The notes under the pieces are model-generated. The model did no database searches and was not told the DNA's origin. It was given only the letters and a program-made list of their open reading frames with translations. The position numbers were made by a program, and so were the translations under genes. DNA of 64,000 bases. Source: Janthinobacterium psychrotolerans. Its GTDB lineage: Bacteria; Pseudomonadota; Gammaproteobacteria; Burkholderiales; Burkholderiaceae_D. Positions 1 through 64,000 of this stretch are shown here, piece by piece. Positions within the stretch are counted from its first letter, which is position 1; the number at the start of each line of letters is the position of its first letter. The stretch is taken from positions 124,001-188,000 of the forward strand of contig NZ_LOCQ01000059.1 in NCBI RefSeq assembly GCF_001677885.1, given 5' to 3'.

Positions 1-19
1 GGGATGAGTGGAACACTAT

Positions 20-46
20 AAAAAAAGGCGAACATGCGTTCGCCTT
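20..46 (-). terminator. rho-independent terminator
   Basis: GGCGAAC (27-33) pairs with GTTCGCC (38-44) around a 4-base loop. On the minus strand the stem is followed by a run of seven T residues, complement of the A-run at 20-26. It ends leftward transcription. Confidence 0.7.
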
Positions 47-93
47 GATTTCTTCGGCGGAATGGACGGGACACAAGCCCACTTCCCCTTTAC
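20..93 (-). ncRNA. candidate small transcript or leader RNA
   Basis: Reading leftward, a sigma70-like promoter (TTGCTA at 128-123, 17-bp spacer, TAGAAT at 105-100) is followed within about 50 bases by a strong terminator-like hairpin at 46-25. No open reading frame lies between. The transcript would start near 93 and be about 70 nt. It could instead be the attenuated leader of a gene beyond the left edge. The call rests only on promoter and terminator shape. Confidence 0.35.
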
Positions 94-99
94 TTCCTG

Positions 100-128
100 A
101 TTCTACAATGCCCATAGCGCTATAGCAA
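100..128 (-). promoter_or_regulatory. sigma70-like promoter of the candidate small transcript
   Basis: Minus-strand -35 TTGCTA (128-123) matches TTGACA at four of six positions, and -10 TAGAAT (105-100) matches TATAAT at five of six. The spacer is 17 bp. The region from 129 to 290 holds no gene I can support. Confidence 0.4.
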
Positions 129-290
129 GGGTAAATCAGGGCGCGCGCCGCGCCCGCCGGCGGCGTTCGCAGCCCGCGAATTAAACCTGCCGAAGCTTAA
201 GCATGATTTAAAACCAGACATGTTTGATAATCAAAACACCGGCTGCGAATGCCAGCGGCGATCAACAACATAATCGGGCATATAAAACAA

Positions 291-326
291 AAAACCCGCG
301 CTGCATATTCATGCAGCGCGGGTTTT
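291..326 (-). terminator. terminator downstream of the tRNA-Asp pair
   Basis: A perfect 12-bp stem (295-306 with 311-322) with a 4-base loop is flanked by AAAA on the left and TTTT on the right, so it works in both directions. It lies just 3-prime of the two minus-strand tRNA genes. Confidence 0.8.
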
Positions 327-333
327 CATATTC

Positions 334-410
334 TGGCGGAGCGGACGGGACTCGAACCCGCGACCCCCGACGTGACAGGCCGGTATTCTAACCAACTGAA
401 CTACCACTCC
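334..410 (-). tRNA. tRNA-Asp (GTC), copy 1
   Basis: The minus strand folds into a full 77-nt cloverleaf with encoded CCA. The acceptor stem is GGAGTGG with CCGCTCC, the anticodon loop CTGTCAC gives anticodon GTC, and the T loop is TTCGAGT. It sits 17 bp downstream of copy 2 in the same orientation and probably shares its transcript. It differs from copy 2 at only two bases, tRNA positions 26 (A) and 44 (G). Confidence 0.97.
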
Positions 411-427
411 TAAAGAGCGTATTTTTT

Positions 428-504
<77 letters not shown>

Positions 505-618
505 GAAAAATACACATTGCTGCTTGCATCTGTTAGCGGCCAGTTTCCCGTGCCGAAAATTGCGGCACCCGAAAGCGCCGCCAGATGTTTCCGGTGATTG
601 TCACCTCACCGAAGTCCG

Positions 619-891
619 TTAGTTTACAGCATCCTTCAAAGCTTTACCAGCTTTAAATTTTGGAACTTTTGCCGCTTCGATGGTGATCGCTTCCTTGGTA
701 CGTGGATTGCGGCCGGTGCGTTCCGCACGCTCGCTCACCGAGAAAGTGCCGAAACCAACGAGTGTCACGCTGTCGTTGTTTTTCAGGGTTTCCGTCACGC
801 CGCCGATAACAGCGTCGAGTGCGCGCGCAGCGGCGGCCTTGGAAATGTCAGCTGTTTCAGCAATGTGGTCGATCAATTCAGTCTTGTTCAC
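619..891 (-). CDS. hupB: HU family DNA-binding protein (HupB-like)
   Basis: A 90-residue nucleoid protein, the usual HU length. It starts [17 protein letters not shown], has the [18 protein letters not shown] arm and ends [10 protein letters not shown] dimers bend DNA non-specifically and compact the nucleoid. The GTG at 891 is chosen as start because GGGG (901-898) lies six bases upstream at proper Shine-Dalgarno spacing. The in-frame ATG at 897 and TTG at 903 have no room for a ribosome site and would add residues absent from HU. A strong promoter lies at 1012-983. The gene follows lon, a common betaproteobacterial order. Confidence 0.95.
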
Positions 892-982
892 TAGCATCCC
901 CAATTACAAAGGTATAAAACGTTTACCGTCCTGTTGCGGCGCTTTTGGCGCTGCGGGTCCGGCGAAAAAAATGTGCAGCCGT

Positions 983-1012
983 ATTAAACAAGCCGTACTG
1001 TATATGTGTCAA
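983..1012 (-). promoter_or_regulatory. sigma70 promoter of hupB
   Basis: The minus strand shows a perfect TTGACA (1012-1007), an 18-bp spacer and TTTAAT (988-983). It lies about 90 bases upstream of the hupB start and downstream of the lon terminator, so hupB can be transcribed independently of lon. Confidence 0.7.
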
Positions 1013-1045
1013 GCGCTTTGGGGCCGCAATTCACGTTTGCATATG

Positions 1046-1072
1046 AAACAAGCGCCCTAAAAGCGCTTGTTT
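1046..1072 (-). terminator. terminator after lon
   Basis: A perfect 10-bp inverted repeat AAACAAGCGC (1046-1055) / GCGCTTGTTT (1063-1072) with a 7-base loop lies just downstream of the lon stop. The T-run is short, so strength is uncertain. Confidence 0.55.
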
Positions 1073-1093
1073 GGGTAAAACCGCGGTAAAACG

Positions 1094-3505
1094 TTAGTGT
1101 TTTACCACCTCGCCCGCGGCGTCCGGCTTGGCCGCCGCGGCGGCGACAGGCTCCACGGCCGGCACTTCCACCAGCGGTTCAGGCAGGCGTTCCAGCGCGA
1201 TTTCCAGCACTTTGTCGATCCAGCGCACCGGCACGATCTCGAGCTTGTTCTTGACATTGTCCGGAATCTCGGCAAGGTCCTTCACGTTCTGCTCGGGAAT
1301 CAGCACCGTCTTGATGCCGCCGCGATGGGCCGCCAGCAGCTTCTCTTTCAGGCCGCCGATCGGCAGCACTTCGCCGCGCAAGGTGATTTCGCCCGTCATC
1401 GCCACATCGGCGCGCACCGGGATGCCCGTAAATACCGACACCATCGCCACCGTCATGGCGGCGCCGGCGGACGGACCGTCCTTCGGCGTCGCGCCTTCCG
1501 GCACGTGGATATGGATGTCGCTCTTCTCGAACACATCCGGTTTGATGCCGAGGCGTGCGGAACGGCTGCGCACGACGGTACGGGCCGCTTCGATCGATTC
1601 CTTCATCACGTCGCCCAAGGTGCCGGTGCGGATCACGCCGCCCTTGCCCGGCATCGACACCGCTTCGATGGTCAAGAGATCGCCGCCCACTTCGGTCCAT
1701 GCCAGGCCGACGACCTGGCCTACCTGGTTTTCCTTCTCGGCCACGCCAAAGTCATAACGGCGCACACCAAGGAACTTGTCCAGGTTCTTCGAGTTGACGA
1801 TCACCTTCTTGTCCGACTTTTTCAGCAGCAGCATCTTGACCACCTTGCGGCAGATCTTCGACACTTCGCGTTCCAGCGAACGCACGCCGGCTTCGCGCGT
1901 GTAGTAGCGGATGATGTCACGCAGCGCCGATTCGGCCACCGAGATCTCTTCTTCCTTCAGGCCATTGTTCTTGATCTGTTTCGGCAGCAGGTAGCGCTGG
2001 GCAATGCTGGTTTTCTCGTCTTCCGTGTAACCGGACAGGCGGATCACCTCCATGCGGTCGAGCAAGGCTGGCGGAATATTGTACGAGTTCGACGTCGCCA
2101 CGAACATCACGTCCGACAGGTCGAAATCGACTTCGATGTAATGGTCGGAGAACGTGTGGTTCTGTTCCGGGTCCAGCACCTCGAGCAGGGCCGACGACGG
2201 ATCGCCACGGAAGTCGGCACCCATCTTGTCGATCTCGTCGAGCAGGAACAGCGGATTGCGCACGCCGACTTTCGACAGCGATTGCAGCACCTTGCCCGGC
2301 ATCGAACCGATGTAGGTACGGCGGTGGCCGCGGATCTCGGCTTCGTCGCGCACGCCGCCCAGGGCCATGCGCACGAACTTGCGGTTGGTGGCGCGGGCGA
2401 TCGACTGGCCCAGCGACGTCTTGCCGACACCAGGAGGACCGACGAAGCACAGGATAGGCGCTTTGAGCTTGTCGACGCGCTGTTGCACCGCGAGGTATTC
2501 CAGGATGCGTTCCTTGACCTTGTCCAGGCCATAGTGATCGCCCTCGAGCACCTTCTCGGCATTCGACAGGTCATTGTTGACCTTGGATTTTTTCTTCCAC
2601 GGCAAGTTGACCAGGGTGTCGATATAGTTGCGCACGACGGTGGCTTCGGCCGACATCGGCGACATCAGCTTGAGTTTTTTCAGCTCGTTGGTGGCTTTGT
2701 CGAGCGCTTCCTTCGGCATCTTGGCCGCAGCCACTTTCTTCTCGAGTTCGTCGAGGTCGGCGCCATCTTCGCCCTCGCCCAGTTCCTTCTGGATCGCCTT
2801 GACCTGTTCGTTCAGATAGTACTCGCGCTGCGATTTTTCCATCTGGCGCTTGACGCGGCCACGGATGCGTTTTTCCACTTGCAGGATGTCGAGCTCGCCT
2901 TCGAGCTGGCCCAGCAGGTGTTCGAGGCGCTTGGCCACGCTAAAAATTTCCAGGATGACTTGTTTTTGTTCAAGCTTGAGCGGCAAGTGCGCGGCGACCG
3001 TGTCGGCCAGGCGGCCGGCATCGTCGATGCCCGACAAGGAGGCCAGGATCTCCGGCGGGATCTTCTTGTTCAGTTTGACGTACTGGTCGAATTGCTGCAC
3101 GATCGCGCGGCGCATCGCTTCGACTTCCGACTCGTCGCCCGGCTCGGATTCGAGCGGCGTCAGGTCGGCGATGAAGTGCGTCGGGGCATCGCTGATGTGA
3201 TTGATGCGGGCACGCTGAGCGCCTTCGACCAGCACCTTGACGGTGCCATCGGGCAGCTTGAGCATTTGCAGGATATTGGCGACACAGCCAATTTCATAGA
3301 TGTCCGAAGGGGATGGTTCGTCCTTCGCAGCTGCTTTTTGAGCGGCAAGCATGATGCTCTTGCCCTGCTCCATCGCAGCTTCCAGCGCCTTGATCGACTT
3401 GGGACGGCCAACGAACAGCGGTATCACCATATGCGGGAAAACGACGACATCCCGCAACGGCAATAACGGCAGTTGAGTTTGCTCAGTTAATTTGGAAGTT
3501 GTCAT
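1094..3505 (-). CDS. lon: ATP-dependent protease Lon
   Basis: An 803-residue AAA+ serine protease, close to the usual ~785-805. It degrades misfolded and regulatory proteins in the cytoplasm. Visible are the N domain with LPLRDVVVFPHMVIPLFVG, Walker A GPPGVGKTS in the middle, and the C-terminal protease domain with DGPSAGAAM (catalytic Ser679) and GGLKEK (catalytic lysine at 720-722). The ATG at 3505 gives the family N-terminus and has AAGG seven bases upstream; an upstream in-frame extension to 3592 looks non-coding. It is the last gene of the clpP-clpX-lon block, probably with its own promoter because a terminator follows clpX. Confidence 0.97.
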   Translation of the reverse strand: MTTSKLTEQTQLPLLPLRDVVVFPHMVIPLFVGRPKSIKALEAAMEQGKSIMLAAQKAAAKDEPSPSDIYEIGCVANILQMLKLPDGTVKVLVEGAQRARINHISDAPTHFIADLTPLESEPGDESEVEAMRRAIVQQFDQYVKLNKKIPPEILASLSGIDDAGRLADTVAAHLPLKLEQKQVILEIFSVAKRLEHLLGQLEGELDILQVEKRIRGRVKRQMEKSQREYYLNEQVKAIQKELGEGEDGADLDELEKKVAAAKMPKEALDKATNELKKLKLMSPMSAEATVVRNYIDTLVNLPWKKKSKVNNDLSNAEKVLEGDHYGLDKVKERILEYLAVQQRVDKLKAPILCFVGPPGVGKTSLGQSIARATNRKFVRMALGGVRDEAEIRGHRRTYIGSMPGKVLQSLSKVGVRNPLFLLDEIDKMGADFRGDPSSALLEVLDPEQNHTFSDHYIEVDFDLSDVMFVATSNSYNIPPALLDRMEVIRLSGYTEDEKTSIAQRYLLPKQIKNNGLKEEEISVAESALRDIIRYYTREAGVRSLEREVSKICRKVVKMLLLKKSDKKVIVNSKNLDKFLGVRRYDFGVAEKENQVGQVVGLAWTEVGGDLLTIEAVSMPGKGGVIRTGTLGDVMKESIEAARTVVRSRSARLGIKPDVFEKSDIHIHVPEGATPKDGPSAGAAMTVAMVSVFTGIPVRADVAMTGEITLRGEVLPIGGLKEKLLAAHRGGIKTVLIPEQNVKDLAEIPDNVKNKLEIVPVRWIDKVLEIALERLPEPLVEVPAVEPVAAAAAKPDAAGEVVKH

Positions 3506-3656
3506 GGCGTACCTTATAGAAAGCGTGTTTACGATGTTGGCGCTCGCTGCCAAAACACAAGACCGGCGAGAATAAATAATTCTGTGAAACAAACTTTCTT
3601 TTGTTTATTTCGCAAAAACACACCCGCATGACTCTAATGATTACGGCATTCATAGT

Positions 3657-3696
3657 AAAAAAGCCACGCGCAGCAGGTCTGCCGCGAGTGGCTTTC
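3657..3696 (-). terminator. terminator after clpX
   Basis: A long hairpin pairs AAAGCCAC on one side with GTGGCTTT on the other, with further pairing inside. On the minus strand it is followed by a T-rich tail. It separates clpX from lon. Confidence 0.7.
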
Positions 3697-3785
3697 CGAT
3701 TGAAGCCTGCAATATTATTGATTTAAATTGTACTGCCATGCATTAAGGAATCAAAACCCTTTTTATGCATTTGTCTCGGCAGTAA

Positions 3786-5054
3786 TCAATTTTCTCCGGA
3801 GGCCTTGGCAGTCTCTTGGTAAATCAACAAAGGTTTGGCGCCACTGGTAATGGTGTTTTCGTCGATGACGACTTTCACCACGTTTTGCTGGCTCGGCAGT
3901 TCGTACATCACGTCCAGCAGCGCATGCTCGAGGATCGAGCGCAGGCCACGCGCACCGGTCTTGCGCGCCAGCGCCTTCTTGGCGATCGCATGCAGGGCGG
4001 CCGGACGAATCTCCAGTTCCGCGCCTTCCATGTCGAGCAGCTTCGAGTATTGCTTGATCAGCGCATTCTTCGGTTCGACCAGGATCTGGATCAGCGCCTC
4101 TTCCGTCAGTTCCGCCAGGGTGGCGATGACGGGCAGGCGACCCACCAGTTCCGGGATCAGGCCGAATTTGACCAGGTCTTCCGGTTCGGCTTCGAGCAGC
4201 AGTTCGCTGGCCGAGCGCTGCGACTTGCTCTTCACGCTGGCCGAGAAACCGATGCCGCTCTTGTCGGAACGGTTCGAGATGACTTTCGACAAGCCGTCAA
4301 ACGCGCCGCCGCAGATGAACATGATGTTGGTCGTGTCGATCTGCACGAAATCCTGGTTGGGATGCTTGCGTCCGCCTTGTGGCGGCACCGACGCCATCGT
4401 GCCTTCGATCAATTTCAACAGCGCTTGCTGCACACCCTCGCCCGACACGTCACGCGTGATGGACGGGTTGTCGGACTTGCGCGAAATCTTGTCGATCTCA
4501 TCGATGTAGACGATGCCGCGCTGGGCTTTTTCGACATCATAGTTGCAACTTTGCAGCAGCTTCTGGATGATGTTTTCCACGTCTTCACCGACATAACCGG
4601 CTTCGGTCAGGGTGGTCGCGTCGGCGATCACGAACGGCACGTTGAGCATGCGCGCCAGGGTCTGGGCCAGCAGCGTCTTGCCCGAGCCGGTAGGACCGAC
4701 CAGCAAGATGTTGCTCTTGGCCAGTTCAATGTCGTCTTTCTTGCCGAGGTGCTTGAGGCGCTTGTAATGGTTGTACACCGCCACCGACAGGATGCGCTTG
4801 GCAGTCTGCTGGCCGATCACGTACTGATCGAGCATGGCGGCGATTTCTTGCGGAGTCGGCAGGTCGGACTTGGCGCCGGTCACCGTCTCGATGCTCGACG
4901 TTTCATCACGGATGATGTCGTTGCACAAGTCGATGCACTCGTCGCAAATGAAGACGGACGGGCCGGCGATGAGTTTCTTCACCTCGTGCTGGCTTTTGCC
5001 GCAGAACGAGCAATACAATAATTTTTCGCCGCTAGAGGATTTTTTGTCTGACAT
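3786..5054 (-). CDS. clpX: ATP-dependent Clp protease ATP-binding subunit ClpX
   Basis: A 422-residue AAA+ unfoldase (E. coli 424). It unfolds tagged substrates and feeds them to ClpP. The N-terminal zinc-binding domain shows CSFCG and CDEC (residues ~15-40). Then come Walker A GPTGSGKT, pore loop GYVGED, Walker [10 protein letters not shown] and the IGF-type ClpP-docking loop (GIGFSASV). The ATG at 5054 ([18 protein letters not shown]) is the conserved start, though no strong Shine-Dalgarno precedes it. It lies downstream of clpP with a hairpin between, so coupling to clpP may be partial. Confidence 0.97.
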
Positions 5055-5192
5055 AAGGCATTTTGGTTGGAACTGCATTAACAATATTGCAAAATCGCTG
5101 GCCGGAACAGCGGTGCCGAAGCCGTGAGGCTGGCACCCATGGCGCAAGTCGGATAAGCATGCACAAGCGCCATGCTACCCGAAATAAAAGCG

Positions 5193-5224
5193 AAACGCCC
5201 GAACGTTTGAGCGCCCGGGCGTTT
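5193..5224 (-). terminator. terminator or attenuator between clpP and clpX
   Basis: A perfect 9-bp stem, AAACGCCCG (5193-5201) with CGGGCGTTT (5216-5224), lies 33 bp past the clpP stop. On the minus strand a CGCTTTTATT tail follows. It may limit read-through from clpP into clpX. Confidence 0.6.
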
Positions 5225-5257
5225 ACTGACGTACTTAGCAATACCGGTAGGGGCACA

Positions 5258-5884
5258 TCAAGCGCGGCTGGTCAACACTTTGTCGATCAGGCCATACTCG
5301 ACAGCCTCGTCGGCGGACATGAAACGGTCGCGGTCGGTATCCCGTGCGATCTGTTCGATCGACTGGCCGGTGCGCTCGGCCATGATGCCGTTCAGACGTG
5401 TCCGCAGGTACAGGATTTCTTTTGCCTGGATCTCGATATCGGACGCCATGCCTTGCGAACCACCGGACGGCTGGTGAATCATGATGCGCGAGTTCGGCAG
5501 CGAAAAACGCTTGCCCTTGGCGCCGGCGGCCAGCAGGAAGGCGCCCATGGACGCGGCCATGCCGGTACACAGGGTCGACACGTCCGGCTTGATGAACTGC
5601 ATCGTGTCGTAGATGGCCATGCCGGCCGAAACCGAACCACCTGGCGAGTTGATGTAGAGCGAAATTTCCTTTTCAGGATTTTCGCTTTCCAGGAACAGCA
5701 GCTGGGCCACCACCAGGTTGGCCATCTGGTCATTGACCGGGCCGACCATGAAAATCAAGCGTTCCTTGAGCAGGCGCGAGTAAATATCATACGAGCGCTC
5801 GCCGCGGCCGCTCTGTTCCACCACCATCGGCACCAGGCCGAGCATTTCAGTGTCCAGCGCTGGATTACGGTACATACCTGTCAT
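5258..5884 (-). CDS. clpP: ATP-dependent Clp protease proteolytic subunit ClpP
   Basis: A 208-residue serine peptidase that forms the tetradecameric chamber served by ClpX. Visible are [31 protein letters not shown], the catalytic serine in [11 protein letters not shown], the histidine in IMIHQPSGG and a C-terminal [11 protein letters not shown]. The start could be the ATG at 5884, with AAGGA almost touching it, or the ATG at 5875, where the same AAGGA has about ten bases of spacing. The longer reading is given. It sits between tig and clpX, the standard proteobacterial order. Confidence 0.96.
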
Positions 5885-5960
5885 TTCATTTCCTTGTGAA
5901 GCAGTTAGAGGGCACCGCCCAGGCCTTGCGACCGAGGGCGGCATCCGGATGCCAACTGGT

Positions 5961-7301
5961 TTACGCTTGTGCGTTGCTTCCCATCAGTTCATCGAAAGCG
6001 ACTGCTTTCGAGGTCACTTTCGACAGGCCCAACACGTAAGTGACGACGTTTTCTTCCAATACAAGGGCTTCGATCTCGCCCAGGCGACGACGGTCGCTGT
6101 AGTAGTACTTCAGCACTTCGCGCGGGTCTTCGTAGCTTTGGGCGAAATCTTCGATTTGCGCTTTGACTTGCTCAGGTGTCGCTTGCAGCTTGTTGTCGCC
6201 GACCAGTTGCGACAGGATCAGGCCCAGGCGTACGCGACGCTCGGCTTTTTCCGCGAACAGTTCAGGTGGGAAAGGCACGTCCTTGACGTTCATGCCGCGC
6301 TGCGCCATGTCCTGGCGGGTCATTTCAGCCAGGCGGTCCGAATCCTGGGTGATCAGCGTTTTTGGCACGTCCAGCTCGGCAACCTTGACCAGCGCGTCCA
6401 TGACGGCTTCCTTGTTGCGTGCTTTCACGCGGCCAGCGACTTCGCGCTGCAGGTTGACTTTGATGTCTTCGCGCATTTTGGCCAGGTCGCCATCGGCAAC
6501 GCCCAGCGACTTGGCGAATTCGGCATCGACTTCCGGCAGGTGCGCCCATTCCAGCTTTTGCAGGGTGATGGTGAACGATGCCGTTTTGCCGGCCACGTCC
6601 TTGCCATGGTAGTCCTCAGGGAAGGACAACGGGAACGTCTTGGACTCGCCCACTTTCAGGCCCAGGGTCGCGGCTTCGAATTCTGGCAGCATGCGGCCTT
6701 CGCCCAGCACGAAAGCGTAGCCATCAGCTTTGCCGCCCGGGAACTCGACGCCGTCGATCGAACCGACGAAATCAACGGTCACGCGGTCGCCGTCAGCGGC
6801 AACTGGCTCGCCGCCGTCACCGTGTTCGCCAGCTTCGCCCTTGGTGTGAAAGTGCACGCGCTGCTTGCGCAGGATGTCGATGGTCTTGTCGATTTCGGCT
6901 TCCGACACTTCGGCTTGCACGGTTTCGATTTCAACGGCAGCCAGGTCACCGATGGTCACTTCCGGATACACTTCGAACGTGGCGTCGAATGCCAGCTGGC
7001 CTTCGGCTGCTTCTTCTTTCGGCACGATGTTCGGGAAACCGGCCACGCGCAGATTGTTTTCGTTGGCGGCGTCGTTGAACGCGCGGCCGACTTTGTCATT
7101 CAGCACTTCGGATTCGATTTGATAACCGTATTGTGCTGCGACCATTTTCAACGGCACTTTACCCGGACGGAAGCCCGGTGCCTTGGCCGTACGGGCTTGC
7201 ACTTTCAGGCGCTTCTCGACTTCCGTGCGGACGTCCGTCAGCGGGAAGGAGATGGTGATACGACGTTCGAGTTTGCCCAAGGTTTCGACTGCAGTTGCCA
7301 T
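5961..7301 (-). CDS. tig: trigger factor (ribosome-associated chaperone)
   Basis: A 446-residue peptidyl-prolyl isomerase and chaperone (E. coli 432) that binds nascent chains at the ribosome exit. The N-terminal ribosome-binding loop shows GFRPGKVP. An FKBP-type domain with VDFVGSIDG and [17 protein letters not shown] follows, then a helical C-terminal arm. The start at 7301 gives the conserved [14 protein letters not shown]-terminus; no clear ribosome site precedes it. It is the first gene of the tig-clpP-clpX-lon set, with an unusually long upstream non-coding region. Confidence 0.96.
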
Positions 7302-7573
7302 GTAAAAAATCGTCCAAAAAATAAACACTGTTGGTGCGAGAAAAGAAGACCCGACCCCTTGCGCCATTACTGGCGGCAAGACATGGGTCCAGCTTCACTC
7401 GCTCGCATATTCATCTGCCACAGCGGCAACACAGGGTAGTGGACCCGGTCTGCCCGGTGATATTCACCAGGCACCAGACAATCCGCTGTCTTCGACACTG
7501 CGGCAGGGCTCCGACTGTCCGGCACTGCTTCGGGTTCAATCGCAGGGCCGGGCTTCATTCGGTAAAGCGTGGC

Positions 7574-7582
7574 ATTATAACA
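7574..7582 (-). promoter_or_regulatory. extended -10 promoter candidate for tig
   Basis: The minus strand reads TGTTATAAT: a perfect TATAAT (7579-7574) with the TGn extension. No recognisable -35 lies 16-18 bp upstream, as expected for extended -10 promoters. Confidence 0.4.
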
Positions 7583-7955
7583 AAGGACTTTGGAAAAGTG
7601 GCTGGCTTTGCGGCGCGGCCACAGAGGATGCGCGGCGCTGGCGATCACTCGCCACAAGCCGGCCGTTCCCTGTCTTTACTTCAGCTGTCAGTCTGCTTCA
7701 TTTCGCCTGAAAACGGGCCTTCCAGCCCGCTTCGTCTATTAGTATATGCCATCTGCCGCCGCGTCCCAAACAAAGAAATGGGGCGGGAGCGAAGTTTTCA
7801 TGCGAAAAACGATTGATTTGCCTCAATTTGGCCATTTTTCATGCAAAACAGTGCGACAGCACCTTGCAGCAACACGATAGGCATGCACGGGCAGATGGGG
7901 AACGAACGAATAAAGGATGGCGCGCGGCGCATGCCTTGAAATGACCACTGTGCAC

Positions 7956-7977
7956 TTCCGGGTTGAGCAACCCGGAA
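7956..7977. repeat. 9-bp perfect hairpin abutting the tRNA-Leu 3-prime end
   Basis: TTCCGGGTT (7956-7964) pairs perfectly with AACCCGGAA (7969-7977) around GAGC. It touches the encoded CCA of tRNA-Leu. No T-run follows on the minus strand, so it may be a processing signal or a weak terminator. Confidence 0.55.
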
Positions 7978-8060
7978 TGGTGCGGATGGGGAGACTCGAA
8001 CTCCCAAGCCGAAGCACTGGCTTCTAAGACCAGCGTGTCTACCAATTCCACCACATCCGC
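7978..8060 (-). tRNA. tRNA-Leu (TAG)
   Basis: The minus strand forms a class II cloverleaf of 83 nt with encoded CCA. The acceptor stem is GCGGATG with CATCCGC, the anticodon loop CTTAGAA gives anticodon TAG, the variable arm is short, and the T loop is TTCGAGT. It stands alone. Confidence 0.95.
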
Positions 8061-8154
8061 ATACTTGCACCGCCAAGCCAGGCGCTCCTGATTCTAACAA
8101 CTCGGGAGCATTCTGGCTACCTCGCTCTTGCGCGCCATCAGAGGCGGCCAAAGC

Positions 8155-8200
8155 AAAGGCGGCATTCTACTGGATTTCCCAGAGGAATGCCGCCTTTTTT
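8155..8200. terminator. bidirectional terminator downstream of the RND permease
   Basis: A 13-bp stem, AAAGGCGGCATTC (8155-8167) with GAATGCCGCCTTT (8185-8197), carries a T6 run on the right and T-rich sequence on the minus strand. It follows the permease stop at 8222 and separates it from tRNA-Leu. Confidence 0.7.
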
Positions 8201-8221
8201 ACGGCACGGCGCCCTGCGGCG

Positions 8222-11200
8222 CTACTTGTCCAGCGCCACCGGCTTCTTGACGCGGAACCAGGCCGCGTACAGGGCCGGCAGGAACAGCAGGGTCAGGGCG
8301 GTGGCCAGGATCAGGCCGCCCATGATGGCGACCGCCATCGGCCCCCAGAACACCGAGCGCGACAAGGGAATCATGGCCAGCGCGGCGGCGGCGGCCGTCA
8401 GCACGATGGGCCGGCAGCGGCGGACGGCCGAATCGATAATCGCGTCCCAGGGCGCCGAGCCGTCACGGATGTCCTGCTCGATCTGGTCGACCAGGATCAC
8501 CGAATTACGGATAATCATGCCGAACAGCGCGATCACGCCCAGGTTGGCCACGAAACCGAGCGGCCGGTGCAAGGCCAGCAGGGCGAACGCGGCGCCCGCC
8601 ACGCCCAGTGGCCCCGTCAGGAACACCAGCAGCGCGCGCGAGAAGCTGTGCAGCTGCAGCATCAGCAAGGTAAAGATCAGGAAGATCGCCAGCGGCAGAT
8701 TGGCCGCGATCGACGCTTCCGCCTTGCCACTGTTGGCCGCCACGCCCTTGAGCGTGATGCGGTAACCAGGCGGCAATTTTGCCCGCAAGGCGTCCAGTTG
8801 CGGCGCCAGCTGGGTCGAGACGGTGGCGCCCTGGATATTGTCGACCACGTCGGACTGCACGGTAATCGCCCATTCACGCTTGTCGCGCCAGACCACGCCC
8901 GGCTCCCACACGAAATGGGTGCGGGCAATCTGCGAAATCGTCACCGACTTGCCGTTGGCGGCCGGGATATTCGTGTCATTCAGCACGGAAATCGTGTTGC
9001 GTTCTTCCAATGGCTGGCGCACCTGTATATCGATCAGCTTGTTGTCCTCTCGGAACTGGCCGATCACGGTGCCCGACAAGATGGTATTGGCCGCCTGCAT
9101 CACTGTCTTCGAGGTAATGCCCAGCGCGCGCATCTTGTCCTGGTCCAGGTCCAGGCGCATCACCTTGACCGACTCGTTCCAGTTATCGTTGACACCCACC
9201 GTGTTCGGATTGGCGCGCAGCAAATCCTTGACCTGGTCGGCGATGCCGCGCACCGTGGCCACATCGGTGCCCGTGACGCGGAACTGCACCGGATACGGCA
9301 CCGGCGGGCCGTTCGGCAACAGTTTTACCCTGCCCCGCACTTCCGGGAAGTCCCGCTTGAAAACATCGACAATCTTCTTGCGCAGCAATTCACGGTCGGC
9401 CAGGCTTTTCGGCAGCACGACGATTTGCGAGACGTTGGTCTGCGGGAAAATCTGGTCCAGCGGCAGGTAGAAACGCGGGCTGCCCGTGCCGACATAGCTG
9501 GTCACGCTGTCCACGCCGTCGAGCTTGCTGACAAAGGCCTCGAATTTTTTCACCTGCTTTTCATTGGCCGCAAACGTCGTGCCTTCGGGCGACCACATCT
9601 CCACCATCAGTTCCGGACGGCTGGAATCGGGGAAAAATTGCTTCTCGATAAAATTGAAGCCATAGATGCCCAGTGCAAAGATGGCCAGGGTGGCGGCGAT
9701 CGTCGTCTTGCGCCACTCCACGCACCAGGTGACGGCGCGGCGGAAACGGCGAAAGTTCGGGGTATCAAACAGCTCGTGGTCGTTATTCGCATGCGGTTTG
9801 ACCTTCAGCAGCAGGTAGCCGATATACGGCGTAAACACCACGGCCACCACCCAGGAAATGATCAGCGCCAGCGCATTGACCGAAAACAGGGAAAAGGTGT
9901 ATTCGCCGGCAGTCGACTTGGCCAGGCCAATCGGCAGGAAGCCCGCCACGGTGATCAAGGTACCCGTCAGCATCGGCATGGCGGTCGAGGTGTAGGCAAA
10001 GGTGGCGGCGTCAAAGCGCGACATGCCCTCCTCCATCTTGCGCACCATCATCTCCACGGCAATGATGGCGTCGTCGACCAGGAGGCCCAGGGCAATGATC
10101 AGGGCGCCCAGCGAAATCTTGTGCAGGTCGATGTCGAGCATGCGCATGAACAAGAACGTGACCGCCAGCACCAGCGGGATGGTCAGCGCCACCACCAGGC
10201 CCGGGCGCACGTCGATGCGCAGCGGTTTTGTATGCAGGCCCAGCGCGACAAAGCTGACCGCCAGCACGATCAAAATCGCTTCGATCAGGGTGTGGACAAA
10301 CTCACCGACCGAGGCCGACACCGACGCCGGCTGGTTCGACACGCGCTGCAACTGTATGCCCACCGGCAGCGCTTTTTCCATGCGCGAGACGGTGGCCTGC
10401 AAGGCCTTGCCCATCTCGATGATATTGCCGCCCTTTTCCATCGACACGCCCAGGCCGATCACTTCCTTGCCGTTGAAACGCATCTTGTCCTTGGGTGGAT
10501 CGATGAATTCGCGTTTCACGGTGGCAAAGTCGCCAAGGCGGAAGGTGGTGCCGTTGGCGCGCAGCTCCAGGTTCTCCAGGTCCTTGACCTTGAGCATGGC
10601 GCCCGTGACCCTTAGCTGCAGGTTGTCGGTCGGCGTGACCAGCACGCCAGTGGCGTTGATGCTGTTCTGCTCCGACAACTGATTGACGATCGCTTCGAAC
10701 GGGATGCCCAGCTGGGCAAATTTCTTGTGCGAAAAGACGATATTAATCTTTTCATCCTGCACGCCGAACAGTTCCACCTTGGCGACCTGCGACACGCCCA
10801 GCAACTGCTGGCGCACGTCATCGGCATAGTCTTTCATTTCAGCATAGGTAAAGCCGTCGCCGGACAGCGCGAAGATGGAGCCATAAGTGTCGCCGAACTC
10901 GTCGTTGAAAAACGGCCCGACCACACCGGCCGGCAAGGTGTTCTTGATATCGCCGATTTTCTTGCGCACCTGGTACCAGGCGGCCGCCGTTTCCTTGGGT
11001 GGCGTCGATTCGCGCAATTCCAGCAGGATCAAGGTCTCGCCCGGCTTGGAATAGCTGGTGATCTCGTCGATATACGGCGTTTCCTGCAGCTTGCGCTCCA
11101 GCTTGTCGGTTACCTGCTCGGCCATCTGCAGGGCGGTGGCGCCCGGCCAATAGGCTTGCAGCACCATGGCGCGGAAGGTAAACGGCGGATCTTCATCCTG

Positions 11201-11311
11201 GCCCAGATTGGCATAGCTGAGCATGCCGCCGATCAGCAGCACCGCCATCAGGTAGCGCGTCAGCGGAACATGTTCGAGCGCCCAGCGTGACAGATTGAAG
11301 CCGCCCCTCAT
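8222..11311 (-). CDS. RND family efflux transporter permease (AcrB-like)
   Basis: A 1029-residue inner-membrane proton-driven pump of the resistance-nodulation-division family. It has twelve predicted membrane helices in two halves, each with a large periplasmic loop. Signs are the N-terminal helix before SYANLGQDEDPPFT, the helix 4 motif GLLVDDAIIAVEMM with the proton-relay aspartates, and a C-terminal helix block ending FLPALYAAWFRV. It begins with ATGA overlapping the stop of the upstream adaptor gene, so the two are translated together. No outer-membrane channel gene or TetR regulator is adjacent. The substrate cannot be told from sequence. Confidence 0.92.
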   Translation of the reverse strand: MRGGFNLSRWALEHVPLTRYLMAVLLIGGMLSYANLGQDEDPPFTFRAMVLQAYWPGATALQMAEQVTDKLERKLQETPYIDEITSYSKPGETLILLELRESTPPKETAAAWYQVRKKIGDIKNTLPAGVVGPFFNDEFGDTYGSIFALSGDGFTYAEMKDYADDVRQQLLGVSQVAKVELFGVQDEKINIVFSHKKFAQLGIPFEAIVNQLSEQNSINATGVLVTPTDNLQLRVTGAMLKVKDLENLELRANGTTFRLGDFATVKREFIDPPKDKMRFNGKEVIGLGVSMEKGGNIIEMGKALQATVSRMEKALPVGIQLQRVSNQPASVSASVGEFVHTLIEAILIVLAVSFVALGLHTKPLRIDVRPGLVVALTIPLVLAVTFLFMRMLDIDLHKISLGALIIALGLLVDDAIIAVEMMVRKMEEGMSRFDAATFAYTSTAMPMLTGTLITVAGFLPIGLAKSTAGEYTFSLFSVNALALIISWVVAVVFTPYIGYLLLKVKPHANNDHELFDTPNFRRFRRAVTWCVEWRKTTIAATLAIFALGIYGFNFIEKQFFPDSSRPELMVEMWSPEGTTFAANEKQVKKFEAFVSKLDGVDSVTSYVGTGSPRFYLPLDQIFPQTNVSQIVVLPKSLADRELLRKKIVDVFKRDFPEVRGRVKLLPNGPPVPYPVQFRVTGTDVATVRGIADQVKDLLRANPNTVGVNDNWNESVKVMRLDLDQDKMRALGITSKTVMQAANTILSGTVIGQFREDNKLIDIQVRQPLEERNTISVLNDTNIPAANGKSVTISQIARTHFVWEPGVVWRDKREWAITVQSDVVDNIQGATVSTQLAPQLDALRAKLPPGYRITLKGVAANSGKAEASIAANLPLAIFLIFTLLMLQLHSFSRALLVFLTGPLGVAGAAFALLALHRPLGFVANLGVIALFGMIIRNSVILVDQIEQDIRDGSAPWDAIIDSAVRRCRPIVLTAAAAALAMIPLSRSVFWGPMAVAIMGGLILATALTLLFLPALYAAWFRVKKPVALDK

Positions 11312-12468
11312 TTGGCGGCCCCGGCGGTGATGACAGGATCAGCCTTGGCCGGTGCGGCCATCTCGGCGCCCAGGATCGATACTTTCTGGCCAGGCTTGAG
11401 CAGATTGACGCCGGCCGTGACCACGGTCTGGCCTTCTTTTACGCCCGAGCTCAGCAACAGATCGTTGCCGGCCACGCCGCCCACGGTGACATTGACCAGC
11501 TTCACGGCGCCGTTTTCCACCACCCACACCGAGCTTTGCGATTTTTCATTGAACAGCGCCGTCAGCGGCACCCTGATCTGCGGCGTGGCCGTGGTGGACG
11601 CGAACTGCACCACCGCCGTCATGCCCAGCAAGGCTTCCGGTGCGTTCGGAATGGTGACCTTGGCCAGGTAGGTGCGGGTGGCCGGGTCGGCCACCGGCGA
11701 GACTTCACGGATCTTGCCCGGCAGCGCCTGTTTCGGGTCGGCCCACAGACGCACCACCACGTTCTTGACACGGCGCATGGTGTCAACCTTGTCTTCAGGA
11801 ATGCCGATCACCACTTCGCGGTCGCCGTTCCTGGCCAGCACGGCCACCGGCGTGCCGGGCGAGACCACCTGCCCTACTTCGGCATCGATGCGCGTGATCA
11901 CGCCATCGCCGTCGGCCAGCAGGCTGGCATAGCCGGACTGATTGGCCTGGCCACGATAGGCGGCCTGCGCCGCTTCCACCTGGGCCTGGGCCGCCTTGTA
12001 CGCGGCATCCTTGCTATCGAGCACGGCCTGGCTGACGAAATTCTTGTCGCGCAGTTCCTGGTAACGTTTCAGTTCGGCACGCGCCAGGTCGCGATTGGTT
12101 TGCGCGCTGTTCAGGCTGGCCTTGCCCTGGGCCTGCGACAATTGCAGGTCTTGCGGATCGAGGCGCATCAGCACCTGGCCACGCTTGACGACAGTGCCGA
12201 CCTCGACATTGCGCTCGACGATCTTGCCGCCGACGCGAAAACCCAGCTGCGAGGTCACCCGCGCCACCACTTCGCCGGAGAACTCGGCATTTACATCGAC
12301 ATTGCTGCTGGCCAGCACGATGGCGCGCACCGGGCGCACGTCCTCGGCCTTGGGGGCCGGCTTGGAACAGGCCGCCAGGGTCATGGCCAGGGCTGCGGCG
12401 GCCAGCAGGCGCAGGGCGGGAAGAGCTGGGGCGCCGGTCTGGCGGCGCAGGGTTTTCAGGGCAAACAA
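11308..12468 (-). CDS. RND efflux periplasmic adaptor lipoprotein (HlyD/AcrA-like)
   Basis: A 386-residue membrane fusion protein linking the RND pump to an outer-membrane channel. The signal sequence ends in lipobox LAAC with Cys34 as lipidation site. A biotinyl-lipoyl-like half follows (FRVGGKIVERNVEVGTVVKRGQVLMRLD), then a coiled-coil hairpin rich in Ala and Gln (~residues 100-170) and beta-barrel segments. The start is TTG at 12468, with AAAGGA at good spacing; the next in-frame ATG lies inside the signal peptide. It overlaps the permease by four bases. Confidence 0.92.
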   Translation of the reverse strand: MFALKTLRRQTGAPALPALRLLAAAALAMTLAACSKPAPKAEDVRPVRAIVLASSNVDVNAEFSGEVVARVTSQLGFRVGGKIVERNVEVGTVVKRGQVLMRLDPQDLQLSQAQGKASLNSAQTNRDLARAELKRYQELRDKNFVSQAVLDSKDAAYKAAQAQVEAAQAAYRGQANQSGYASLLADGDGVITRIDAEVGQVVSPGTPVAVLARNGDREVVIGIPEDKVDTMRRVKNVVVRLWADPKQALPGKIREVSPVADPATRTYLAKVTIPNAPEALLGMTAVVQFASTTATPQIRVPLTALFNEKSQSSVWVVENGAVKLVNVTVGGVAGNDLLLSSGVKEGQTVVTAGVNLLKPGQKVSILGAEMAAPAKADPVITAGAAK

Positions 12469-12612
12469 GGTATTTTCCTTTACTATGCGGGCTGTTAGAT
12501 TTTTATATGAGGAAACTTTTTGCCTGCCGACTGGGTAGCGCCAAACTTTTTCTCACGCAATATCCTTAAATTTGTGACAATGTCAGCTCAGTCATTCAGG
12601 GAGCGTTATCCC

Positions 12613-12641
12613 TTACTGACTTTCTGGTTAGTAATTATAAT
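12613..12641 (+). promoter_or_regulatory. promoter candidate for the hpnCDE operon
   Basis: TTACTG (12613-12618), a 17-bp spacer and a perfect TATAAT (12636-12641) lie about 120 bp upstream of hpnC, in an AT-rich divergent gap of 295 bp that also precedes the efflux operon. Confidence 0.4.
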
Positions 12642-12763
12642 CGTGGCGAAATTTTTTTAGTGACTTTTGCGTCATTAATCCATATTTTGTTGCGTCGATA
12701 ACTATTTACCGTGTCGCCTTTGCACCGGCCCCGTGCGGCCGTGCATGATGAGAGAAGTGTTTC

Positions 12764-13636
12764 ATGCCTGTAGACCATTACGAAAATTTTCCCGTAGCAT
12801 CTGTGTTAATGCCGCGCCGCCTGGTGCCCGCCGTCGAGGCCATCTACGCCTTCGCCCGCAGCGCCGACGACCTCGCCGATGAAGGCGACGCCACGCCGGC
12901 CGAACGGCTGGCAGCCCTGCAGTCGTACGAGTCGGCGCTGGACCGCATCGCCGCCCACGAACCGGAGACCGACCCGATGTTCGTGCGCCTGGCCGCCACC
13001 ATCGCCAAATTCGAACTGCCGATGCAGCCGTTTTACGACCTGCTGTCCGCCTTCAAACAGGATGTGCGCACCACGCGCTACGCCACCCATGTTGACGTAC
13101 TGGACTATTGCGCCCGTTCGGCCAATCCGGTCGGCCTGCTGATGCTGAGCCTGTATAAAGCGGCCGATGAAGCAAATGTACGCGATTCCAACGCAATATG
13201 TTCAGCTTTGCAATTAATTAATTTTTTGCAAGATGTGGCGATCGACCGGCAAAAGGAACGCATTTACCTGCCGATGGAAGACCTGAACCGCTTTGCCGTC
13301 TCGCCGGCCGCCTTCGAGCGGCCCGAGGCGCATGGCAAATGGAGCGCGCTGATGCGTTTCGAAGTGGCGCGCACGCGCGCGCTGATGCTGTCGGGCGCGC
13401 CGCTGGCCCTGCGCCTGCGCGGACGCATCGGCTGGGAACTGCGGCTGGTGGTACAAGGCGGCTTGCGCATCCTGGAAATGATCGAGGCCGTCAATTACGA
13501 TGTCTTCCGCCGCCGGCCCAAACTGTCGAGGCGCGACTGGCTGATCATTTTGTGGCGCGCCCTGCGCATGTCGCGCAAAAGCGTGGCCGCCGCCGCTCAA
13601 GAAAACCCGCTATTTCCCCCGTCGCCCACCCACTAA
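12764..13636 (+). CDS. hpnC: squalene synthase HpnC (hydroxysqualene-forming)
   Basis: A 290-residue all-helical isoprenoid synthase. In the HpnCDE route HpnC converts presqualene diphosphate to hydroxysqualene. It shows the first aspartate-rich motif SADDLADE (residues ~33-40) and the second LQLINFLQDVAIDRQKERIY (~150-170), which bind diphosphate through magnesium. The start MPVDHYENFPVASVLMP is family-like. It is the first gene of hpnC-hpnD-hpnE, all on the plus strand. No squalene-hopene cyclase gene lies in this window. Confidence 0.93.
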   Translation: MPVDHYENFPVASVLMPRRLVPAVEAIYAFARSADDLADEGDATPAERLAALQSYESALDRIAAHEPETDPMFVRLAATIAKFELPMQPFYDLLSAFKQDVRTTRYATHVDVLDYCARSANPVGLLMLSLYKAADEANVRDSNAICSALQLINFLQDVAIDRQKERIYLPMEDLNRFAVSPAAFERPEAHGKWSALMRFEVARTRALMLSGAPLALRLRGRIGWELRLVVQGGLRILEMIEAVNYDVFRRRPKLSRRDWLIILWRALRMSRKSVAAAAQENPLFPPSPTH

Positions 13637-13682
13637 GACGATAGAATAGCGGCTTCGATCTGTAACCCTTGCACTTTTGACT

Positions 13683-14516
13683 ATGTCTCCCGACGAATAT
13701 TGCCAACAAAAGGCCGCCCAGAGCGGCTCCAGCTTTTACTACAGTTTCCTGTTCCTGCCGGTCGAGCGCCGCAAGGCGATCACGGCCCTGTATGCGTTCT
13801 GCCGCGAGGTCGACGATACGGTGGACGAATGCACGGACGAAAACGTGGCACGTACCAAGCTGGTCTGGTGGCGCAAGGAAGTCAAGTCCATGTACGAAGG
13901 CAACCCCACGCATCCCGTGATGCGCGCGCTCGAGCCGCACCTGGCCGTCTACACGCTGGAAGAAAAACACCTGCAGGCGATTATCGACGGCATGGAAATG
14001 GACCTGAACCAGACACGCTACCTCGATTACCAGGCCATGAGCCGCTATTGCTGGCATGTCGCCAGCGTGGTCGGCATCTTGTCGGCCAGCATTTTTGGCG
14101 CGACCCGCCCGGAAACGTTGCTGTACGCCGAGAAACTGGGCCATGCTTTCCAGCTGACCAATATCATCCGCGACGTCGGCGAAGATGCGCGCAAGGGGCG
14201 CATCTACCTGCCGATCAGCGAGTTGCAGCAATTTAACGTCACGGCGGCCGACCTGCTCAACGCGCGCCATACCGAGAACTTTGAAAACCTGATGCGTTTC
14301 CAGGTGGCGCGCGCGCAAAAGACCTACGACGAGGCATTCGCCCTGTTGCCGGCGGTCGACCGCCGCGCCCAGCGCCCTGGCCTGATCATGGCCGCCATCT
14401 ACCGCACCTTGCTCAATGAAGTCGAGCGCGACGGCTACCATGTGCTCAAGCAGCGCATTTCCTTGACGCCGATCCGCAAACTGTGGCTGGCCTGGAAGAC
14501 CTGGATACGTGGCTAA
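13683..14516 (+). CDS. hpnD: presqualene diphosphate synthase HpnD
   Basis: A 277-residue synthase that condenses two farnesyl diphosphates to presqualene diphosphate. Motifs are CREVDDTVDEC (residues ~40-50) and FQLTNIIRDVGEDARKGRIY (~155-175). The ATG at 13683 gives MSPDEYCQQKAAQSGSSFYY, the strongly conserved N-terminus; a TTG two codons earlier is less likely. No Shine-Dalgarno is visible. It lies 46 bp after hpnC and overlaps hpnE by eight bases. Confidence 0.94.
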   Translation: MSPDEYCQQKAAQSGSSFYYSFLFLPVERRKAITALYAFCREVDDTVDECTDENVARTKLVWWRKEVKSMYEGNPTHPVMRALEPHLAVYTLEEKHLQAIIDGMEMDLNQTRYLDYQAMSRYCWHVASVVGILSASIFGATRPETLLYAEKLGHAFQLTNIIRDVGEDARKGRIYLPISELQQFNVTAADLLNARHTENFENLMRFQVARAQKTYDEAFALLPAVDRRAQRPGLIMAAIYRTLLNEVERDGYHVLKQRISLTPIRKLWLAWKTWIRG

Positions 14517-15873
14517 GCCAGTGCCAGCACCGCTGTCGGTTGCCGTTATCGGCGCCGGCTGGGCCGGTTGCGCCGCCGCCATGGAACTGGCGCGCGCCGG
14601 CCACGCTGTCACCGTCCACGAAGCGGCACGCACGCTTGGGGGGCGGGCACGCAAGGTCGAGCTCGACGGGACCATGCTGGACAACGGCCAGCATATCCTG
14701 CTCGGCGCGTACCGGGAAACCCTGCGCCTGATCAAACTTTCCGGCCAGGACCCGCAGGCGCTGATCCTCGACCTGCCCCTGCAGATGCGCTATCCCGAAG
14801 GCAGCGGCGGCATGGATTTTGTCGCGCCGCGCTGGCCGGCGCCGCTGCACCTGGCCTGGGCCCTGCTGCGCACCAAGGGCCTGGCGCGCGCCGACAAGGT
14901 GGCGCTGCTGCGTTTTTCCAGCGCCATGCGCTGGATGGGCTGGCAGTTGTACAACGATTGCACGGTCAGCGAATTGCTGCAGCGCTTCGACCAGACCGAG
15001 CGCCTGACAGCGCTGATGTGGCGTCCGCTATGCCTGGCGGCGTTGAATACGCCACCCGAACGGGCCTCGGCCAGGGTCTTCGTCAACGTGCTGCGCGACA
15101 GCCTGGGCGCGCGCCGCCGTAGCGCGTCGGACATGCTGATCCCCAAAACCGATCTGAGCGCCCTGTTTCCCGAGGCCGCCGCCCGTTACGTTGAACGCCA
15201 TGGCGGCCAGGTCAGGCTCGGCGCCAAGGTGCAAGTCTTGCATGCGCTAGCTGATGGCCGCTGGCAGCTGGACGATACAGACGCCTATGACCGCGTGGTG
15301 CTGGCCACTTCCAGCAGCCAGGCCGCCAGCCTGCTGGCCAGCGCAGGCGAGCCGGCCGTCGATGCGGTGATCGCCCAGCTGCAGGCATTTACCCATGAGG
15401 CCATCAGCACCTGCTACCTGCGGTACGACGGCACCGTGCGTCTGGGCCTGCCCTTCTACGCCCTGGCCGATGCACCGGCACAGGCGCACTGGGGCCAGTT
15501 CGTGTTCGACCGCGGCCAGCTCGACGCGCGGCAGGCGGGTTTGCTGGCGGTGGTGATCAGCGCATCAGGCGCGGCCGCCGCGCAAGGCCACGAGGCGCTG
15601 GCGCTGGCGGTGGCCGCGCAGCTGGCGCAGGTATTGCACATGCCGCAGCTGGCCCAGCCCGCCTGGACGCAGGTGATTACCGAAAAGCGCGCCACCTTTG
15701 CCTGCACGCCGGATCTGCCGCGCCCAGGCAACGCCACCGGCTTGCCGGGCCTGGTGCTGGCCGGCGACTACACGGCCGGCGACTACCCGGCCACCATCGA
15801 GGCGGCCGTGCGCAGCGGCGTGCAGGCGGCCAGTCTCGTGTGCCAGATCAAGACAGCCGGCACGAAAGCGTGA
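14509..15873 (+). CDS. hpnE: hydroxysqualene dehydroxylase HpnE
   Basis: A 454-residue FAD-dependent amine-oxidase-fold enzyme that reduces hydroxysqualene to squalene. The N-terminal Rossmann motif VAVIGAGWAGCAAAMELA and GGRARKVELDG bind FAD, and the C-terminal LVLAGDYTAGDYPATIEAA closes the flavin site. The start is GTG at 14509, overlapping the hpnD stop by eight bases, so translation is probably coupled. It completes the squalene pathway with hpnC and hpnD. Confidence 0.93.
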   Translation: MAKPVPAPLSVAVIGAGWAGCAAAMELARAGHAVTVHEAARTLGGRARKVELDGTMLDNGQHILLGAYRETLRLIKLSGQDPQALILDLPLQMRYPEGSGGMDFVAPRWPAPLHLAWALLRTKGLARADKVALLRFSSAMRWMGWQLYNDCTVSELLQRFDQTERLTALMWRPLCLAALNTPPERASARVFVNVLRDSLGARRRSASDMLIPKTDLSALFPEAAARYVERHGGQVRLGAKVQVLHALADGRWQLDDTDAYDRVVLATSSSQAASLLASAGEPAVDAVIAQLQAFTHEAISTCYLRYDGTVRLGLPFYALADAPAQAHWGQFVFDRGQLDARQAGLLAVVISASGAAAAQGHEALALAVAAQLAQVLHMPQLAQPAWTQVITEKRATFACTPDLPRPGNATGLPGLVLAGDYTAGDYPATIEAAVRSGVQAASLVCQIKTAGTKA

Positions 15874-16017
15874 CCGCGTATCGTCTGCCTGTGTCGCTGA
15901 CCCCTTCAATTGTGCAGCCTGTCGCACCGCGGTGGTGCCCCAGAGCCTGTTTGGATACAGTCACATCATCGGCCAGCAACACTTGAGGCCAACAACGATA
16001 TGACTACAGGAACCACC

Positions 16018-16179
16018 ATGAACACCACGCCATTCAAAACCGCTTGCAAAACCGTGCTGCTGCTGGGCTTCGTGGCGCTGGCGATGGCGATCGTGGCCGG
16101 CACGCAGCAAGGCCATGCGGCGCAGCACGCGCCGTTGATGCTGAGCCAGGCGAGCATGCTGCTGCCTGCGCTGGGCTAG
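16018..16179 (+). CDS. small exported or membrane peptide, unrecognised
   Basis: A 53-residue protein with a basic N-terminus (NTTPFKTACKT), a hydrophobic stretch (VLLLGFVALAMAIVAG) and an AHA-like signal cleavage site, followed by a second hydrophobic tail (LMLSQASMLLPALG). AGGA sits six bases before the ATG, a strong ribosome site for so small a frame. It is 42 bp upstream of the DUF1700-type gene on the same strand. I recognise no family. It could be a secreted peptide or a membrane microprotein. Confidence 0.5.
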   Translation: MNTTPFKTACKTVLLLGFVALAMAIVAGTQQGHAAQHAPLMLSQASMLLPALG

Positions 16180-16221
16180 GCCAGGCCGGTAGCGCGCAAA
16201 ATGGAAGGCAGAGCAAACATC

Positions 16222-17010
16222 ATGCATCAACAAGACTATCTCGACGCGCTGCGGCGCGCGCTGGCCGGCCTGCCGCCGGACCTGGTCGCCAAGACCATGG
16301 CGTATTACGAACAAAGCTACAATGAAGGCCTGGCCGCCGGGCGCAGTGCCGAAGAAATCGCGCACGACCTGGGCGACCCGAAAAAAATCGCTCTCACCCT
16401 GCGCGCCAACACGCAGCGCCGCGCCTTCGAACACAGGAAAACACCGGTCAACCTGCTGCGCCTGCTCGTTTCGCTGGCGGGCCTGGCCATCTTCAATCTG
16501 TTCATGGTGATCCCGGCCGCCGTCTATGCGGCGCTGCTGGCCACCTTGTATGCCGTCGGCCTGAGCTTTTACCTGGCCGGCATTGCGATCACGGCCAGCG
16601 GCCTGTCGGGCGCCAACGAGTTGCTGCTCGACGGTCCGCTGCGCTACATGCTGGTCCATGATGACGATGGCGGCGCAGGCGACGACCAGCGCCAGACCCG
16701 CATCACCATCGGCGACACCGGTATCGAGATCGACCATCTGCCCGGCCCGGTCAAGGCGGCCGAGGACAGCCCGCCGTCGCCGTCGCCGTCCTCGCGCGTG
16801 ATCGAGCGGGCCGAAGCGCTGGCCGGCAGCGGCATCCATATCTATACCGACCTGGATCAGGATGCGCGCACCACGCAAACCCTGTTCGGCATGGGCATGG
16901 TGCTCGGCGGCATCGTATTGTTCCTGCTCAGCCTGGTCGTAACCCGCTATACGCTGATCGGCGTGCGGCGCTATATCGCGATGAATATTTCCCTGCTCAA
17001 AGGCCATTAA
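16222..17010 (+). CDS. DUF1700/HAAS-type membrane protein
   Basis: A 262-residue protein. The N-terminal ~70 residues form the helical HAAS/DUF1700 region (DYLDALRRALAGLPPD, NEGLAAGRSAEEIAHDLGDP). Two hydrophobic segments follow (LLVSLAGLAIFNLFMVIPAA and a second), then a soluble stretch and a final helix (MVLGGIVLFLLSLVVTRY). Such proteins are usually paired with DUF2807 partners and a PadR regulator; the partner is next, the regulator is not seen. The start at 16222 gives the family-like N-terminus; ATG 16201 is an alternative. Confidence 0.75.
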   Translation: MHQQDYLDALRRALAGLPPDLVAKTMAYYEQSYNEGLAAGRSAEEIAHDLGDPKKIALTLRANTQRRAFEHRKTPVNLLRLLVSLAGLAIFNLFMVIPAAVYAALLATLYAVGLSFYLAGIAITASGLSGANELLLDGPLRYMLVHDDDGGAGDDQRQTRITIGDTGIEIDHLPGPVKAAEDSPPSPSPSSRVIERAEALAGSGIHIYTDLDQDARTTQTLFGMGMVLGGIVLFLLSLVVTRYTLIGVRRYIAMNISLLKGH

Positions 17011-17021
17011 GGAGGCACGCC

Positions 17022-17828
17022 ATGAAACGCCTGTTCAAAGTCGGCCTGTCCATGTTCCTGCTGGCCCTGGTCCTGATCGCCCTGTCCTATACCGCCCTGC
17101 GCGCCAAGGGGATCAGCAACCCCAGCAGTTCAGCGGGCCGCGCCGTGCGCGCCGACACCCGCGCCATTTCCGCCGCCGTCACGTATGTGGACCTGAACGG
17201 CCCGATCGACCTGACCCTGCGCCGCGGCGCCACGGCATCGCTGAAAGTGAGCGGCGAACAGCGCCTGCTGGCCAATGTCGACACCACCGTCGACGGTTCC
17301 ACCATCCATATCGGCCCGAAAGGCATGCTGTTCCACCACCGCCAGCCCTTGCAGGTGGAACTGGTATTGCCAACACTGACCGGCGTCGAAGTGCACGGCA
17401 CGGGCAACAGCCGCATCACCGGTTTCAGCGGCGACAAGTTCACGCTGGAACTGGCCGGCTCGGGCGACATCAGTTTCACGGGCCGCTACAAGCAGGTCGA
17501 AGCGAGCGTCAACGGCAGCGGCAATCTCGACATCAATGGCGGCAACAGCGACAAGGTCAGCCTGGAAATGATCGGTTCGGGCCGCATCAGCGCCAGCGGC
17601 AACAGCAAGGTGCTCAATGCCGAACTGAGCGGCTCGGGTGATATCGACGCCGAACACCTGCCCTCGGATATCGCCAATGTGGTCCTGCAAGGCTCGGGCG
17701 AAAGCACCGTCTTCGTGCGCGAGAAGGCCAGTCTGACCCTGCGCGGCAGCGGCGACATCCACGTCCACGGCAAGCCGCGCCAGCGCGACGCCCAGCGCAC
17801 GGGATCGGGGGAGATTACCTGGCATTGA
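17022..17828 (+). CDS. DUF2807 (GIN domain) exported protein
   Basis: A 268-residue protein with an N-terminal membrane anchor or signal (FKVGLSMFLLALVLIALSY). The rest is a beta-helix-like domain. From about residue 150 a GSG unit recurs every ~20 residues (GSGDISF, GSGNLDI, GSGRISA, GSGDIDA, GSGESTV, GSGDIHV), typical of the putative auto-transporter adhesin head domain. GGAGG lies at good spacing before the ATG, 11 bp after the DUF1700 gene. Its role is likely at the cell envelope; its substrate is unknown. Confidence 0.8.
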   Translation: MKRLFKVGLSMFLLALVLIALSYTALRAKGISNPSSSAGRAVRADTRAISAAVTYVDLNGPIDLTLRRGATASLKVSGEQRLLANVDTTVDGSTIHIGPKGMLFHHRQPLQVELVLPTLTGVEVHGTGNSRITGFSGDKFTLELAGSGDISFTGRYKQVEASVNGSGNLDINGGNSDKVSLEMIGSGRISASGNSKVLNAELSGSGDIDAEHLPSDIANVVLQGSGESTVFVREKASLTLRGSGDIHVHGKPRQRDAQRTGSGEITWH

Positions 17829-17832
17829 CGTG

Positions 17833-19077
17833 TTACTGGCGGCGGCCTTCCAGCCACGCCAGCGCCTGCTCCCCCGCCGCCTTGCCGCCTGCCAGGCAGG
17901 CTGTCAGCAAGTAGCCGCCGGTCGGCGCTTCCCAGTCCAGCATTTCACCGGCCACGAACACGCCCGGCATGGCGCGCAGCATGGCGCCGTCGACGCCGTC
18001 AAAGGCGACGCCGCCGGCGCTGCTGATGGCTTCGTCAATCGGCCGCGGGCGCTTGAGCGTCACCGGCAGCAGCTTGATGGCGCGCGCCAGTGTTTCAGAG
18101 TCGGCAAAGTCGGCAGCACTGACGCATTCGCGCAGCAGGCCTGATTTCACGCCCTTGATGCCGAGCCGGCTTTGCAGATGGCTGGACATCGAACGCGCGC
18201 CGCGCGGGCGCGTCACCTCGTCGAACACGCGCTCGTGACTGTGGTCGGGCGCCAGGTCGAGCCAGATGGTGGTGCTGCCGTCACGCGCGATCTGATCCCG
18301 TAGCGCCGCCGACAAGGCGTAGATCAGGCTGCCCTCGACGCCGCCCGCCGTGATCACGAACTGGCCTTGCCGCTTGACCCTCAAACCATCGATATCGATG
18401 GCCGTGATGGCCACGGTGGTCAGCGGCTCGCCCGCATGGCGGCTGCTGAAATGTTCGCTCCAGTCCACGTCGAAACCGCAATTGGCCGGCGCCAACGGCG
18501 CCACCGCCACGCCCTGCGCCCGCAGCAGCGGCACCCAGGCGCCATCGGAACCGAGACGCGCCCAGCTGCCGCCGCCGAGCGCCAGGATCACGGCGTCAAA
18601 CACCAGCAGGCGCGCGCCGTCGGGCGTATCGAAGGCCAGCTGACCGTCCTGCCAGCCGGTCCAGCGGTGGCGCATGTGGAACTGCACCCCGCTTTCCCGC
18701 AGCCGGTGCAGCCAGGCGCGCAGCAGGGGCGCGGCCTTCATGTCGGTCGGGAAGACGCGGTTCGACGAGCCGACAAAGGTGTCGACACCGAGGCCATGCA
18801 CCCAGTCGCGCACCTGCTGCGGGCCGAACTGGTCGAGCGCGGGGCGCAGCCGGTGCGACTGCCGGCCATAGCGCGTGACAAAGCTCTGGTAGCCTTCCGC
18901 ATGCGTGATATTCATGCCGCCACGTCCGGCCAGCAGGAATTTGCGGCCGACCGAGGGCATGGCGTCGAACAGTTCGACCTGCGCGCCACCGGCGGCGGCG
19001 GCCTGCGCGGCCATCAGCCCGGCGGGGCCGCCACCGATCACGGCGACACGAAAAGCAGTAGGTGCAAGAGAGGACAT
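17833..19077 (-). CDS. HI0933-type FAD-dependent oxidoreductase
   Basis: A 414-residue flavoprotein of the HI0933/BaiN-like family. It has an N-terminal dinucleotide motif VAVIGGGPAGLMAAQAAAAG, the family segment GRKFLLAGRGGMNITHAEG (~40-60) and a C-terminal FVAGEMLDWEAPTGGYLLTA FAD-closing region. The reaction of this subfamily is not established. The start at 19077 is chosen because the Rossmann motif normally lies within 10-15 residues of the N-terminus. It is convergent with the DUF2807 gene. Confidence 0.85.
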   Translation of the reverse strand: MSSLAPTAFRVAVIGGGPAGLMAAQAAAAGGAQVELFDAMPSVGRKFLLAGRGGMNITHAEGYQSFVTRYGRQSHRLRPALDQFGPQQVRDWVHGLGVDTFVGSSNRVFPTDMKAAPLLRAWLHRLRESGVQFHMRHRWTGWQDGQLAFDTPDGARLLVFDAVILALGGGSWARLGSDGAWVPLLRAQGVAVAPLAPANCGFDVDWSEHFSSRHAGEPLTTVAITAIDIDGLRVKRQGQFVITAGGVEGSLIYALSAALRDQIARDGSTTIWLDLAPDHSHERVFDEVTRPRGARSMSSHLQSRLGIKGVKSGLLRECVSAADFADSETLARAIKLLPVTLKRPRPIDEAISSAGGVAFDGVDGAMLRAMPGVFVAGEMLDWEAPTGGYLLTACLAGGKAAGEQALAWLEGRRQ

Positions 19078-19208
19078 GAACAGGAACGCCGGCGATGAAA
19101 ACCCCGGCATTTTAGTCGAGATAGCCTGGCCCGATGGCAACGGGACTGAAAATTAGTGCATACTGCGGCGACAGACCCCGTTTGATGACGATAAAAAAGG
19201 AGAGTGGC

Positions 19209-19427
19209 ATGGGCGCAGGATTCTGGATTTCCCGTTATTTGCTGGCCAGCGGCATCTTGTTCATCATCTTGACCGTGGTCGAATACAGCAAGGGCACCAC
19301 CAGCCAGGCCGACATTTTAAGCGCGCTGGCCTGGTCGCTGGTGGCCTCGGCCATCTTTATCGGCTCGAAATACTGGCGCTACCGCAAGGCGGTGCAATGC
19401 GCCAGCTGCGGCGATGCGGTCAAATAG
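19209..19427 (+). CDS. small two-helix membrane protein with C-terminal CxxC
   Basis: A 72-residue protein. Two hydrophobic helices (ISRYLLASGILFIILTVV and ILSALAWSLVASAIFIGS) are followed by a basic stretch and CASCGDAVK, a possible metal or redox CxxC. AAGGAG lies at good spacing before ATG 19209, which decides the start against longer in-frame options. It stands alone. No family recognised. Confidence 0.6.
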   Translation: MGAGFWISRYLLASGILFIILTVVEYSKGTTSQADILSALAWSLVASAIFIGSKYWRYRKAVQCASCGDAVK

Positions 19428-19431
19428 CTAG

Positions 19432-19462
19432 CTCGGGTTAGCAAAGCGTAACCCGACACCAC
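19432..19462. repeat. REP-like hairpin, single copy
   Basis: CTCGGGTTAGC and GCGTAACCCGACACCACC form a hairpin around CAAA. It shares the TTAGC...GCGTAA...CCGAC...CCACC layout with the elements at 35110 and 50822, with paired base changes in the stem. It lies between convergent genes. Confidence 0.6.
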
Positions 19463-19469
19463 CACGGTA

Positions 19470-19727
19470 TTACCCTCCCGTGACGGGCGGAAAAAACGCC
19501 ACTTCATCGCCGTCCGCCACCACGGTGTCGGCCTGGCACATCAGCTGGTTGTGCGCCATGCGCAGCAGCTTGCCTTCGGCCAGTGCATCGGCCCAGTTGC
19601 CGCCGCGCGCCACCAACACGGCGCGCAGCTCGCCGACGGTGGTGGCTGCTTGCGGCAACTCCAGCACTTCCTGGCCAACGCCCACCAGCTCGCGCACGCT
19701 GGCAAAAAATCGCAACTGTATCTTCAA
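19470..19727 (-). CDS. moaD: molybdopterin synthase small subunit MoaD
   Basis: An 85-residue ubiquitin-fold sulfur carrier. It ends in VTGG, whose terminal glycine is thiocarboxylated and donates sulfur to precursor Z with MoaE. The family pattern IQLRFFASVRELVG and DGDEVAFFPPV is clear. It lies 11 bp downstream of moeA in a thrC-moeA-moaD set. moaE, usually next, is not here; a REP-like hairpin follows instead. Confidence 0.93.
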   Translation of the reverse strand: MKIQLRFFASVRELVGVGQEVLELPQAATTVGELRAVLVARGGNWADALAEGKLLRMAHNQLMCQADTVVADGDEVAFFPPVTGG

Positions 19728-19738
19728 ACCCTGCTCCT

Positions 19739-20962
19739 TCAGTACAACAATTCGTTAAACGGGATAAAGCGCAGCAGGTCGCCGCGCGCGATCGACAGGC
19801 CCGGCGGGCAGTCGATCAGGCCGTCGCCCCACACGGTGGAGGTCAGCACGCCCGAACTCTGGTTGGCGAACAGCTCCAGCGCGCCGTCGTCGTTGATTTT
19901 CGCGCGCAAAAATTCGTTGCGCCGGTCGGCTTTCAATCGCTCGAAGGCGGCCGCCAGTCGGTAGCTGCGCGGCGCCACGTTGCCCGTCACGCCCTGCAGG
20001 CGCAGGACAAACGGCCGCACGAACAGCAAAAAGGTGACGAAGCTCGATACCGGATTGCCGGGCAGGCCGACAAAAAAGGTCTGTTCGACTTCGCCAAACG
20101 CCAGCGGCTTGCCCGGCTTGACGGCGATCTGCCACAGGTTCAGCCGCCCTTCCGCCTCCACCGCCGGCTTGATATGGTCCTCCTCGCCGACCGACACGCC
20201 GCCCGAGGTGATGATCAGGTCGCTGCCCTGCGCCGCCTGGCGCAGCACGGCGCGCGTGGCGTCCAGGGTGTCGGGCACGATGCCGAGGTCATGGATCTCG
20301 CAGCCCAAATTCTCCAGCAAGCCACGCAAGGTAAAACGGTTCGAGTTGTAGACCGCACCGGGCGGCAAGGGCTGGCCCGGCATGGCCAGCTCGTCGCCGG
20401 TGGAAAACAGCGCCACGCGCAGTTTGCGCAGCACCGGCAATTGCGCCAGGCCCACCGACGCGGCCAGGCCCATCTCCTGGCTGCGCAGGCGCCGGCCCGC
20501 TTCCAGGATCACGCTGCCGGCGCGGATGTCCTCGCCCTGGCGGCGCACCCATTCGCCCGCCTGCGGCGCATGGTGGATGGTGACCACGCCCTCGTTGAGC
20601 ACGCACTGCTCCTGCATCACCACGCAGTCGGCGCCCGCCGGTATCAGGGCGCCCGTAAAGATGCGCGCCGCCGTGCCCGGCTGCAAGGGCAGGCCCACAT
20701 GGCCGGCCGCGATGCGCTGCGACACCGGCAAGCTGGCCGCGCCGCTGGCGCAGTCCAGCGCGCGCACGGCATAGCCATCCATCTGCGTATTGTCGCGCTC
20801 GGGCACGTTCAGGGTCGAGGTTTGCGCCACGGCCAGCACGCGGCCGTTGGCGTGCATGGTGTCGACCAGTTCGACGTCGCTCACCGGCCTGGCGGCGGCG
20901 GCCATGAAGGCCAGCGCCTCGGCCACCGACAGCATGGCCTTGCGTTCAGTCTCCTGCGCCAT
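19739..20962 (-). CDS. moeA: molybdopterin molybdotransferase MoeA
   Basis: A 407-residue gephyrin-E-like enzyme that inserts molybdate into adenylated molybdopterin. It shows NVPERDNTQMDGYAVRA near residue 55, GAVYNSNRFTL and the MoCF-domain TSGGVSVGEEDH. The ATG at 20962 overlaps the thrC stop as TGATG; a GTG one codon earlier is also possible. It is translationally coupled to thrC and followed by moaD. Confidence 0.94.
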   Translation of the reverse strand: MAQETERKAMLSVAEALAFMAAAARPVSDVELVDTMHANGRVLAVAQTSTLNVPERDNTQMDGYAVRALDCASGAASLPVSQRIAAGHVGLPLQPGTAARIFTGALIPAGADCVVMQEQCVLNEGVVTIHHAPQAGEWVRRQGEDIRAGSVILEAGRRLRSQEMGLAASVGLAQLPVLRKLRVALFSTGDELAMPGQPLPPGAVYNSNRFTLRGLLENLGCEIHDLGIVPDTLDATRAVLRQAAQGSDLIITSGGVSVGEEDHIKPAVEAEGRLNLWQIAVKPGKPLAFGEVEQTFFVGLPGNPVSSFVTFLLFVRPFVLRLQGVTGNVAPRSYRLAAAFERLKADRRNEFLRAKINDDGALELFANQSSGVLTSTVWGDGLIDCPPGLSIARGDLLRFIPFNELLY

Positions 20963-22452
20963 CACAGTCCCGTATGCGCGGCGATATACGCCTGCATTTT
21001 CGCCACGTCGGTATCCATTACCACGAACTTTTGCGGCAGCTCTTCGATGTTCTCGAAGCCTTTTGGCCGTTCCGCGTCCACGCCCAGGGCATCAAGGATG
21101 GTTTCGTTGAACTTGGCCGCCAGCGCCGTTTCCAGCACGATCATCGGCACGTTGACTTCCAGGTGCTCGCGCGCCACCTTGATGCCGTCGGCGGTATGGG
21201 TGTCGATGGTGATGCCGTAGTCGTCGGCCACGTCGCGGATGGTGTCCAGGCGGTCCTTGTGGGTCGACTTGCCCGACTTGAAGCCGTATTTGGCGACTTG
21301 CTTGAATTCGTCACCGTCGCTGCCCGGTTTGCCCGACAGGTCGAAGCCGCCATGCGTGTCGACCTTGGCGAACAGGGCTTTGACGCGCGCGCTGTCGCGG
21401 CCGACCAGGTCGTAGACGAAGCGCTCGAAGTTCGACGCCTTCGAGATATCCATCGACGGGCTGCTGGTATGGTAGGTTTCGGACGACTTGCGCACGCGGT
21501 AGACGCCGGTGCGGAAGAATTCGTCGAGCACGTCGTTCTCGTTGGTGGCGGCCACCAGTTTCGAGATCGGCAAGCCCATCATGCGCGCGATGTGGCCGGC
21601 GCAGATATTGCCGAAGTTCCCCGACGGCACCGTGAACGACACTTTTTGCTCGTTGCTGGTGGTGGCCGCCAGATAGCCGCGGAAGTAGTACACGACCTGG
21701 GCCACCACGCGCGCCCAGTTGATCGAATTGACGGTGCCGATCTTCTGCCTGGCCTTGTACGGCAGGTCGTTCGAGACGGCTTTTACCATGTCCTGGCAAT
21801 CGTCGAACACGCCTTCGACGGCGATATTGTGGATGTTCGGGTCCTGCAGGCTGAACATCTGCGCCGTCTGGAAGGCGCTCATCTTCTTGTGCGGCGACAG
21901 CATGAAGACGCGGATGCCCTTCTTGCCGCGCATCGCATATTCGGCCGCGCTGCCGGTGTCGCCGGACGTCGCGCCAAAGATATTGAGTTCGGCGCCGGTC
22001 TTGGCCAGGGTGTATTCGAACAGATTGCCCAGCAACTGCATCGCCATGTCCTTGAACGCCAGGGTCGGGCCGTTCGACAGCGCTTGCAGGATCAGGGTGG
22101 TCGACCCGCCCTTGACGAGGTTTTCTTCGAGCACGCGCAGCGGCGTGATGTCGGCGGCGTTTTCGCCGGCGCGGGCATTGCGGTAAACCGCCTTGGTATA
22201 GGTCTTCGCGGTCAGCGCCTTCAGGTCGGCCGCCGGGATATCGGTGGCGAACTTTTTCAGGATTTCGAATGCCAGGTCGGCATACGACAATGTGCGCCAG
22301 GCATCGAGCTCGGCACCGCTGACTTGCGGGTAGTGTTCAGGGAGATACAGTCCGCCATCGGGGGCCAGGCCGCCCAGCAGGATGTCGGAAAATTGTTGCG
22401 GCTGTTGCGATTGCGATGGCGCTTGGTCAGCGCGGGTAGACACATAGTGCAT
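20962..22452 (-). CDS. thrC: threonine synthase
   Basis: A 496-residue PLP enzyme that makes L-threonine from O-phosphohomoserine. The PLP lysine lies in TLAFKDMAMQLLGN (~residue 115), with GATSGDTGSAAEYA and SGNFGNICAGHIARMMGLP as cofactor-binding segments. The ATG at 22452 gives the normal N-terminus HYVSTR. It heads the thrC-moeA-moaD set. The homoserine dehydrogenase gene often found upstream is absent; a 218-bp gap and an opposite-strand gene are there instead. Confidence 0.95.
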   Translation of the reverse strand: MHYVSTRADQAPSQSQQPQQFSDILLGGLAPDGGLYLPEHYPQVSGAELDAWRTLSYADLAFEILKKFATDIPAADLKALTAKTYTKAVYRNARAGENAADITPLRVLEENLVKGGSTTLILQALSNGPTLAFKDMAMQLLGNLFEYTLAKTGAELNIFGATSGDTGSAAEYAMRGKKGIRVFMLSPHKKMSAFQTAQMFSLQDPNIHNIAVEGVFDDCQDMVKAVSNDLPYKARQKIGTVNSINWARVVAQVVYYFRGYLAATTSNEQKVSFTVPSGNFGNICAGHIARMMGLPISKLVAATNENDVLDEFFRTGVYRVRKSSETYHTSSPSMDISKASNFERFVYDLVGRDSARVKALFAKVDTHGGFDLSGKPGSDGDEFKQVAKYGFKSGKSTHKDRLDTIRDVADDYGITIDTHTADGIKVAREHLEVNVPMIVLETALAAKFNETILDALGVDAERPKGFENIEELPQKFVVMDTDVAKMQAYIAAHTGL

Positions 22453-22593
22453 GAGAGTAGAGTCCAGTTGAGCTGAGAGCGTGAAAAAGAATGGCAAACG
22501 AGCCGATATTATAGTGCGAGCGGCAGTCCATGGGGAACCGCGCGACGTCCGCCAGGTCAAGTCGTCGGCCATTCAGGCAAGAACCATTATCAA

Positions 22594-22610
22594 ACGACAC
22601 ATCTTGTCGT
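22594..22610. promoter_or_regulatory. perfect 6-bp inverted repeat in the thrC / 22671 divergent gap
   Basis: ACGACA (22594-22599) and TGTCGT (22605-22610) are separated by five bases. It sits between the divergent starts of thrC and the unrecognised gene at 22671, so it may be an operator. No regulator can be assigned. Confidence 0.3.
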
Positions 22611-22670
22611 ATAGCAACTGTATGATGCGGCGTGTCTCTTACCCCAGCCAACTGATTGCGCACAAACATC

Positions 22671-23087
22671 ATGCCCACCCTGATCCACCATATCGACGCC
22701 ATCGCGCGTCAGCGTCAATGCGACGTGCTGTACCTGGAGTTCCATCCGCAAGACTACGAACAATACCGTTCGTACCACCCCGAGGCCGACCCGCAACGCG
22801 ACACCATCCTGGCCTGGCTCGCTGACCACGGCATCGACTGGCTGCCGTGCGGATCGAATGCCAGCTCCCCGCTTGCCATGAGTTCCTGGCGCGGCCAGCT
22901 TTGTTTTGACATTGCCTATGACGAGGCACTGCCGGCATACTGCCAGTTGCGCGATTATCTTGAACTACCCGATGGCAGCATGCGCCACGCCGGTGTGCGG
23001 TTCTGTGTGCAACCGCTGGCCCACGCCATGAAAAATGTCGCCCATGACGAACCAGGCTACTGGGATCGCTGGGCCGAAGATTTTTGA
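22671..23087 (+). CDS. unrecognised protein, 138 residues
   Basis: A soluble, acidic 138-residue protein beginning PTLIHHIDAIARQRQCDVLY. It contains the segments EFHPQDYEQYRSYHPEADPQ and CFDIAYDEALPAYCQLRDYLE and has no membrane helix or signal. Codon use resembles its neighbours and no competing frame is credible, so it is probably real, but I know no family. It is divergent from thrC and lies 58 bp before the next unrecognised gene. Confidence 0.6.
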   Translation: MPTLIHHIDAIARQRQCDVLYLEFHPQDYEQYRSYHPEADPQRDTILAWLADHGIDWLPCGSNASSPLAMSSWRGQLCFDIAYDEALPAYCQLRDYLELPDGSMRHAGVRFCVQPLAHAMKNVAHDEPGYWDRWAEDF

Positions 23088-23145
23088 AACCGCGCCACTG
23101 CTCACGCTACGCTCCCCTCCCCCAATTACATGAAATGCAAAATAC

Positions 23146-24624
23146 ATGAATCGCGACGATTTCCTCAAGCAAGATGACGTAACGGGTTTTATCGACTGGC
23201 TGGCGAGCACCTTGCCGACGCAGTCATTTCAATTGAAAATGGCGCCCAGCGCCTATGTGCCCGGCGGCCTGGCAGTGCGGGCAACCGGCCTGGAGGCGGT
23301 GCTGCGCCACTATGCATGGCACACCGGCTGGACCGATGCGCAAGGCAAGACCGTCAAATCAGGCAACTGGGCCGATACGCGCGCATCGCTGGCCGCCTTG
23401 CGCGCGTGGCTGAAAACAGCAATCGCACGGCAGGACGAGGACCAGGCGCTGGCAGCCTGCCTGGCCATACTGGAATGGGGCGGCGTGCGCGGCGCCATCG
23501 TTTTCCTGCGCCGGCTCCATGCACAGCGCCGCCTGGTCGCCTATTTCACGCGGCTCGCGCCGCTGATGTCGCTCACCTCGGAGTCCTCGCTGACGGCGCT
23601 CGATGCAAACAGCGTGGAACGGTTCGACGCGGGCCTGACCAAGATACATGCGCTGCTCGACGACACAGGCTCGCCGATCTACGACAGCCGCGTGGGTGCC
23701 GCAATCGCCATGCTGTATGCGCAGTATCGAAAAAACGGGCAACCCAAGGTGGCAAAAAGCCGCTTGATGGCTTTTCCTTCGGGTGCGGCGCGCGGCATGC
23801 AGATCCGCAACCCCAAACTCCTCGACCCTGCTTTGCCAAGTGCGCCGCAATTCTTCAGCAACGCGGTATCGCGCCAGTCGTGGGCCCAGTGGCAAGTCAA
23901 GCTGGGCTGGATCCTGCGCGCCACCTTGGAACGCTGCGACTGGTTCCAGTCCGACGGCGCCGACATTGCCGCGCGCTGCCATGCTTTCGAGGCCTGCCTG
24001 TTCATGCTGGGTTACGATTTGCGCTGCTTTGGCGATACGCATGAGCCGAGCGTGCCTGTGGAACAGGAGCAAGTACCAGACGATGGCGTGTCGCAAAAAG
24101 GCTGGGTACCGACAGGGTGCGCATTTGCCGAAACGCTGCCACGCTACGCACTGTTCCGAGGCCAGTTGCAGGCTGGCGAAAAAGACGACAAGCAAGGCTT
24201 TGCCAGTTGGTACAGCCGAACCTATGACGTTGCCGAGAGCACCGGCATTGCCTACAGCTTTCCCTACAGCGCCAGCGAATTCGATCTGTTTGACAGCAAC
24301 GAGGAGCGTCTTGCCAGCATCGTCAAAGGTGGCCCCGAAGGACTGCGACAGGCAACCGGCAGCGATCAGCCGTATCGGGCGGGCGAGGAACGTGAGCGCA
24401 TCTGCCTGGTCAACGCGCTGTTGCTTGGCCGCGTGGCTCATCTGAAGCCGAAGGAGCGCGATGCCTGGCTGATCGCCAGGGGCTACGCTGGCACAGCAAA
24501 TAGTGCAGGCATCATCAAGACCACCGGCAAGCAGGTCGGACAGCATTTCGGCCTGCTCGACGAGCATGCGAAACCGACCGCGTTGTTTCACAGTTACTTC
24601 GGCAACCATATGAACCAGCTCTGA
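23146..24624 (+). CDS. unrecognised protein, 492 residues
   Basis: A long soluble protein with no signal or membrane helix. It opens NRDDFLKQDDVTGFIDWLA and ends LFHSYFGNHMNQL. The middle carries AILEWGGVRGAIVFLRRLHA and a Trp/Cys-rich stretch around residue 260-290; the C-terminal third has GEERERICLVNALLLGRVAH. No catalytic motif is evident. No clear Shine-Dalgarno precedes the ATG. It stands between another unknown gene and an ABC-type ATPase on the same strand, so the three may act together, but nothing else ties them. Confidence 0.7.
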   Translation: MNRDDFLKQDDVTGFIDWLASTLPTQSFQLKMAPSAYVPGGLAVRATGLEAVLRHYAWHTGWTDAQGKTVKSGNWADTRASLAALRAWLKTAIARQDEDQALAACLAILEWGGVRGAIVFLRRLHAQRRLVAYFTRLAPLMSLTSESSLTALDANSVERFDAGLTKIHALLDDTGSPIYDSRVGAAIAMLYAQYRKNGQPKVAKSRLMAFPSGAARGMQIRNPKLLDPALPSAPQFFSNAVSRQSWAQWQVKLGWILRATLERCDWFQSDGADIAARCHAFEACLFMLGYDLRCFGDTHEPSVPVEQEQVPDDGVSQKGWVPTGCAFAETLPRYALFRGQLQAGEKDDKQGFASWYSRTYDVAESTGIAYSFPYSASEFDLFDSNEERLASIVKGGPEGLRQATGSDQPYRAGEERERICLVNALLLGRVAHLKPKERDAWLIARGYAGTANSAGIIKTTGKQVGQHFGLLDEHAKPTALFHSYFGNHMNQL

Positions 24625-24718
24625 AGTCAAGAAACCGCAGGCGCGTGCTGGCGCGCCCGCGCCATTTGCGCCACACTCGATTGCATGGCCCCTTCAATGC
24701 CTGGCCCCGGGAGACACG

Positions 24719-25459
24719 ATGACCATCAGCAAAAAGCCCTACCTGCAAAGCGCCGCGCTGCGCCCTGACGCGGTGGTCGACCTGGAACGCTACCCGTTTA
24801 CCATCCCGGCCATCCGCGACTTCGTGCAGATGGATTTCCATCGCGACGTGACGTTTTTTGTCGGCGAGAACGGCAGCGGCAAGTCGACCATGCTCGAAGC
24901 GCTGGCCGTGGCGCTGGGTTTCGGCAAGGATGGCGGCACGCGCAACGTGCGCATCACGGGTGTGTCGGATCAGGTCTCGGGCCTGCACGAGCACCTGCGC
25001 CTGAGCAAAAGCTACAAGAAACCGAACGACAGCTACTTTTTAAGGGCCGAAAGCTTTTTCAATGTCGCCAGCTACATGGACGAGATGCCCGAATACCTGG
25101 ACAGCTACGGCGGCAAGTCGCTGCACGCCCAGTCGCACGGCGAAGCCTTCATGGCCACCATGATCAACAAGCTGCGCGGAAAAGGCCTGTACCTGCTGGA
25201 CGAACCCGAGGCGGCGCTGTCACCGAGCCGCCAGCTGGCCGCGCTGTCGGTAATCCATCAACTGGTGGAAGACGACTCGCAGTTGATCATCGCCACCCAC
25301 TCGCCGATCCTGCTGGCCTACCCGCATGCCAAAATCTACATGTTTACGGGCGGCGGCATCCACGAGGTGGCGTATGAGGACACAGAACATTTTGCCGTGA
25401 CGCGCGACTTCCTGAACAATTATCCGAGAAGGCTGGAACAGTTGTTCGAAGAGGAGTAA
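24719..25459 (+). CDS. stand-alone ABC/SMC-type AAA ATPase
   Basis: A 246-residue predicted ATPase without membrane domain. It has Walker A GENGSGKSTML (residues ~48-58), an SHGEAF signature-like stretch, Walker B GLYLLDEPEAALSP (~156-170) and the switch histidine in IIATHSPILLAYP. It resembles COG3910-type single-domain ATPases, not Rad50 or ABC importers. GGGAGA before the ATG is a good ribosome site. It is 94 bp downstream of the 492-residue unknown gene and convergent with the serine lyase gene. The biological role is unknown. Confidence 0.85.
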   Translation: MTISKKPYLQSAALRPDAVVDLERYPFTIPAIRDFVQMDFHRDVTFFVGENGSGKSTMLEALAVALGFGKDGGTRNVRITGVSDQVSGLHEHLRLSKSYKKPNDSYFLRAESFFNVASYMDEMPEYLDSYGGKSLHAQSHGEAFMATMINKLRGKGLYLLDEPEAALSPSRQLAALSVIHQLVEDDSQLIIATHSPILLAYPHAKIYMFTGGGIHEVAYEDTEHFAVTRDFLNNYPRRLEQLFEEE

Positions 25460-25465
25460 AGAGAG

Positions 25466-26854
25466 TCAGCAAGCCGCGTGATTGACGGTAATCACATGCA
25501 CCGCCAGCCCGCCGAGCGACGTTTCCTTGTACTTGTCCTGCATGTCGGCGCCCGTCTGGCGCATGGTTTCGATCACTTCGTCGAGGCTGACGAAATGCGT
25601 GCCGTCGCCGTTCAGTGCCAGCGAGGCGGCGGTGATGGCTTTCACGGCGCCCATGCCGTTGCGCTCGATGCACGGAATCTGCACCAGGCCGCCGATCGGG
25701 TCGCAGGTCATGCCCAGGTGGTGTTCGATGCCGATTTCGGCCGCGTTTTCGATCTGTTCGTTGCTGCCGCCCAGGGCCGCCACCAGGCCGGCGGCCGCCA
25801 TCGCGCAAGCCACGCCCACTTCGCCCTGGCAGCCCACTTCGGCGCCCGAGATCGAGGCATTGCGTTTGCACAGCATGCCGATGGCGGCTGCCGTCAGCAT
25901 GAAGCGGCGCACGCCGCCAACCGGATCGCTGGGACGGCAATCCTCGGCGTAGTAGCGCAGCACGGCAGGGATGATGCCGGCTGCACCATTGGTCGGCGCC
26001 GTCACCACCCGGCCGCCGGCCGCGTTTTCCTCGTTGACGGCCATCGCATACAGGCTCACCAGGTGCACGGCGTCGTGCGGCAGGTCGTTGGCGCGGTTGT
26101 CGGACGCCTTCGCGTCCTGCGCCTGGCGCCACAGCTTGGCCGCGCGGCGCTTTACATCGAGGCCGCCCGGCAGCTTGCCGGTGGTCTCCAGGCCATGCGC
26201 GATACAGTCGCGCATCACGTGCCAGATGCGGTCCAGGCCCTGGTTCAATTCATCGTCGCTGCGCCGCACGCACTCGTTCGCGCGCAGCATCTCGGGGATC
26301 GACAGGCTGCTCGCCACGCCATGGGCCAGCAGCTGCTCCATGGTGTCGAACGGGAACACCGGTTGCGCACCCGCTGCCGCCGGCACCGGCACTTCGCCCG
26401 CCTCGCGGATAAAGCCGCCGCCGATCGAGTAATACACCTTGTCGACGCGCGCGCCGTCCGCCAGTTTCAGGGTAAAGCGCATGCCGTTCGGATGCTCGGG
26501 CAGAGATTCGCTCTTGTGCCACAACAGGCCGGTGGCGGCCGTAAACGGCACGGCGTGGGTCCCCAGCAGCGCGATCTCGCCCGCCGCTTCGATCGCCGCC
26601 AGCTTGGCGTCGACCGCATCGGGCGACACGTCCTGCGGGGTTTCGCCCATCAGGCCGAGGATGACGGCCTTGTCGGTGGCGTGGCCGACACCGGTCAGCG
26701 CCAGCGAGCCATACAGGGCCGCTTCCACCCCCACCACCTCATCGAGACAACCATATTCGACCAGAAAGCGCCGCGCCGCCACCATCGGCCCCACCGTGTG
26801 GGAACTCGACGGCCCGATGCCAATCTTGAAAAGGTCAAATACGCTCATATCCAT
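25466..26854 (-). CDS. sdaA: L-serine ammonia-lyase (iron-sulfur type)
   Basis: A 462-residue enzyme converting L-serine to pyruvate and ammonia. It opens SVFDLFKIGIGPSSSHTVGP, the beta-domain signature. The alpha domain has cysteines for a [4Fe-4S] cluster, including KRNASISGAEVGCQGEVG and GMTCDPIGGLVQIPC. The last residue is Cys (NHAAC-end), as in single-chain enzymes where the C-terminal cysteine reaches the cluster. The start is the ATG at 26854, or 26848. It lies just past the threonine-degradation genes, so the set may funnel threonine through glycine and serine to pyruvate. Confidence 0.93.
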   Translation of the reverse strand: MDMSVFDLFKIGIGPSSSHTVGPMVAARRFLVEYGCLDEVVGVEAALYGSLALTGVGHATDKAVILGLMGETPQDVSPDAVDAKLAAIEAAGEIALLGTHAVPFTAATGLLWHKSESLPEHPNGMRFTLKLADGARVDKVYYSIGGGFIREAGEVPVPAAAGAQPVFPFDTMEQLLAHGVASSLSIPEMLRANECVRRSDDELNQGLDRIWHVMRDCIAHGLETTGKLPGGLDVKRRAAKLWRQAQDAKASDNRANDLPHDAVHLVSLYAMAVNEENAAGGRVVTAPTNGAAGIIPAVLRYYAEDCRPSDPVGGVRRFMLTAAAIGMLCKRNASISGAEVGCQGEVGVACAMAAAGLVAALGGSNEQIENAAEIGIEHHLGMTCDPIGGLVQIPCIERNGMGAVKAITAASLALNGDGTHFVSLDEVIETMRQTGADMQDKYKETSLGGLAVHVITVNHAAC

Positions 26855-26912
26855 GGCCGGTCTCTTTGCTGGTATTTTTATGGTGGTACTGCTATGCAAA
26901 ACTCAGTGAAAC

Positions 26913-27878
26913 TCAGGCCGCCTTGGCCGACTGTCCGACATCGACATTGGCCAGCATGTCGGCCACCATCTGCTCGATGCCGATCTGCGCGGTCCAGCCC
27001 CATTCCGCATGGGCCGTGCTGTCGTCCAGGCTTTGCGGCCAGCTGTCGGCAATCGCCTGGCGGCTGTCGGGCTTGTAGCCGATCCTGAAGTCGGCAACCT
27101 TGGCGCTGATCGCAGCGGCCAGCTGCTCGGGGTTGAACGACACGCCGGCCACATTGTACGAGGAGCGGATCTTGATCGATTCCGCCGGCGCGTCCATCAG
27201 TTCGATGGTGGCGCGGATAGCGTCGGGCATGTAAATCATCGGCAAGGTGGTGGCCGCATTGAGGAAGCAGTCATAACGCTCGCCGCGCAGGGCCGCATGG
27301 AAAATCGCGATGGCGTAATCGGTGGTGCCGCCGCCCGGAGGCGACTTGTAGCTGATGATGCCCGGGTAGCGGATGCTGCGCACGTCGACGCCGTATTTGG
27401 CATGGTAGTACTCGCACAGGCGCTCGCCGGCCAGTTTGCTGATGCCGTACATCGAAGTCGGGTCCATCACCGTCATCTGCGGCGTGTTGACCGGCGGCGT
27501 ATTCGGACCGAAGGCGGCGATCGACGAGGGCCAGAAGATGCGCAGCGGTTTGCCCGCCTCGCCGCGCTCGCGCGCCAGCTCCAGGATATTGAGCAGGCCA
27601 TCCATGTTCAGGCTCCAGGCCTTCAATGGCGCCGCTTCGCCGGTGGCCGACAGCATGGCCGCCAGCTGGTACACCTGGGTGATGTCTTCATTGGCGATGA
27701 TGGCTGCCAGGCCGTCCTTGTCGAGCACGTTCAGCTGCGCATAGCGCTTCGCTTCGTAGACGTTGTTGGCGCCGATATCGCCGGCGATGACGTTGTCCGC
27801 GCCATGCCGCTGCGCCAGGGCGCCGACCAGTTCACTGCCGATCTGGCCGTTTGCGCCTATGACTAAAATGCGTTCCAT
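26913..27878 (-). CDS. L-threonine 3-dehydrogenase, epimerase-like (SDR) type
   Basis: A 321-residue extended short-chain dehydrogenase that oxidises threonine to 2-amino-3-ketobutyrate with NAD+. It has ILVIGANGQIGSELVGAL at the N-terminus, FWPSSIAAFGP with the catalytic serine and TSMYGISKLAGE with the Tyr-Lys pair. AGGA precedes the ATG at good spacing. It lies 20 bp after kbl in the same operon, and that pairing supports threonine dehydrogenase over a sugar epimerase. Confidence 0.9.
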   Translation of the reverse strand: MERILVIGANGQIGSELVGALAQRHGADNVIAGDIGANNVYEAKRYAQLNVLDKDGLAAIIANEDITQVYQLAAMLSATGEAAPLKAWSLNMDGLLNILELARERGEAGKPLRIFWPSSIAAFGPNTPPVNTPQMTVMDPTSMYGISKLAGERLCEYYHAKYGVDVRSIRYPGIISYKSPPGGGTTDYAIAIFHAALRGERYDCFLNAATTLPMIYMPDAIRATIELMDAPAESIKIRSSYNVAGVSFNPEQLAAAISAKVADFRIGYKPDSRQAIADSWPQSLDDSTAHAEWGWTAQIGIEQMVADMLANVDVGQSAKAA

Positions 27879-27898
27879 GCTGGTTTCCTGATTTCTTG

Positions 27899-29131
27899 TT
27901 ATTGATTGGTCGTGGTGTCGGTGGTCTTGATCAGGCCCAGTTCCTTGCCGGCCTGCTCGAAGGCGGCCAGCACGGTGACCAGCTGCTCGCGGCTATGCGC
28001 GGCCGACAATTGCACGCGCACGCGCGCCTGGCCCATCGGCACAACCGGATAGAAAAAGCCCGTCACCAGCACGCCCAGCTCATACAGGCGGGCGGCGAAT
28101 TGCTGCGCCACCGGCGCGTCGAACAGCATCACGGGTACGACGGGATGGGTGCCCGGCTTGATGGTAAAGCCGATGCGCTCGATCTCGCTGCGGAAGAACG
28201 CCGTGTTCTCGTGCAGGCGGTCGCGCAGTTCGGTCGACCTGGCCAGGCGCTCCAATACCGACAGCGAGGCGCCGGCGATCGATGGCGCCAGCGTGTTCGA
28301 GAACAGATACGGGCGCGACTTCTGGCGCAAGGTGTCGATCACTTCCTTGCGCGCCGAGGTAAAGCCGCCCATGGCGCCGCCCAGGGCCTTGCCCAGGGTA
28401 CCGGTGATGATGTCGATGCGGCCCATCACATTGTGGTGTTCGTGCGTGCCGCGGCCAGTGGCGCCCATAAAGCCCGAGGCGTGGCATTCGTCGATCATCA
28501 CCAGCGCATCGTACTGGTCGGCCAGGTCGCAGATCTTGTCGAGCTGGGCGATCGTGCCGTCCATCGAGAACACGCCGTCGGTGACGATCACCTTGTGGCG
28601 CTTGCCGGCGGCCACGGCGGCCTGCAGCTGCACTTCAAGGTCGGCCATGTCGTTATGCAGGTAGCGGTAGCGGCCGGCCTTGCACAGGCGGATGCCGTCG
28701 ATGATGGAGGCGTGGTTCAGCGCGTCGGAGATGATGGCGTCGTTTTCGTCGAACAGCGGCTCGAACACGCCGCCGTTGGCGTCGAACGCGGCCGCGTACA
28801 AAATCGTGTCTTCGGTGCCGAGAAAGCCGGAGATCGCCTGCTCCAGTTGCTTGTGCACGGTTTGCGTGCCGCAGATAAAGCGCACCGACGACAGGCCGTA
28901 GCCGTATTTTTCAGTGGCGTCGATCGACGCCTGCTGCGTCTGCAGGTCACCCGACAGGCCCAGGTAGTTATTGGCACACATATTGATCAGGGTGCGGCCA
29001 TCGTCGCACACCACTTCAGCCCCCTGGCGCGAGGCGATCACGCGCTCGTTCTTGTACAAGCCCTGCTGGCGCAGTTGATCGAGGTTCTGTTGCAGACCGC
29101 TGAAAAAGGTGTTCTTCGCTTGCTCGCTCAT
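27899..29131 (-). CDS. kbl: glycine C-acetyltransferase (2-amino-3-ketobutyrate CoA ligase)
   Basis: A 410-residue PLP enzyme (E. coli 398) that splits 2-amino-3-ketobutyrate with CoA into glycine and acetyl-CoA. It shows INMCANNYLGLSGD, the aspartate in VMIDECHASGFMGATGRGT and the PLP-lysine region DIITGTLGKALGGAMGG. The ATG at 29131 has AAGGA five to six bases upstream. It is the first gene of kbl-tdh and divergent from an XRE-cupin regulator. Confidence 0.95.
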   Translation of the reverse strand: MSEQAKNTFFSGLQQNLDQLRQQGLYKNERVIASRQGAEVVCDDGRTLINMCANNYLGLSGDLQTQQASIDATEKYGYGLSSVRFICGTQTVHKQLEQAISGFLGTEDTILYAAAFDANGGVFEPLFDENDAIISDALNHASIIDGIRLCKAGRYRYLHNDMADLEVQLQAAVAAGKRHKVIVTDGVFSMDGTIAQLDKICDLADQYDALVMIDECHASGFMGATGRGTHEHHNVMGRIDIITGTLGKALGGAMGGFTSARKEVIDTLRQKSRPYLFSNTLAPSIAGASLSVLERLARSTELRDRLHENTAFFRSEIERIGFTIKPGTHPVVPVMLFDAPVAQQFAARLYELGVLVTGFFYPVVPMGQARVRVQLSAAHSREQLVTVLAAFEQAGKELGLIKTTDTTTNQ

Positions 29132-29270
29132 GATGATCCTTGTGTCCGTGTTGGGTTGTCGCCATAGCGGAAAAGCCGCCGCTTGACCGGTGTGCGCCGC
29201 ATGCTGTACCGTGGGGCGCTGTTCGGAGTGCAGTGTACAGTTTAACGCTTTTCCCGAGCCACTTCCGAAA

Positions 29271-29304
29271 TCCACTATGTCGAACTGAAATTCAATATAG
29301 TGGA
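29271..29304. promoter_or_regulatory. inverted-repeat operator candidate between kbl and the XRE-cupin gene
   Basis: TCCACTAT (29271-29278) and ATAGTGGA (29297-29304) are perfect 8-bp arms 18 bp apart, in the 212-bp divergent gap. Placement suggests binding by the adjacent regulator, controlling both directions. Confidence 0.5.
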
Positions 29305-29343
29305 TATTACCCAAGCCGATTGAACTTTGCAAGCCAACTGCCG

Positions 29344-29919
29344 ATGAAAACCAGTGTTTCGACCAATTCTCCGCCCGAAGTCGGCGCCACCTTGCAACGG
29401 CTGCGCCTGGCGCGCGGCCTGACACTGGAGGATTTGTCGCGCATCGCGGGGGTCTCGAAGTCCATGCTGTCGCAGATCGAACGCGAAAAAGCCAACCCCA
29501 CCATCGCCATTACCTGGCGCCTGGCCAATGCGCTGGGCGTGCAGATCGGCGAATTGCTGTCCAGCGCGGAAAAAGCCGTGGAAACCATCCGCGTCACCGA
29601 CGCCCACGAGACCCCTACCCTGCCCGGCGACCATGCCGGCTATGTGCTGCGCATCCTGGGGCCGATGGAACTGGCCGGCAAATACGAATGGTATGAGGTG
29701 ACCCTGGCGCCGGGCGGCGAGCTGGCCTCGCAGCCGCACGACCCGGGCACCACCGAGCACCTGACTGTACTGCACGGCAACCTGGAACTGGAAGTGGGGA
29801 CGGCGAAGAAAAAGGTCAAGAACGGCGGCACGGCGCGCTATCCGGCCGACTTGCCGCATACCATCCGCAACCTGGGCAAGACCGAAGGCAAGGCATTATT
29901 GGTGGTGATCCACCGATAG
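29344..29919 (+). CDS. XRE-family transcriptional regulator with cupin domain
   Basis: A 191-residue regulator. The N-terminal helix-turn-helix (residues ~12-66) shows LQRLRLARGLTLEDLSRIAG and SKSMLSQIEREKANPTIAIT. The C-terminal cupin (~110-190) shows LAPGGELASQPHDPGTTEHL and HTIRNLGKTEGKALLVV and probably senses a small ligand. The ATG at 29344 is the conserved start. It is divergent from kbl-tdh, with an inverted repeat between, so it likely controls threonine or serine breakdown. Confidence 0.9.
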   Translation: MKTSVSTNSPPEVGATLQRLRLARGLTLEDLSRIAGVSKSMLSQIEREKANPTIAITWRLANALGVQIGELLSSAEKAVETIRVTDAHETPTLPGDHAGYVLRILGPMELAGKYEWYEVTLAPGGELASQPHDPGTTEHLTVLHGNLELEVGTAKKKVKNGGTARYPADLPHTIRNLGKTEGKALLVVIHR

Positions 29920-30010
29920 TTGCTTGTCAGCAGTGTGCAATATGCTGTTACGTCCATGCTAAGATTTTGGAACAGACAAGATTTCCACTGTCCCTCATGG
30001 AGCCATCACA

Positions 30011-30937
30011 ATGACGATTTCCGAAAGTACCACCCTCTTCCACAAGAAAAAGGTCGTCCAGTACGATCCTGATATCGCGCTGCAACCTGGGCAGGATATC
30101 GTCTACCGCCTGTCACTCGACTATGACGACAAACGCAAGATGCCGGACCTGATTGCCGGCTTCCTGGAAAAAGCCGACAAGCATGCGCTCGAGGCGCTGA
30201 TCATCGGCATGTGGGGCGATCCGTACGAAGCAGGTGCCGATGAAGTGATCGCCGCGCTGGCCAGCCACGCGCCGCAGCTGCCCAACGTGCGCGCCCTGTT
30301 TATCGGCGACATGACGTATGAGGAATGCGAGATTTCGTGGATCGTGCAAGGCAGCTACAAGCCACTGCTGGACGCGTTCCCGCAGCTCGAAGAGCTGCGC
30401 ATCCGTGGCGGCAATGAATTGAGCCTCGATGCGTTCGCGCACCAGAACCTGCGCAAGTTCACCATCGAGTCCGGTGGCCTGGACCAGAAAATCGCCCAGG
30501 CACTGAGCCAATCGAGCATGCCGAAGCTGGAACACCTGGAACTGTGGCTGGGCACCGACGACTACGGTTTTTCCGGCGACGTGGCGCTGTACCGGAAGGT
30601 GCTGGCGCAGCTGGCCACGCCGACCCTGCGCTACCTGGGCCTGCGCGATGCGCATATCGCCGACGAGCTGGCTGCCTGGCTGGCCAACGAGCCGCTGCTG
30701 GCGACCGTCGAAACACTGGATCTGTCACTGGGCACCTTGGGCGACATCGGCGCCGAAGCACTGCTGCAAGGCACGCAGTTGGGCAATCTGAAGCGCATCG
30801 ACCTGTCGCACCACTACATCTCGGAGGCGAACCAGGAAAAACTCAGGGCGCTGCCCTTCGAGGTGGTGCTGGACGATCCGCAGGAAGACGACGAGGACGA
30901 CGGCGAAGTCTATCGCTACGTGGCCGTCGGCGAGTAA
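30011..30937 (+). CDS. STM4015 family protein (leucine-rich repeat)
   Basis: A 308-residue soluble protein with leucine-rich repeats from about residue 115 on (FPQLEELRIRGGNELSLDAF, MPKLEHLELWLGTDDYGFS, TLRYLGLRDAHI, VETLDLSLGTLGDIG, LKRIDLSHHYIS). The N-terminus opens STTLFHKKKVVQYDP. The C-terminus is an acidic linker (DDPQEDDEDDGE) followed by VYRYVAVGE. GGAG lies before the ATG. It is the first gene of a five-gene set matching the conserved STM4015 to STM4011 families, whose function is not known. It may be scaffold or substrate for the others; that is inference. Confidence 0.88.
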   Translation: MTISESTTLFHKKKVVQYDPDIALQPGQDIVYRLSLDYDDKRKMPDLIAGFLEKADKHALEALIIGMWGDPYEAGADEVIAALASHAPQLPNVRALFIGDMTYEECEISWIVQGSYKPLLDAFPQLEELRIRGGNELSLDAFAHQNLRKFTIESGGLDQKIAQALSQSSMPKLEHLELWLGTDDYGFSGDVALYRKVLAQLATPTLRYLGLRDAHIADELAAWLANEPLLATVETLDLSLGTLGDIGAEALLQGTQLGNLKRIDLSHHYISEANQEKLRALPFEVVLDDPQEDDEDDGEVYRYVAVGE

Positions 30938-30943
30938 GTGCCG

Positions 30944-32020
30944 ATGATATTGCTGGCCACCAAAGGCAGCAAGCGCGTGCGCCTGCTGCAGGCGGCGCGT
31001 GCGCAGCGTGACCTGCCGCCAGCGCGTGTGCTCGAATGGCGCGACTGGCTGGCCGAACCGGCCTTGCTCGACGCGGCCCTGAAAACCCCATGCCTGTTCA
31101 AGATCGAGCCGCCTGGCGACGATGCGCTGGCGCAGCTGCAGCTGCTGCACGACGGCTGCCGCCTGCTCGAGCGCGCACCGGTGAGAGCGCCCGAACATGG
31201 CGAACTGCTGGCCATGGACGCCTGGTTTGCCGGCTTTTCCGCCGCCATGCGGCGCCTGTCGATCCGGCTCGCCGCCCTGCCGCAGGCGCGCGTCGTCAAC
31301 GCCCCCTCAGAGATCACCCTGATGACCGACAAGCTGGCCTGCCAGGGCCACCTGGCCGGACACGGCGCGGCGATCCCCGCGCTGCTGGGACGTATCGACA
31401 GCTACGATCATTTGCAATCGCTGCTGCAGCAGCACGATCTTGACCGGGTCTACCTGAAACCGCGCTATGGCTCCTCCGCCTCGGGCGTGGTGGCCTACCG
31501 CAGGAACAGGAGCGGGCGCCAGCAGGCGACCACGTCGGCCAGCATCGTCCACACAAATGGCGAAACCCGGCTGTTCAATGTCAAGCGCATGGTGCGCCAT
31601 GAAAGCGCCGCCGAGATCGCCACACTGGTCGACGCGCTGGCGGCGCAGGAACTGTATGCGGAAGCCTGGCTGGCCAAGCCGCGCTGCGGCGACAGCCATT
31701 ACGACCTGCGCGTGGTGGCCATCGCCGGCCAGCCCGCGCACCGGGTGGCGCGCCTGGGCAGGCAGATGATGACCAATCTGCACCTCGACAATCGGCGCGG
31801 TGACGCCGCGACGCTATTGAACGAGGCCGACATGGCCGCGCTGGACGCCACCGTGCTGCAGGCGGCGCGCGCCTTTCCCGCCAGCGGCGTGGCCGGCTAC
31901 GACCTGGTGGTGCGCCGGGGCCAGGCGCATGTGCTCGAAGCGAACGCCTTTGGCGACCTGCTGCCTGGCTTGCTGTGGCGCGGCCTGGACACCTATGGAT
32001 GGCATATGCGCGATGCCTGA
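30944..32020 (+). CDS. STM4014 family protein (ATP-grasp-like)
   Basis: A 358-residue protein with an ATP-grasp-like layout. It has TLMTDKLACQGHLAGHG, the lysine/Gly-rich loop VYLKPRYGSSASGVVAYRR (~residue 165), AEAWLAKPRCGDSHYDLRVV and a C-terminal DLVVRRGQAHVLEANAFGDL with the Mg-binding Glu-Ala-Asn. ATP-grasp enzymes join a carboxylate to an amine or thiol, so it may form an amide or peptide bond. The ATG at 30944 is chosen; GTG 30938 directly after the preceding stop is possible. It is the second gene of the cassette. Confidence 0.85.
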   Translation: MILLATKGSKRVRLLQAARAQRDLPPARVLEWRDWLAEPALLDAALKTPCLFKIEPPGDDALAQLQLLHDGCRLLERAPVRAPEHGELLAMDAWFAGFSAAMRRLSIRLAALPQARVVNAPSEITLMTDKLACQGHLAGHGAAIPALLGRIDSYDHLQSLLQQHDLDRVYLKPRYGSSASGVVAYRRNRSGRQQATTSASIVHTNGETRLFNVKRMVRHESAAEIATLVDALAAQELYAEAWLAKPRCGDSHYDLRVVAIAGQPAHRVARLGRQMMTNLHLDNRRGDAATLLNEADMAALDATVLQAARAFPASGVAGYDLVVRRGQAHVLEANAFGDLLPGLLWRGLDTYGWHMRDA

Positions 32021-32852
32021 AGCCGCCATTCCCGACATGAACCTTGTCGTGGGCAGCCACGATATCGTCTTCATTACCCTCGACACCTTGCGCCACGATG
32101 TGGCGCAGGCCCTGTTCGAGGCGGGCGAACTGCCGGTGCTGGGGCGCTACTTGCCGGCCACCGGCTGGGAGCGCCGTCACTCGCCCGCCACCTTTACCTA
32201 TGCGGCGCACCAGGCCTTCTTTGCCGGCTTTTTGCCCACGCCAGCGTTGCCAGGCCGCCATCCACGCCTGTTCGCCAGCGCTTTTGCCGGCAGCGAGACG
32301 ACCTCGCCGCGCACCTTTGCTTTTGACGAGGCGAGCATTCCCGCAGCCATGGCCGTGCGCGGCTACCGCACCATCTGCATCGGCGGCGTCGGCTTTTTTA
32401 ACAAACAGACCGCCTTGGGCCGCGTGCTGCCGGCGCTGTTCCAGGAAAGCCACTGGAGACCGGCCATGGGCGTGGCCGGGCGCCATTCGACCGAGCAACA
32501 GGTGGCGCTGGCGACCCGCCTGCTGGCCGAAAACGAGCAGCGCACCTTTTTGTTCATCAACGTGGCCGCTCTGCACACACCGAACCGCGCCTACCTGCCC
32601 GGCTGCCGCGTTGATAACATCGACAGCCACGCGGCGGCGCTGCGCTATGTCGACGGCGCCCTGGCGCCGCTGTTCGCCGCCTGCGCCGCGCGCGCGCCGA
32701 CCTTTGCCATCGTCTGCTCGGACCACGGCAGCGCCTATGGCGAAGACGGTTATCGCGGCCACCGCGTGGCGCACGACAGCGTCTGGAACGTGCCGTATGC
32801 GCATTTTTTTATTGACTCTTCACACCAGCATTCCCAGGGAGCCGCACCGTGA
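32013..32852 (+). CDS. STM4013/SEN3800 family sulfatase-like hydrolase
   Basis: A 279-residue alkaline-phosphatase-superfamily-like protein. It shows IVFITLDTLRHD with the metal-binding aspartate (~residue 21), HSPATFTYAAHQAFFAGF at the usual nucleophile position (no CxPxR sulfatase cysteine), LFINVAALHTP, and CSDHGSAYGEDGYRGHRVAH with Asp and His metal ligands. It is shorter than true sulfatases and may act on a phosphate ester. The start overlaps the STM4014 stop by eight bases; ATG 32037 is an alternative. Confidence 0.82.
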   Translation: MPEAAIPDMNLVVGSHDIVFITLDTLRHDVAQALFEAGELPVLGRYLPATGWERRHSPATFTYAAHQAFFAGFLPTPALPGRHPRLFASAFAGSETTSPRTFAFDEASIPAAMAVRGYRTICIGGVGFFNKQTALGRVLPALFQESHWRPAMGVAGRHSTEQQVALATRLLAENEQRTFLFINVAALHTPNRAYLPGCRVDNIDSHAAALRYVDGALAPLFAACAARAPTFAIVCSDHGSAYGEDGYRGHRVAHDSVWNVPYAHFFIDSSHQHSQGAAP

Positions 32853-34228
32853 ATCCATCCGAACAGCCGGGCACCCTGGCGCAGCGCATGCGCCACACGC
32901 CCTACCAGGCCTACTCCTATTCCTACCCGCACAAGGCTGCCTACCGCACGCTGGCCCAAGCCACGCCGCTGGCGCCGATCTGGGCGCGGCAGGACCGCTG
33001 CGCCCTGTTTGCCTACATCCATATCCCGTTCTGCGAAATGCGCTGCGGCTTTTGCAATCTGTTCGCCATGGCGCGGCCCAGCGCCGAAATGGTCGAGCGC
33101 TATGTGCAGCAGGTGCTGGTGCAGATGCGCGCCATGGACGGCGTGCTGGGCGAGCGGCGCTTTGCCCGCTTCGCGCTCGGTGGCGGCACGCCGACCTATC
33201 TGTCGGCGGCGCAGCTCGACACCCTGCTGTGCGGCGCGCGCGATATTCTCGGCATCGATTTGCAGGCCACGCCGGCCGGCATCGAAGCCTCGCCCGAAAC
33301 CATCACGGCCGAACGGCTGGCTGTCTGCCGCGCGCACGGCATCGACCGGGTCAGCCTGGGCATCCAGAGCTTTGCCGCCGGCGAGATGCGCGCGCTGGCG
33401 CGGCCGCAGCAGAACGCCACCGTACGCCAGGCCATCGCCCTGATACGCGAGGCAGGTTTTCCGACCCTGAATCTGGACCTGATCTACGGCATCGCCGGCC
33501 AGACGGTGGCCAGCCTGCTGGCCTCGATCGACAGCGCGCTGGCGTTCCGGCCCGAGGAGATCTATCTGTATCCGCTGTACGTGCGTGAGCAAACAGGCCT
33601 GGGCAAGATCGCGCGCCGCCAGGGCGCCGATACCCTGAACCCCATCATGCTGGCGCGCGACGGCGACAGCCGCCTGACGTTGTACGCGGCCGCGCGCGAC
33701 CATCTGCGCGCACAGGGCTATGTGCAGGTCTCGATGCGCATGTTCCGCGCGCCGCATGCACCCACCGATGCCGGCCCGTCCTACTGCTGCCAGAACGACG
33801 GCATGGTGGGCCTCGGCGCGGGCGCCCGCTCGTACACCTCGCGCCTGCATTATTCGAGCGAGTACGCGGTGGCGCGCACCGAGACGATCGGCATTATCGA
33901 CAACTACCTGGCGCTGGACGAAGCGCGCTTCGCGCAGGCCGAACACGGCTATCAACTGGGGGACGAGGACCAGCGGCGCCGCTACGTGATCCAGTCGCTG
34001 CTAACCGATCCGGGCCTCGATCTTGACGCCTACACGGGCCGTTTTGGCAGCGACTGCCTGGCGGACCTGCCGCAGCTGGCCGAGCTGTTTGCGCTGGAAC
34101 TGGTCACGCAAGACGGGCCGCTGCTGCGCCTCAATGACCAGGGCTATGCCTACGCCGACACCATCGGCCCCTGGCTGGCGTCGAACACGGTGCGCGCGCT
34201 GATGGCCGAAAGCGGCCAGGCGTGCTGA
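32849..34228 (+). CDS. STM4012 family radical SAM protein
   Basis: A 459-residue HemW-like radical SAM enzyme. The cluster motif CxxxCxxC is C62, C66, C69 in AYIHIPFCEMRCGFCNLF. A GGGTPTYL motif follows, then SLGIQSFAAGEMRALARPQ and a C-terminal HemW-type region. It starts with GTG overlapping the previous stop as GTGA, with AGGGAG eight bases upstream. It resembles coproporphyrinogen oxidase-like proteins, but its place in the cassette argues for a different substrate. Confidence 0.88.
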   Translation: MNPSEQPGTLAQRMRHTPYQAYSYSYPHKAAYRTLAQATPLAPIWARQDRCALFAYIHIPFCEMRCGFCNLFAMARPSAEMVERYVQQVLVQMRAMDGVLGERRFARFALGGGTPTYLSAAQLDTLLCGARDILGIDLQATPAGIEASPETITAERLAVCRAHGIDRVSLGIQSFAAGEMRALARPQQNATVRQAIALIREAGFPTLNLDLIYGIAGQTVASLLASIDSALAFRPEEIYLYPLYVREQTGLGKIARRQGADTLNPIMLARDGDSRLTLYAAARDHLRAQGYVQVSMRMFRAPHAPTDAGPSYCCQNDGMVGLGAGARSYTSRLHYSSEYAVARTETIGIIDNYLALDEARFAQAEHGYQLGDEDQRRRYVIQSLLTDPGLDLDAYTGRFGSDCLADLPQLAELFALELVTQDGPLLRLNDQGYAYADTIGPWLASNTVRALMAESGQAC

Positions 34229-35091
34229 CGGCGCCGCAAACCATGCTGTCGCTGCTGTACCGGGGCACCCTGGCCAGCTGCAACTACGCCTGCGGCTACT
34301 GCCCGTTCGCCAAGAAGCAGGACAGCCGCGCCGCGCTGGCGCGCGATGCGCGCGAAGTCGTGCGCTTCACGAACTGGGTGGCGCGGCAGACGCGCCCCAT
34401 CGGCGTGCTGTTTACGCCGTGGGGCGAAGCGCTGGTGCGCCGTCATTACCGCTGCGCCATGCAGGCGCTGGCCGCCCTGCCTCATGTACGGCAGGTGGCG
34501 CTGCAGACCAACCTGGCCGGCCCCCTGAAATGGCTCGATGGCATGGCGGGCCTGGAAAAGATCGGTTTATGGTGCACCTTCCATCCCGGCCAGACGACGA
34601 TCGCGCGCTTTTTGGAGCGCTGCGCGCACCTCGACGCCATGGGCGTGCGCTATTCGGTCGGCGTGGTGGCGCTGCATGAACACTATGGCGCCATCGAAGC
34701 GCTGCGCGCGGCGCTGCCTGGCCACGTTTATCTGTGGCTGAACGCCTACGACCGGCGCGGTCCCGGCTATTACGCTGCCGATGACCTGCTCTGGCTCGAC
34801 AAGATCGACCCGTGGTTCGCGCAAAGCCGCCGTCCTGTCCCGTCACGCGGCAAGGGCTGCTTCGCGGGCGAGGCGGCGCTGTCGGTCGACGGCGACGGCG
34901 AACTGACGCGCTGCCATTTTTTGCCAGAGCGGCTGGGGAATCTGTACGAAGATGATCTGGCGGACATGCTGCAGGAACGCAGCTGCCCGCGCTTCAAGTG
35001 CGACTGCTATATCGGCTATGCGCAGCGCAAGGACTTGCCGTTTCAGACGGAGTTTGGGGAGGGGGTATTGGCCAGGATTGCGTCCGTGTGA
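34222..35091 (+). CDS. STM4011 family radical SAM protein
   Basis: A 289-residue radical SAM enzyme. C20, C24 and C27 in LASCNYACGYCPFAKK bind the SAM cluster. A C-terminal SPASM-like region carries GKGCFAGEAALSVDGDGELT, then RCHF, CPRFKCDCYIGYA, cysteines that may bind a second cluster as in peptide-modifying enzymes. The GTG start overlaps the STM4012 stop by seven bases, so the two are coupled. It is the last gene of the cassette and is followed by REP-like hairpins. Confidence 0.87.
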   Translation: MLTAPQTMLSLLYRGTLASCNYACGYCPFAKKQDSRAALARDAREVVRFTNWVARQTRPIGVLFTPWGEALVRRHYRCAMQALAALPHVRQVALQTNLAGPLKWLDGMAGLEKIGLWCTFHPGQTTIARFLERCAHLDAMGVRYSVGVVALHEHYGAIEALRAALPGHVYLWLNAYDRRGPGYYAADDLLWLDKIDPWFAQSRRPVPSRGKGCFAGEAALSVDGDGELTRCHFLPERLGNLYEDDLADMLQERSCPRFKCDCYIGYAQRKDLPFQTEFGEGVLARIASV

Positions 35092-35109
35092 CAGTGTGAC
35101 GGTATGACG

Positions 35110-35150
35110 GTAGGTCGGCTTAGCGCGCAAGCGCGTAAGCCGACGCCACC
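35110..35150 (+). repeat. REP-like hairpin, X-type copy
   Basis: GTAGGTCGGCTTAGCGC and GCGCGTAAGCCGACGCCACC fold into a stem around GCAA. Same architecture as 50822-50860 and 19432-19462, with compensatory stem changes (GGCTTA/TAAGCC here). Confidence 0.7.
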
Positions 35151-35159
35151 TGCGGCGTT

Positions 35160-35189
35160 AATCAACGTCAATCAACGTCAATCAACGCC
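35160..35189. repeat. three tandem 10-bp repeats between the REP hairpins
   Basis: AATCAACGTC occurs twice and AATCAACGCC once, head to tail. It forms the spacer between the X-type and Y-type hairpins. Confidence 0.8.
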
Positions 35190-35239
35190 AACAATGTTGT
35201 CGGATTACGCGGGGCTGCGCCCCGCTAATCCGACCTACC
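35190..35239 (-). repeat. REP-like hairpin, Y-type copy in inverted orientation
   Basis: AACAATGTTGTCGGATTACGC pairs with GCTAATCCGACCTAC around a GGGGCTGCGCCCC core. Read on the minus strand it begins GGTAGGTCGGATTAGC like the X copy, so X and Y are opposite copies. It lies just downstream of the prolyl oligopeptidase stop. Confidence 0.7.
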
Positions 35240-35243
35240 CTGC

Positions 35244-37430
<2,187 letters not shown>

Positions 37431-37664
37431 GGATGGATGTCTCATTGTTGGATGTCTAAGAAGGGAAGCTGCGTGGCTGCCCATGTTGACTTTCGCCAAC
37501 GTAAATCATAGCGCGTATCGCCACTTTTAATGCACAGTTATCCTGGCCATTCTCCATCTTTTATTTGGGTATTTCATCAAGCCGTCATAAAACATATTTA
37601 CTATAGACAACATGATCATGGCCCGTCCGGTGGCCATGCCACTCTCCACGCACCACCTTCCGCC

Positions 37665-39545
37665 ATGCACACATTCGCCCTGCCTTCCGCCATGTCCATT
37701 CCGGACCCAGCGTTTCCTGCGAATGTGGCCTATCTGAAACCGCCGGCACCTTTCCCGGTGACAGTCGACGCCGACGATGTATTGCACGACATTCTCGCCG
37801 GACGCAAGCTCACGGCCCTGTTCCAGCCCATCATCCAGATGGCCAGCGGCGACATCATCGGCTACGAAGGCCTGATCCGGGGACCGTCGGACAGCCCGCT
37901 GCATGCGCCGATGAATCTGTTCAAGGTGGCGCGCGCCTGCGGCCTGACCCTGGAAGTGGAGCATCTGTGCCGGCAAGTGGTGCTGGAGCGCTTTGCGGAA
38001 CTGAATCTGCCGGGCAAGCTGTTCCTCAATGTCAGCCCGGAGTGCCTGCTGCTGCGCAATGCGCGCCATGGCGAAACTCTGGAATACATCGCGCAGATCG
38101 GCATCAACCCGGAACGGGTGATCATCGAGCTGACGGAAAACCAGCCCACCTATGATTACGAGCTGATGCGCGAAGCAGTGCTGCACTACCGTAACATGGG
38201 CTTCCAGATCGCCATCGACGACCTGGGCGAAGGGTTTTCCAGCCTGCGATTATGGTCGGAATTGCGGCCCGAATACGTCAAGATCGACATGCATTTTATC
38301 CAGGGTATCAATAACGACCCGGTGAAACTGCAGTTCGTGCGCTCGATCCAGGAGATTGCGGAAAAGTCGGGCACCCTGGTGATCGCCGAGGGCATCGAGG
38401 CGCAGACGGAATTGCTGGTCTTGCGCGATCTTGGCGTGGCATTCGGCCAGGGCTATCACCTGGGCCGGCCCAACGCGATGCCGGCGCGCGCACTGCCGGC
38501 CGAAGTGGTGCAGGCGCTGGGACGCCATGGCGTGGCCGTGTATCCGCAGCGCAGCAGCCTGGAAAAGAATGGCGCCAGCATCCGCAAGCTGCTGCACCGC
38601 GTGTCGTCGATCTCGCCAGCGAAAAACAACAACGAGGTCTACGAGATTTTCATGAAGGAACCCAAGCTCATGATCATTCCCGTGGTGGACAATGGCGTGC
38701 CGCTGGGTCTGATCAGCCGCTTCGACATGATCGACCACTTTGCCCGTCCCTACCAGCGCGAACTGTACGGCAAGAAATCGTGCAGCGTGTTCATGGACGC
38801 CAAGCCTCTGATCGCCGACCATGAAACCAGCCTGCAGGAACTGAGCTATACCATGGCGCAATCGGACGCGCATCACCTGTACAACGGTTTCATTATCACC
38901 GAGCACGGCCGCTACATGGGCATGGGCACGGGCCACGACCTGATGCGCGAAATCACGCAGATGCAGATCAACGCGGCGCGCTACGCCAATCCGCTCACGC
39001 AGTTGCCAGGCAATGTGCCGATCAACGAGCATATCGACCGCCTGCTGCACAGTGGCAGCCGTTTCTGGGTCTGCTATTGCGACCTCGACCATTTCAAGCC
39101 GTTCAACGACGTCTATGGCTACCGCAAGGGCGACGACGTGATACAGCTGACCGGTGAAATCCTCAGCGGCCATTGCGATCCGAACCGCGACTTTATCGGC
39201 CATATCGGCGGCGACGATTTCATGATCCTGTTCCAGAGCGAAGACTGGGAAACGCGCTGCCAGGCCATACTGGACGACTTCGCGGCCGCCATCCTGGCCT
39301 TCTACAGCGTGGACGACTGCGAACGCGGCGGCTACATCAGCGAAGACCGGCAAGGGAAAAAAGTGTTTTATTCCTTGATCAGCCTGTCGCTGGGCGTGAT
39401 CAAGGTGTCGGCGCACCAGTATTACACCCACCACCAGATCGCCACGCAGGCGGCCGAAGCGAAGCGGCAGGCGAAGAAAATCCACGGCAACAGCCTGTTC
39501 CTGGACCGGCGCCAGGCGGTGGCAAACTGCGCGGACTGCGCTTAA
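37665..39545 (+). CDS. cyclic-di-GMP protein with EAL, CBS pair and GGDEF domains
   Basis: About 626 residues in the order EAL, two CBS motifs, GGDEF. The EAL phosphodiesterase domain keeps its key residues: GYEGLIRGP, FLNVSPE, IIELTENQ, IAIDDLGEGFSSL, YVKIDMHF, IAEGIEAQTE and FGQGYHLGRP. The CBS stretch (KLMIIPVVDNGVPLGLIS, YNGFIITEHGRYMGMGTGHD) may sense adenylates. The GGDEF site is GGDDF, usually active; no RxxD inhibitory site is seen before it. There is no membrane segment. The start is uncertain because no ribosome site stands out; ATG 37692 is an alternative. Its stop shares TTAA with the Sel1 gene. Confidence 0.88.
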   Translation: MHTFALPSAMSIPDPAFPANVAYLKPPAPFPVTVDADDVLHDILAGRKLTALFQPIIQMASGDIIGYEGLIRGPSDSPLHAPMNLFKVARACGLTLEVEHLCRQVVLERFAELNLPGKLFLNVSPECLLLRNARHGETLEYIAQIGINPERVIIELTENQPTYDYELMREAVLHYRNMGFQIAIDDLGEGFSSLRLWSELRPEYVKIDMHFIQGINNDPVKLQFVRSIQEIAEKSGTLVIAEGIEAQTELLVLRDLGVAFGQGYHLGRPNAMPARALPAEVVQALGRHGVAVYPQRSSLEKNGASIRKLLHRVSSISPAKNNNEVYEIFMKEPKLMIIPVVDNGVPLGLISRFDMIDHFARPYQRELYGKKSCSVFMDAKPLIADHETSLQELSYTMAQSDAHHLYNGFIITEHGRYMGMGTGHDLMREITQMQINAARYANPLTQLPGNVPINEHIDRLLHSGSRFWVCYCDLDHFKPFNDVYGYRKGDDVIQLTGEILSGHCDPNRDFIGHIGGDDFMILFQSEDWETRCQAILDDFAAAILAFYSVDDCERGGYISEDRQGKKVFYSLISLSLGVIKVSAHQYYTHHQIATQAAEAKRQAKKIHGNSLFLDRRQAVANCADCA

Positions 39546-40924
39546 CAGTCAGGCGCAGGCGCGCGAGCACGCTTCCATTGCAGGGTCAGCGCGTGGGCAC
39601 GGCCCAGGTCGTCGGTCGACAGCTTGCGCGCATAGCCGGCAACGGCGCCGCCGGCCGTGCTGTCGCCGCTCTCGGCCGCCAGCGCCACCCACATATAGGA
39701 GCGCACCGGGTCCTTCGGCACGCCGCGCCCGCTGTTGTACATGCCGCCCAGGTTGTACTGGGCCAGCGCATGGCCCTGCTCGGCCGCACGCGCATACCAG
39801 TGCACGGCCATGTCGTCGTCCTGCGGCACGCCATGGCCGTTCGCGTACATCACGCCCAGGTTGTTCTGCGCGCTGGCGTCGCCCTGGTCGGCCGCCTTGC
39901 GGTACCAGCGCACGGCACGCGCCGGATCGTGCGGCACGCCCTGGCCGTTGGCGTACAGCACGCCCAGGTTGAACTGCGCGTTGGCCGCGCCCTGCTCGGC
40001 CGCCTTGCCATACCACTCGACGGCCTCGCGCACATTGCGCGCCACGCCGCGCCCGCCGGCCAGCATGCCGCCCAGGTTGTACTGCGCCGAGCAATGGCCC
40101 TGGCGCGCGGCGCGGCGGTACCAGGCCACGGCGCGCGCCTCGTCCTGGTCCACGCCCTGGCCGCGCGCCAGCATCAGGCCCAGGCTGAACTGGGCGTCGG
40201 CGTCGTCCTGCTCGGCGGCGCGCAGCAGCCAGGCGTAGGCGCGCAACTGGTCCAGCGCCACGCCGACGCCTTGCCCGTAGGCCACGCCGAGCTGGCGCTG
40301 CGCCACCGCCAGACCTTGCGCGGCGGCCTGGCGGAACCAGGCCACGGCCTGGGTATCGCTTTGCATCACGCCCTGGCCGCGCTGGTAGGCCAGGCCCAGG
40401 TTCAGCTGGGCCTGCGGGTCACCCTGCAGCGCGGCCTTGCGAAACCAGGCCAGCGCCAGCGCATCGTTCTTTTTTGCCCCCAGGCCGCGGGCGTAGGCTT
40501 CGCCCAGCAGCGACTGGGCGCTGGCCACGCCCTGTTCGGAGGCGCGGTAGAACCAGGCCAGCGCCAGCTCGTCGCTTTGCAGCACGCCGCGCCCCTTGCG
40601 GTACATCTGGCCCAGGTTCTGCTGCGCCGAGGCGTCGCCCTGGGAAGCGGCGCGCAAAAACCACTGCGCCGCTTCCTCGTCGCTCTGCGCCACGCCGCGG
40701 CCGTGGTAATACATGGCGCCCAGGTGGTTTTGCGCAAACGCCAGCCCCTGCAGCGCGGCCAGACGCAGCCAGACAAAGGCGCGCGCGTCGTCGTGCCTGA
40801 CGCCCTCGCCTTTTTTATACATCAGTCCCAGGTTGAATTGTGCGTAAGCATTGCCTTGTTCGGCCGCCGTGCGAAACCAGATATAGGCCTGGTGACTGTC
40901 TCTTGCCGTATGGTGCTTGTCCAT
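39542..40924 (-). CDS. Sel1-repeat protein (about 11 repeats)
   Basis: A 460-residue tetratricopeptide-like protein made of about eleven 36-residue Sel1 repeats of the form AxxWYRKAAEQGxAxAQxNL, then GxMYxxGxGVxxDxxR, with a short C-terminal cap. There is no signal peptide. Sel1 proteins act as scaffolds in signalling or protein-protein contacts. AGGGGA lies five bases before ATG 40924, which decides the start. It is convergent with the EAL-CBS-GGDEF gene and overlaps it by four bases, so a regulatory link is possible but unproven. Confidence 0.9.
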   Translation of the reverse strand: MDKHHTARDSHQAYIWFRTAAEQGNAYAQFNLGLMYKKGEGVRHDDARAFVWLRLAALQGLAFAQNHLGAMYYHGRGVAQSDEEAAQWFLRAASQGDASAQQNLGQMYRKGRGVLQSDELALAWFYRASEQGVASAQSLLGEAYARGLGAKKNDALALAWFRKAALQGDPQAQLNLGLAYQRGQGVMQSDTQAVAWFRQAAAQGLAVAQRQLGVAYGQGVGVALDQLRAYAWLLRAAEQDDADAQFSLGLMLARGQGVDQDEARAVAWYRRAARQGHCSAQYNLGGMLAGGRGVARNVREAVEWYGKAAEQGAANAQFNLGVLYANGQGVPHDPARAVRWYRKAADQGDASAQNNLGVMYANGHGVPQDDDMAVHWYARAAEQGHALAQYNLGGMYNSGRGVPKDPVRSYMWVALAAESGDSTAGGAVAGYARKLSTDDLGRAHALTLQWKRARAPAPDC

Positions 40925-41111
40925 GTCGTCCCCTCGCTCGCCTTGCGATGACACGAGACGGCCAGGCACGGCAGTCCGCAACGGCAACATCGCTGATGGA
41001 GTGCATTGTAAATTCAGGGGACCGGGCAGGCTTGAGCGAACTCAAAGGTAATAATAAAATTACATCTACTTGACCAGTTCGCCTTAAGAACGGGCGAGGG
41101 TCATCCCGGGC

Positions 41112-41741
41112 TCAACGCCGTCCCGGATGTTTCTGCAGGTACTGCGGCACCTTGGCGGCGGCCAGCTTGTTCAGCGACACCAGCAGGTCGGCGTCGACGC
41201 CGTCGATGCCATAATTGCTGCGCAAATGGCGGCCGATATGGATCAGCACCTGGGCGGCCACTTCCGCATCGGACTCGGCGCGGTGGGCCGCGCTCTTGAA
41301 GGCGATGCCCAGCTGGCCGGACAGCAAACCGAGCTTGTAGCTGGACAAGCCGGGAAACACGCGGCGCGACAGTTTCAACGAGCACACCAGCGCGCGGTGC
41401 GCCGGCGCCAGGTCCAGCCGGGCGCTTTCGGCGCGCAGGAATTTTTCATCGAAGCTGGCGTTATGGGCCGACAAGGCGTCGTTGCCGATAAAGTCCAGCA
41501 ACTGCGGCACCACTTCGGCCACCGGCGGCGCCTTGTCGACCATCGCCTGGGTAATCCCCGTCAATCCCGTGATAAACGACGGAATGCGCGCATTGCAGTT
41601 GATCAGGCTGACATAACGGTCGGTGATCCGCCCGCCTTCGATGCGCAGCGCCGCCACCTCCGTGATGCGGTCGCCCATCTCGGGCGACAAACCGGTGGTT
41701 TCAAAGTCGATCATGACGATCGGTTGCTCAAACACATGCAT
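41112..41741 (-). CDS. DEDDh 3-prime to 5-prime exonuclease (DnaQ-like)
   Basis: A 209-residue exonuclease of the RNase T / Pol III epsilon superfamily. ExoI, ExoII and ExoIII motifs are VMIDFETTGLSP (Asp, Glu near residue 12), LSAHNASFDEKFL (~93) and AAHRAESDAEVAAQVL (His and Asp, ~155). It likely trims single-stranded DNA or RNA. The C-terminus lacks the clamp-binding motif of replicative epsilon that I would recognise. Confidence 0.88.
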   Translation of the reverse strand: MHVFEQPIVMIDFETTGLSPEMGDRITEVAALRIEGGRITDRYVSLINCNARIPSFITGLTGITQAMVDKAPPVAEVVPQLLDFIGNDALSAHNASFDEKFLRAESARLDLAPAHRALVCSLKLSRRVFPGLSSYKLGLLSGQLGIAFKSAAHRAESDAEVAAQVLIHIGRHLRSNYGIDGVDADLLVSLNKLAAAKVPQYLQKHPGRR

Positions 41742-41857
41742 GGGCGGGCTTTCTCGGGGGCGGCGGTGGGTACATCAATAAAATGCTCAGGGCAAGGCGC
41801 CGCGTTGCAGACAGTACGATAGTACGGCAAGACGCGGCAACGCTGCCATGGGCATTT

Positions 41858-43108
41858 TTAACCGAATTTGCGCACTGCGTCGAGCGCCAGACCGGCCCCA
41901 ATGCTGCCGAACAGATCGCCTTCCACCTTGCGCGCCGACGGCACCAGGGCCGCGATTTTTTCGCGCAGCAGGCGCACGCCGCTCGAGCCGCCCGTAAAGA
42001 ACACGGTGTCGACCGCTTCCGGCGCCACGCCGGCGTCGCGCAGCAAACGCAGCACGGTCTCCTCCACGCTGCCGCACAGGTGGCCGATGGCCTCGTCGAA
42101 CTGGGCGCGCTGGAGCAGCAGGTTTTGCGCCGGCGACAAACGGTCCAGTTCGAGCCGCACTTCCTGCGCGTCGGACAGCGCGATCTTGCCTTCTTCCACC
42201 TTCATCGCCAGCCAGTGGCCGGCGCGCTCGTCGATCAGCTTTTGCAGGCGTTTGACCTTATCTTGCTCGCGCGCATCGCGGCACACATCGGCCAGCTGCA
42301 CCCAGATCTTCTTGGTATAGGCCAGGTTGATGGTGTGCCAGGTGGCCAGGTTGAAATAATAGCTGGATGGCACTTCGCTGTTGTTGTTCAGGCGGCTGCC
42401 ATAGCCGAGCAGCGGCATGACGGACGACAGGCTCAGGTATTTATCGAAGTCGGTGCCGCCGATATGCACCCCGCCGGTGGCCAGGATATCTTCGCGGCGC
42501 TCGGTCTTCCTGGCGCGCTCGGGCGACAGGCGCACCAGCGAAAAGTCAGAGGTGCCGCCGCCGATGTCGGCGATCAGCACCAGTTCTTCGCGGTCGATCT
42601 GCGACTCGTAGTCAAACGCCGCGGCGATCGGTTCGAACTGGAAAGCCACGTCCTTGAAACCGACCGAGCGTGCCACTTCGGCCAGGGTGTCCTGCGCCAA
42701 CTGGTCGGCCTGGGCGTTGTCATCGATAAAGAACACGGGACGGCCAAACACGGCCGAGCTGAATTCGCGGCCCGCCGACTGCTCGGCGCGCTTTTTCACT
42801 TCGCCAATAAATTGCGACAACAGCAAGCGGAATGGAATGGCGCGGCCGCCCACTTCCGTCTGGCCGTCGATCAGGCTGGTGCCGAGCAGGCTTTTGAGCG
42901 AGCGCATCAAACGGCCTTCGTAGCCGGCCAGGTAGCCGGCCAGGGCGGCGCGGCCAAAGCTCACCTCCTCGTCTTCCGCATTGAAGAACACCACCGACGG
43001 CAGGGTAGGCTTGCCATCTTCCAGGCTGAGCATGGTGCTCTGCCCTGGACGCGCCCAGCCTACCGTGGAATTTGACGTACCGAAATCGACGCCGCAAGCA
43101 TTGGCCAT
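41858..43108 (-). CDS. Hsp70-family protein (YegD-like)
   Basis: A 416-residue actin-fold ATPase. It shows the N-terminal phosphate-1 motif CGVDFGTSNSTVGWA, FEPIAAAFDYES, the phosphate-2 motif LVLIADIGGGTSDFSLVRL and the adenosine motif VFFTGGSSGVRLLREKIAAL. It lacks the substrate-binding domain of DnaK, as in YegD. GGAAGGG before the ATG is a good ribosome site. The role is not known. Confidence 0.85.
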   Translation of the reverse strand: MANACGVDFGTSNSTVGWARPGQSTMLSLEDGKPTLPSVVFFNAEDEEVSFGRAALAGYLAGYEGRLMRSLKSLLGTSLIDGQTEVGGRAIPFRLLLSQFIGEVKKRAEQSAGREFSSAVFGRPVFFIDDNAQADQLAQDTLAEVARSVGFKDVAFQFEPIAAAFDYESQIDREELVLIADIGGGTSDFSLVRLSPERARKTERREDILATGGVHIGGTDFDKYLSLSSVMPLLGYGSRLNNNSEVPSSYYFNLATWHTINLAYTKKIWVQLADVCRDAREQDKVKRLQKLIDERAGHWLAMKVEEGKIALSDAQEVRLELDRLSPAQNLLLQRAQFDEAIGHLCGSVEETVLRLLRDAGVAPEAVDTVFFTGGSSGVRLLREKIAALVPSARKVEGDLFGSIGAGLALDAVRKFG

Positions 43109-43287
43109 GTCGACCCTTCCCTGAATAAAGGGGCGTCATGCTACCAGAAAGCGATCTCTTGCACCAGAAAAATAAGCACGGCTGCCGGCTTGCGCGACAA
43201 GCTTGCTCTGCATCAAAGGCTGACGATGGCTAAAAGCTACTCTTAGGAAATTAATGCAAAGCAACTATACCGTTCCTGGAGACCGCC

Positions 43288-45306
43288 GTGATCCCGAGCC
43301 GACTGCGCCGCCATACCTTGCCATTGTTTATCGCGATCCTGCTGAACGCCTGCGGGGGTGGCTCCGCCGATCCACAGCCCACCGGCGGCTGCACCCTGCA
43401 AAGTACCGGCGGCTGCGGCGGCACCCTGCCCGCCCCGGTCGTCCCTCCAGTGACCACGCCGCTCACCCCGCCCGATCCGGCCAGCCTGGCCAGCTCCGTG
43501 CGGCTGCTGTTTTCCAGCACCGAGTTGCCTTCGAGTGGCGTGGCCGGCAGCGAAGTAGGGGTGACCGCGCTGGTGAAAGACGCCGCCAACCTGGCCTTGC
43601 CAAACGCAAAGATCAGCTTTGCCGCCGACTCCGGCCTGCTGGCCAGCGTCGATGCGGTGACCGACAGGAACGGCCAGGCGCGCGCCGTGCTCGGCACCGG
43701 TGGCGACAAGCATAATCGCAGCATCAAGGTCACGGCCAGGGTCGGCAGCCAGGCTGGCAGCGGCGCGGTGGCGGTGACCGGCACCACGGTACAACTGGCC
43801 GGCCCGTCCTTGCTGGCCACCGGACAGCAGGCGGATCTGGTAGTGACCGTGCGCGACTCGGCGCGCCAGCCCGTCAGCGGCGCGGCCATCCGCTACAGCG
43901 GCAATGGCGCCACCGGCCTCACAGTCAGGGATGGCGCGGCGACGGTGAGCAATGCGCAAGGCCAGCTGCTGCTGCGCCTGGCCGCTGGCGCGCCGGGCAA
44001 CAATGCGGTGTCGGCCAGCGCGCTCGGCGCCTCGGTCTCGCATGCCTACACGGTGGCCGGCGGCGAACTGCGCCTCAGTCCCGCCGTCGGCCTGGACGCC
44101 AGTGGCGCGGAACTGCCGCAGGAAGTGCCGGCGATGGCCTGCCAGCCCATCGATGTGCGCTACGAGTCCGGTGGCGTGGCGCGCACCGGCAGCGCCAGCC
44201 TGTCCACCTCGCGCGGTACTTTACATGCGGACAGCGCCTGCGCCGCGGTCCTGCCGTCCAGCCTGATCTTTACCAATGGCAGCTTGCCGACCAGCTATGT
44301 GCGCTCGGCCTACGCGGGCATGGCCACCATCACGGCGGCGGTTGCCGGCGGCCCCACGGCGCAGACGCGGCTGGAATTCATTGCCCCACTGAGCTCGGCC
44401 AGCAAGCTCAGTGTGCAAGCCGGTCCGGCCGTGCTGGGTCCGAACGCCTTTGGTGCCACCGACAGTATCGCCACCATCAGCGCCGTGGTGCGCGATGGCG
44501 CCGCCAACAATCTGGTCAAGCATGCGCCGGTGCTGTTTACCATCCTCAGCGACGCCAGCGGCGGCTACCTGCGGCAAACGGGGCGCGTGCTGACCGATGC
44601 CGGCGGTCTGGCGCAAGCCGTCTACGTGGCCGGTCCGGCCGACAGCGGGCGCGACGGCGTGCTGATCCAGGCCAGCATCGACGGTGCCAGCCAGGCCGCC
44701 GCCACCGCGCAAGTGCGCCTGACGGTGGCAAAAAAAGCCTTGTCGATCAAGTTTGGCACCGGCAACAACGTGCGCGAATATTCCTCCAGCGTCTTGCAGA
44801 AGGACATTGCCGTCTTTGTTTCCGACAGCGCCGGCAATGCCGTCGCGGGCGTGGCCATCACGGCGGCCGGCTGGCCCAGCCGCTACGGCAAGGGCTATTT
44901 TGTGTGGGAGGCGGACAAGCCCGATTTTCCCGACACGGGCGCCTGGCGCCTGGCCTTGCCCCGCTACAGTTGCGCCAATGAAGACGTGCTGCGCAACGGC
45001 ATCTTTGAATTGGCCTACGACCTGAATGGCAATGGCGTGCTGGACCCCGGCATCGCGCTGACGGTCAGCGCCAGCGGCCAGACCGATGCACTGGGCCTGG
45101 CTACCGTCACCATCAGCTATCCGCGCAATTATGGCGCATGGCTGCAACTGGCGTTGAGCGTGCGCGGCAGTGTCGCCGGCACGGAAGCGGCGTCGACCAT
45201 GGAAATCACGCTACCGACCCTGTCCACGGATTTCAGCGTGCGCCGCGTGCCGCCACCGGGCCAAACCAGCCCCTATGGCACGGGCAGCTGCGATAGCGCG
45301 CAATGA
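43288..45306 (+). CDS. Ig-like (Big_1-type) domain lipoprotein
   Basis: A 672-residue envelope lipoprotein. The N-terminal LFIAILLNACGGG lipobox gives Cys22 as lipidation site. Repeated bacterial Ig-like domains follow (VTALVKDAANLALPNAKISF, TVRDSARQPVSGAAIRY, VFVSDSAGNAVAGVAITAAG). The GTG start at 43288 has GGAG seven bases upstream. Such proteins are cell-surface stalks or adhesins. No partner gene lies beside it. Confidence 0.8.
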   Translation: MIPSRLRRHTLPLFIAILLNACGGGSADPQPTGGCTLQSTGGCGGTLPAPVVPPVTTPLTPPDPASLASSVRLLFSSTELPSSGVAGSEVGVTALVKDAANLALPNAKISFAADSGLLASVDAVTDRNGQARAVLGTGGDKHNRSIKVTARVGSQAGSGAVAVTGTTVQLAGPSLLATGQQADLVVTVRDSARQPVSGAAIRYSGNGATGLTVRDGAATVSNAQGQLLLRLAAGAPGNNAVSASALGASVSHAYTVAGGELRLSPAVGLDASGAELPQEVPAMACQPIDVRYESGGVARTGSASLSTSRGTLHADSACAAVLPSSLIFTNGSLPTSYVRSAYAGMATITAAVAGGPTAQTRLEFIAPLSSASKLSVQAGPAVLGPNAFGATDSIATISAVVRDGAANNLVKHAPVLFTILSDASGGYLRQTGRVLTDAGGLAQAVYVAGPADSGRDGVLIQASIDGASQAAATAQVRLTVAKKALSIKFGTGNNVREYSSSVLQKDIAVFVSDSAGNAVAGVAITAAGWPSRYGKGYFVWEADKPDFPDTGAWRLALPRYSCANEDVLRNGIFELAYDLNGNGVLDPGIALTVSASGQTDALGLATVTISYPRNYGAWLQLALSVRGSVAGTEAASTMEITLPTLSTDFSVRRVPPPGQTSPYGTGSCDSAQ

Positions 45307-45478
45307 ACGCCACGGCACGGCGTCCTTGCCAGCAGCATCATATTTGCCACATTCATAAGAAACAGTCTTGCCATTAAGCAATCTTTTACGCTATGCTCAC
45401 CGTCCGACCTGGCCGACGAGCAATAAAAGCGACCAGTACCGCAAGACGACCCCGGGACAGGTGGCGAGCCAGAATACC

Positions 45479-46567
45479 ATGCGAAAAAAGACGATCGTTG
45501 AAAGCCGGACCCTGAACAGCGCCGGGGATGGCGCCGCGCGCCGTGTCACCTCCTACGACGTGGCGCTGCTGGCCGGCGTGTCGCAATCAGCCGTGTCGCG
45601 CAGCTTCAAGCCGGGCGCCAGCGTGTCGCCCGCCACCCAGGGCAAGGTGATGCGGGCGGCCAGCGCGCTCGACTATATTCCGAACGCGGCCGCGCGCAGC
45701 CTGTCGACGCGCCGCTCCAACCTGGTGGCCGTGATCGTCTCCAGCCTGGCCAATCTGTATTATCCGCAAGTGCTGTCCGGCCTGAGCGAGCAGATCGCGC
45801 GCCAGGGCAAGCGCTTGCTGCTGTTTACGCTGGAGCGCGAGGCCGATGTCGGCAAGGTGCTGTGCGATGTCTGGCAATATCAGGTCGATGGCGCCATCGT
45901 CGCGGCCTGGCTGTCCGACGAGCAACTGGCCGAATTTACCCGCCGCAAAGTGCCGCTGGTGCTCTACAACCGCTGCCCGCGCGGCCATGACGTGCACGCC
46001 GTGCTGTGCGACCAGGCCGACGCGGCGCGCCTGCTGGTGTCGCGCCTGGCCGAGGCCGGCCACCGCCAGTTCGCCATGATCGACGGCCCCGGCGACTCGG
46101 CCACGGCGCAGGAACGCAAGTCCGGCATGGTCGAACGGCTGCTGGAACTGGGCCTGCCGGCGCCGGTGGTGGTCAGCGGCAACTATGACTATGCCAGCGG
46201 TGGCCAGGGCTTGCGCAAGATTATCGACCGCCTGGGGCGGGTACCGGACGCGGTTATCTGCGGCAACGACATCATGGCCATCGGCTGCCTGGACACGGCG
46301 CGCCACCAGTTGGGCATACAAGTGCCGCTGAGCATGTCGGTGGCGGGCTTCGACGCGCTGGAGGCTTCGGGCTGGCTCAGCTACGACGTCACCACCCTGC
46401 GCCAGCCGATACAAAAAATGGCGGCTGACGCCGTTGCCATGCTGGAACGGCGACAGGGCAAGGCCGAAAGCCGGCGCTATATGTCCTGCCTGATCGAGGG
46501 CAGCACGGCGCGCCTGACAAGCGAGCCCGGCTACCCGGGCCAGCGCCAGGGTTTGCGCGCGGCCTGA
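45479..46567 (+). CDS. LacI-family transcriptional regulator
   Basis: A 362-residue regulator. The N-terminal helix-turn-helix is TSYDVALLAGVSQSAVSRSF, followed by the hinge YIPNAAARSLSTRRSNLVAV. The periplasmic-binding-protein-like sensor domain follows (VIVSSLANLYYPQVLSGLSE, VDGAIVAAW, VAGFDALEASGWLSYDVTTL). The effector is probably a sugar or related compound. No sugar operon is adjacent, so its targets are elsewhere. The ATG at 45479 is the best start. Confidence 0.88.
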   Translation: MRKKTIVESRTLNSAGDGAARRVTSYDVALLAGVSQSAVSRSFKPGASVSPATQGKVMRAASALDYIPNAAARSLSTRRSNLVAVIVSSLANLYYPQVLSGLSEQIARQGKRLLLFTLEREADVGKVLCDVWQYQVDGAIVAAWLSDEQLAEFTRRKVPLVLYNRCPRGHDVHAVLCDQADAARLLVSRLAEAGHRQFAMIDGPGDSATAQERKSGMVERLLELGLPAPVVVSGNYDYASGGQGLRKIIDRLGRVPDAVICGNDIMAIGCLDTARHQLGIQVPLSMSVAGFDALEASGWLSYDVTTLRQPIQKMAADAVAMLERRQGKAESRRYMSCLIEGSTARLTSEPGYPGQRQGLRAA

Positions 46568-46577
46568 ATCCTGCGGG

Positions 46578-47006
46578 TCAGCCGAAAAACTTGCCCTTCA
46601 ATAAATTCAACCCCTGCGCCATCAGGTCGTTGCCTTCAGGCACTTGGCCGTTCGGTGTCAGGTGATCGATCAGCTGCGGCAGCAGCGCCGCCAGGCCGCC
46701 TGAAGCGGCATCGGCCGGCAGGCCCAGTTTGGCGGCGACCCGGGTGATGGTGTCGGCGCCCAGCGCGCCCTGTACCTGCTCGCCCGACACCGACGCATTC
46801 GCGCCCGTGCCGATCCAGCTGGCCACCTGGTCCTGCAAGCCGCTTTCCTGGAATTTCTGCAGCAGGCCCTGCAAGCCGCCATGCTGGTTGATCAGCTCCA
46901 TCACGCTGGCCAGCAAGCCTGACTGGCCCGCCGCCGCGCCCGCCGCTTCTTTATTGTTTCCCAGCATATCGATGGCCTGTCCCGCCAGTTGATCAAACAG
47001 TCCCAT
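46578..47006 (-). CDS. YidB-like (DUF937) protein
   Basis: A 142-residue protein beginning GLFDQLAGQAIDMLGNNKEA and containing VMELINQHGGLQGLLQKFQE, VSGEQVQGALGADTI and LPQLIDHLTPNGQVPEGNDL, typical of YidB/DUF937. AGGAGA at six bases decides the ATG at 47006. Function unknown; soluble and probably alpha-helical. Confidence 0.85.
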   Translation of the reverse strand: MGLFDQLAGQAIDMLGNNKEAAGAAAGQSGLLASVMELINQHGGLQGLLQKFQESGLQDQVASWIGTGANASVSGEQVQGALGADTITRVAAKLGLPADAASGGLAALLPQLIDHLTPNGQVPEGNDLMAQGLNLLKGKFFG

Positions 47007-47155
47007 GATGTTCTCCTGTATCGTCCGGCAGGGAACGCCCCTGCCCTGCATGATTGTACTGTGTCCTGCGGCGCCGTTCCTCGCGCACGTGCGCCATGCC
47101 ACTTGAGAAAATATTATGATGGCTCTTTCAGCATGACTTGATTGGAGAATATGCC

Positions 47156-47419
47156 ATGGCCGCGACCGTTGCCGACTTTCTCTTGCAGCGCCTGCATGAA
47201 TGGGGCGTGGAACGCGTGTTCGGCTATCCCGGCGATGGCATCAACGGCGCCTTTGGCCGCCAGCACCAGGCCATCTTCAGCTGCGCCTCGGGCCCGTCCG
47301 CCAACCGGCATGCGCGCGAGGTCCAACTGCGCCGCGGCATGAAGGCCAGCCTGTCGGGCGGCCTGGCCCGCATCAAGGAAACCCGGGATCGCTGCTTGCC
47401 GCCGCAGGAGGGCCGCTGA
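47156..47419 (+). pseudogene. N-terminal remnant of a thiamine-diphosphate enzyme fused to foreign tail
   Basis: An 87-residue frame whose first ~34 residues (ATVADFLLQRLHEWGVERVF, GYPGDGINGAFG) match the start of pyruvate-oxidase/acetolactate-synthase-like TPP enzymes, which are normally ~550-600 residues. The following ~50 residues (QAIFSCASGPSANRHAREVQ and on) do not continue that fold. The rest of the enzyme is missing. The stop overlaps the next start as TGATG, and GGAGGG for the next gene lies in the tail, so the tail probably comes from a former upstream partner of that gene. It looks like a deletion scar. Confidence 0.7.
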
Positions 47420-48150
47420 TGGCGATGCCGCGCTTGACCCTGCCCGGCATCAGCTGGCCGCTGCAAGCGACGGTTGGCCATATCGCCGTCACCACGCCCG
47501 GCATTACCGGCCACTTCAAGGCCGCTGCGGGCATCAATGCCACGGTGGAATGTGAACTGGTCGAGGCCGGCAAATTTCGCAATGGCGCGCCGCGCCAGTG
47601 GTGCCGCACCCATCAGTGCTACTGGGGGGTCAATGCCGACCTGGCGCAACTGGAAGCGTCGGGCCGGCGGCAGTGCAAGCTGCACCAGAGCGGCATGGGC
47701 TATCTGTTGTACCCGGAAGTGTTCGACCCGGCCCGCCATCACGCCAGCAGCCTCTGCATGGGCGAGGACGGCCTGCTGCGCTTGCGGGCCAGGTCCGACG
47801 ATGGCGGCGCCTTGCTGGTACGCACGGCGATGGCGCTGGCCATCGATTGCCGCGCGCTGCCCGGCCTGTTTCACCCGTCCGTCTTGCAGATCAATATCAC
47901 GCCGCCGGCCGCGCTGGCCTATGTGCAGGCGCTGCGCGATGGTGCACCACTCGGTTGCAGCGACTGCAGCCGCTGCGGCCATCCGCACCTGGACCTGGGC
48001 GACTTCGCGGCCGAGCCGCACCGGCGCCACTACTGCGGCAACTGCGGCCACGACGGCACGCACAGCGTTCAAGCGATGGTCTCGAATCCCTTGCAGCGTC
48101 TGCGCGAATTTGCCTTGCGCACGCCGCAGCGATGGCAGCAATGGTTCTGA
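47419..48150 (+). CDS. unrecognised protein with C-terminal zinc-ribbon-like cysteines
   Basis: A 243-residue soluble protein. The C-terminal third carries CSDCSRCGHPHLD and, after ~15 residues, HYCGNCGHDGTH, two CxxC pairs with flanking histidines that should bind zinc. The N-terminal part (ISWPLQATVGHIAVTTPGIT) is of no family I know. GGAGGG six bases before ATG 47419 is a strong ribosome site. It overlaps the preceding remnant as TGATG, so it was probably once coupled to an intact gene. Confidence 0.65.
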   Translation: MAMPRLTLPGISWPLQATVGHIAVTTPGITGHFKAAAGINATVECELVEAGKFRNGAPRQWCRTHQCYWGVNADLAQLEASGRRQCKLHQSGMGYLLYPEVFDPARHHASSLCMGEDGLLRLRARSDDGGALLVRTAMALAIDCRALPGLFHPSVLQINITPPAALAYVQALRDGAPLGCSDCSRCGHPHLDLGDFAAEPHRRHYCGNCGHDGTHSVQAMVSNPLQRLREFALRTPQRWQQWF

Positions 48151-48224
48151 AGGTGCGCCCGCAAACAGTCGGGCCCGCCGATCCGGGCTAGACTGGCGTT
48201 TTTACAGAATTGAATGATTGCAAT

Positions 48225-48710
48225 ATGGTCAACGATATCGATCCCGCGCGGGACCAGAAAGAACAGCAGGACGCCAGCGACAGCGGCGACCTGTCCGATC
48301 TGCTGAGCGAACTGCGCATCTTGCTGCCCGGCGCGCAAATGCTGACGGCGTTCCTGATCATCCTGCCCTTCAACGGCGGCTTTGCGAAAATCGTGCAGGC
48401 GGAAAAGATCGTCTTCCTCGCGACTTTCTTTCTGTCCATGACCAGCCTGGTGCTGCTGAGCGCGCCCGCCATCCAGCACCGCATCATGCGCCCGCTGAAC
48501 GACCGCGAGCGCTTCAAACGCGTGGCCGACCGCATCATGATGGCCGGTGCGCTGGCCCTGGCGTTCGCCTTTACCCTCGGCACCAACCTGGTCATTTCCG
48601 AAGTCTTCGGGCACATGGCCGGCATCATCGCCTGCGCCATGATTGCCGTGCTGATCATGGCCATGTGGTGGTGGATGCCACTGTACTTGCGGCGCAGCAC
48701 CACTATCTGA
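48225..48710 (+). CDS. DUF6328-type small membrane protein
   Basis: A 161-residue protein with an acidic N-terminus, then LLSELRILLPGAQMLTAFLI at the first membrane helix, a second (KIVFLATFFLSMTSLVLLSA), a loop with RERFKRVADRIM and two further helices ending MAMWWWMPLYLRR. This is the DUF6328 layout. No good ribosome site precedes ATG 48225. Function unknown. It lies tail to tail with the DUF421 gene. Confidence 0.75.
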   Translation: MVNDIDPARDQKEQQDASDSGDLSDLLSELRILLPGAQMLTAFLIILPFNGGFAKIVQAEKIVFLATFFLSMTSLVLLSAPAIQHRIMRPLNDRERFKRVADRIMMAGALALAFAFTLGTNLVISEVFGHMAGIIACAMIAVLIMAMWWWMPLYLRRSTTI

Positions 48711-48744
48711 CCGAGGACTGCGTCGGCAAAACCGGCGCGGTGAT

Positions 48745-49203
48745 TTACTTTTGCAGGATGGTGATCTTGCCATCGGCTTCCAGGAACGCGCATTTCATGT
48801 CGGCCAGCGGACAGTCCGCTTCGCGCAGGGCCTGCTCGACATCGCCTGCCGCCACGCGCGATTTCCGCACCACCTCGTCAAAGATCTTGCCGTCCCGCCC
48901 CAGCAGCACCGGCGTGCCGTCGATCAGTTCGGCCATCTTGCGGCTGCGCGAGGTCAGCAAGGCGATCAGCATGTTCAGGCCCAGCAGCGTCAAGGCCAGC
49001 AGCAGGCCGCCCGGGATTGAATCGTCGCCGCCCGACAGCGAATTCGATACCGCCTCGCTCAGCAGCATTACCACCAGCAGGTCGAACGGCGTAAATTGGC
49101 CGACCGTCCGCTTGCCCGTCATGCGCATCATCAGCAGCAACGCGATATACACGAGCGCGGCGCGCGACATCAGTTCCCACCACGGCACATCGAGTTCGAA
49201 CAT
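48745..49203 (-). CDS. DUF421/YetF-type membrane protein
   Basis: A 152-residue protein with three N-terminal helices (LVYIALLLMMRMTG, FDLLVVMLLSEAVSNSL, GLLLALTLLGLNMLIALLTS) and a small soluble domain with GTPVLLGRDGKIFDEVVRKS, typical of YetF-like proteins. Function unknown. It is divergent from the MFS gene at 49508. Confidence 0.85.
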   Translation of the reverse strand: MFELDVPWWELMSRAALVYIALLLMMRMTGKRTVGQFTPFDLLVVMLLSEAVSNSLSGGDDSIPGGLLLALTLLGLNMLIALLTSRSRKMAELIDGTPVLLGRDGKIFDEVVRKSRVAAGDVEQALREADCPLADMKCAFLEADGKITILQK

Positions 49204-49507
49204 GGCCAGCCTCCCGGGATAAGCTTGCCATATTTATACGCCGGTTCAGGCCAGGTCCGGCGCACCGTTGACACCGGCGTGCACTGCAGCAGGCTTTATG
49301 ACAACAAACTTGTCAAATTAATCAATCTGGCGCCTGGCCGCGTCAGGCGCGCGCCGGTTTGATTGCCGCCAGCTGTGGTGTGCGGCGCAGCATTTTTGCA
49401 GTGCCACCTGCAGAGCCGGCCGGTATCCAATACAATAACGGCTGTGGCAGCCCGCATCCGGGCACGCTTTCCCACCCCGTCTCCACCCTCTTACCGAATC
49501 CTAGAAC
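49204..49507. other. 304-bp intergenic region
   Basis: A divergent gap between the DUF421 and MFS genes with no coding frame I can support. It contains a weak promoter-like TACAAT at 49431-49436 with CTGCAG 17 bp upstream, pointing to the MFS gene. Confidence 0.4.
49408..49436 (+). promoter_or_regulatory. weak promoter candidate for the MFS gene
   Basis: TACAAT (49431-49436) matches TATAAT at five of six positions; CTGCAG (49408-49413) is a poor -35 at 17 bp. Confidence 0.25.
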
Positions 49508-50725
49508 ATGCACGCTTCCGCAGACTCATTCATACCGCGCGTAAACGCGCCTTTTGGCGCTGGCTATGCCGACCTGGCGCTGGCCATCGGCGGCCTGGCG
49601 ATCGGCACCGGCGAATTCGCCTCCATGAGCATCCTGCCCGTGGTGGCCAACGACCTGGGCACGACCTTGCCGGAAATGAGTCACATGATCAGCGCCTATG
49701 CGCTGGGCGTGGTGGTCGGTGCGCCATTGATCACCATCTTCCTGGCGCGCATGCCGCGCCGGTTGATGCTGATCTGCCTGATGCTGATGTTCGCCGGCGG
49801 CAACCTGTTAAGTGCGATCGCGCCGAACTACGGCTTGCTGGTGGTGGCCCGCTTTATCGCCGGCATCCCGCACGGCGCCTTCTTTGGCGTCGCCGCGCTG
49901 GTGGCGGCGGCCATGGCCGAACCGGACCGGCGCGGCCAGGCCGTGGCGCGTGTGCTGATGGGGCTGACGGTAGCCAATATCTTCGGCGTGCCGCTGGCCA
50001 CCTATATCGGCCAGACCATGGGCTGGCGCCCGGCCTTTTTGCTGGTCGCCGCACTGGGCCTGCTGACCATGCTGATGATGCGTATTTTCGTGCCGAAAGT
50101 GGCCGCTGGCGACTCGAGCCCGCGCCGTGAGCTGGGCGTGTTCCGCCGCCTGCAAGTGTGGCTGACCCTGCTGATGGTGGCGATCGGCTTTGGCGGCATG
50201 TTTGCCGTCTATACGTTTATTACGCCGACCCTGACGGAAATCACCAAGGTGTCGCCGCTGGTGATCTCGATCCTGCTGGCCGTGATCGGTGTCGGCATGA
50301 CGGTCGGTAACATGATCGGCGGCTGGCTGGCCGACCGCTCGCGCCTGTGGACCATCTTTGGCGTGCTGGTGTGGAACGTGGTGGCCCTGATCGCCTTCAG
50401 CTACACCACCACCAATGTCTGGCTGACGGCGATCAACCTGTTCGCCATCGGCGCCGGCATTGCGGTAGCGCCAGCAGTACAGACCCGCCTGATGGACGTG
50501 GCCGGCGACGCCCAGACCGTGGCCGCCGCCCTGAACCACTCGGCTTTCAATATCGCCAACGCCCTGGGCGCCTACGCCGGCGGCATCGCCATCGCCATGG
50601 GCGCCGGCCTGCAGTCGACCGGCTGGGTCGGCGCCCTGCTGGCCTGCGGCGGCATCGTGGTGTTGGGCATTTCGGTGATGGTGGAAAACCGCAGCCGCAA
50701 TCTGGCGGACGTGCAGCCGGCTTGA
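49508..50725 (+). CDS. MFS transporter, AraJ-like (DHA1 family)
   Basis: A 405-residue inner-membrane transporter with twelve predicted helices. It shows the family N-terminus LALAIGGLAIGTGEFASMSI, a loop 2-3 motif (ITIFLARMPRRLMLICLM), ARFIAGIPHGAFFGVAALVA in helix 5 and GNMIGGWLADRSRLWTIFG in the second half. AraJ-like proteins export sugars or drugs; the substrate cannot be told. It is followed by paired REP hairpins. Confidence 0.9.
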   Translation: MHASADSFIPRVNAPFGAGYADLALAIGGLAIGTGEFASMSILPVVANDLGTTLPEMSHMISAYALGVVVGAPLITIFLARMPRRLMLICLMLMFAGGNLLSAIAPNYGLLVVARFIAGIPHGAFFGVAALVAAAMAEPDRRGQAVARVLMGLTVANIFGVPLATYIGQTMGWRPAFLLVAALGLLTMLMMRIFVPKVAAGDSSPRRELGVFRRLQVWLTLLMVAIGFGGMFAVYTFITPTLTEITKVSPLVISILLAVIGVGMTVGNMIGGWLADRSRLWTIFGVLVWNVVALIAFSYTTTNVWLTAINLFAIGAGIAVAPAVQTRLMDVAGDAQTVAAALNHSAFNIANALGAYAGGIAIAMGAGLQSTGWVGALLACGGIVVLGISVMVENRSRNLADVQPA

Positions 50726-50752
50726 ACAGTTTCAGGCACAACATGTGGCGTC

Positions 50753-50813
50753 AACAATGTTGTCGGATTACGCTGGGCCTGCGGCCCTGCTAATCCGACC
50801 TACGCGTCTCAAC
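50753..50813 (-). repeat. REP-like hairpin, Y-type copy
   Basis: AACAATGTTGTCGGATTACGC and GCTAATCCGACCTACG flank a GGGCCTGCGGCCC core. Nearly identical at the ends to 35190-35239. Confidence 0.7.
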
Positions 50814-50821
50814 GGTTTGGC

Positions 50822-50880
50822 GTAGGTCGAATTAGCGCTTGCGCGTAATCCGACACCACCCATGGCGGCAACAATGTTGT
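50822..50880 (+). repeat. REP-like hairpin, X-type copy with Y-like tail
   Basis: GTAGGTCGAATTAGCGC and GCGCGTAATCCGACACCACC form a stem around TT. The tail GGCGGCAACAATGTTGT repeats the start of the Y copy. The pair order (Y then X) is the reverse of that at 35110-35239. Confidence 0.7.
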
Positions 50881-50919
50881 TGGCTTGCGACCTTCAGCCG
50901 GGGCTCACCTACGCATCAT

Positions 50920-51929
50920 TTACGGCGCGACACTCTCCATCGCCTCCACCAGCTGCCGGTTGAACTCTTCCGGCTCCTCCATCTGCGGCGCATGGCCCAT
51001 GCCCGGGAACACGATCAGGCTGCTGCCCGGTATCAGGGCGGCGGCCTGCTTGCCCGGTACCGCATAGTTGCCCAGTTTGGCCTTGGACTCCGGTGGCGCG
51101 ATATCACTGCCAATTGCGGTGGTGTCGGCGTCGCCGATCATCAGCACGGTGGGTACCGTCAGCTTCGGGAATTCGTGGATCACCGGCTGGGTAAAGATCA
51201 TGTCGCAGATCAGCGCCGAATTCCACGCCACCACTTTTTTGCCCGGCCCCGCGTTCAGGCCGGCCAGCATGTCGACCCCGCGTTCATATTCCGGTTTCCA
51301 TCGTCCGCCGTAATAGGTCGCTTTTTCATCGCTGCGCACGCTGTCGGCCGTCAGTTTGAGTGCGCGCTCGTTCCATTGATCCACCTGCGGCACGGCACGC
51401 CCAGCGCCTTCCAGTCTTCCAGCCCGATCGGGTTGACCATCACGAGCTGCGACACGGCCTGCGGGTACATGTACATCAGCGCGTGGCGCGTGGCCAGCAT
51501 GCCGCCGGTCGAATGGGCCACCAGCACGGCGCGCTCCACGCCCGCCTGTTTCAGCAGCCCAGCCGTATTGGCGGCCAGCTGCTGAAGGTGTATTGGTAAC
51601 GGGCGGTTTGCTGGAGGCGCAAAACCGATCTGGTCCGGCGCGATCACGCGGCAGCCGGCGCCGCGCAAGGCCGTGATCTGGCTGTCCCGGGTAGCGCCGC
51701 AAAAACTCTTCCCGTGCATCAGCACGGCTGTCTTCCCATTGGCCTTGGCGGTCGGCGCCACGTCCATATACGCCATCTGCAACTGCTGGCCCTGCGAGGC
51801 AAACTTGTAATGCCGGACCGGATGCGGATAGCTGAAGCCCTGCAGCTCCGGTCCATAGGTGGCGGCATGCGCTGGCGAAAAGGCGGTGGCCAGCAGCAGG
51901 CTGGCCAGGATGGAAAGACGACGCGTCAT
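50920..51929 (-). pseudogene. exported alpha/beta hydrolase broken by a 5-bp tandem duplication
   Basis: The N-terminal frame (51929 to ~51390) gives a signal peptide (RRLSILASLLLATAFSPAHA), LMHGKSFCGATRD and the nucleophile in VAHSTGGMLATRHAL. Translation then shifts. The C-terminal frame (~51397 to 50920) carries VDQWNERALKLTADSV, LMIGDADTTAIG with the acid and PGMGHAPQMEEP with the histidine. At 51388-51397 CGGCA occurs twice in tandem; removing one copy restores one frame (GVPQVDQW). The intact protein would be ~330 residues. It may be a true pseudogene or a sequencing error. It lies 35 bp after the JmjC-like gene. Confidence 0.8.
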
Positions 51930-51964
51930 CGTTGACTGCTCGCGGAAAATGGCGAGCTGCCAGT

Positions 51965-52876
51965 CTAACCGATGTCGAACGCGGCGTCGCCGCGCAGGGC
52001 AAACGGCACGGCCCTGGCCCAGCGGTTCGACGACAGCGAGAACGTCAGCGAGCGCACCTGGTGGTACCAGCCCGCCGGCACATACAGCATGTCGCCCGCC
52101 GCCACCACGCATTCGATCATGGTGGCCTGGCGCGCCAGCGGAAATCGCTCGTAGTCGGGTGCTTCCGGGTCAAACGGCGAGCCGAACAGAATGGCGTTCG
52201 CTTCGCGCGGATACAAAAATTCATCATGATGCGGTGGCGCCAGGATGATGCGCTTGCTGCCCCAGATCTGCGCGAACAGATTGTCGTCGTAGTCGCAGTG
52301 CAGCGGCGTGACGGTGCCGGCCGGCCCCAGCCAGTAGCGCGGCGGGCCGATCTTGTCGAAATACGCGGGCCAGTGGCACAGGCGGTTCAGTTCGCGCAGT
52401 TCCAGGTTGCCCAGATACGGCGGCAAATCGTGCACGCCCTGCGCCACCAGGTCCAGGTACTCGGCCATCGACATGTCCTGCATTGCGCGGTCGGGCGCGA
52501 AGGCGGTATTGATATAGTCGCCCACGCGCGCGCGCACCGGCAGATGGCTGTAGCGCTCGCGCAGGGCCTGCGGCGTCAGCTGGCACAGGGGCCAGCGCTT
52601 GACCACGCCCGTCATCAGGAACGGCAGGCCCTGCGCGGCCAGCGCGCGGAAACGGGCGGCATCCAGCGGCCCCGTGTGCGGTACCCCGGTAATGGCCGGC
52701 AAGGTGCGCGCGACGCGCTTGATGGCCTCGCGCATGGTGTCGATGGACGCGACGCCGCGCACCTGCGCGTCTTTCTGTTCGCGCGCCTGTTTCCTGGCGC
52801 GCGCTTCTTCGGGAGCCAGGGCAATGGCCATGCGCGGCGGCAGCCGTTGCTGCAATGCGGTTTTTTCTATCGGCAT
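51965..52876 (-). CDS. cupin-like/JmjC-type 2-oxoglutarate oxygenase
   Basis: A 303-residue protein of the Cupin_8/FIH-like family. The iron-binding HxD is in TPLHCDYDDNLFAQIWGSKR (~residue 195), the distal histidine in MLYVPAGWYHQVRSL (~275), and the lysine in SKRIILAPP may hold 2-oxoglutarate. These enzymes hydroxylate protein side chains or small molecules. It starts 15 bp after the histidine-kinase stop on the same strand, so it is probably in that operon. Confidence 0.85.
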   Translation of the reverse strand: MPIEKTALQQRLPPRMAIALAPEEARARKQAREQKDAQVRGVASIDTMREAIKRVARTLPAITGVPHTGPLDAARFRALAAQGLPFLMTGVVKRWPLCQLTPQALRERYSHLPVRARVGDYINTAFAPDRAMQDMSMAEYLDLVAQGVHDLPPYLGNLELRELNRLCHWPAYFDKIGPPRYWLGPAGTVTPLHCDYDDNLFAQIWGSKRIILAPPHHDEFLYPREANAILFGSPFDPEAPDYERFPLARQATMIECVVAAGDMLYVPAGWYHQVRSLTFSLSSNRWARAVPFALRGDAAFDIG

Positions 52877-52891
52877 AATCTGGAAGATGAT

Positions 52892-54436
52892 TCAGGCCGG
52901 CCTGGCGGCCAGCATCTTTTGCAATACCGTGTCGAGCTCGGCAAAGTCGACCGGCTTGGTCAGGTGCAGATCGAAACCCGCGTCCGAGGCCAGCTTGCGG
53001 TCCTTGTCCTGGCCCCAGCCGGTCACCGCCACCAGGATCGTGTCGCGCCCGCCGGGCTGGCCGCGCAGGCGGCGCGCCACATCGTAGCCATTCATGTGCG
53101 GCAAGCCGATATCGAGCAGCACCACGTCGGGTCCGAACGCGGCGGCAAAGGTGAGACCGGACGGTCCATCGTAGACCGTGCCCACTTCATAGCCGAGCAG
53201 TTCGAGCGCCATCGCCAGGGTGTCGGCGGCGTCGGCATTGTCGTCGATCACCAGTACTTTGCCGGCACTCTGACCCGGCCGCAGCTGGTCCCTGGCCGGC
53301 GCTTGCGCGGCGGCTGGCGGCGCGGGCAGCACAGGCAGGCGCAATTCGAATGTGCTGCCCTGCCCCACGCCGGCGCTGCGCGCGCAGACGCTGCCGCCAT
53401 GCAGCTGCGCCAGGCCGCGTACCAGCGACAGGCCGATGCCCAGTCCGCCCTGGGCGCGCGACAGGGCCGGCTCCAGCTGCGAAAACATGTCGAACACCGT
53501 GCCCAGGTGCTCGTGCGCGATGCCGATGCCGCTATCGCGCACGGTGATCACCACTTCGCCGTCGGCGCGCGCGACAGTGAGCCAGACCTGGCCCTGGTGC
53601 GGCGTGTATTTGACGGCATTGGTGAGCAGGTTGGCGATCATCTGCGACAGCCGCGTGGCGTCGGCGTCGAGCCAGATGGGCTCGTCGGGCTGCTCCACCA
53701 GCAGCGTATGGCCGGCCTGGGTGGCCAGCGTCGCCACGCTGTGCACGGCCATCTCCAGCACCGGCGCCAGCTCCATATTCTGGCGCCGCAGTTCCAGCCG
53801 GCCCTGGGTGATGCGCGATACTTCCGTCAAATCGTCGACCAGATGCGTCATGTGACTGACCTGCCGTCCCAGCACCTCGCGCGCGCGGTTCAGCTGCGGG
53901 TCATCGAGCTGCACCAGATTCAATACTTCGAGCACATTGCGCATCGGCGCGAGCGGATTGCGCAGCTCGTGCGCAAGGGTGGCCAGGAATTCGTCCTTGC
54001 GCCGGTCGGCTTGCGCCAGCTGCGCATTGAGGGCACTGGCGTCGCTGCGCGCCAGCTGCAGATGCTGCTCGTACTTGCGGCGGTCGGTGGCGACAAACAC
54101 GGCGATCTCGTCGTACTGCACCTCGCCATGCTTGCGCCGCACGGCGTTGAACAGCATCGGCAGTTTTTCGCCCTGGCGCTGGCGCACATCGAGCAGCACT
54201 TCGGCCACGCTACCCTGCACCTGCATCAGCGGACGCCAGTGCGTCTGGTGGAACACGCGACCACCGATGGTCAGCAGGTCCTCCAGCTTTTTCTTGCCGA
54301 CCAGTTCATGCTCGGCATAGGCGAGCCAGCCGCAAAAGGTCGCATTGGCCTTGAGGATGGTGCCGTCGACGGCGCACAGCAGCAGGCCGCAGGCGGCATG
54401 CTGGAACAGGGTTTCGACATCAGGCAGGAAGCTCAC
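52892..54436 (-). CDS. PAS-domain hybrid sensor histidine kinase
   Basis: About 514 residues: a PAS domain (residues ~8-120, ACGLLLCAVDGTILKANATF), HisKA with the phospho-acceptor H156 in LATLAHELRNPLAPMRNVLE, HATPase with LLTNAVKYTPHQ and VRDSGIGIAHEHLGTVFDMF and GLGIGLSLVRGLAQLHGG, and a C-terminal receiver (VLVIDDNADAADTLAMALEL, VVLLDIGLPHMNGYDV). There is no membrane segment, so sensing is cytoplasmic. The GTG at 54436 lies 14 bp after the RsbQ-like hydrolase stop. That neighbour is expected to supply its signal. Confidence 0.88.
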   Translation of the reverse strand: MSFLPDVETLFQHAACGLLLCAVDGTILKANATFCGWLAYAEHELVGKKKLEDLLTIGGRVFHQTHWRPLMQVQGSVAEVLLDVRQRQGEKLPMLFNAVRRKHGEVQYDEIAVFVATDRRKYEQHLQLARSDASALNAQLAQADRRKDEFLATLAHELRNPLAPMRNVLEVLNLVQLDDPQLNRAREVLGRQVSHMTHLVDDLTEVSRITQGRLELRRQNMELAPVLEMAVHSVATLATQAGHTLLVEQPDEPIWLDADATRLSQMIANLLTNAVKYTPHQGQVWLTVARADGEVVITVRDSGIGIAHEHLGTVFDMFSQLEPALSRAQGGLGIGLSLVRGLAQLHGGSVCARSAGVGQGSTFELRLPVLPAPPAAAQAPARDQLRPGQSAGKVLVIDDNADAADTLAMALELLGYEVGTVYDGPSGLTFAAAFGPDVVLLDIGLPHMNGYDVARRLRGQPGGRDTILVAVTGWGQDKDRKLASDAGFDLHLTKPVDFAELDTVLQKMLAARPA

Positions 54437-54450
54437 GGTACGGCGTCGCC

Positions 54451-55281
54451 TCAGAGATGCAGGCCGTCGAGAAAGGCGCGAATCGGCGCATGGCAGGCTT
54501 GCGGCGCGCTCATGTGCGGGCAATGGCCCATGTTCTCGATCACCTGCAAGGTGCTGTGCGGCATATGGGCGCGCAGGTAGTCGCCGACCGGCATCGGTGC
54601 GATAAAGTCGTCATCGCACTGCACGATCAGCGCCGGCGTGGTGTTGCGCGGCAGGTCGGCACGGTGGTCGGACAAAAACGTGGTGCGCGCAAAATGCAGG
54701 GCGATGGTCGGATCGGTGCGGCAAAAGCTGTGCGCCAGCTCCTGGCCCAGCGCGGGCTGCCCGGGTGCGCCCATGATGACCGGCGCCATGGTGCTGGCCC
54801 AGCCCAGGTAATTGCTGTCCATGGCACCCAGCAGGTCGTCGATGTCTTCGCGCGAAAAGCCGCCGTGGTAGCCATCCTCGGGATCGTCGACATAGCATGG
54901 CGACGGCGCCAGCATGATCTGCGCGGCAAAACGCTGCGGTTCGGCGATCGAGGCCAGCAAGGCCGTCATCGAACTGACCGAGTGGCCGATGCAGATCACG
55001 GGGCCATCGCCCACGGCCTTGATCACTTGCAGCAGATCGCCGGCGTGCGCGTGCAGGCTGGTATAGCTGTCGAAGTCGTAGGCGGACAAATCCGAGCCGC
55101 CGCTGCCGACCAGGTCGAACAGCACGGTGCGGTAGCGGTCGCGGAACATCGGCTCCAGGTAGCGCCACATGGTCTGGTCGCAGCCGAAGCCGTGTGCAAA
55201 CACGATGGTCGCAGTACCGGCCCCATCTGCTGGCGTTGCGGGTTCGTTGATGCGGATATTGTTGCGCTGTTCGATACGCAT
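54451..55281 (-). CDS. RsbQ/KAI2-like alpha/beta hydrolase
   Basis: A 276-residue protein matching RsbQ in pattern: FAHGFGCDQTMWRYLEP, LFDLVGSGGSDLSAYDFDSY, nucleophile Ser101 in IGHSVSSMTALLASIAEP, APSPCYVDDPEDGYHGGF, the acid in VQCDDDFIAPMPVGDYL (~224) and His253 in MGHCPHMS. RsbQ proteins bind and process a small unknown ligand and signal to a PAS-domain partner. Here the partner is the PAS hybrid kinase just downstream. ATG 55281 is preferred; ATG 55314 is possible. The frame can be read on into the opposite-strand PepSY gene, but that part is not coding. Confidence 0.9.
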   Translation of the reverse strand: MRIEQRNNIRINEPATPADGAGTATIVFAHGFGCDQTMWRYLEPMFRDRYRTVLFDLVGSGGSDLSAYDFDSYTSLHAHAGDLLQVIKAVGDGPVICIGHSVSSMTALLASIAEPQRFAAQIMLAPSPCYVDDPEDGYHGGFSREDIDDLLGAMDSNYLGWASTMAPVIMGAPGQPALGQELAHSFCRTDPTIALHFARTTFLSDHRADLPRNTTPALIVQCDDDFIAPMPVGDYLRAHMPHSTLQVIENMGHCPHMSAPQACHAPIRAFLDGLHL

Positions 55282-55397
55282 GCCGGTCTCGCCTTGTTTA
55301 TATGGAACTGACATCACTGCCAGGAGAGCCCTGTGCTCCCGGTGGCATCTTAACATGGGGCAAGGCCATGCAGCTTGCCAAACAGAGGCACGCAGCG

Positions 55398-55416
55398 GAT
55401 AATGAGAACGATTCCC
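55398..55416 (+). promoter_or_regulatory. Fur box upstream of the PepSY gene
   Basis: GATAATGAGAACGATTCCC matches the 19-bp Fur consensus at 14 of 19 positions. It lies about 65 bp before the PepSY start, so iron repression is expected. Confidence 0.6.
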
Positions 55417-55482
55417 ATTAATAAATTCACATGCGTGTGTGCGCTGGCACCGACACGCCGTGTTACTGAAGACTGCTACCGC

Positions 55483-56742
55483 ATGCGCGCTTTCTGGACC
55501 GTTGTACACCGCTGGGCCGGCCTGGCCGTCGCCCTGTTCCTGATCGTTGCCGGCCTGACGGGCGCCGTGACCTCCTGGGACCATGAGCTCGATGAATGGC
55601 TCAACGCCGACATCATGGAAACGCCGGGCCGCGGCCCGCTGCGGCCGCCGTTCGAGCTGGCAGACAAAGTGGCGCAGGCCGACCCGCGCGTGGAAGTCAA
55701 TTACCTCACCCTGGGCCTCGAAGAAGGCCATGCGGCGCAGTTTCTCGTGCGCCCATTGACCGACCCGGCCACCGGCAAGCCCCATGTGCTCGGCTACAAC
55801 ACGGTGTACGTGGACCCCGTCACGGCGCAGATCACCGGCACGCGCGACTCGACCGCGATTTCCCTGTCGCGCCGCAGCCTGATGCCTTTCCTGCGCCACT
55901 TGCACTACAGCCTGCACGTGCCGGCTTTTTGGGGCACGGACCGCTGGGGTTACTGGCTGATGGGCACGGTGGCGCTGGTCTGGCTGCTCGACAGCCTGGT
56001 GGCGTTTTATCTCACCACGCCGCGCCGCCTGCGCGCGCGCGCGCCCGACGAAGCGGCGCCGCACCGCAGCCCCGCCACCTGGTGGCAGCGCTGGAAACCA
56101 TCGTGGCTGCTGCGCTGGAAGGCGGGCGGCTACAAGCTCAATTTCGACCTGCACCGCGCCGGTGGCCTGTGGGTCTGGGCCATCATCATCGTCGTCGCAT
56201 TCACCTCGTTCTCGCTGAACCTGTACCGCGAAGTGTTCTATCCGGTCATGTCGCTGGTCTCGAAAACCACGCCTGGCCCCTATGAAACGCAGACGCCGGC
56301 GCCGTTCGGCACCTACGTCAAGCCAGTGATCGGCTTCGAGCAGGCGGTCGCGATTGCGAAAAAAGAAGCCGTGCAGCGCGGCATCACCGCGCCCATCGGC
56401 GGCATCTATTATGGCGGCGATTATTCCTTCTACAACGTGTCTTTTTTTGACCCGGCCGACGAATTCGGCACGGCCGGCATGGGCCTGTCCAACCTCTACG
56501 TCGACGGCATGAACGGCGCCATCATCGGCCAGCACAAGCCTTGGGAAGGCACGGCCGCCGACGTCTTCGTGCAGCTGCAATTCCCGCTGCACTCGGGCCG
56601 CATCCTCGGCATGCCGGGCCGCATCCTGATGTCCTTCATGGGCGTGATGGTGGCCATGCTGTCGGTGACCGGCATCGTCATCTGGGAACGCAAGCGGCGC
56701 GCGCGACGGCTGCAGGCGAAAAAGCTGTTGACACCAGCGTAA
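55483..56742 (+). CDS. PepSY-associated membrane protein (iron-regulated type)
   Basis: A 419-residue inner-membrane protein with about four helices: the N-terminal WTVVHRWAGLAVALFLIVAG, a middle pair (WLMGTVALVWLLDSLVAFYL, and WVWAIIIVVAFTSFSLNLY after FDLHRAGGLWV) and a C-terminal ILMSFMGVMVAMLSVTGIVI. Conserved histidines in HRWAG, FLRHLHYSLH and FDLHRAG fit the family, seen beside siderophore receptors and possibly in ferric reduction. The start MRAFWTVVHRW at 55483 lies after the Fur box. A TonB receptor follows in the same direction. Confidence 0.87.
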   Translation: MRAFWTVVHRWAGLAVALFLIVAGLTGAVTSWDHELDEWLNADIMETPGRGPLRPPFELADKVAQADPRVEVNYLTLGLEEGHAAQFLVRPLTDPATGKPHVLGYNTVYVDPVTAQITGTRDSTAISLSRRSLMPFLRHLHYSLHVPAFWGTDRWGYWLMGTVALVWLLDSLVAFYLTTPRRLRARAPDEAAPHRSPATWWQRWKPSWLLRWKAGGYKLNFDLHRAGGLWVWAIIIVVAFTSFSLNLYREVFYPVMSLVSKTTPGPYETQTPAPFGTYVKPVIGFEQAVAIAKKEAVQRGITAPIGGIYYGGDYSFYNVSFFDPADEFGTAGMGLSNLYVDGMNGAIIGQHKPWEGTAADVFVQLQFPLHSGRILGMPGRILMSFMGVMVAMLSVTGIVIWERKRRARRLQAKKLLTPA

Positions 56743-56812
56743 GCGAACACACCGCCCTGTCGGCAGGTCGCGTTCACGGCTTGCCACCTCCTCCCACCCT
56801 GCGCCCATCAAA

Positions 56813-56878
56813 TGCAATTGCCTTGCAATAATATTGCATATCGCCTACTATTGCGACAAAATTGCAACTGAATTGCAT
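56813..56878. promoter_or_regulatory. cluster of TTGCA/TGCAA sites with a perfect palindrome
   Basis: Within 66 bp upstream of the TonB receptor lie GCAATTGC (56814-56821), the palindrome TGCAATA-A-TATTGCA (56824-56838), TATTGCG, AATTGCAA and AATTGCAT. The spacing suggests cooperative binding of a dimeric regulator. I cannot assign it; the sequence is not a Fur box. Confidence 0.45.
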
Positions 56879-56915
56879 TTAAGTCCTTTCCTTCCCCCCA
56901 CTTTCAGAGCCATCC

Positions 56916-59246
56916 ATGCGCCATCACGCCCTTGCAGCCGCCATCCTGTCGACTTTTTCACACGCTTACGCAGCAGATGAGACCACCCTGCAAACCATTA
57001 ATATCAAGGCGGAGCGGGCTTCAAACATCGACAGCGTCGCCGTGGTCGAGAACACGCAGGCCCGGAACAACACGCTGGGCGCCATGCTGGAACAAGTCTC
57101 GGGCGTGCAAAACAGCGCCTTCGGGCCGAACTCCGGCGCGCCGGTGATCCGCAGCCTGTCCGGCAGCCGCGTGCAAATCCTTGAAGACGGCCAGTCCATC
57201 CTCGGCATGAATGCGCTCAGCGGCGATATCAATATCCCTTTCGATCCGCTGTTCGTGCGCAGCGCCACCGTCAACAAATCGTCCGACAGCGTGCGCCTGG
57301 GCGGCAATGCCATCGGCGGCAGCGTCGACGTCGATTCAGGGCTCGTGTCGAGGAAGATGGAAGCGCGCGAAAAGGAAGTGGAACTGGTGCTGCGCAAGGG
57401 GTTCAACGACGCCAACGCCCAGGGCCTGCGCCTCAATTTCAACGACCAGCGGCATTTCTCGACCAATGTGCAACTGTCTTTCCAGAAGATCGGCCAGTAC
57501 GATATTCCCGGCAACAGCAAGGCGTCCGCATGCAACAGCGCGCTGTTCCCTGCCAGCGGCGGCGTAAACACCTTCCTTGCCGACAGTTGTCAGAAAGAGG
57601 CACGCATACAGCAGGTCTACAATAAAAGCTCGCAACCCTATATCGAACAGTTCATCAAGCAAAACCCGAACTGGGCCGATGGCGATTTTTCCTTTTATAC
57701 CAACCAGCCGACCACGGTGTGGCAGGGCAAGACCTATGTGAATCCCGCCAACCCCGCTTACGTGCCGGGCACGCCGAAAACCGTGCAGAACAAGATCAGC
57801 AATGACGTCACGCCCGACTACCGCGGCAGCTTGGGCAACAGCCAGTCCAGCAACAACCATGTTGCCATCGGTTCGACCTATTTTTTTGACCAGGGCTATG
57901 TTGCCGTCAGCGTCGATGCCAAGGAAAGCAAATACGGCGTGCCCGGCTTTTCGATGGAGAACAAGTCCTTCGGCGCCAATCCTGAGCAGGCGCAACCGGT
58001 CGACGTGGTGATCAGGCAGGACAAATATGCGCTCGAGGCCAGGCTGCTCGATCCGGTGGCCTTGCTGGAAAGCGCGCAGCTGCGCGTCTCGCGGCTGAAC
58101 AATACGTCGGGAGAGCGCCTCGGTTCGGCGACAGCGAACGATTACCAGTTCGACACCAGCCAGGCCGAACTGCTGCTGGCGCAGCGGCGCGCCGGTCCCT
58201 TGAGTGGCCTGTTGGGCCTGTCTTACCGCGCCAGGGAGATCGCCGGCAGCGGCACGCAGCGCTACCTGCCCGATGTGGATACCACCAACCGCGCCCTGTT
58301 CGTCATCCAGAACCTGGACTTCGACTGGGCTTCGTTCGATGCCGGCTTTCGCCATGAAAAAGTGGACAACGCTGTCAGGAACAGTGCCTTCAAGACCTCG
58401 CGCAATGCGAAAAATGCGACACTGGCAGGCCGCGACTTCAGCCTGAACAGCTATCACGTGGGCGCCTCGACGGAACTGGGCCGTTTGTTTGGCGCGAAGC
58501 TGCGCTACTCGTCCTCGCAGCGCGCGCCCGAGGTCAACGAGCTGTACGCCAGCAATCGCCACTATTCCATCATGACCCAGGAAGAAGGAAACCAGAACCT
58601 GCAGGCGGAACGCGCCAGGAATACCGAACTGACCGGGCTGTTCGACTATCACGGCTTCAAGGCGTCGGCGACGGCTTATGTGATGAAATACGCCAACTAC
58701 CTCTACCTTGGCACCTCTGGACTGCAAACGGCCAATCGCCTGCCGTTAAAATACTGGAAACAGACCGATACCACGCTCAGGGGCGTCGAACTCGATGTGT
58801 CGCAGGCGCTGGAACTTGGCGCCTACGGCAAGCTGAACCTCTCCGCCTTTGCCGACCTGGTCAAGAACAAGGCCGACAAGCCCGACGCGCTGCGCGCCCA
58901 TAACGACGGCGAATACCTGCCCAATATGCCGACCAATCGCTACGGCGCCACGCTGCAGTGGGAAAACCAGGACTGGAAAGCCAGCGCGTCCGGCACACGC
59001 TACGACCAGCAGAAGTACCTGGGCAAGAGCGTCAGCGAAGAAGTGCCGCTCGGTGGCTATACGCTGGTGAACCTGCAGATCAGCCGCGCCTTCGAGCTGC
59101 ACAACTCCAGCATCAAGCAGATCGACGTGTTTGTCAGCGCCTCCAACCTGCTCGATGCGGAGGCCCGGCCGCACAATTCGCCGCTGAAATATATTGCGCC
59201 CTTGCCGGGCAGGGCTTTCCAGCTGGGGTTGACGGGCAAGATTTAA
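56916..59246 (+). CDS. TonB-dependent outer-membrane receptor
   Basis: A 776-residue receptor with signal peptide (ALAAAILSTFSHAYAAD), a plug domain (NTLGAMLEQVSGVQNSAFG, GAPVIRSLSGSRVQILEDG, VRLGGNAIGGSVDVDSG) and a 22-strand barrel ending in LPGRAFQLGLTGKI, with the terminal barrel signature LDAEARPHNSPLKYIAPLPG. It imports a metal chelate using TonB energy. The C-terminal pattern is somewhat ZnuD-like, so zinc or heme are options; iron is suggested by the Fur-linked PepSY neighbour. It is convergent with mdcH, sharing TTAA. Confidence 0.9.
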   Translation: MRHHALAAAILSTFSHAYAADETTLQTINIKAERASNIDSVAVVENTQARNNTLGAMLEQVSGVQNSAFGPNSGAPVIRSLSGSRVQILEDGQSILGMNALSGDINIPFDPLFVRSATVNKSSDSVRLGGNAIGGSVDVDSGLVSRKMEAREKEVELVLRKGFNDANAQGLRLNFNDQRHFSTNVQLSFQKIGQYDIPGNSKASACNSALFPASGGVNTFLADSCQKEARIQQVYNKSSQPYIEQFIKQNPNWADGDFSFYTNQPTTVWQGKTYVNPANPAYVPGTPKTVQNKISNDVTPDYRGSLGNSQSSNNHVAIGSTYFFDQGYVAVSVDAKESKYGVPGFSMENKSFGANPEQAQPVDVVIRQDKYALEARLLDPVALLESAQLRVSRLNNTSGERLGSATANDYQFDTSQAELLLAQRRAGPLSGLLGLSYRAREIAGSGTQRYLPDVDTTNRALFVIQNLDFDWASFDAGFRHEKVDNAVRNSAFKTSRNAKNATLAGRDFSLNSYHVGASTELGRLFGAKLRYSSSQRAPEVNELYASNRHYSIMTQEEGNQNLQAERARNTELTGLFDYHGFKASATAYVMKYANYLYLGTSGLQTANRLPLKYWKQTDTTLRGVELDVSQALELGAYGKLNLSAFADLVKNKADKPDALRAHNDGEYLPNMPTNRYGATLQWENQDWKASASGTRYDQQKYLGKSVSEEVPLGGYTLVNLQISRAFELHNSSIKQIDVFVSASNLLDAEARPHNSPLKYIAPLPGRAFQLGLTGKI

Positions 59247-60187
59247 CTGTTGATGCCGCAGGCGCCGTGCTGCTTGCCGATCAGCGCCAGCAAGCTCTCG
59301 GCGCGGTTGCCATCGCAGCTCACCGCCACCCCCTCGCCGAATTCGGGCGCCGTCAAACGCGTCAGGACGCTGCCGGGCGGCATTTCGACGGCCAGCCTTG
59401 CGCCGCGCTCCCAAGCCAGGCGTAGCGTATCGGCCCAATGCACGCGGCGTGCCATGTTCGAGGCCAGGCTGTCGCCGATGCGGGCCGGGTCGAACAGGGT
59501 GCGCGCCGCGCTGCTGCTCAAATAGACCAGCTGCGGCCGGCGTACGGTGACGCTCTCGAAGGCCGCCTGCAGCTGCTGCGCGGCGTTGTCGAACAGCGGA
59601 CTATGCGAGGGCACGCTGACGGCCAGCCGTTCGGCCTTGCTGGCGCCGTGTGTTAACGCCAGCGCCATCACGGCCTGCAACCCGGCGTCGCTGCCGGCGA
59701 TCGCGATCTGGCGGCGCGCGTTCAGGTTGGCGATGTACACGGGCGTGGCCGCCGTATGCACCTGGTTGACCAGCGGTGCGAGCTGCGCGCTGTCGAGGCC
59801 GATGATCGCCGCCATGCCATAGCCGCTGGGGTAGGCTTCCTCCATCAACTGGCCACGCAGCGCCACCAGCTGCACGGCGTCGGCAAAATCAAGGGCGCCG
59901 GCCACCACCGCCGCCGCATACTCGCCGATGGAAAAGCCGGCCACCATGTCCGGCACGGCCCCGCGTTCGGCCAGCGAGCGCGCCACCGCCACGCCGGCGA
60001 TCAGCAGGCACAGTTGCACGGCGCGCGTCGAGGCCAGCGCTTCTGCCGTATCGAGCAGCAGGGGGTCGCTACCCAGCACGTCGGCCGCTTCCGCAAGGGT
60101 GCCGGCTACGGCCGCATCGGCCGGCAACGCATGCAGCATGCCGGGGCGCTGGGCGCCCTGCCCCGGAAAGGTAAACAGCACGCTCAT
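59243..60187 (-). CDS. mdcH: malonate decarboxylase malonyl-transacylase MdcH
   Basis: A 314-residue acyltransferase of the FabD fold that charges the malonate decarboxylase carrier with malonyl groups from malonyl-CoA. It shows LFTFPGQGAQRPGML, the active serine in VAGFSIGEYAAAVVAGALDF (~residue 90), and the histidine in SVPSHSPLFDNAAQQL. The ATG at 60187 overlaps the mdcG stop as ATGA. It is the last gene of the operon and overlaps the TonB gene stop. Confidence 0.9.
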   Translation of the reverse strand: MSVLFTFPGQGAQRPGMLHALPADAAVAGTLAEAADVLGSDPLLLDTAEALASTRAVQLCLLIAGVAVARSLAERGAVPDMVAGFSIGEYAAAVVAGALDFADAVQLVALRGQLMEEAYPSGYGMAAIIGLDSAQLAPLVNQVHTAATPVYIANLNARRQIAIAGSDAGLQAVMALALTHGASKAERLAVSVPSHSPLFDNAAQQLQAAFESVTVRRPQLVYLSSSAARTLFDPARIGDSLASNMARRVHWADTLRLAWERGARLAVEMPPGSVLTRLTAPEFGEGVAVSCDGNRAESLLALIGKQHGACGINS

Positions 60188-60783
60188 GCGCTCTCCCAGG
60201 GCGTGGCCGTCAGCAGCGGCCCGCCGTTCGTCTTCAACAGGATTTTCGGGCGTCCGGCCGCCCATTCGGCCCAGGCAAAGCCGCCGTGGCCGGTGTCGAT
60301 CTGCAGGTCGAGCCGGCAACCCGCCACGGCGGCGGCGATGTCACGCAATGCATCCATCTGCACCGCATCGGGTGGCGCCGGCAAGCGCAGCACCAGGTCC
60401 AGGTCACTGTCGGCGCGCAGCACCGGCAGGCCGCTGGCCAGCGCAAAACCGACGCCGCCGGTCGGTCCCCAGGCCCAGCCGGTGGCGTCCAGCAGCGGCG
60501 CCACAGTGTGCAGGGCCGCCAGCGCGGCGCAAGCCTCGCCGTCGAACGGAGCACCCGCCAGCATCTCGGGCGTCATGCAGCGCAGCACGCTCGCCGCCTC
60601 GATCTCGCCGGCGTGACGCTCGCTGCGCAGCAGGCCACGCAGGCCGACCGCGATGCGCCCTGGCGCGGTCACGGCGCGGCGCACCACCAGCGGCGCCTGC
60701 CGCAGCCATTGGTCGCTGGCCCATGGCGGCGCGGCCGTCGACGCATCGGCCCACAACAGATCATGCGCCTGGTAGCCGTGCAT
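60184..60783 (-). CDS. mdcG: malonate decarboxylase holo-carrier synthase MdcG
   Basis: A 199-residue phosphoribosyl-dephospho-CoA transferase that loads the prosthetic group onto MdcC. The nucleotidyltransferase motif is RADSDLDLVLRLPAPP (~residue 120), with GPTGGVGFALASG and DLQIDTGHGGFAWAEWA. It overlaps madM and mdcH at its ends, so all three are coupled. Confidence 0.9.
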   Translation of the reverse strand: MHGYQAHDLLWADASTAAPPWASDQWLRQAPLVVRRAVTAPGRIAVGLRGLLRSERHAGEIEAASVLRCMTPEMLAGAPFDGEACAALAALHTVAPLLDATGWAWGPTGGVGFALASGLPVLRADSDLDLVLRLPAPPDAVQMDALRDIAAAVAGCRLDLQIDTGHGGFAWAEWAAGRPKILLKTNGGPLLTATPWESA

Positions 60784-61547
60784 CAGGCCACTACCGCCTT
60801 GACGGCAAAGAACAGCAGCGACGGCCCCAGCAGGCAGCCCAGGCCCGTGTGAAACGTCGCCACCAGGGCGCCATACGGCACCAGGCGGCGGTCGGTGGCG
60901 GCGAGGCCGGCCGAGACGCCGGAAACCGTGCCGGCCAGGCCGCCGAACACCATCGCCGAACGCGGCGTTTTCAAGCGCAAAAAGCGCGCGGCGGCCGGCG
61001 TGCCCACCATCACCAGGATGGCCTTGATCAGGCCGGCAGCGATGCTGAGCGCCATCACGTCGGAAGTCGCGCCAATGGCCGCACCGGTGACGGGGCCGAC
61101 GATATAGGTGACGGCGCCGGCGCCGATGGTGGTCATGCTGACGGCGTCCGAGTAACCGAAGACATAGGCCACGCCGGCGCCGACCAGGAACGGCAGCACC
61201 ACGCCCAGCATCAGCGCCACCACCCCGATCAGGCCGGCCTTGCGCGCCTCGGTGGCCTGCACTTCGAAAGCCGTGGCGACGATGGCGAAGTCGCGCAGCA
61301 TGGCGCCGCCCATCAGGCCGATGCCGCCGAACAGCGACAAATCGGCCAGGCCCTTGTGGCCGCCGCTGTGAATGCCGCCCCAGTAGGCCAGCCCCAGGCC
61401 GATCACGATGGCGATCGCCGAGCCATGCACGCGGCCCATGGTCAGGTATCTGGACAGCGCCACCGACAGCAGCATGATCAGGCCGACGAAAGCGAAAGCG
61501 GTCACCAGGCCGTTATGGATGGCGGCTTTTTCAAAGATCTCAAGCAT
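60783..61547 (-). CDS. madM: malonate transporter subunit MadM
   Basis: A 254-residue inner-membrane protein with about nine helices. It shows AIAIVIGLGLAYWGGIHSGG, TTIGAGAVTYIVGPVTGAAI and SAMVFGGLAGTVSGVSAG. With MadL it imports malonate with sodium or protons. The ATG at 61547 overlaps the madL stop by eight bases. Confidence 0.9.
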   Translation of the reverse strand: MLEIFEKAAIHNGLVTAFAFVGLIMLLSVALSRYLTMGRVHGSAIAIVIGLGLAYWGGIHSGGHKGLADLSLFGGIGLMGGAMLRDFAIVATAFEVQATEARKAGLIGVVALMLGVVLPFLVGAGVAYVFGYSDAVSMTTIGAGAVTYIVGPVTGAAIGATSDVMALSIAAGLIKAILVMVGTPAAARFLRLKTPRSAMVFGGLAGTVSGVSAGLAATDRRLVPYGALVATFHTGLGCLLGPSLLFFAVKAVVA

Positions 61548-61953
61548 GACGTGGCTCCTTTGGCAGCATTGCTTCTGCTTCGGCGGCGGCAATCGCGGCC
61601 GGGCTTTCCATGCGGTTGATCAGGGAGATCACGCCGCCACACACGATCACGGAACCGATCGCCGCCAGCAGCGCGACCGGTCCACCACGCAGCGCCGCCA
61701 CCACATCCTGCTGGGCCGCCATGGCGACCACCACCGGAATATACATGGCGCCCCAGTATTCCACGCCGCGCTCGGTCATCTGCGGCATCCACTCGCGCCG
61801 CTGCATGTACAGCCGCGCGCAGATCAGCAGCAGCATGGCAATGCCGACCCCGCCGACATTGGTTTTCACGCCCATCAGCTGCCCGAGCAGGTCGCCCAGG
61901 AAGATGCCGAGCAAATGGCACAAGGCCAGTAATGCGGTTCCGTAAATGATCAT
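61540..61953 (-). CDS. madL: malonate transporter subunit MadL
   Basis: A 137-residue membrane protein with four helices, including LALCHLLGIFLGDLLGQLMG and a NVGGVGIAMLLLICARLY stretch. It is the small partner of MadM. It follows mdcE after a 55-bp gap in the same direction. Confidence 0.9.
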   Translation of the reverse strand: MIIYGTALLALCHLLGIFLGDLLGQLMGVKTNVGGVGIAMLLLICARLYMQRREWMPQMTERGVEYWGAMYIPVVVAMAAQQDVVAALRGGPVALLAAIGSVIVCGGVISLINRMESPAAIAAAEAEAMLPKEPRHA

Positions 61954-62008
61954 GGTGTGTCTCCGCTATGGGATTGGAATGACTTATGCGTCTTCTCTTG
62001 TGCTGCAC

Positions 62009-62821
62009 CTACCACTGCTGCGCCAGTACCTCCCTGACTCTGGCCGAGGCCTGGCGCTGCGGCGCGCCGAGCCGGCTGGCCAGGCCCCGTTCGGGATCCA
62101 GGCGAATATCGGCCAGCGCCGCCTGCAAAATCGCTTCCACCTGCGCCACGTCTTCGCTGGACGGCGCATCGGGCTGCACCACCGTCAAGGTCCGCCACAA
62201 CAGGCCCAGGCTTGCGTAATTGCCGATGTCGTACGCCATCGGTGGTATCGTCGCCGCCAGCGCTTCGAGCGCTTCGACCGTGCGCAAGGTGATGCGCGCG
62301 GCAGATGCCTTGCCCATCGCGTGCACCATCACCTGCGGATCGTCCAACGCGATCAAACGGTTGGCCTGGTAGCCGTGCGCGAGGAATGCACCCGACATGG
62401 CCTTGCCGACGATCAGGCCGATCACCGGATGGCCGGCCAGCCGCGCTTCGGCGTACGCCCCTGCCGCGCCGGCCAGCGCCTGGTGGATGCCATAGGCCTC
62501 TTCACGCCGGCCATAGGCCTGGCTGGCGACGTCGATCACGGCCACGATCGGCCGCTTGACCGGTAGCGTGCGGTCCTCCGCCACCACCTGTTGCAGCGCG
62601 CGCGCCAGCTGCCAGCCTTCGACCAGGCCTATCTCTCCGGTACGCGCGCGTGGAAAACGGTTGTGGGGGTCGGGCAGCACGGCCAGATAGCGCGCCGTCT
62701 CGCCCGCCAGGGGCGCGTCGACCACCTGCACCGACGGCGGATAGTCGGGCAGCGCCGGGGCGTGGCCGGTCAAGGCGGCCAGCCAGATGGCGCCGCGGCT
62801 GTTCTCTGTCGCCTGGCTCAT
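62009..62821 (-). CDS. mdcE: malonate decarboxylase gamma subunit MdcE
   Basis: A 270-residue crotonase-fold subunit of the biotin-independent malonate decarboxylase. It shows GAIWLAALTG, PIVAVIDVASQAYGRREEAY and VIGLIVGKAMSGAFLAHGYQ. With MdcD it decarboxylates malonyl-carrier. It overlaps mdcD by four bases (ATGA). Confidence 0.92.
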   Translation of the reverse strand: MSQATENSRGAIWLAALTGHAPALPDYPPSVQVVDAPLAGETARYLAVLPDPHNRFPRARTGEIGLVEGWQLARALQQVVAEDRTLPVKRPIVAVIDVASQAYGRREEAYGIHQALAGAAGAYAEARLAGHPVIGLIVGKAMSGAFLAHGYQANRLIALDDPQVMVHAMGKASAARITLRTVEALEALAATIPPMAYDIGNYASLGLLWRTLTVVQPDAPSSEDVAQVEAILQAALADIRLDPERGLASRLGAPQRQASARVREVLAQQW

Positions 62822-63681
62822 GATGCATCTCCTTTGCTGTCTTTGCTGTAAATGGTGCGCACGGCGCCGGGCGTGGCTTGCACCTCGGCGTCGACTTCAA
62901 GCAGGCGCGCCAGGAAATGCCCGGCCTGGTCGCTGCGGTGCTGGCGCGGCACGCCGCGTACGAACAGTTCGGCCACCGTGGCGCGGATCTGCGCCGTGTC
63001 GTCTTCGACATAGGCATCGGCCAGGCCGGTATGAAAACGCTGTTCGCCGCCCGTCAGGCTCCAGATGAATGGCCTGTTGCGCGAGTCGAATTCCTCGATA
63101 CCCGCTTCCTGCTCGATCACCGCCGGGCCATTCAGGCCCAGTCGCGCTTCGCGCGTCACCACCAGATAGCTGCACAGGCCCGCCGCGATCGACATGCCGC
63201 CATAGCAGCCCACCGTGCCGGCCGTAATGCCGATCACCGGCTGGTAGCGGCGCAAGTCGACGATGGCCGCCTGGATCTCGGCGATCGCGGCCAGGCCCAG
63301 GTTGGCCTCCTGCAGGCGCACGCCGCCCGTTTCGAACAGGATGATGGCGCGCGTCGGCACGCCATGGCGGTTATCGCGCGCCGCCAGTTCCAGCGCGCCG
63401 GCGATCTTCGCGCCACCGACTTCGCCCATGCTGCCGCCCTGGTAGCCGCCCTCAATCGCCAGCACCACCGCCGGCTGGCCGTCGAACAGGCCCTTGGCCA
63501 CCACCACGCCATCGTCCGCCTGGGCGGTCACGCCCTGCTGCGGCAGCCATGGCGAACCGAGGCCGCAGAACGGGTCGAGCAGTTCGCGCATGCTGCCCGT
63601 GTCCAGCAAGGCCCTGGCCCGGCTGCGCGCACCGCGTTCGATAAAACTGTCACGCTGCAAAAGTTCCTGGACAGTGCTCAT
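62818..63681 (-). CDS. mdcD: malonate decarboxylase beta subunit MdcD
   Basis: A 287-residue carboxyltransferase-fold subunit. It shows SFIERGARSRARALLDTG, the Gly-rich EGGYQGGSMGEVGGAKIAGA, ILFETGGVRLQEANLG and GITAGTVGCYGGMSIAAGLC. It acts with MdcE to release CO2 from malonyl-MdcC. It overlaps mdcC by four bases (ATGA). Confidence 0.93.
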   Translation of the reverse strand: MSTVQELLQRDSFIERGARSRARALLDTGSMRELLDPFCGLGSPWLPQQGVTAQADDGVVVAKGLFDGQPAVVLAIEGGYQGGSMGEVGGAKIAGALELAARDNRHGVPTRAIILFETGGVRLQEANLGLAAIAEIQAAIVDLRRYQPVIGITAGTVGCYGGMSIAAGLCSYLVVTREARLGLNGPAVIEQEAGIEEFDSRNRPFIWSLTGGEQRFHTGLADAYVEDDTAQIRATVAELFVRGVPRQHRSDQAGHFLARLLEVDAEVQATPGAVRTIYSKDSKGDAS

Positions 63682-63986
63682 GGCTGGCCCTCCGCTTGAA
63701 TGTCTTCATAGGCCTGCTCGATGCGCATGCGCACCACGCCCGGCGTGGCGCCGCAGTCGTTGATCACGATGCTGGCCGCCGGCAGCAGTTCGCCCGTAAA
63801 CACGCGCGCAAGCAGCGCGTCCCACACGGCGCCCTTGCCGTCGACCGAGGTGTTCACCACGATGCGCGTCACGCCATCGTCTCCCGGCTGCAGCAGCACT
63901 TCCAGGTCGCCCGAACCGACGACGCCGGCCAGGGCCCGCCCGGCCGCCGGTTGCCCGGCGGGGAAGGTATAGTCACGCTTTTCCAT
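63678..63986 (-). CDS. mdcC: malonate decarboxylase acyl-carrier protein MdcC
   Basis: A 102-residue carrier. Ser25 in VVGSGDLEVLLQP fits the attachment site of the phosphoribosyl-dephospho-CoA group. It carries acetyl and malonyl groups between MdcA, MdcD-E and MdcH. GGGAGA lies before the ATG at the edge of the window. mdcA and mdcB are expected beyond the right edge. Confidence 0.92.
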   Translation of the reverse strand: MEKRDYTFPAGQPAAGRALAGVVGSGDLEVLLQPGDDGVTRIVVNTSVDGKGAVWDALLARVFTGELLPAASIVINDCGATPGVVRMRIEQAYEDIQAEGQP

Positions 63987-64000
63987 GCTGTTCTCCCATT

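Follow-up and report, generated by a model that had tools for sequence, protein, structure and literature searches.

A five-gene cassette of the STM4015-STM4011 families was found in a 64,000-nucleotide window (the whole stretch of DNA analyzed) from the 5.84-Mb genome of Janthinobacterium psychrotolerans, and the last residue of its leucine-rich-repeat (LRR) protein, STM4015, is a glutamate that is a family rule in cassette-linked copies and is lost only in copies outside the operon. We propose, as a reading with about even prospects, that the ATP-grasp protein STM4014 forms an amide on this C-terminal Glu and that STM4013, STM4012, and STM4011 process the attached group. If this is right, an unrelated fold would join the short list of amide-tethering metabolite carrier proteins, and the cassette would hint at a metabolite or protein modification not yet described. 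Moreover, the invariant Glu and the LysX/RimK-like ligase make the function of these locus-tag-named families experimentally tractable.

Organization and distribution of the cassette

Five open reading frames (ORFs) lie end to end or overlap on the plus strand at positions 30011 to 35091 (Table 1). The ATG of STM4014 is located 6 bp past the STM4015 stop, with an alternative in-frame GTG at 30938, and the following overlaps are 8 bp (STM4014/STM4013), GTGA (STM4013/STM4012), and 7 bp (STM4012/STM4011), an in-frame ATG at 34243 being an alternative start for STM4011. A sequence-only reading had described five plus-strand genes with tiny gaps or overlaps as a single operon, which agrees with the positions of all ORFs, and both CxxxCxxC motifs that it had listed were found, in STM4012 and in STM4011 (C20/24/27, counting from GTG 34222). 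On the upstream side, 91 bp separate the cassette from the end of an HTH-cupin regulator gene, and a prolyl-oligopeptidase-family gene lies downstream on the opposite strand. The family assignments of the sequence-only reading were also borne out, each gene scoring above the NCBIfam cutoff: 338.9 versus a curated 275 for STM4015, 323.7 versus 175 bits for STM4014 (NF038074), 397.2 versus 250 bits for STM4013 (NF038075), 573.5 versus 380 bits for STM4012 (NF006067), and 356.6 versus 200 bits for STM4011 (NF038073). The families to which the window genes belong bear locus-tag names only, with descriptions that give no function.

Table 1. Positions of the cassette genes and of the STM4015 tail in the window
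Feature	Position	Strand	Description
STM4015	30011..30937	+	LRR protein of 308 aa; proposed to accept the group, as carrier or target
STM4014	30944..32020	+	LysX/RimK-type ATP-grasp ligase; proposed to join a group to STM4015 Glu308
STM4013	32013..32852	+	Alkaline-phosphatase-superfamily hydrolase or transferase; Thr62 codon (32196-32198) at nucleophile position
STM4012	32849..34228	+	HemN-like radical SAM enzyme; CxxxCxxC at C62/66/69
STM4011	34222..35091	+	Small radical SAM enzyme; SPASM-like C-terminal cysteines
STM4015 tail RYVAVGE (C-terminal heptapeptide)	codons 30914..30934	+	Last codon (30932-30934) encodes Glu308

When one genome per species was scanned with an STM4011 profile, at least 456 relatives were confirmed among at least 591 stretches, and the best 80 of these were surveyed as loci (hereafter the 80 best loci). 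Judged from record titles, these loci covered about a dozen phyla, and the cassette was also present in Salmonella and Bacteroides. The nearest STM4011 relatives among the matches listed were from Janthinobacterium, with identities of at most 89%. Among 150 genomes of the same phylum, STM4015, STM4011, and STM4013 exceeded the cutoff in the genome of origin only, and STM4015 profile matches occurred in 3 of 295 Bacteroidia, the center included; the cassette is rare yet very widespread in bacteria. All five families (>60 bits) were present in 64 of the 80 best loci. In 199 Streptomyces genomes (E value of 1e-30), STM4011, STM4014, and STM4015 occurred together in 89, were all lacking in 103, and were mixed in 7; taken singly, they were found in 93 (STM4011), 92 (STM4015), and 89 (STM4014), with STM4011 alone in four genomes, one of which (G558) has a piece of STM4014 at a contig end. 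Because of the 64 complete loci and this all-or-none pattern, the gene set is not a product of chance, and the earlier claim that the five families travel together was upheld by the neighborhood survey and the presence/absence comparison alike.

STM4015 was missing from 12 of the 16 incomplete loci. In five of these (L039, L053, L056, L079, and L081), a whole-genome search located STM4015 elsewhere in the genome, in the case of L081 split in two by a stop; of the 12, the search covered these five, the other STM4015-less loci being L022, L057, L072, L075, L077, L078, and L088. In all, 13 of 13 genomes searched in this way gave an STM4015 match. The cassette is separable into two sub-blocks, {STM4015, STM4014} and {STM4013, STM4012, STM4011}, which are divergent or apart in four loci (L051, L052, L068, and L091). 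In the abstracts and listings of the open-license literature, no paper assigns a function to the cassette and single genes are named in table rows only (in two papers, one gene each), consistent with the earlier description of the families as having no established function. The survey of ATP-grasp neighborhoods by Iyer et al. (2009) might mention the cassette.

The C-terminal glutamate of STM4015

In a first set of cassette loci, which spans about a dozen phyla, 92 of 94 STM4015 matches ended in Glu, the exceptions being a 28-bit nonmember (L007) and the N-terminal part of a gene broken by a frameshift (L092). The 92 included two divergent LRR proteins (84 and 89 bits) from one myxobacterial cassette locus and a Gemmata LRR protein (64 bits). 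The tail consensus (n = 92) was R (79), Y (67), V (68), A (63), V (71), G or S (75), and E, with a variable acidic stretch upstream. The STM4015 of Bacteroides finegoldii also has a C-terminal Glu. Among 128 linked Streptomyces ORFs (>100 bits, 89 stretches), 127 ended in Glu, and the exception was the upstream part of a gene split by a frameshift, the downstream part of which does end in Glu and is one of the 127; linkage to the cassette is unproven for one of the 128 (L239, at a contig end), and this set shares some genomes with the first locus set (e.g., G456 and L062). On a tree built from the LRR part (n = 87), the last position required 0 Fitch steps, compared with 8 to 24 changes at the six positions before it (24 at position -2) and 31 to 50 at positions -8 to -30. 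In addition, the last residues of STM4011 to STM4014 were variable, of the 8441 closed ORFs of ≥60 aa in the loci, none but STM4015 carried the tail motif, and only one of nine distinct generic LRR proteins away from the cassette, in three genomes of the same kind, ended in Glu.

Copies of STM4015 outside the operon behaved differently. Ten of these 16 ended in Glu and 6 did not; all 10 Glu-keeping copies were from genomes with a cassette (two of them only 4 to 7 kb from it), and all three copies in cassette-less genomes lacked the C-terminal Glu. Fisher tests on all 16, uncorrected for kinship, gave P values of 0.036 for cassette presence and 7e-7 for linked versus distant copies. When the two near copies were removed, Glu remained in 8 of 14, with P values of 0.055 for cassette presence and, again uncorrected for kinship, 3e-7 for linked versus distant copies. 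Two cases were left out of these counts, namely, a 184-aa piece ending in Glu by chance in a decayed cassette (L145) and a 59-bit Glu-ending piece next to STM4014 (L148).

This pattern bears on what the tail is for. The tail is predicted to be ordered, and STM4015 aligns to its very end with 2RA8, the crystal structure of a solved relative, which counts against Glu tethering and favors an alternative that we regard as rather unlikely, in which STM4015 serves as an adaptor or regulator while a small molecule is made, untethered, by the four enzymes; the tail would then be a structural cap or docking motif whose Glu is kept for folding or binding. The adaptor alternative also draws on the 10 of 205 LRR columns that are as invariant as the last Glu, and on Streptomyces albidoflavus, where a relative of STM4013 lies beside radical SAM, thymidylate-kinase-like, and NUDIX genes and the annotation shows no STM4015 within 9 kb. 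However, a cap would be expected to persist outside the operon, where 6 of 16 copies lack the Glu, and no linked copy read, broken ones apart, runs past it; furthermore, the nearest relatives of the STM4014 ligase act on protein C termini. Conservation of the heptapeptide, with R at position -7 in 79 of 92 sequences, would also suit a RiPP-like core, with the ATP-grasp and radical SAM enzymes crosslinking or cyclizing residues within RYVAVGE (graspetide-like or by thioether or C-C bonds) to give a permanently modified protein or a cut-out peptide, and graspetide loci often pair ATP-grasp and SPASM radical SAM genes (PMC8939145). Nevertheless, such a core seems improbable: the last Glu alone is invariant, all six positions before it vary, and therefore no donor-acceptor pair is kept; of the neighboring families present in three or more genera, only a HAD gene is regularly adjacent, and genes judged by eye to be ABC-like and MFS-like were adjacent once each.

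Predicted enzymology of STM4014, STM4013, STM4012, and STM4011

The best PDB profile matches of STM4014 were LysX (7.9e-8) and then RimK (1.2e-6). Its predicted model (pLDDT of 96.3) had as its top seven structure matches ArgX-LysW, LysX, RimK, LysX/ArgX with LysW-gamma-AAA, RimK twice, and RimK-RpsF; glutathione synthetase, D-Ala ligase, and DcsG were matched as well, the margin over glutathione synthetase being small. By both profile and predicted fold, STM4014 is closest to LysX/ArgX and RimK, whose ligases act on protein C termini. Residues K130, K172, D320, E332, and N334, corresponding to the canonical K, K, D, and ExN residues of ATP-grasp enzymes (PMC4431377), were kept in 51 of 51 sequences, in line with the ATP-grasp-like motifs noted earlier in one of the genes. 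The earlier guess that the leucine-rich protein itself is modified gains support from the invariant C-terminal Glu and from the likeness of STM4014 to LysX and RimK. Features that the letters of one sequence could not reveal are the family-wide C-terminal Glu, the solved relative 2RA8, the HAD, DUF6745, and His-rich partners, and the division into two sub-blocks.

STM4013 scored 39.2 bits against the Pfam Sulfatase model (cutoff, 25), and D24, T62, D237, and H238 were present in 43 of 43 sequences. Thr62 aligns with the sulfatase Cys, within a nucleophile site that reads T-x-[APS]-[AS]-H in every sequence. A formylglycine (type I) sulfatase was rejected, the C/S-x-P/A-x-R motif being missing at the nucleophile; the bare pattern occurred near this site in 1 of 43 sequences, by chance. 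Judging from its motifs, STM4013 is a member of the alkaline phosphatase superfamily without the formylglycine motif at its nucleophile. The "metal-binding sulfatase motifs" of the sequence-only reading thus stood as far as the superfamily match is concerned and failed on the formylglycine motif; its suggestion that STM4013 may act on a sulfate ester is unsupported because of the Thr at the nucleophile in all 43 sequences. A phospho-type reaction is the likelier prediction, also because a HAD phosphatase gene directly precedes STM4013 in 11 of the 80 best loci. In 8 of these 11, the HAD gene sits between STM4014 and STM4013; in Salmonella, a Cof-type HAD gene follows STM4011, and on a Deinococcus plasmid a HAD gene lies near the cassette.

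A further alternative is a pathway that degrades a compound bearing phosphate or sulfate, or handles it under stress, with STM4013 as the hydrolase of the first step. HAD phosphatase genes adjoining the cassette in other phyla would fit it, and so would the Salmonella cassette, which lies beside sulfoquinovose genes, between ompL/yih genes and typA. We regard such a pathway as very improbable, since no sulfoquinovose genes are annotated within 8 to 9 kb of the other seven annotated cassette loci, the formylglycine site is missing in STM4013, and a catabolic route is ill-suited to two radical SAM enzymes, a ligase, and an LRR protein.

The best PDB profile match of STM4012 was HemN (1olt, 5.3e-61), followed by the methyltransferase NocN (1.6e-39), and its score against the NCBIfam hemN equivalog (138.4 bits) was below the cutoff of 324.95; by profile, STM4012 is related to HemN and falls outside the HemN coproporphyrinogen III dehydrogenase equivalog. 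Its CxxxCxxC cysteines were invariant in 44 sequences, as were those of STM4011 in 9 sequences (C12/16/19 in the alignment). The sole PDB match of STM4011 at an E value of 0.01 was the C-terminal part of SkfB (1.2e-4).

Proposed mechanism, related systems, and additional partners

In the proposed tethering mechanism, STM4014 would activate the carboxylate (alpha or gamma) of the C-terminal Glu, with Glu308 as the putative attachment site in the window, as an acyl phosphate and couple it to a small-molecule amine, presumably one bearing a phosphate. The tethered group would then be altered by the HemN-like STM4012 and the SPASM-like STM4011, and STM4013 would remove or exchange the phospho group, aided in some phyla by the HAD phosphatase; we infer this order of steps, and the enzymes may dock on the LRR body of STM4015. 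Finally, the product would either be set free, as happens in the LysW and pearlin systems, or stay on the protein as a permanent modification. The five-gene cassette contains no releasing peptidase, which counts against tethering to Glu. More tentatively, and possible rather than probable, the cassette may represent a second, evolutionarily unrelated protein-tethered biosynthesis, in which a reusable LRR carrier with a swappable WGR or BRCT N terminus (extras seen in some STM4015 members) holds a phosphate-bearing amine on its Glu, a new metabolite is assembled there by both radical SAM enzymes together with a phosphoesterase that has a Thr nucleophile, and two further proteins, DUF6745 and a protein with the pattern HxH...HxxH (HXH), are optional unloading or user proteins. 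The proposed attachment to STM4015 and radical reshaping of the attached group, if true, would be a new version of a rare strategy, in which molecules are built while hanging on a carrier protein.

The LysW pathway proceeds through lysine-pathway enzymes. LysX attaches aminoadipate to the gamma-carboxyl of the C-terminal Glu of LysW, and its GSWGR motif recognizes EDWGE (PMC10433800). The cassette shares with LysW/LysX (ArgW/ArgX), as described there, a LysX/RimK-branch ligase beside a candidate carrier whose last Glu follows an acidic stretch. In contrast to the small LysW with its Zn-binding Cys and EDWGE tail, STM4015 is a 308-aa LRR protein with the tail RYVAV[GS]E, and the cassette has radical SAM and phospho enzymes with no release enzyme seen. 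GSWGR occurred in 0 of 51 STM4014 sequences and EDWGE in 0 of 50 STM4015 sequences; with fold and motifs differing, membership in the lysine pathway was rejected. Pearlin pathways (PEARL/TglA and TmoA) likewise build on an amide-tethered C terminus, and the tmo pathway includes radical SAM chemistry (PMC9303977), whereas the cassette has a ligase of the ATP-grasp type and neither a PEARL nor a short peptide carrier nor a protease was recognized in it. RimK and ribosomal protein S6 offer another ATP-grasp ligase acting on a protein C terminus (RimK-RpsF, 5zk6, is among the top seven matches); unlike S6, the proposed target STM4015 is not ribosomal, and the cassette adds radical SAM and hydrolase genes. 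Graspetides and SPASM-modified RiPPs share the combination of ATP-grasp and SPASM radical SAM genes, but no short precursor was recognized among the neighboring ORFs of ≥60 aa surveyed, and the last Glu is the sole conserved acceptor or donor candidate.

Among neighbor families found in at least three genera, only the HAD gene was regularly adjacent. DUF6745 and the His-rich, ~100-aa HXH protein each occurred in 22 of the 80 best loci, and both in 21. Searches of the window's own genome turned up no copy of either, a weak test in which the controls gave no matches as well. HXH had no solved relatives at an E value of 1 and matches phrog_27831, a PHROG family without known function. The five window proteins had no PHROG match, and a phage origin was rejected. 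A defense system was likewise rejected, with no PADLOC family for STM4015, STM4014, STM4013, DUF6745, or HXH; the radical SAM proteins had one PADLOC match each, PDC-M51A (8.1e-8) and DruL (8.2e-4), over parts of the proteins.

Conserved C-termini and STM4015 variants

Two further proteins whose C-terminus is fixed are encoded in the vicinity of the cassette, namely DUF6745 and HXH, the latter about 100 residues long. Across loci L008 to L014 and other fetched loci, the last residue of HXH was Asp in all 28 sequences, and that of DUF6745 was Thr or Ala in 28 of 29. The genome of Enhygromyxa (G154) carried three separate STM4015 genes (L105, L109, and L113), all encoding proteins that end in GE, and an STM4014 gene was found near only one of the three in the 1.5-kb flanks read; we therefore ask whether one ligase serves several acceptors in this genome. 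These three proteins, together with the STM4015 members of L036, L055, L068, L083, and L128, bear an N-terminal domain that we take by eye, from its motif, to be WGR-like. A BRCT match was obtained for 1 of 50 members.

STM4013 relatives and decayed-looking cassettes

An STM4013 relative was also observed in a different operon on a Streptomyces albidoflavus plasmid, where the genes run in the order radical SAM protein (with a weak MoaA C-terminal match), thymidylate-kinase-like protein, unknown protein, STM4013 relative, and NUDIX protein. A further relative occurred in the unannotated locus L015, and a distant STM4013-like gene is carried by Agrobacterium plasmids of ∼177 to 206 kb, including Ti plasmids. 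Two cassettes looked decayed, one in a Streptomyces genome (L145) and one in a Bacteroides finegoldii plasmid record, in which the STM4013 match was short and STM4012 was absent from the annotation.

Flanks of the window cassette

A GTAGGTCGGNTTA-type repeat, with three matches observed versus zero expected, forms an inverted pair immediately 3' of the cassette and is possibly a genus-typical repeat or terminator.

Coordinates of the features described
Feature	Location	Remark
HTH-cupin regulator gene	window 29206-29919	end 91 bp upstream of cassette
Inverted repeat pair	window 35110-35238	
Third repeat copy	window 50822-50838	
S. albidoflavus operon	L004 6866-10315	
Distant STM4013-like gene	L005 6121-6867 (pTi-SAKURA)	24.8% identity
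B. finegoldii cassette	L128 5953-8893
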